Source: a virus. From it: a stretch of 20,683 bases of DNA. Position numbers and translations under genes: made by a program. The stretch lies in IMG/VR virus record IMGVR_UViG_3300030098_006063, positions 1 through 20,683 of that record; one strand, written 5' to 3'. Below the pieces are notes generated by a model. It saw only the letters and a list, made by a program, of their open reading frames with translations. It made no database searches and was not told where the DNA came from. Positions 1 through 20,683 of the stretch are shown one piece after another (positions within the stretch are counted from its first letter, which is position 1; the number at the start of each line of letters is the position of its first letter).

Positions 1-3000
1 CACTTTCCGCCTATAGCGGTAGTAAATGTAAAGTTCTCTCTACTATATTTAGAATACTTCCTAACAGCTTCAGGGTCTTCCTTTAATAACGACATAGCTT
101 TTCTAACCCCGCCTGCTAAGCCATTATAATGTCCTTTCAAAAATTCCCAAGACGATTGGTGGTATCGACTTCTAACGTCTGTTATAGATGGACTCTCTCC
201 AGTCTCCTTATAATACTCTCTTCTAACTTCTTTAGATAAACTGGTAGCGATTGCATCGTTTATAACCGCGAGAGGCATATCTATAGTATTTAACAATAGG
301 TTTGCGTTGTTACCTACTATACTTCTAATGATAGAAGAACTACTCATCAATTTCATGTTCCTACCCCACTCAACAACCTTATCCATCCGTCCGGGCTGTA
401 TATCAGAAAGACCCATCTCTCTTAACATCCCCTCTATACCTACGAGTCCATGGTTTGTCTCAACCTTTATTTTAGCGGCCTGAAGACTTCTACCTGCAAC
501 ATTTAAAACTGCCGCGGTAGCATTTAATGTTTTAGTTAGAGCAGCTAAATTTTCAAGACTGGGATTAGTCTTATATACGTCAATCATAGCGGAAGATAGC
601 AACTTATATCCATATACATCGGTCGCATCAACTTTTAGATTTGGATTGCGACTACCGTCATTTCTTATAATCTCCTCAGAATTAAGAATCCGCTCAACCT
701 GTTCCTGTAAATACTTACTATTTCCAGCGGCATCTCTTGTTTTATCATTAGTAACCCTTGTACGAACCCTCTCAGACATTACGGTTTCACCTATATGTCT
801 GTATATGTTTTTGAAGAACGGAATCTGCTCTTTTGGCACCGTATCTAAATTTATATTCGCCGCATATTTCTCAGCCGCCTTGCCTATAGGAGGCTTTGGC
901 GCACCGCCTTCTCCGGTTTCTAATTTCTCTACAATATTTATAGCATCTTTATGATTTCTTTTTAATACATCATAAGAGTTTATTATTCCTCGAGCTACAG
1001 CAACCTGCTCTTTTGTAGAAGGCTTTAAAATATCTTTTATATATTTACTAAATTTTGCCTTAGTTGGCTTCGAAGTAGTCTGCAAAAACTCATTGTAAGC
1101 CATTATATTAGTTATATGCTCTCTCTTCATATCAGCTACAACGACTTCTCCGTTTATCCAGTTCTTATAAGCCTTTTCAAACACAATGGCCATAGGGTCC
1201 GTCTTTGCGTGTAGCTCTTGTAACTTTTCAGCCACTTTAACATCTTTCTTTCCGAGCATATCTCTGGCCCATTGATTTAATTCAGGAGCAAAAGCTCTAT
1301 TCCTCCAAGGGGTGAAATTGTTTATGCTTTTAAATTGAAAAGGGTCAAACACGGCTACATTTTTAGCATTATTCTCCATCATAGTTATAGAGTCAAAGCC
1401 TAACTCTTTTATAGCTTGACCAAATCTTTCAATCATAGTCCAATTACCGCTGGACAGTCCTTCAACAACCTTATCTTTACTCCCGAAGGAGTCAACCATT
1501 TCCTCAAAAATTCTATTACCTTCACGACTTTGTCTTAATGCATTTATGTGAGATTTCTTATTAAACTTCCAAGGATTTGTTGAATAAACAAACAGTGGAT
1601 GAACATATATATCTTTAACGGGCTTTGATTTAGATGTAAATTTATCTTGAGCAACAAATTCAGCGGCCATACCAGCGCTCTTAGATGCAAAAGCCATAGG
1701 TTGATTATGGTGACTTGACGTTAATACTCGAGGCTGAATACCCTCTATACCTTTGATTGGAGAGGCGTGATAAAATACCTCCACATTTATACCGTCACGG
1801 CCAAAAGGCTCACTAAAAGCGCTTCTTTCCCAGAAAGCCCTAAATCTATTTGGAAGGTTTGATAAGCCATCTCTATTGATAACCATCTCAGATAATGTTG
1901 ACTCTGACCTAAACTTACCGTGAATAATAAGCTCTTCTTTTAAATTCTTAAAACCGTCAAGAGTTCTTGAGTCAAACTTTACAGTTCCATCACTTTTTAT
2001 CTCGGGATATATATTTTTAATGCCTTGAGACTGGTAGTCAATACCAGTAGACTCCTTTGGGAGTATACCTTTATCTTGCAGTTTTCTCTTATTTAAAGCA
2101 AATAAAGTAGGTATAGAGCCTTGAATTAAATTGCCAACCTCAATGGTATGTGGGACGGTGTATGTCTTATCTTTTCTCGGCTTGAACTCTAACACAGGAT
2201 GACCATCTTTATATACAACGCTAATGCCGTCTCCTATAACATTTTTATCACCCTTTTTTGCCCTTTTCATTACAAATTCAACTATACTGGATACGGGGTC
2301 AGTTTTAGCAAATAATTTTACACCATCGGGAGTGTTTTTCTTGAGAGTGGCAAGGTCAAATGGGCTTTTACCATCTTTGAATAATATGTCTTTAAATTTT
2401 GGCTTTTTAAGGTTTGGAAACGCCTTAAAAACATCAGGGTTGAGCGAACCACCTTTTGGCGTAGAGGGACTATAAAACAAAGAAGAACCTTCTTTAAACG
2501 TTTTTTTAGCATGTTTTCCTATAGCCTTCATAAAAATAGCATCTACTATACTCTTACCTAAAAATCTATGACCTTCTCTCCTATCTCCAGCAGAGTAAGC
2601 ATCAAATGCGTTTGCAGTATTATACATAAGGTTCTGACCCATACCATACATAAAATACATGCTACCAGCAAAAGCAACTGGCGCACCAGCGGACCCCATT
2701 AAACTCATTATTGCGACATTTGCAGGAGTAGAAACATCATCAATGGCCTCTGCTCCTCCAGCAAGAAGTTGCCACCCCTCTATAGTGGCGTCAAAAATTG
2801 TTTGCTTAAAGTCATCAGGGACAGTAGACGATGGTAGGCCTATACCTTTTTCTATAAAAGAGTCTATTATTACAGACCTAAATTCAGGAGAAAGACTTAA
2901 ACCCCAGTCAACGATAGAATTTGCGACTTTAGAAAGTGCTTTACCAGTAAGAGGCTTATGCCTCCACTCATCAAACTCTTCCTTTGTCCCTAAAGTACTA

Positions 3001-3659
3001 ACAAAACCTGTATTACTTAGTATTTTTCGAACCTCGTCTGAACTTTCTTGAAACATCTCTTTCTGCCACTTACTGAAAGATTCAGGGTCATCTTCCTTTA
3101 AAGAGTCAGACGCAATATTTTGCAATATAGGGGCAATAGAATTAGAATAAAGAGTAGACTCCATCTCTTTAAGTTTATTTGTAAAATCTTCAGCCGTGTC
3201 TGCATCAAAATCTTTTGAAAGTTCTTTTATATTTTCAGACGCAGAAAAAACATCCCTCACATCATCTTCGCTTGGGATTATAGTCTTAGCATCCTCGCTA
3301 ATAGTAGCTCTCTTTGTTTTAGAAAGCATAGGCATCCACTCATTTACAAGATTATCAACCTCTTTATCTATTAGAGACATTCCTATATCGGATTCTGGTG
3401 AGACCCTGCGTGCGACCTGTTCGTCAGTTATATCGTCTGCTGGAATCGGACCCTCTGTATCTAAGTCTATTTGGGTCTCTGGTACAGTCGCATCAACTGT
3501 GGTCGCATCTGGCTGTGCGACTTCTATCTCCGGTGCGACAATAGGCTCTTCATCTAACTGCTCTAAGGTTTTTAACCTTAAACTTTCATCAGTGCCTTTT
3601 AATACCTTCTTGGCATTTCTTTTTTTCTCTTCCGTCTCATTTAGCAAGTAATCTGTCAT
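1..3659 (-). CDS. Giant internal virion (ejection) protein with an ADP-ribosyltransferase-like domain; C-terminus missing
   Basis: The frame is open from the ATG at 3659 to the left edge: 1219 codons with no stop, so the 3' end lies outside. The start follows the upstream stop by 5 bases, with only a weak ribosome site (AGGCGA) overlapping that stop. Residues 1-110 are acidic and low-complexity, rich in D, E, T and P. Residues 313-340 are a long Ala/Gly/Met hydrophobic stretch, a possible membrane-inserting segment. Residues about 626-783 resemble the ADP-ribosyltransferase fold of phage polyvalent proteins. The C-terminal part (GRSLQAAK near 1053, SIVGNNANLLL at 1113-1123) resembles the helical regions of large phage polyvalent or internal virion proteins that carry a GRxLQ...RNxxGN signature. 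Size and position at the end of the structural operon suggest a protein packaged in the head and injected with DNA. I see no lytic transglycosylase motif. The large-virion-protein call is fairly secure; delivery into the host is inference. Confidence 0.72.
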   Translation of the reverse strand, partial: MTDYLLNETEEKKRNAKKVLKGTDESLRLKTLEQLDEEPIVAPEIEVAQPDATTVDATVPETQIDLDTEGPIPADDITDEQVARRVSPESDIGMSLIDKEVDNLVNEWMPMLSKTKRATISEDAKTIIPSEDDVRDVFSASENIKELSKDFDADTAEDFTNKLKEMESTLYSNSIAPILQNIASDSLKEDDPESFSKWQKEMFQESSDEVRKILSNTGFVSTLGTKEEFDEWRHKPLTGKALSKVANSIVDWGLSLSPEFRSVIIDSFIEKGIGLPSSTVPDDFKQTIFDATIEGWQLLAGGAEAIDDVSTPANVAIMSLMGSAGAPVAFAGSMYFMYGMGQNLMYNTANAFDAYSAGDRREGHRFLGKSIVDAIFMKAIGKHAKKTFKEGSSLFYSPSTPKGGSLNPDVFKAFPNLKKPKFKDILFKDGKSPFDLATLKKNTPDGVKLFAKTDPVSSIVEFVMKRAKKGDKNVIGDGISVVYKDGHPVLEFKPRKDKTYTVPHTIEVGNLIQGSIPTLFALNKRKLQDKGILPKESTGIDYQSQGIKNIYPEIKSDGTVKFDSRTLDGFKNLKEELIIHGKFRSESTLSEMVINRDGLSNLPNRFRAFWERSAFSEPFGRDGINVEVFYHASPIKGIEGIQPRVLTSSHHNQPMAFASKSAGMAAEFVAQDKFTSKSKPVKDIYVHPLFVYSTNPWKFNKKSHINALRQSREGNRIFEEMVDSFGSKDKVVEGLSSGNWTMIERFGQAIKELGFDSITMMENNAKNVAVFDPFQFKSINNFTPWRNRAFAPELNQWARDMLGKKDVKVAEKLQELHAKTDPMAIVFEKAYKNWINGEVVVADMKREHITNIMAYNEFLQTTSKPTKAKFSKYIKDILKPSTKEQVAVARGIINSYDVLKRNHKDAINIVEKLETGEGGAPKPPIGKAAEKYAANINLDTVPKEQIPFFKNIYRHIGETVMSERVRTRVTNDKTRDAAGNSKYLQEQVERILNSEEIIRNDGSRNPNLKVDATDVYGYKLLSSAMIDVYKTNPSLENLAALTKTLNATAAVLNVAGRSLQAAKIKVETNHGLVGIEGMLREMGLSDIQPGRMDKVVEWGRNMKLMSSSSIIRSIVGNNANLLLNTIDMPLAVINDAIATSLSKEVRREYYKETGESPSITDVRSRYHQSSWEFLKGHYNGLAGGVRKAMSLLKEDPEAVRKYSKYSRENFTFTTAIGGK
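1317..1784 (-). other. ADP-ribosyltransferase-like (ART-PolyVal type) domain within the giant protein
   Basis: Residues about 626-783 read VFYHASP (His631, codon 1767-1769), then PMAFASKSAGMAAEF (Phe657), then ELGFDSITMMENN (Glu762, codon 1374-1376), closing with VFDPFQFKS. The order matches the H-[YF]-E type ART fold: a His on the first strand, an aromatic-x-S/T strand before a helix rich in A, and a catalytic Glu in a G-[YF]-D-[GS]-[IV] strand followed by F-D-P-x-Q-[IF]-K-S. The last motif is characteristic of the phage polyvalent-protein ART family. I translated this region codon by codon. The second-motif Phe in place of Tyr and the absence of a search leave catalytic activity unproven. 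Confidence 0.65.
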
Positions 3660-3664
3660 TTCGC

Positions 3665-4777
3665 CTATTCGCTTATAGTTTCTACATCTATCTCATCGAA
3701 AGAAGAGTTTAGGTTTGGATACCTCTTTCTAAGTCTTTTTCTTATAGCCTCTAAAGAGTCTATCTTTTCTATTATATCCTCACCGAGAGAAGCTCTCCTA
3801 CTTTCTCTTAATTCCTGAACTGCTGGAGATTCTATATTGTAATCTATAGTGGTACGAGGTTTTGTTTTCATAACAGCACCATCCCCTTCAAATTCAGTAG
3901 ATGGTATATCTCTTTTTGTAAAATCTTCTCCGCTTTTTAATCCCATTTCTTCTAACTGACGAACTTCGCTCCTACCCTGAACATCTCTCCAAGTATACCC
4001 CGTTCCCTGCAACTCTTGAGAGCGGTTAAACTGAGCAACTAAAGAGTTATACTCTTTCTGGTCTTTGTCTGTCCAAATAGGTATAACATTAGCATCTCCT
4101 GTTAAAAGTTGAGATAACTTACCTAAACCCGTACCTGTTTGAATACTCTGCTTAGTCATTTTAAGCCCTGCTTGAACTTCCTCTTCTGTCATATCTTGTA
4201 TCTGCAAATATCTCTCAGCAAAACCTTTGCGCTTTTCCAACGAGTTTAGTTTTGCCTTTAAGTCAGCCTCAAAACCTTTACCTAAATCCTCCGCTTTCCC
4301 TTTCTGCTCTTCAATTTTATCTGTCACAGAAGTATATTGTAGTTGTGCGCGACCTTGCTCTTTATGAGATGAGTCTGGGCCAAATAGAGACTCTATTTCA
4401 CTGGTAGACGACTTAAAATTGTTCCACGTGGAATATTCCTCTGGAGGGTAAGCCTCCATCATAAATTGGTCTTTATATTCCTCTGGAGACAAAGGCTTCA
4501 TCGTAGGGTCTTCGTGTAAGATAGAACGGGTATTATGAATTTGATAAGAATGATAAAACTTGTCAGGATGATTATCTGGCAATGTTTGACTTGCTTCCTT
4601 GTGAAACGTTATCTTGTTTTTCAAGGTTTGCTCTCTTGTTGTTTTCTCGTCCTTAGCAAGTTGTCTCTCTCTCTTATCTAAAGCAAGACGTTTTTTTTCT
4701 TCTTCCCTTGCCTTCTTTTGCCTCGACTGAGCAACACTAACAGCAAACTTTGCAAGTATTGGAGCTAAAAAACTCAT
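3665..4777 (-). CDS. Coiled-coil probable internal virion protein
   Basis: 370 residues, ATG start, ribosome site AAGGG about 9 bases upstream. The N-terminus (residues 1-17, FLAPILAKFAVSVAQ) is hydrophobic/amphipathic and is followed at about 18-55 by a highly charged K/E/R helix, with a second helical stretch at about 155-200. No enzyme motif is visible. Position between the Q/A-rich internal protein and the giant ejection protein, the absence of a Sec-like signal and the heavy helix content fit a podovirus core or ejection protein of the T7 gp14-16 or P22 gp7/gp20/gp16 functional class, though I do not recognise a specific family. Codons for residues 115-120 (Y-S-T-W-N-N) contain a parS-like palindrome. 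The tag [SP]-P-E-E-Y occurs twice (97-101 and 111-115), both encoded by TATTCCTCTGGAG-type sequence. Confidence 0.55.
   Translation of the reverse strand: MSFLAPILAKFAVSVAQSRQKKAREEEKKRLALDKRERQLAKDEKTTREQTLKNKITFHKEASQTLPDNHPDKFYHSYQIHNTRSILHEDPTMKPLSPEEYKDQFMMEAYPPEEYSTWNNFKSSTSEIESLFGPDSSHKEQGRAQLQYTSVTDKIEEQKGKAEDLGKGFEADLKAKLNSLEKRKGFAERYLQIQDMTEEEVQAGLKMTKQSIQTGTGLGKLSQLLTGDANVIPIWTDKDQKEYNSLVAQFNRSQELQGTGYTWRDVQGRSEVRQLEEMGLKSGEDFTKRDIPSTEFEGDGAVMKTKPRTTIDYNIESPAVQELRESRRASLGEDIIEKIDSLEAIRKRLRKRYPNLNSSFDEIDVETISE
4420..4435. promoter_or_regulatory. parS-like ParB-binding site (15 of 16 match)
   Basis: The sequence TGTTCCACGTGGAATA contains the perfect 12-bp palindrome TTCCACGTGGAA centred on CACGTG. 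The bacterial chromosomal parS consensus is TGTTYCACGTGRAACA, and the variant TGTTCCACGTGGAACA differs at one position only. The site lies inside a virion gene, so it must also encode S-T-W-N. No parB-like gene is present in the window. Binding is not shown. Confidence 0.4.
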
Positions 4778-4809
4778 ATTATCATCCCTTATATTGTATC
4801 AAGCTATTA

Positions 4810-5940
4810 TTATCCTAAATCCATGTTACCTAAGAAATTCCCAGCGGCGCCGGCAACATTGCCCCACATTTGATATTTAGCCGCATCTGTTTGAGCTTGA
4901 GCCTGCCTTAATGCCGCCTGATAGTCTAATCCCATACCATACCTCTGAGTATCAGATTGAAGTTGAGCTATATTAAATTGGTTTTCTAAACCTGCCAAAG
5001 CAGTCTGTCTTTGACTTGCAATACTTTGAAGTTTAGTTGCAAGTTCATCAGCACTAAGACCCGCCGTTGTTCCAAATTTAGTTAAATCAGCCAAAGACTT
5101 CATTTTAAGCAAATTGGATTGCTGAGCAACATCTGACTGCATCCTTGCGATGCCTTCTGCGCCACCAGCAAGCATTTGAGAAGTTTCCTCTGGACTCATT
5201 CCTGTTTGTGATGCAAGCTGGGCTTGAAGCGCGCGTTGAGTCGCACCGGATTGCCTTGCGACCGCCTGCTGCGCCCTTAACGTTTCTTGCTCACTTATAT
5301 CTGTAGCCTCTTGCTTCCCCTGAGCTATCTCTCTTTGAACTTTTAGCCTAATATCATCGGCCTCTTTATCTTCTGGGGTTTGCGGAGGTGGAGGAGGCTC
5401 TAAATCAGTATCTTTTATCCAATCAGCATAAATGTTCTCTATTTCGGTCATATTTTTCCCGCCCCATTCAGGTCGACCTTTACTTTTAGTATATTCGTTG
5501 AATTTTGCTGAAAAATGAGGGTCTAATTGTGCAGAGTATCCATCAACGACAGACAACCTTCTATATCTCACGGTTCCATCAGGAAACTTATATTGAATTA
5601 AAGAACCGGAATTTGTATATTGCTCCCATGCGCTACCCCTTGTTTGAATTTGCGCACCTCTTGTAGCTATGCCCGTTAGAGGGTCTGTAACAAATTGAGT
5701 CCAATTACCGCGCGCAACATTGCCACCATGGTCATTTGGATGCCATTTATGCGCCCAAGCCCCTTCATCGTATTTATTCGTAGTCATTCCATAAAGAGAA
5801 TATGCACTTGTATCACCCTTATAGTGCGCCGTCAGAGCATCGTGACTCATGTGACTACCATCAACCATATAATCTTGATACCTCTCTGACGGTTTTGTGC
5901 TATTTTCGCTAAACCAATTATCTAACCATGTCTCTGCCAT
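4810..5940 (-). CDS. Probable internal virion protein: globular N-half, poly-Pro hinge, Q/A-rich helical C-half
   Basis: 376 residues with a strong ribosome site (AGGAG) overlapping the end of the previous gene, whose stop is 2 bases before this ATG. Residues 1-175 are aromatic and probably beta-containing, with a PDGTVRYRRLS strand pair at 120-130. EPPPPPQTPE (181-190) is a rigid hinge. Residues 195-355 are an almost uncharged Gln/Ala-rich amphipathic helix region, and the last 17 residues (GNVAGAAGNFLGN) form a small-residue, glycine-zipper-like hydrophobic end. That combination is typical of podovirus ejection proteins that leave the head and form or line a conduit through the envelope. 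Gene order after the nozzle agrees. No named family is recognised; role inferred from composition and context. Confidence 0.55.
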   Translation of the reverse strand: MAETWLDNWFSENSTKPSERYQDYMVDGSHMSHDALTAHYKGDTSAYSLYGMTTNKYDEGAWAHKWHPNDHGGNVARGNWTQFVTDPLTGIATRGAQIQTRGSAWEQYTNSGSLIQYKFPDGTVRYRRLSVVDGYSAQLDPHFSAKFNEYTKSKGRPEWGGKNMTEIENIYADWIKDTDLEPPPPPQTPEDKEADDIRLKVQREIAQGKQEATDISEQETLRAQQAVARQSGATQRALQAQLASQTGMSPEETSQMLAGGAEGIARMQSDVAQQSNLLKMKSLADLTKFGTTAGLSADELATKLQSIASQRQTALAGLENQFNIAQLQSDTQRYGMGLDYQAALRQAQAQTDAAKYQMWGNVAGAAGNFLGNMDLG

Positions 5941-5942
5941 AT

Positions 5943-6281
5943 TTAACTCCTATCTTTCTTAGAATTTTTCTCTAAATTTAATACTTTCTTCTCTAACATT
6001 CTATACTTACTATCTAAATCTTTTAACTCTCTGCTTGAATATGTAACGCAATACTTCCACTCTATACCGTTGTGTATAGCTAAAACATCCTTACCTTTAG
6101 AGTTTTTTCCAAATACAATATCACCTTTATTTCCATTTTTTTCAGAATCCATAGAGTTAGCATCATCTGTCTTCACTGCAGACAAAGGGTCTGCGTGAGA
6201 ATACAGCTCTTCTACTGACTCTTTTATATCAAAGGAAAATGGCTCAGGTCTTGAAAATGTATTTGAATTATTTTTTGTCAT
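5943..6281 (-). CDS. Small hypothetical virion-associated protein with C-terminal coiled coil
   Basis: 112 residues. The ATG lies inside the last codons of the nozzle C-half gene (14-base overlap) and has a good ribosome site (GAAGG). Residues 1-50 are polar and probably disordered. Residues 52-82 (GDIVFGKNSKGKDVLAIHNG and on to the WKY strand) look like the short beta hairpin 'GD-x-V-F...NG-x-W' often seen next to trimeric coiled coils in tail fibres. Residues 83-110 are a heptad-like K/E/L helix. It may be a small tail-associated or trimerising structural protein. I do not recognise the family. Confidence 0.5.
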   Translation of the reverse strand: MTKNNSNTFSRPEPFSFDIKESVEELYSHADPLSAVKTDDANSMDSEKNGNKGDIVFGKNSKGKDVLAIHNGIEWKYCVTYSSRELKDLDSKYRMLEKKVLNLEKNSKKDRS

Positions 6282-8670
6282 TATACCAACCTTCTATAGT
6301 CATATCCTCTATCTTAAAGGCATCATCTGTGCCTCCAGCATTATCGCTCTCAATTTTAAACGATATACTTTGACACTCTCTATTTATATTTATCTTTCTA
6401 TTTTTCAAAATACTGTTAACAGGAAGCTCTTTTTTACCATCTAAAACACCGTCGATATAAATATATATGGTCATACCCACGTTAGACAGGTAAGTAATCA
6501 TTAAACTTTTAACATACTTTGACATGTTTGGCTCATTAAATATGAACTCCTTTGTGTGCATAACTAACTTGGTATTATCTCGTATATTATCCCCTGCGGT
6601 GGAATAAGAATAAAGAGCCTGATTATAGTCGAGCTTTTTACATGAGACCTCGGTTATAGTACCGTCATAGTCAGAATCGGGTAAAAGATAGAGACCATAT
6701 GTCGAAGTTAACCCAGATACAAGGGTGAACTCATAAGTCATAGCAACCCCCGCATAAATATAACCCCTCTGAGCCTCTGTTGTTGGCGTACCACCAACAA
6801 ATACTGTACACCTCTTGCCAGCGGTTCCAGCTGCCGACGTTGTGACTGAAACCCTGTAATAAGCACCCGTATCAGTAGCTATAGCAGGAGTATCATCTCT
6901 TGTGTATACCGTAGAGCCAGCAGAGTGAGATAAATCCCCACCAGAAAGAGTCCAGTTTGTACCTACACCCCAACCAGCAAACGTCGTTGGATTAGAAGCG
7001 CTCTCAGAATCAGACAGAGTAGCTGTTTCTTTAATATAAAATAAATCATTGTCACCGCCATATAAAAGATTTGTTATAGAGGAGCCAGAGGTGTAGTTAA
7101 CTTTTACCCATCCACCGTTGCCTATATTAAATACCCACATGTGGTCCCCAAAAGCAGTTGTGTCTGGAATGAATACAATTTCATTGTTTTTAGCCGAGAA
7201 TCCCATAGTAGGGTTCCTGAAAGACGTATTTCTGTATGTTTCTTTGATAGGTAAAGTTATTTCTTCCTTAGATGGCAATACAAATATACCATTTCTATTA
7301 GCAACAACAACACCTACAGATGTTCTCACAACACACGAAGCCCAATCGGCGCCAGCTCCTAATATTCTTGCTTGCTCAGCGAATCCAGCCGCCGGATTTA
7401 AGATGTAAGAACTATTGTTTTTAATGCAATAAATAGAACCATTGAAAGATTTAATAGACACGATTCCGCCCGGCTCAGAAACTCCTATCATCTTGCTCCT
7501 AAAAAACCCAAACTCATCAACAGCCATAGGCGTTGACCACATTATTCTATTTCTCTCTCTAAACGTTTGACCTTTATCGTCTAATGTATCTATATTTCCT
7601 ATAACCGCAACACCGTTTATTATATCGGAAGCCTTATAGCGTATATCCCTAACCCTGTGTCCCGCAGTTCTTCCTGTTTTTGACTGATAGGTAGGCCCTC
7701 TCGTTCCATCGAAAGGCATATACATTGTTGTAATCGCATCAGTTCTTTTGAAACAAGATTTAATTCTATAACTATGATGCGTTTTGGGATTACTATTCCA
7801 CTCAGTTGCACCGCCTCCAACATCAGGCTCATAAGAAGGCTCCATTCCGGGAAACGGAGTTGATATAGAATTATATCCTGCATGATTCATTAGCCAACTA
7901 TCACCTATAACTATACAGTCTTTGACAACAGATACATTTCCGGGTATAGCCTTGTAAGATGAATCTATGACGAGGCTTTTACCTGAGTCTGCAGTATATT
8001 TTATCCTATAAACGCCATAATAGTCATCAGGGTAAGAGTCTTTACTCGTAGATAAGGTCTTAACTATATTTATATAACTACCATACCCATTGTGATGGCC
8101 TAACTCTTGCCAATTCCCAAATAAGTTACTCTGAGCTGTTGTCATTGTTATTTTATTATTAGCAGGGTCAAATGTCAGGTTATCGAGGTCTGCATGTTGA
8201 AATTTTGTAAACGCACCAAAACCAATCTCCGTATTTGTTCCGGGTTCCGTGCCATCCATGATAGCAGGATGTCCACATGTTATCAATGCTCTTAGCGCAC
8301 TAAAACTTGAAATATTAAGAAATTGGTCTTTTTGATTGTAAGTCGCACCGGGAGTAGCACCGGGAGCTATTATAGTAATAGTGTCAGAGCAAAAATAATT
8401 ATCAACATCAGACCTGCTTGTTGGAAGCGGTATAATAGACCAAGGCATTAAAGAGTCAGCATCGTCGTGAATCTCGAGCCAAGGATATGTCTCTGTACCA
8501 GTTAAGGCTACATTATATGTATTAGAGCGATGAAAAGGACATGACATCCAAGCGCCTAAATCTGTAGTATAAGGACTTTCAGGAGAGCCGGGATTTACCC
8601 CTAACTCATCGCTGTCCGGATGAGTGACAATACCAAGTCCTGTTAATATCTGTTTGTCAGAAAAACTCAC
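6268..8670 (-). CDS. Tail nozzle/stabilisation protein, C-terminal part: beta-propeller with inserted carbohydrate-binding-like domain
   Basis: 800 residues. The start is GTG: its G is the last base of the preceding TAG stop (TAGTG), and the frame has a TAA stop three codons upstream, so no earlier start fits. No good ribosome site is seen (AAAGG 15 bases away). Residues about 350-545 carry repeating beta-propeller blades: RNRIMWSTP (373-381), SIKSFNGSIYCIKNNSSYIL (405-424), GVVVANRNGIFVL (453-465), FSAKNNEIVF (491-500) and MWVFNIGNGGWVKV (511-524). The pattern is shared with podovirus nozzle proteins of the T7 gp12 / P22 gp10 functional class. Residues about 553-680 look like an inserted jelly-roll of carbohydrate-binding (CBM4/9-like) type, after which the C-terminal domain (TKEFIFNEP at 706-714, FKIEDMTIEGW at 785-795) resumes. 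The upstream gene appears to supply the missing N-terminal half. Confidence 0.65.
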   Translation of the reverse strand: MSFSDKQILTGLGIVTHPDSDELGVNPGSPESPYTTDLGAWMSCPFHRSNTYNVALTGTETYPWLEIHDDADSLMPWSIIPLPTSRSDVDNYFCSDTITIIAPGATPGATYNQKDQFLNISSFSALRALITCGHPAIMDGTEPGTNTEIGFGAFTKFQHADLDNLTFDPANNKITMTTAQSNLFGNWQELGHHNGYGSYINIVKTLSTSKDSYPDDYYGVYRIKYTADSGKSLVIDSSYKAIPGNVSVVKDCIVIGDSWLMNHAGYNSISTPFPGMEPSYEPDVGGGATEWNSNPKTHHSYRIKSCFKRTDAITTMYMPFDGTRGPTYQSKTGRTAGHRVRDIRYKASDIINGVAVIGNIDTLDDKGQTFRERNRIMWSTPMAVDEFGFFRSKMIGVSEPGGIVSIKSFNGSIYCIKNNSSYILNPAAGFAEQARILGAGADWASCVVRTSVGVVVANRNGIFVLPSKEEITLPIKETYRNTSFRNPTMGFSAKNNEIVFIPDTTAFGDHMWVFNIGNGGWVKVNYTSGSSITNLLYGGDNDLFYIKETATLSDSESASNPTTFAGWGVGTNWTLSGGDLSHSAGSTVYTRDDTPAIATDTGAYYRVSVTTSAAGTAGKRCTVFVGGTPTTEAQRGYIYAGVAMTYEFTLVSGLTSTYGLYLLPDSDYDGTITEVSCKKLDYNQALYSYSTAGDNIRDNTKLVMHTKEFIFNEPNMSKYVKSLMITYLSNVGMTIYIYIDGVLDGKKELPVNSILKNRKININRECQSISFKIESDNAGGTDDAFKIEDMTIEGWYNDKK

Positions 8671-11207
8671 TATATATTAGACCAGCCTTTCTCAATATCA
8701 AAGTAGTTCACTAAATAATAATCAACCTCGTTTTTAGGCTTCCAGTATAGGTTGAAACCAGTAATTCTTTTATTTAAGCCATCAACATTTACGCCATCAA
8801 CACTTGAACCCACAGTGGTGTCTCCAAAATATTTTGCACCCATACTTGTTGTAGCCTCATCTCCTGCGGTAACACCGCTGGCTATATAAGCAGTACAATA
8901 GTCGTTTATTGGGTTCTGTTGGCTAATAGCAACATTACTACTAACTACAGGCTCATTATTGATTGCGGCAACAATATCTTCAAAAGCAATAGCGTTAGAA
9001 CTCTTCTTCGTGCATACGACATTTAATCGTAGATAATGAGCCTCACTACTATTCACAACCTGTTTGCTCACAACGATTGTCGATGTACCTGAGCCTGTGG
9101 CAGAATAAGTTATATTCAACACTAACCTCATATTAGCAAGAGAGCCTAAAGATTTGGCCGCTTCTACGTAAAATTTGGTACCGCTCTGCACGTAATCTAT
9201 TCTCGAGCTTGTGTTGTTACCAGTGCATAAAACTACATTTATTGCCCTTGCACTTTGGTTTTGGTCTACGTGATATATTTCTAAACCATCATCACCGCTA
9301 CCACTTCCAGTTGGAAGTAAATCTATAGGAGTAGTGCCGTCAACACCTCTGTGAACTCCATAAACACAATACGCATTAGAACTTGAATGGTCTGCGATAC
9401 TTGTTATACACATTACTTCCGACCCTGCTTTTATATAATCTCCAACAGAAAGAGTTTGATGCGCTCCAGCGGAGCCATCAGTTAAAGAAGATATATGTAT
9501 TAAAGTGTTCTCCCTTGAATCAACAGGGCTATTCGTACTCGCATATCCAACAACTTTCGCAACAAGTTCATCTTGGCTTGCATCTAAGTATGTTACAGGA
9601 GCCTCTAATACCTCTGGAGGTGTTATAGTAGTAAATCCTGAAACGCCTATAATTCCATTATCATTTCTTGATAACTCACTTTCAGAAGAACCATCATAAA
9701 CAAAGGTGGCAGCCCAAACATCATTCATATCAAATGTGTCTTTCATCATAGCATCAGGATATAAAACATGTTCTTGGAAAGTTCCGGCTCCCAAATCTTG
9801 ACTTGTTGAAAACTCTTTAGGGTCATACACATATAAACCTATCTCTCCAGCATTTTTTACTTTATATGTAGGGTCACCCCATCCGTCCATCTTAATTAAT
9901 GTGGGAGCAGGGATAGACTGATTCATCATTTCCCAAGAATTTTTAGTATAGGCGCTTATCGGTCGAGAAGCAATACTGTTTGGCGCCCTTCCATAACTAA
10001 GAGAGTCGCCATATCTCGAACCTTTTATAAAACCAAACCATTGATTTTTATTTTCTAAATTATTAAAATTACCATCCGCTATCCTTATTGCTCCTGCTAT
10101 ATTGTAAGTATTTATATATGGAGTACTATTTATATCCCAATTTGCAATCTTTACGTCCGATACAGGTGCAGTAGTTTTTGTTAATACACCCCCAAACCTG
10201 CCTCCAAACCCTGTGCTTTTTACAACATCAGAGGTGTTTAAAAGAATCATATCAGTCAATACGTGTTGAACAATAGCGCTGTAGTTATTATTTAAAGTTG
10301 CGGGAGACGAAGCACTTCCAACAGTATATGTTATCGTATCTCCTGCTGTGAGGCCAAAGCCAACAAAATCTCCACCAAACCATAAAATCATATCATTAGT
10401 GTCCGCGAGACCTAATGTCGCCTTAACATCAGTTGCAGAGAGAAAAGAAAACCCACTTGAAGGTGAGGGAGAATTTATGGATATAGACTCAGACTGTGCG
10501 CTCCCAAGGCCAACCATCATTAAGGCCTTTTCTCCAGAAACTTTAGAGGTTGTGGTATTTGTATAATTAGAAGTTATATCAGAAGCTATATCACACGGCA
10601 TAACCCCGTAAACGTTCGGGGAGTAAGATTGAGCATTTCTTATTTCATATCTATTACTTGTTAAGGAAAATGCAGCAGTTTTTGGAGTACCAGCATTTTC
10701 GAAATGAGGTAAATATATAACAATAGAAGTAGTAGATATAACCTCTAAAACCTTATAGAAACCAACTATAGTTTCTTCCTCTGCGACAGTCGCACCAGTC
10801 GCATTAAATATCTCACAATAATCCCCAACAGAAAAAGATATAGCAGAAGCCATAACAAGTGTCGCATCTCTTCCTAAAGAGCAATTTTTATTTCTTTGAC
10901 CAGAGTCAGAGGCTGAATAACTTGCAATAGACGTTATAACAGCGCTTATACTTAACGACTCTCCAAAACCATATTCTGTATGAATTACGCTTAAACCATT
11001 GCCAGTAAATGTACCTATCGAATATAAACTATCACCAGTTGATGCAGATATTTGTTTATCCGACTGAGGCCTCTTTACTACTCCGGGTAGACGTAGTTCT
11101 GCGTTAGATATTTCTTGATATTGAGTATCACTTAAGTCTCTTGTTGAAAAATAGTCAACCTGACCTCCTGAAAAATTAGATATTGACTTTTTAAAAGGAG
11201 TTGCCAT
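8670..11207 (-). CDS. Tail nozzle/stabilisation protein, N-terminal part
   Basis: 845 residues. The ATG overlaps the previous stop (TAATG), with AAGGA 7 bases upstream. The N-terminus (SISNFSGGQVDYFSTRD at 8-24, then LRLPGVVKRP at 38-47) matches the opening of podovirus nozzle proteins: a short strand ending in GG, then an 'N-x-x-L-x-x-G-x-x-KRP' strand. Later beta domains include VGDYIKAGSEVMCITSI (588-604) followed by VHRGVDGTTP (618-627), a module common in phage tail proteins, and an 'EDIVAAINNEP' module (743-753). The protein ends at 815-838 with GFNLYWKP...YYLVNYFDIEKG, which resembles the fibronectin-like strand pair that normally precedes the propeller in single-chain homologues. It has no propeller of its own; that lies in the next ORF, so the two are probably one functional unit. 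Confidence 0.65.
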   Translation of the reverse strand: MATPFKKSISNFSGGQVDYFSTRDLSDTQYQEISNAELRLPGVVKRPQSDKQISASTGDSLYSIGTFTGNGLSVIHTEYGFGESLSISAVITSIASYSASDSGQRNKNCSLGRDATLVMASAISFSVGDYCEIFNATGATVAEEETIVGFYKVLEVISTTSIVIYLPHFENAGTPKTAAFSLTSNRYEIRNAQSYSPNVYGVMPCDIASDITSNYTNTTTSKVSGEKALMMVGLGSAQSESISINSPSPSSGFSFLSATDVKATLGLADTNDMILWFGGDFVGFGLTAGDTITYTVGSASSPATLNNNYSAIVQHVLTDMILLNTSDVVKSTGFGGRFGGVLTKTTAPVSDVKIANWDINSTPYINTYNIAGAIRIADGNFNNLENKNQWFGFIKGSRYGDSLSYGRAPNSIASRPISAYTKNSWEMMNQSIPAPTLIKMDGWGDPTYKVKNAGEIGLYVYDPKEFSTSQDLGAGTFQEHVLYPDAMMKDTFDMNDVWAATFVYDGSSESELSRNDNGIIGVSGFTTITPPEVLEAPVTYLDASQDELVAKVVGYASTNSPVDSRENTLIHISSLTDGSAGAHQTLSVGDYIKAGSEVMCITSIADHSSSNAYCVYGVHRGVDGTTPIDLLPTGSGSGDDGLEIYHVDQNQSARAINVVLCTGNNTSSRIDYVQSGTKFYVEAAKSLGSLANMRLVLNITYSATGSGTSTIVVSKQVVNSSEAHYLRLNVVCTKKSSNAIAFEDIVAAINNEPVVSSNVAISQQNPINDYCTAYIASGVTAGDEATTSMGAKYFGDTTVGSSVDGVNVDGLNKRITGFNLYWKPKNEVDYYLVNYFDIEKGWSNI

Positions 11208-11548
11208 TAATAATCCTTATGTGGAGTTTGGAAAACTTCATCAGAAACATAATGAGAGGTTACGGCCTCCTCTTTTGCAGCCAACCATTCGGATAAATGT
11301 AATTGATATGCATCTGGATTTAACCTCTTAATTATATTTGCTGTAGCATACTTGACCATAGCATCGTGAAAATCGCTCCTAATTAAAGGAGTATCATTAT
11401 CTTCAGATAAAGTTGTTGGAGTATAAACATAATGCACCCGTATCCCTGCGCTTAATGCGGTCTCAGGTGTAGGGTATACTCCTATTACTTTACCAAAAGT
11501 ATAGTAATATTTAGTTGGTGGTGTCTCAAAAGGGTATAATGTAGGCAT
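11207..11548 (-). CDS. Head-tail adaptor, C-terminal half of a split protein
   Basis: 113 residues. The ATG shares bases with the preceding stop (TAATG) and no convincing ribosome site is seen (only TTGGA), so translation probably depends on reinitiation. Collinear comparison with the 324-residue adaptor in this same window gives matches in order: KYYYTFGKVIGVYP (13-26) with KFYSIYAGKIEIS, then GIRVHYVYTPTTLS (35-48) with GMRLIYIRKPQTTI, then the helix DFHDAMVKYATANIIKRL (59-76) with SLHKYVVLYAVFNALRQL. It therefore holds the strand pair and C-terminal helix of the adaptor fold but lacks the N-terminal helices, which are in the adjacent 93-residue gene. Confidence 0.65.
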   Translation of the reverse strand: MPTLYPFETPPTKYYYTFGKVIGVYPTPETALSAGIRVHYVYTPTTLSEDNDTPLIRSDFHDAMVKYATANIIKRLNPDAYQLHLSEWLAAKEEAVTSHYVSDEVFQTPHKDY

Positions 11549-11829
11549 TATGTTGTATCCAATTCTAATATATCATCGTAATCAATATACTTCATCTTCT
11601 TACCATCATAATCAACTCTTAAAAGTTGAACTAAATCAGAAGGCATATCATATCTTTCTTGATTAGCGACAATGTTTGCGGTTGCTGTTTTCCTAAGCAA
11701 AAGTCCACTTCTATTTAACTTTGCTTGAGCTTCATTAAGATAGTGATTTATTTCAGAATCCGGCACTTGCTCTCTATTTGGATTCCCTAAAGCCATCCTA
11801 ACTAAACTCCTCATTTCTTTTAAAGTCAT
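11548..11829 (-). CDS. Head-tail adaptor, N-terminal half of a split protein
   Basis: 93 residues with a textbook ribosome site: the upstream gene's stop is part of it (TAGGAGATATACATG). Residues 1-45 are the N-terminal helices (LKEMRSLVRMALGNP, then VPDSEINHYLNEAQAKL), typical of podovirus adaptor and head-completion proteins. RYDMPSDLVQLLRVDYD (59-75) lines up with LPSEFLRPLELTFD in the 324-residue adaptor, and YIDYDDILELD (81-91) with VPYDLLEDIR. It ends where the paralogue continues into its beta strands, which here are in the next ORF. Together the two would bridge the adaptor ring and the nozzle. The family call is fairly firm; the split is inferred from the in-window comparison. Confidence 0.65.
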   Translation of the reverse strand: MTLKEMRSLVRMALGNPNREQVPDSEINHYLNEAQAKLNRSGLLLRKTATANIVANQERYDMPSDLVQLLRVDYDGKKMKYIDYDDILELDTT

Positions 11830-11838
11830 GTATATCTC

Positions 11839-12813
11839 CTACTTTGGAAGCTCGAAAGTAGCTTCGTCCTTTAGTCCATACATTTGATTTATAGACTGTA
11901 ATCCTTGTTCATATTCTTGCATATATACTATAGCCTCTTGGTCTTTACCTAACTGCCTAAGTGCGTTAAAAACTGCATAAAGAACTACATATTTATGCAA
12001 CGAATCTGGTAGTGTACATGCGCTGGTTATAGTTGTTTGAGGCTTTCTTATATATATCAACCTCATTCCGTCAGTCGCGTGTTGATACACCGTTTGAGAT
12101 ATTTCTATCTTACCAGCATATATTGAGTAAAATTTATCCAAAACAGGCGCTGTTGTGCCGGCCTTATAAAAACCATGAACGCCGTTCCTTATATCTTCCA
12201 GCAAATCATAAGGCACTTTTTCTGCTCTTGATATAGTGTCATCAGCAACAGTTGAGTCAAAAGTAAGCTCTAAAGGCCTTAAAAACTCAGAAGGTAGGTT
12301 AACTTGAGTTGTCGCACTTGAAGTGTTTAATTCATCCCTTTTTATCATTGTGCTGGAGCTATCTGAAGTAAAAACCTCATTAACAACCTTATTTGCAATA
12401 TCTAACTGGCCTTCCTTGACCCACTCAAGCATATCAGAGAAATAAGGGGGTTCATCTGTAGTGTTGGATGAAGATATAGTATATTGCCCCGATGTGTTCT
12501 CCGTCACAACTTCAACTCTTCTTGCACCAGTTATAGTTATAGTCGCACCATCAGCAGTCGCACTGATATTTGAATCGTCGGAAAACACAGCGTTAATCAA
12601 ATTAGTTATGTTGGTCGCAACGGTCGCAGCAGTTCCACTTTGCTGATAGTCTGCCTCATTATAGGCCGCAGAACTATTACATGTTAGCACTACGTCATTC
12701 ACAGACAGGCTGTCAGCGATATTTGCATTAGTGCTACATACTATCGTATGCTCACCCATCTCTAAACCTAATTTTCTTCTGGCTTGAGTTGCCAGTTCTA
12801 CTAATGTAGCCAT
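11839..12813 (-). CDS. Head-tail adaptor (portal-ring connector) with inserted beta domain
   Basis: 324 residues, ATG preceded by AAGGGG. The core reads as a podovirus adaptor: N-terminal helix (LVELATQARRKLGL, 4-17), second helix (YFSDMLEWVKEGQLDIANKV, 124-143), LPSEFLRPLEL strand (173-183), KFYSIYAGKIEI and GMRLIYIRKP strands (227-238, 249-258), and helices SLHKYVVLYAVFNALRQLGK (271-290) and YMQEYEQGLQSINQMYG (297-313). Between the first two helices sits an extra beta-rich block of about 100 residues (about 21-120) with the phage structural module 'NLINAV...ISATADGATITIT' (71-95). Position directly after the capsid gene and a hairpin fits the first ring beneath the portal. It resembles P22 gp4 / T7 gp11-class connectors in role; sequence family (DUF6682-like) not verified. 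Confidence 0.65.
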   Translation of the reverse strand: MATLVELATQARRKLGLEMGEHTIVCSTNANIADSLSVNDVVLTCNSSAAYNEADYQQSGTAATVATNITNLINAVFSDDSNISATADGATITITGARRVEVVTENTSGQYTISSSNTTDEPPYFSDMLEWVKEGQLDIANKVVNEVFTSDSSSTMIKRDELNTSSATTQVNLPSEFLRPLELTFDSTVADDTISRAEKVPYDLLEDIRNGVHGFYKAGTTAPVLDKFYSIYAGKIEISQTVYQHATDGMRLIYIRKPQTTITSACTLPDSLHKYVVLYAVFNALRQLGKDQEAIVYMQEYEQGLQSINQMYGLKDEATFELPK

Positions 12814-12825
12814 AATTCCCCTTGA

Positions 12826-12854
12826 ATAAGGAGCGGCGTTACACCGCTCCTTAT
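12826..12854 (-). terminator. Perfect 11-bp hairpin after the major capsid gene
   Basis: ATAAGGAGCGG and CCGCTCCTTAT form a perfect inverted repeat around a 7-base loop, in the 57-base gap between the capsid gene stop (12871) and the adaptor start (12813). It is the most stable structure I see between genes. There is no T-run after it on the transcribed strand, so it is not a textbook rho-independent terminator. It could be a partial terminator or an RNA-processing or stabilising stem that makes capsid mRNA more abundant than downstream mRNA. Confidence 0.6.
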
Positions 12855-12870
12855 AGTTATACCGTTAAGA

Positions 12871-13893
12871 TTATGTTAACGATGTAGTATAGTTGATAAC
12901 TTCTTGTACTGCGAAGTCAGTAGAATTAAACGCAGTTTTAGCCATCTCATAAATGATAGAGGCTGAAATGCTTAGTTTATTTCCACGGTCAACTGTTTCT
13001 TCGTGCCATTGATGGTCGCCACCAAAAGCAACAACACCAGCTTGAGCGCCTAACAATAAGTTTCTGTTAGCATTAACGCTGTTAACAGTAACTTTTTGTA
13101 TTAAGTCATGCTCGTGAATAACAACGCCATCCCACATACCTAACATTCCTGTGAATAAAGGATTGTCGATACCTCTTGGCATAGCATATTGTTGAGCTGA
13201 CTGCCATTCAGAGTTATTCTTCAACTCATGCGCAGTCTCAGGGTGAACAAGTAAAAGATAATAATCTTTACCGCTCACTCTGATAGGTCTAAACTTAGGG
13301 TTAACTAATTTAGCCCTTGCCACAGCTCTACTAATTAAAGCAGGTGTGATAACGTCAGCAGACGCTAAAGCACTCGCTGGAGTAGTAGTTTTAATAGTGC
13401 CATTGTCGTTCCAGATTGTATAATCTAAATCTGAAAACGCATAAGTAGCGCTATTTACACCGTTAGTTAAAGTACCAGTAGCACCTGATAGAGTATCAAT
13501 TAAATCTTTTTCCATAGTTTCTGCAAACCATACTTTTAAAGATTCAAGAGCTTCAACTCTAAAGTCAATAAGTACTTTTTTGTCAGCCATTTTACCTTTA
13601 CTCAAAACACCTTGACGTAATTGGTCAAGAGTAACTGTTTGAGTATAAGTGTCAATAGCTACTTCGTTACCGGCTAACGTGTTATCACCAGTAACTCCGC
13701 TACCATCGATTTTCATTTTCAAACCAAAAGTAACGTCTTTTCCTCGCGCACCGGCGAGGTCGGTTAATACGTGAATTGCTGCATTACTACCACCAAAGAA
13801 ACGAGACATATATGTATCGGCTTTAGCCTGAGTAAACAACTCTTTACGCCATCTGGAGACTTCCAGACTCGAGTTCCATAATACTTCACTCAT
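12871..13893 (-). CDS. Major capsid protein, N4-gp56 / DUF4043 family
   Basis: 340 residues, normal for this HK97-fold family. Diagnostic stretches are WRKELFTQAKADTYMSRFFG (15-34), LVHPETAHELKNNSEWQSAQ (215-234), PRGIDNPLFTGMLGMWDGVV (239-258) with IHEHD next, and VAFGGDHQWHEETVDRGNKL (288-307). The protein would assemble the icosahedral shell on the scaffold encoded two genes upstream. Its ribosome site (AAGGAGAATAAAAAATG) is among the strongest in the window and is identical to that of the preceding gene. It is followed by the hairpin at 12826-12854. Its N-terminus (MSEVLWNSSLEVS) is closely matched by a small protein at 17985-18143. Confidence 0.88.
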   Translation of the reverse strand: MSEVLWNSSLEVSRWRKELFTQAKADTYMSRFFGGSNAAIHVLTDLAGARGKDVTFGLKMKIDGSGVTGDNTLAGNEVAIDTYTQTVTLDQLRQGVLSKGKMADKKVLIDFRVEALESLKVWFAETMEKDLIDTLSGATGTLTNGVNSATYAFSDLDYTIWNDNGTIKTTTPASALASADVITPALISRAVARAKLVNPKFRPIRVSGKDYYLLLVHPETAHELKNNSEWQSAQQYAMPRGIDNPLFTGMLGMWDGVVIHEHDLIQKVTVNSVNANRNLLLGAQAGVVAFGGDHQWHEETVDRGNKLSISASIIYEMAKTAFNSTDFAVQEVINYTTSLT

Positions 13894-13907
13894 TTTTTAT
13901 TCTCCTT
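13891..13907 (-). promoter_or_regulatory. Strong ribosome-binding site of the major capsid gene
   Basis: Read on the minus strand, AAGGAGAATAAAAAATG: a full Shine-Dalgarno core, an A-rich unstructured spacer and the start codon. The same 17 bases occur at 14379-14395 before the decoration gene. Confidence 0.75.
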
Positions 13908-13913
13908 TTCTTA

Positions 13914-14381
13914 TTATAGTGGAGCTACATACTCAACAAAAACCTTCATCGCACCTTGCGTCATATTGTTTGTTGCTGAGATTACTATGTAACTATCAGT
14001 TGTACAGTTATGTCCTGTGAAATTATTGCTTGCATGTAATGTTCTACCACCGGTATAAACACCAGCAGTATGATTATTTACAGCAGCGTCAGCTGCGAGG
14101 CCATCTAAATCACCATCTGTTCCTGCTGTACCACTTACGTCTGATATTCCTAAATCGAAACCATCATTAAAAGCAGATGTTACAACGCAAGTAACATTAG
14201 TGACTATAGAACCCACAGGTATTTTTCCAAGGACGTATGTGTTTGCAGCTGTCGGGAAATCTGAATAATCCAAGTCCACAGCGAATACGTTGACCTTACC
14301 AACTTCATCGTTAGTAGTGTTCATCTTAATCGCAGAACCCGGATTCACATTATCGGCAGCCATTAAACTTACATTTGCCAT
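13914..14381 (-). CDS. Beta-rich probable capsid decoration (cement) protein
   Basis: 155 residues, rich in T, V, A, N, D and G, with predicted strands throughout and no Lys/Arg-rich region. NTYVLGKIPVGSIVTNVTCV (47-66) followed by a 'F-D-L-G-I-S-D' strand (75-81) is a pattern I associate with small beta-sandwich phage structural proteins found beside capsid genes. It lies between scaffold and capsid genes and carries exactly the same ribosome site as the capsid gene, implying a similar high copy number, as expected for a protein that coats the shell. Alternative: a head fibre or minor tail protein. Family not confirmed. Confidence 0.6.
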   Translation of the reverse strand: MANVSLMAADNVNPGSAIKMNTTNDEVGKVNVFAVDLDYSDFPTAANTYVLGKIPVGSIVTNVTCVVTSAFNDGFDLGISDVSGTAGTDGDLDGLAADAAVNNHTAGVYTGGRTLHASNNFTGHNCTTDSYIVISATNNMTQGAMKVFVEYVAPL

Positions 14382-14395
14382 TTTTTATTCTCCTT
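14379..14395 (-). promoter_or_regulatory. Strong ribosome-binding site of the decoration gene
   Basis: Minus-strand AAGGAGAATAAAAAATG, identical over all 17 bases to the site at 13891-13907, while the bases beyond it differ (GTTAA here, TTCTTA there). Confidence 0.75.
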
Positions 14396-14396
14396 G

Positions 14397-15389
14397 TTAA
14401 AGTCCAAGTAGTTCATTTCGTTTTTCTTCAGGTAACTTAGCCCAGTCATCATTACTAAGATTGTCGTAGTCAACTTCTTGTTGTGTGGAATTTACATTCC
14501 CAAGATTAGGCTTAACTTTCTTTGCCTCTTCGACAGCTTCAATCGTTTTAGTTTTGCTTTCCAAGGTTGGTTCTTTTTTTCCTGAAGAACTATTTTCAGT
14601 GAAAAAACTATAATCTCCTGACTTGAGTCCGTGTACGTTCTCAAGGTAGTTGGTTATAGAATTATGATTTGTTGCGTCACCTAAGGCAATACCCTTTGAC
14701 GCTCCAAATTGGACTAACTCCACAATAGCCTGCTCAGAATACTCTGGATGACGTTTGATGAAATTCTCTTTAGCAGTTTCAGCGGCGTTTGTTTGACGCT
14801 CTTCTTCTGCTATAGCTTTCGTCTCACTTTTATATCTCTCGATTTCTTTTTGAGCTATGTCTTGCGCCATAGTCATCATTCCTTCTTGAGTATATATGTC
14901 ATAGTCCTTGCTTTCGGTCGGAGCAGAAGCCGTCTCTTTTTCCGCAGTTTTCGCTTCTGTAGTATTACCTGTCTGTATTTTCGCTTCAAGCTCTGTAATC
15001 CTCTGCTTGTATCCGCCTATTTGCTCGGCCTGCTTACCAGAGAAAGATGATAGATTCTCATAGTCTTTAACCATTCTTGTCTCCATATCTTCCTTACTGT
15101 ATGTAGTGCCATTGATGTCCCACTGTTGAGAACTGTCCTCTGATGTTTTAACTTCCTCTGAAGCCTCCTCGTTTGTAGTAGAACTTGCAACTTCTTCTAC
15201 ATCTTCGGTGCTAACTTCTTCAGAAGCCTCTACAGCATCGGCCTCTTCCTGTGGTTTGTAATCCGCATTAAGGTCTTCTTCTGTAAGGTGAGAATAAATA
15301 CTTTCACTCTCATTAGTTGTAGGTTGTTCATAACCTTCAACGACCTTCTGTTCTTCCTTAATTTCTTTTATTTCATTAGTTCCAGCCAT
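14397..15389 (-). CDS. Putative scaffolding protein
   Basis: 330 residues, very acidic, with a Glu/Ser/Thr-rich disordered N-third (1-90), a short ordered segment (QWDINGTTYSKEDMETRM, 88-105), a heptad-like helix (GYKQRITELEAKI, 125-137), a long E/K/A helix (about 175-215) and a charged C-terminus ending LPEEKRNELLGL. That composition and the place between portal and capsid genes are the usual signs of a capsid assembly scaffold, which shapes the procapsid and then leaves. The ribosome site is perfect (TAGGAGGCTATAATG) and lies inside a 15-codon ORF that ends on this start. No protease gene is seen nearby. Scaffolds diverge fast, so the call rests on context. Confidence 0.7.
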   Translation of the reverse strand: MAGTNEIKEIKEEQKVVEGYEQPTTNESESIYSHLTEEDLNADYKPQEEADAVEASEEVSTEDVEEVASSTTNEEASEEVKTSEDSSQQWDINGTTYSKEDMETRMVKDYENLSSFSGKQAEQIGGYKQRITELEAKIQTGNTTEAKTAEKETASAPTESKDYDIYTQEGMMTMAQDIAQKEIERYKSETKAIAEEERQTNAAETAKENFIKRHPEYSEQAIVELVQFGASKGIALGDATNHNSITNYLENVHGLKSGDYSFFTENSSSGKKEPTLESKTKTIEAVEEAKKVKPNLGNVNSTQQEVDYDNLSNDDWAKLPEEKRNELLGL

Positions 15390-15436
15390 TATAGCCTCCT
15401 ATACTTTACCTTTCGGTCCTGAGTATTATTGTCCAT
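15389..15436 (-). CDS. Possible 15-residue coupling ORF between portal and scaffold
   Basis: ATG at 15436, two bases after the portal stop, with AAGGA five bases upstream (overlapping the portal's last codons). It encodes MDNNTQDRKVKYRRL and stops with a TAA that shares bases with the scaffold ATG (TAATG). It fills the 49-base gap exactly and would keep the stop/start chain unbroken. Equally, it may be only the untranslated spacer that carries the scaffold's AGGAGG site. Too short to assign function. Confidence 0.3.
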   Translation of the reverse strand: MDNNTQDRKVKYRRL

Positions 15437-15438
15437 GG

Positions 15439-17325
15439 CTATCCTTGTGCCTCTTCACCTTCACCGGCAATGGCTTGCATTGCAGAAAGTTGTTCTTGTT
15501 CTACAAGAGTAGATAAGATTTCTTCCTTACCGGGAAAGTCAGACATGTCTATAATAGCCTTCACTATTGTCATCACAGCCATCGGAGGTAGAGCTTGTGC
15601 GTACTGCAATAACTCTTTCGCCGACTGCGTTGATGCAATTCTTGCTGTTGGTGATGACTCACCATCATCTATGATTATATCATAGTTAATATCATAAAAT
15701 TTTGTTACAAGCTCCATAGTCGCTTGGTCTAAATATTCTGGCTTAGCTCTATGGACTATACCTATAGCTCTTTTAATTTTTTGAGGGTCATAATATTGTT
15801 GCACATTAGAAAGAACTTGACTTAAAACCATTTGCTTAGCAGTATTTAAATTATCAAAAAGTTCTTGCAAAGATGTCAAACCTTGTTGTATACGTGTTTG
15901 AGCCGCAACTCCACTTTCCCTTGAGTTTGTCGGAATACCTATCAGGCTATCATTAATACCACTAATTTCTTTAGCATCATTCATAGATGATTGCTCTAAC
16001 CACTGGTAATGCCCTAAAATACCGATATAATTGGCCGCTGAAGGCTGTATCTTATCTTTTAGCTGTCCACGTACGCCAACCCAAGAACCCGGCGTAGAAA
16101 GGCCTTTTACCATCTCAGGGTCAACTGCACCCATTTGAAAGAATCCGCCACCTTTAGGTGCGCGATTCAAAATATCGGTAAACTGACTATGCCTTTTATT
16201 CTTTTCATCTTGTGGGTCCATAAGGTTTCTAATAATACCAAAGTTCTCAACCTGCTCACCAGTATCCTCTAAATAGGCATATACAGGTACTAATGGAAAC
16301 TGACCATGCTTGTGTGGCATTAGTTCTTCTTTTTGTATCATAAAGTCACCAGAAAATGTATCCATATATATCTTAGATACAGGCATCTTAAATGCGGTAA
16401 ACCTATCCAGCATCTCAGTTTTTTTGGCAATCTTATTTAGTTTTTTAGCCTGAAGCATTGCATCTTTTTTATTCTTAGCTGGGAATGAAATTCCCTCTGT
16501 GTTCACTACAAACCACTCATCTTCTGTCCTTCTTGTATACAGCTCTACAATCTTAGCTCTTCTTTTTTCAGTATCAACAAAAGATGTGAAGTCATATACA
16601 TTGTTTGTCGTAGGATAGTCGTTTTCGTACTCATTATGCATAGCAGGTCTTCTGCTGTCAGCCGAAAAGTTTAAAGCGTTAGCTATTTCTTTGTAGCTCA
16701 TTTTCCCAAATATATCAGGATATGTCTTCTGTAACTGAGGAATAGATAGCCATTTTTGTCTTGATAAAAATGTAGCATCAGACATATCTTTTTCTTTTGA
16801 GTCAGGGTCTTTATATACATTAAAAACATTTTCGTTTCTAACTCTATTAGACATTACTACTTCACCAGCTTTATGTTGTAACCCTACATCAATCCAAGCA
16901 CGGCCACATTGTATTGCGGTTTTAAAAGCTCTTGAAAAAACCTTCTGAAGTTGTTTATTGTGGTCTTCATATTTAAGCATAGCAGTTGCAACCATAGCAA
17001 GTTTGTCATCCTCTGCTCCAACGGGGATGGCTCTAAATCCACTTCTTATTTGTTGCTCTAAACCTGTAACTGTATTTACTTTGGAGAAAATGAAATTGAA
17101 AGTTAAAGGGGGCCTCCCTTCAGATTCCAACTGCTGTCTTTCTAACTCGCTCCATTGACCTGTACCTGTATAGTAACCCATAGCTTTCTGGAAGTTATCC
17201 ATATCAACTCTGTTACCATACTCTAAGTGAGAGTATATCTCTAAAACCTCAGCCAGTCTCTGCTCTTCAGAGCTACCGGTTGATGATTTATAATTATCGT
17301 TTAAGCTCGCTGCTTCAGATGGCAT
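15439..17325 (-). CDS. Portal protein, P22-type
   Basis: 628 residues, close to the usual length for P22-like portals. The dodecameric portal is the DNA channel and docking point for the terminase. Recognisable parts are GQWSELERQQLESEGRPPL (56-74) followed by TFNFIFSKVNTVTGLEQQIR (75-94), then AFKTAIQCGRAWIDVGL (133-149), GIIRNLMDPQDEKNKRHSQ (363-381) and SRESGVAAQTRIQQGL (468-483), all in family order. The ATG overlaps the preceding stop (TAATG), with GAGG about 8 bases upstream. The C-terminus (about 600-628) is a Q/E-rich tail. The gene lies directly before the scaffold and after four small genes that separate it from terminase. Confidence 0.85.
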   Translation of the reverse strand: MPSEAASLNDNYKSSTGSSEEQRLAEVLEIYSHLEYGNRVDMDNFQKAMGYYTGTGQWSELERQQLESEGRPPLTFNFIFSKVNTVTGLEQQIRSGFRAIPVGAEDDKLAMVATAMLKYEDHNKQLQKVFSRAFKTAIQCGRAWIDVGLQHKAGEVVMSNRVRNENVFNVYKDPDSKEKDMSDATFLSRQKWLSIPQLQKTYPDIFGKMSYKEIANALNFSADSRRPAMHNEYENDYPTTNNVYDFTSFVDTEKRRAKIVELYTRRTEDEWFVVNTEGISFPAKNKKDAMLQAKKLNKIAKKTEMLDRFTAFKMPVSKIYMDTFSGDFMIQKEELMPHKHGQFPLVPVYAYLEDTGEQVENFGIIRNLMDPQDEKNKRHSQFTDILNRAPKGGGFFQMGAVDPEMVKGLSTPGSWVGVRGQLKDKIQPSAANYIGILGHYQWLEQSSMNDAKEISGINDSLIGIPTNSRESGVAAQTRIQQGLTSLQELFDNLNTAKQMVLSQVLSNVQQYYDPQKIKRAIGIVHRAKPEYLDQATMELVTKFYDINYDIIIDDGESSPTARIASTQSAKELLQYAQALPPMAVMTIVKAIIDMSDFPGKEEILSTLVEQEQLSAMQAIAGEGEEAQG

Positions 17326-17543
17326 TATTCTGCCTCATCTTTTATAGGTGTATCACCTCTAACCCAGCCAGATATATTATAGTCATCCATAGTATCAAGC
17401 TCCTCAACGTACTCTTCGTCGTGAGGGATACCAGCATGTTTAGCTAAATCCTTGTATCTCTTGGAGTTAGCCTTGTTCCAGTTGGAACCAAGCTCTCTGC
17501 TCAAACTAATCATATCCTGTTCTAACTTATTTGGTACTGACAT
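17325..17543 (-). CDS. Small hypothetical protein
   Basis: 72 residues with a good ribosome site (AAGGAG, overlapping the end of the previous gene, 9-base gap). It has a helical N-half with basic patches (LEQDMISLSRELGSNWNKAN, 7-26) and an acidic C-half (EEYVEELDTMDDY, 43-55). The stop overlaps the portal start (TAATG), so its translation probably feeds portal synthesis. No recognised domain; perhaps a small head-assembly factor. Confidence 0.6.
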   Translation of the reverse strand: MSVPNKLEQDMISLSRELGSNWNKANSKRYKDLAKHAGIPHDEEYVEELDTMDDYNISGWVRGDTPIKDEAE

Positions 17544-17552
17544 AACAACTCC

Positions 17553-17984
17553 TTAATCGCATCCAACTCCGGGATACTTAACTGTACCGCCTTTTCTATA
17601 TGTGTTGGATGCATGTTTTACTTTCTTACGTTTTCCGGTTTCAGGGTTCTTAGCTATATTGCCACCTTTTCGAGCTAAACCATGCTGTCTGACCGGTTTT
17701 AGCTTTTTAGTGGCCTCTTTGTCGTTATTTATTTCTTCGAGCTTCTTGCGGTGTTTTTTAGCAGATTCTTTATTTACTATAAACTCACCGCCCTCAACCT
17801 CGATAGCTTCTTTAGAACCTTTGACTTTGGCTTTTACACCACCCTCTTCATGAGATGGACCGCCAATTATACCGCCACGCTGATACTTTTTAGTACCCTC
17901 GTTATCATATAATTGGTCGGTCTTTAAAGTTCTAATGTCGCCACCGTAACGATACTCTTTAGCCTTCTTTATTATTCTTTTCAT
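17553..17984 (-). CDS. Lys/Gly-rich hypothetical protein with GP-x-H-x-x-GG ... EVEGGE module
   Basis: 143 residues, strongly basic. Residues 38-82 carry GIIGGPSHEEGGVKA, then AIEVEGGEFIVNKES, then KKLEEIN. I have the impression that this G-P-x-H...G-G...E-V-E-G-G-E-[FY]-[IV]-[IV] module recurs in phage structural and tail-associated proteins; its biochemical role is unknown to me. Around it are four copies of a Y-x-x-G-G-x-[IV] motif: YRYGGDI (11-17), YQRGGII (34-40), ARKGGNI (104-110), YRKGGTV (129-135). The ATG directly abuts the previous stop (TAAATG). The C-terminus ends in CD. It is probably a small nucleic-acid-contacting or virion protein, but function is unassigned. Confidence 0.6.
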   Translation of the reverse strand: MKRIIKKAKEYRYGGDIRTLKTDQLYDNEGTKKYQRGGIIGGPSHEEGGVKAKVKGSKEAIEVEGGEFIVNKESAKKHRKKLEEINNDKEATKKLKPVRQHGLARKGGNIAKNPETGKRKKVKHASNTYRKGGTVKYPGVGCD

Positions 17985-18143
17985 TTATCCCATTCCCGGA
18001 AACTTAGACTTACTATTAGGGCGTTTATTTACACCTGAATAAGAAATAGCTCCGCCTTTTCTATAGACTTTAGATTTCTTCTTCTTCTTGTCGCCCTTCA
18101 TAGTAGAAACCTCTAAATTACTATTCCAATTTGTCTCAGCCAT
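17985..18143 (-). CDS. 52-residue Lys-rich protein sharing the capsid protein's N-terminus
   Basis: ATG at 18143 overlaps the previous stop (TAATG); the TAA at 17985-17987 abuts the next ATG. The short length is supported by exact fit in the gene chain and by similarity on both sides. Residues 1-13 (MAETNWNSNLEVS) match the major capsid N-terminus (MSEVLWNSSLEVS) at 9 of 13 positions. Residues 27-36 (YRKGGAISYS) and the following GV match YRKGGTVKYPGV at the end of the next gene product. A five-Lys run (19-23) lies between them. No clear ribosome site, so reinitiation from the upstream gene is likely. Function unknown. Confidence 0.6.
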   Translation of the reverse strand: MAETNWNSNLEVSTMKGDKKKKKSKVYRKGGAISYSGVNKRPNSKSKFPGMG

Positions 18144-18610
18144 TAAGGTTTCTTCTTAACGCCATGTATATCTATACTTGCCGCTGCACTCTCTGCTGGT
18201 TTCTTCTTAACGCCATGTATATCTATACTTACCGCCGCACTCTCTGCTGATTTCTTCTCACCGCCATATCTTTTCTCCCAAGCAATTCTGGCGTCCATTT
18301 CAGTCTTATATTGACCTTTGGTGTCTTTCAGAAACGTAGCTAAAGATACACTGCCCTTATCTTCTTTCTTTTTCTCTTCTTCTCTATCAACAACAAATAG
18401 GTTTTTAACAGTACTTTTAACAGCATTGTTTGAAGATGTACTTTTACTTTTCGTATCAGTAACTTTCTTAGAAGGTGCCTTTGTTTTTTTAGTATAGCTA
18501 AACATAGAGTCTTTCATTTTATAACTTTTGCCAGTTGTTCCCCATTTCATTCCGAAAGGTGAACGGTGTTCGCCTATAAATTTTTTATAGGCTTTTCTAA
18601 CTTTACTCAT
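18143..18610 (-). CDS. Basic hypothetical protein with duplicated C-terminal repeat
   Basis: 155 residues, strongly basic, with AAGGAG 8 bases before the ATG; that site overlaps the terminase stop. The N-terminus has SPFGMKWGTTGKSYKMKDSM (17-36), followed by a Ser/Thr/Lys linker (43-68), a charged helix (72-85) and TFLKDTKGQYKTEMDARIAW (92-111). The end is a 17-residue unit, AESAA[VA]SIDIHGVKKKP, repeated twice and terminating exactly at the stop codon. It lies between terminase and portal genes. No known domain; a DNA-binding head-assembly or packaging accessory is possible, but this is inference from charge and place only. Confidence 0.6.
   Translation of the reverse strand: MSKVRKAYKKFIGEHRSPFGMKWGTTGKSYKMKDSMFSYTKKTKAPSKKVTDTKSKSTSSNNAVKSTVKNLFVVDREEEKKKEDKGSVSLATFLKDTKGQYKTEMDARIAWEKRYGGEKKSAESAAVSIDIHGVKKKPAESAAASIDIHGVKKKP
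18147..18248. repeat. 51-bp tandem duplication (two copies)
   Basis: Copies at 18147-18197 and 18198-18248 differ at only two bases by eye. Each encodes 17 residues in frame. A third, diverged partial copy of about 19 bases follows at 18249. The duplication ends immediately before the gene's stop. Confidence 0.85.
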
Positions 18611-18623
18611 CTCATTTTCTCCT

Positions 18624-20015
18624 TTATACCAACTTCCAGCTATCTTTGTTATTTTTATTTGACAGCCATTCAGGCGGTATGTTGCGAGGAAGTCTCATGC
18701 CAGACTCCTCAAAGTGGTTAATCGCGTAACGAAGACAATCCATTGCATGGTCTCCCACTTTACGCGGTTCTTCTTTACTATTCAAGGATACCTTGAAATC
18801 TTCCCATCTATAATCTGTAATCTCTTCGATAAAAGGGTCTAACGCCGGTTTATTAAATACAAACAAACGTGGCTTATTCAAAACGGGGTCAACCTTTATG
18901 TACTGAGCCACTCTATCGATACCTGCCTGCTTATCGTTATCAGCCCTCTCGAAGAATATACCATAATCTTCGTACTGAGCTGCGATGCTTACATCGTTAG
19001 ACATTCCACCGCGAACATGGAATATAGATGGGTCTGCTAACCATCGAGTTATATGGTCTTGTCTTACTTTTAACCATATTTGCTCAGCGTGATAATCTAT
19101 CCACTGATTAGCTTCATAATGACAATCATATATATAAATATCTCCATCACCATCTGTGGCGAAAAATAATACTGCCGTAGGATTTCTGTGACCGTGGTCC
19201 AGTACAACATATCTGTTCCACCATCTCGGTATTTCGAATGAATCAATGATATGCGTCTGCTCATCGAACTCACTCCATACAAGACCCTCGTAATTATCCC
19301 AAGAGCCGTAGACGTAACGGCGAACCCATCGCTCTGGTTGGGACAGACGGTCAACTATATAGTCCCAAGGTAAATACGGATTATCGCAATTAAGAGGAGT
19401 GACTTCTTTTTGGGATTTTGGTGGAGGCGTGTCTTCGCGCCAAATTTGACCTTGAACGCACTTATAGTCTTTTCTCCCGCCCTTATTAATCCAACGTTTC
19501 CATACCCAACTATGACCGTTTGGGTTCGCTGTTGCGAAACTTCTACGTGATGCGTTTTTACGTCTCATCTGACCTATGCACGCAATCCACACATTTTCTG
19601 TTATTTCTTCTATCTGGTCTACCATCACTGCACCAAGGTTCATTGATTTAACCTTTTGCATAGCCTCTCTGCTCTCATCCAATTGCATATAAAATATTTT
19701 AGAATTATTCAAAAAAGTTATACTTTGCTCTTGTTTATCGTGACGCTTAATCAGCTTAGGGTCTACAAGGTCGAAAAATGATACTAGAGTCGATTTTTTT
19801 AAAGCCCCTAAGGTCTTCCTACCTAATAGCACAACATTGTTTTTAAAGGACATTGCTTCTACCATTGCTTGAATCATCAACCAATCGGTTTTTCCCCAGC
19901 CGAGTGAGCCGGCAGCTAATACATGCTTTTCCCTTGAATCCATTAACATCTTTTGAGATTCTAAGGCTTGTGACGGATTTCCGTCTGCATCTTTAAAGCC
20001 TATGTATATGTCCAT
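18624..20015 (-). CDS. terL: Terminase large subunit (packaging ATPase/nuclease)
   Basis: 463 residues, normal for a podovirus. It powers DNA translocation through the portal and cuts concatemers. ATPase domain: Walker A GSLGWGKT (36-43), Walker B AVMVDQIEEI (129-138; Asp133, with acidic residues at 136-137), coupling motif ATANPNGHSW (161-170). RNase H-like nuclease domain: YVVLDHGHRNPTA (269-281, Asp273), an acidic strand end near Asp297, WLADPS (325-330, Asp328) and VGDHAMDCLRYAI (420-432, Asp422/Asp426). ATG start, AAGGG upstream. It follows the small subunit after a 138-base gap with unusual structure. Which end type it makes (cos, pac or terminal repeats) cannot be told from this. Confidence 0.92.
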   Translation of the reverse strand: MDIYIGFKDADGNPSQALESQKMLMDSREKHVLAAGSLGWGKTDWLMIQAMVEAMSFKNNVVLLGRKTLGALKKSTLVSFFDLVDPKLIKRHDKQEQSITFLNNSKIFYMQLDESREAMQKVKSMNLGAVMVDQIEEITENVWIACIGQMRRKNASRRSFATANPNGHSWVWKRWINKGGRKDYKCVQGQIWREDTPPPKSQKEVTPLNCDNPYLPWDYIVDRLSQPERWVRRYVYGSWDNYEGLVWSEFDEQTHIIDSFEIPRWWNRYVVLDHGHRNPTAVLFFATDGDGDIYIYDCHYEANQWIDYHAEQIWLKVRQDHITRWLADPSIFHVRGGMSNDVSIAAQYEDYGIFFERADNDKQAGIDRVAQYIKVDPVLNKPRLFVFNKPALDPFIEEITDYRWEDFKVSLNSKEEPRKVGDHAMDCLRYAINHFEESGMRLPRNIPPEWLSNKNNKDSWKLV

Positions 20016-20153
20016 AAAAAAGCCCTTTTTGGTAAAAAATTTTTTATCGCACTCTATAGAACGGGTGGTGCGACCTCGGGTGGCCTACCCCCCCCCATTA
20101 CATTTTTCCTTAGAAAAATGTAGTTATAACTAATCCGACGGCGGTCGCACGCT
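20016..20153. other. Terminase intergenic region, candidate packaging or regulatory site
   Basis: The longest non-coding stretch in the window. From left to right it holds an A6T6 palindrome (20033-20046), two direct CGGGTGG copies (20062-20068, 20077-20083), a run of nine C (20088-20096), an AT hairpin (20099-20122), and an inverted repeat whose arms are GTGCGACC (20068-20075) and GGTCGCAC (20143-20150). The middle is much richer in G+C than the rest of the window. No ORF is supported. Packaging sites (cos/pac) often lie near terS and terL, but function here is inference. Confidence 0.45.
20099..20122. repeat. 10-bp AT-rich hairpin
   Basis: TACATTTTTC and GAAAAATGTA form a perfect inverted repeat around a 4-base loop. 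It lies between the arms of the longer inverted repeat at 20068-20150. There is no downstream T-run on the transcribed strand. Confidence 0.6.
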
Positions 20154-20683
20154 TCATTGTATCTTTGATACAATGCCTGCAATGTCGTCGGGAGTCTTCG
20201 ACTCTTTGCTAACATTGTTACTTGTTTTAATTTCTTTACTTATCTTGTTGGCGGTGCTAACATCGTAAGCATTGACACCATTGCCGAAGTTAATGTTAAT
20301 GTCTACATCTGCCTGTACTCTGCCACGGTCTGCATAGCGGTCACGGTTTAGGCTTTTAAGCCTAAAGATACGCTCGGTTATACTTGAAGGCTTTAGCGCA
20401 TTCTCCGTGCTAACACGCTCCAAGGCCATGAGTTCGACGGCATCATTGATTTTACGAGCTAAATCATAACATTTTTTAAATGTTTTGTCGGTTTTCAAAG
20501 CCACGGCGATATCAACGTTGTCAATGCCGTCAATATTGCCTAATTGCGCACTGTTAACGTAGTTAACCAGTACGTCACGCTTCCATCCATCTAAGCCATC
20601 AAAGATGGCGTAATCTCTTTTTGGCAATGTTTTAAAGGTGTTAGCATATACAATATCGGTACCTTTTTTGTCGGTAAAGTCGT
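20154..20683 (-). CDS. terS: Terminase small subunit, N-terminus outside the window
   Basis: The frame is open to the right edge. The first in-window start-like codon is a TTG at 20627, but open, protein-like codons continue upstream of it (reading DFTDKKGTDIVYANTFKT), so the true start is probably off the edge and at least 176 residues are coded. An N-terminal helical part (RDVLVNYVNSAQLGNIDGID, then NVDIAVALKTDKTFKKCYDL) resembles a DNA-binding helix-turn-helix with phage small-terminase spacing. The segment ITERIFRLKSLNRDRYADR is the usual small-terminase signature before the oligomerisation strand (VDININFG). It would recognise the packaging site and regulate TerL, encoded next. The C-terminal 40 residues are Ser/Lys/Thr-rich and probably flexible. 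Confidence 0.7.
   Translation of the reverse strand, partial: DFTDKKGTDIVYANTFKTLPKRDYAIFDGLDGWKRDVLVNYVNSAQLGNIDGIDNVDIAVALKTDKTFKKCYDLARKINDAVELMALERVSTENALKPSSITERIFRLKSLNRDRYADRGRVQADVDININFGNGVNAYDVSTANKISKEIKTSNNVSKESKTPDDIAGIVSKIQ

What the first reader, a model, noticed from the sequence alone, without database searches (positions are those of the whole stretch)
1317..1784. ADP-ribosyltransferase-like domain inside a giant probable ejection protein
Residues 626-783 show FYHASP (His631), PMAFASKSAGMAAEF (Phe657), GFDSITMMENN (Glu762) and FDPFQFKS in the order of the polyvalent-protein ART family. Known precedent: phage T4 packages the ART Alt and injects it to modify host RNA polymerase. 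Here the domain is embedded in a multi-domain virion protein with a hydrophobic segment, so a toxin or host-takeover enzyme may be delivered as part of the ejection machinery itself.
Basis: partly seen in the sequence, partly recalled or inferred. Interest (0 to 1): 0.72.

Follow-up and report, generated by a model that had tools for sequence, protein, structure and literature searches.

The report
Enzyme domain in phage ejection protein
A short-tailed phage carries, inside a very large protein probably injected with its DNA, a divergent copy of an already described enzyme domain (ART-PolyVal) that likely tags host proteins with ADP-ribose, so this is a new member of a known kind.

Summary
Residues 628-783 of the giant ORF (window 3-3659, minus; at least 1219 aa, cut by the contig end) match Pfam PF18760 ART-PolyVal (E 8e-6 for residues 600-800; 27.1 bits, just under the curated 31.2). 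A family model built here without the window scores the region 24.6 bits; 2000 shuffles reach at most 7.1. AlphaFold2 with 56 viral homologues gives pLDDT 77, pTM 0.71; the best solved match is AcrIF11, an anti-CRISPR ADP-ribosyltransferase, followed by MbcT, RES toxins and tankyrases. The site is H631-F657-D756, as in the published H-Y-D of this family and the H-F-H-D of AcrIF11. The phage is a P22-like podovirus. The giant sits last among the virion genes held, and its C-terminal part is shared with four related phages whose giants lack the ART, so the domain looks like a swappable module. Such ARTs in giant phage "polyvalent proteins" were described in 2017 and are common (at least 414 stretches in IMG/VR). 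New member of a known kind. Activity, target and injection are inferred, not shown.

The parts
3..3659 (-). Giant ORF, at least 1219 aa, C-terminus cut by the contig end; probable ejection (internal virion) protein of the polyvalent kind
   Evidence: ORF; record starts here; relatives run to 2116-2485 aa
1311..1778 (-). ART-PolyVal domain, residues 628-783
   Evidence: PF18760, shuffles, AlphaFold2, Foldseek
1767..1769 (-). H631, strand-1 histidine of the FYHASP motif
   Evidence: aligned to invariant H; predicted strand 1
1689..1691 (-). F657, strand-2 aromatic (Y in 46, W in 6, F in 5 of 58 homologues)
   Evidence: predicted strand 2
1392..1394 (-). D756, strand-5 aspartate of the H-Y/F-D site
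   Evidence: D in 58 of 58, 16 of 18 annotated members; H-Y-D in PMC5512222
1374..1376 (-).
2655..2717 (-). Residues 315-335, most hydrophobic stretch of the giant (mean Kyte-Doolittle 1.32); relatives have similar stretches
3..962 (-). Residues about 900-1219, C-terminal part shared with giants of four related podoviruses
3665..4777 (-). 370-aa gene next to the giant, probable second ejection protein (by position only)
4810..5940 (-). 376-aa gene, probable third ejection protein (by position); genes of similar size and motif at the same place in related contigs
12871..13893 (-). Major capsid protein
   Evidence: PF13252 2e-48; phrog_334
15439..17325 (-). P22-like portal protein
   Evidence: PF16510 8e-91
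18624..20015 (-). Terminase large subunit

Best explanation
The window holds the head and tail genes of an uncultivated P22-like podovirus. Its last large gene encodes a giant polyvalent ejection protein whose residues about 608-785 form an ADP-ribosyltransferase domain of the ART-PolyVal family (H631, F657, D756). Proposed working: the giant is packed in the virion, leaves with the other ejection proteins when DNA is delivered, and the ART domain then binds NAD+ and puts ADP-ribose on one or a few host proteins, either to favour phage expression (as T4 Alt does) or to disable a defence (as AcrIF11 does with Cas8f). Shown here: family relationship by profile and predicted fold, site residues, virion-gene neighbourhood, modularity. 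Inferred: packaging, injection, catalysis, target.
For: PF18760 match and shuffle control. Alignment with annotated members and 58 viral homologues keeps Y630, H631, the strand-2 aromatic and D756. Predicted strand order, with H in strand 1, F in strand 2 and D just before the fifth strand; best PDB match AcrIF11 6kyf E 6.6e-4, then MbcT, RES toxins, tankyrases; 60 BFVD matches at E up to 1e-3, many named ART-PolyVal. AcrIF11Pae1, an active ART, has key residues H-F-H-D (PMC12421852). P22-like portal, capsid and SU10-type adaptors upstream. The giant of podovirus ctEw122, with a similar gene order, carries the ART at 629-758. The C-terminal part of a relative's giant weakly matches an annotated internal virion protein. 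Four related giants lack the ART.
Against: The Pfam score is below the curated cut-off. The family's YHG[TS] is YHAS here, and the G after D756 is S (S also occurs in accepted members). No virion proteomics, no assay. The C-terminus is missing. The link to internal virion proteins is weak (E 6e-3), or to an unnamed protein (2e-10). No model coordinates were available to measure the pocket.
Confidence: 0.75

Rival explanations
1. The domain keeps the ART fold but is inactive or decayed; it serves as a structural or binding part of the ejection protein.
For: YHAS in place of YHGT/S, S757 for G, N767 where 35 of 58 have E; score below the curated cut-off. Four related giants do without it.
Against: H631 and D756, the residues under strongest constraint, are kept; F at strand 2 occurs in 5 of 58 homologues and in the active AcrIF11Pae1.
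Confidence: 0.15
2. It is an anti-defence enzyme: an injected ART that disables a host immune protein before phage genes are expressed, in the manner of AcrIF11. (A sub-case of the best explanation.)
For: Best solved structural match is AcrIF11; same H-F-D residues; delivery with the DNA would suit pre-emptive action.
Against: Fold similarity does not give the target; 17% identity over the alignment; MbcT and tankyrases match too. No neighbouring anti-defence gene was identified.
Confidence: 0.15
3. The match is chance: a compositional hit in a fast-evolving giant protein.
For: Sub-threshold Pfam score; no BLAST match in 50,697 phage records; single-sequence AlphaFold2 was poor.
Against: 24.6 bits against 7.1 at most in 2000 shuffles; motifs in order over nearly the whole profile; model with homologues pLDDT 76.7 and ART matches in PDB.
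Confidence: 0.02
4. The giant is made in the infected cell and stays there as an effector; it is not packaged or injected.
For: No virion data exist; some phage ARTs act in the infected cell without being packaged (T4 ModA and ModB, PMC9503650).
Against: It ends the virion gene block, same strand, next to likely ejection proteins; related polyvalent proteins are described as virion-embedded.
Confidence: 0.1

Closest known systems
ART-PolyVal (Pfam PF18760; Tox-ART-HYD2 clade), in polyvalent proteins
   Same: Profile match over positions 8-137 of 140; H, aromatic, D site; embedded in a giant protein encoded among virion genes
   Different: Sub-threshold, divergent (12-21% identity to members), YHAS and S757, F for Y at strand 2
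Giant of podovirus ctEw122 (MW202640, UOF79766) and relatives L044-L065
   Same: Podovirus, gene order capsid - tail - giant, ART at residues 629-758 of 2792
   Different: No detectable homology outside the ART; carries LPD22 at the N-terminus, not found in the window giant
Roseovarius Plymouth podovirus 1 vRNAP (CBX87992)
   Same: ART-PolyVal inside a giant, presumably ejected protein of a podovirus
   Different: N4-like virion RNA polymerase; no such family matched in the window giant
AcrIF11 (PDB 6kyf)
   Same: Fold; key residues H-F-(H)-D
   Different: Small stand-alone anti-CRISPR protein; not part of a virion protein
Phage T4 Alt
   Same: Works like it, if injected: virion-delivered ADP-ribosyltransferase
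   Different: Different clade (R-S-E site, PMC5512222); separate head-packaged protein
P22 gp7/gp16/gp20 and T7 gp14/gp15/gp16 ejection proteins
   Same: Position after tail genes; weak match of a relative's C-terminal part to a Fussvirus internal virion protein
   Different: Much larger and multi-domain; homology to P22 or T7 proteins not detected

Membership tests
ART-PolyVal (PF18760) | Profile match over the curated cut-off (31.2 bits) | tested here: not met
   27.1 bits, E 8e-6; so it is called a divergent relative, supported by the other tests
ART-PolyVal (PF18760) | ART fold | tested here: met
   AlphaFold2 model pLDDT 76.7 with homologues; Foldseek ART matches; prediction only
ART-PolyVal (PF18760) | H in strand 1, Y in strand 2, D in strand 5 | tested here: met
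   H631, F657 (Y to F, as in 5 of 58), D756
ART-PolyVal (PF18760) | ADP-ribosyltransferase activity | not testable with these tools
   needs an assay
Polyvalent protein | Large multidomain protein of a phage, near virion genes | tested here: met
   at least 1219 aa; last gene of the virion block held
Polyvalent protein | Two or more recognised effector or LPD domains | tested here: inconclusive
   only the ART is recognised in the 1219 aa held; C-terminus missing
T4 Alt / R-S-E ART clade | R-S-E active site | tested here: not met
   H, F and D at the three positions instead
Podoviral ejection protein | Present in the virion and ejected with DNA | not testable with these tools
   position and weak homology only

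The most novel reading that the evidence does not exclude
A P22-like ejection protein with an exchangeable middle module delivers an AcrIF11-like ART that inactivates a host defence protein before any phage gene is expressed; related phages carry other modules in the same carrier against other defences.
Probability: 0.12. Interest if true: 0.6.

Novelty: new member of a known kind. Interest (0 to 1): 0.3.

Why it matters
It adds a divergent ART-PolyVal on a P22-like podoviral ejection protein and corrects the catalytic residue to test (D756, not E762). If active, it supports the view that ejection proteins double as carriers of exchangeable host-takeover enzymes; but that idea and many examples are already published.

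Tried and rejected
Single-sequence AlphaFold2 (pLDDT 35) was uninformative. tblastn of the giant and of the ART in phage records found nothing useful. Scans of IMG/VR with the giant, with the ART alone and with the C-terminal part reached no other ART-bearing relative of this giant; genome contigs gave none. No PHROG, NCBIfam or defence-system match to the giant; a weak Cas6d match of the 370-aa neighbour (E 0.003, 15 bits) was taken as chance. A PDB sequence search with the family profile gave only marginal matches to other ARTs. hhalign of the window against A1 was discarded because A1 contains the window. Conservation of Y630 and H631 among the 58 IMG/VR homologues is biased by the YHGT search pattern; D756 is not in that pattern.

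Full report
Setting. The window is bases 1-20683 of a 21.5-kb IMG/VR record. The large genes are on the minus strand, in the order terminase large subunit, P22-like portal, a 330-aa probable scaffold, a 155-aa head protein, major capsid protein, SU10-type adaptors, two large stabilization-type proteins, three smaller genes, and a giant ORF that runs off the contig. This is the head and tail block of a P22-like podovirus. No tRNA or Rfam match.

The observation. PF18760 ART-PolyVal matches residues 628-783 over nearly its whole length at E 8e-6, 27.1 bits, below the curated 31.2. A model made from 98 family members without the window gives 24.6 bits, against 7.1 at most for 2000 shuffles, so chance is excluded in practice.

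The fold. Alone, the sequence folds badly. With 56 viral homologues (alignment A6) AlphaFold2 gives pLDDT 76.7 and pTM 0.71, with the strand order of an ART. Foldseek against the PDB gives AcrIF11 (6kyf, E 6.6e-4), MbcT, RES toxins and tankyrases; against viral predictions 60 matches at E up to 1e-3, many named ART-PolyVal. The homologues in the alignment could pull the model towards the family fold, so this is support and not independent proof.

The site. Iyer and others (PMC5512222) give H (strand 1), Y (strand 2), D (strand 5) for this family. In the window these are H631, F657 and D756. Among 58 viral homologues D756 is D in all, F657 is Y 46, W 6, F 5, H 1, and E762 is variable; in 18 annotated members D is kept in 16. 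AcrIF11Pae1 uses H-F-H-D (PMC12421852), so F is compatible with activity.

Modularity. Related phages were found by their capsid protein and by the C-terminal part of the giant. Giants of 2443, 2485, 2116 and about 2075 aa share a C-terminal part with residues about 860-1219 of the window giant but none has PF18760. In two of them the middle holds a different domain that also occurs in other ART-bearing giants. So the ART looks like an accessory module on a conserved carrier.

How common. Podovirus ctEw122 has it at residues 629-758 of its 2792-aa giant, after capsid and tail genes. Giant phage proteins with such ARTs, thought to be injected, were described in 2017 and surveyed in 2022.

Working. 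The most likely mechanism is delivery with the DNA and ADP-ribosylation of a host protein. Delivery rests on gene position and on a weak match of a relative's C-terminal part to an internal virion protein of a Pelagibacter phage (E 6e-3). Target and activity are unknown. Verdict: a real, divergent ART-PolyVal; a new member of a known kind.

Noticed in passing
window 6268-11207 (-): The stabilization-type protein is split in two ORFs (845 and 800 aa) that overlap by one base (TAGTG). Relatives G003, G004 and G007 have one ORF of about 1360 aa; the closest relative G001 is also split (1367 and 729 aa).
   Followed up: partly
L009:1059-8390 (-), residues about 970-1180; L029 counterpart: A domain with the motif DLFRAIHDFTHHGKSGNGFGPKGEF in the giants of two relatives recurs in other ART-bearing giants (L075, L076, L094, L098, L122); the L029 copy matches phrog_3170, of unknown function, weakly.
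   Followed up: partly
window 17553-17984 (-): 143-aa basic, glycine-rich protein with GGPSHEEGGVKAKVKG and EGGEFIVNKESAKKHRKKLEEIN motifs; no Pfam match. From memory such motifs occur in phages of Bacteroidota, a possible host hint.
   Followed up: no
L020:1486-1980 (phage cr130_1): The reading frame of the annotated gene with the ART contains a TAG codon, consistent with TAG recoding in this crAss-like phage.
   Followed up: no
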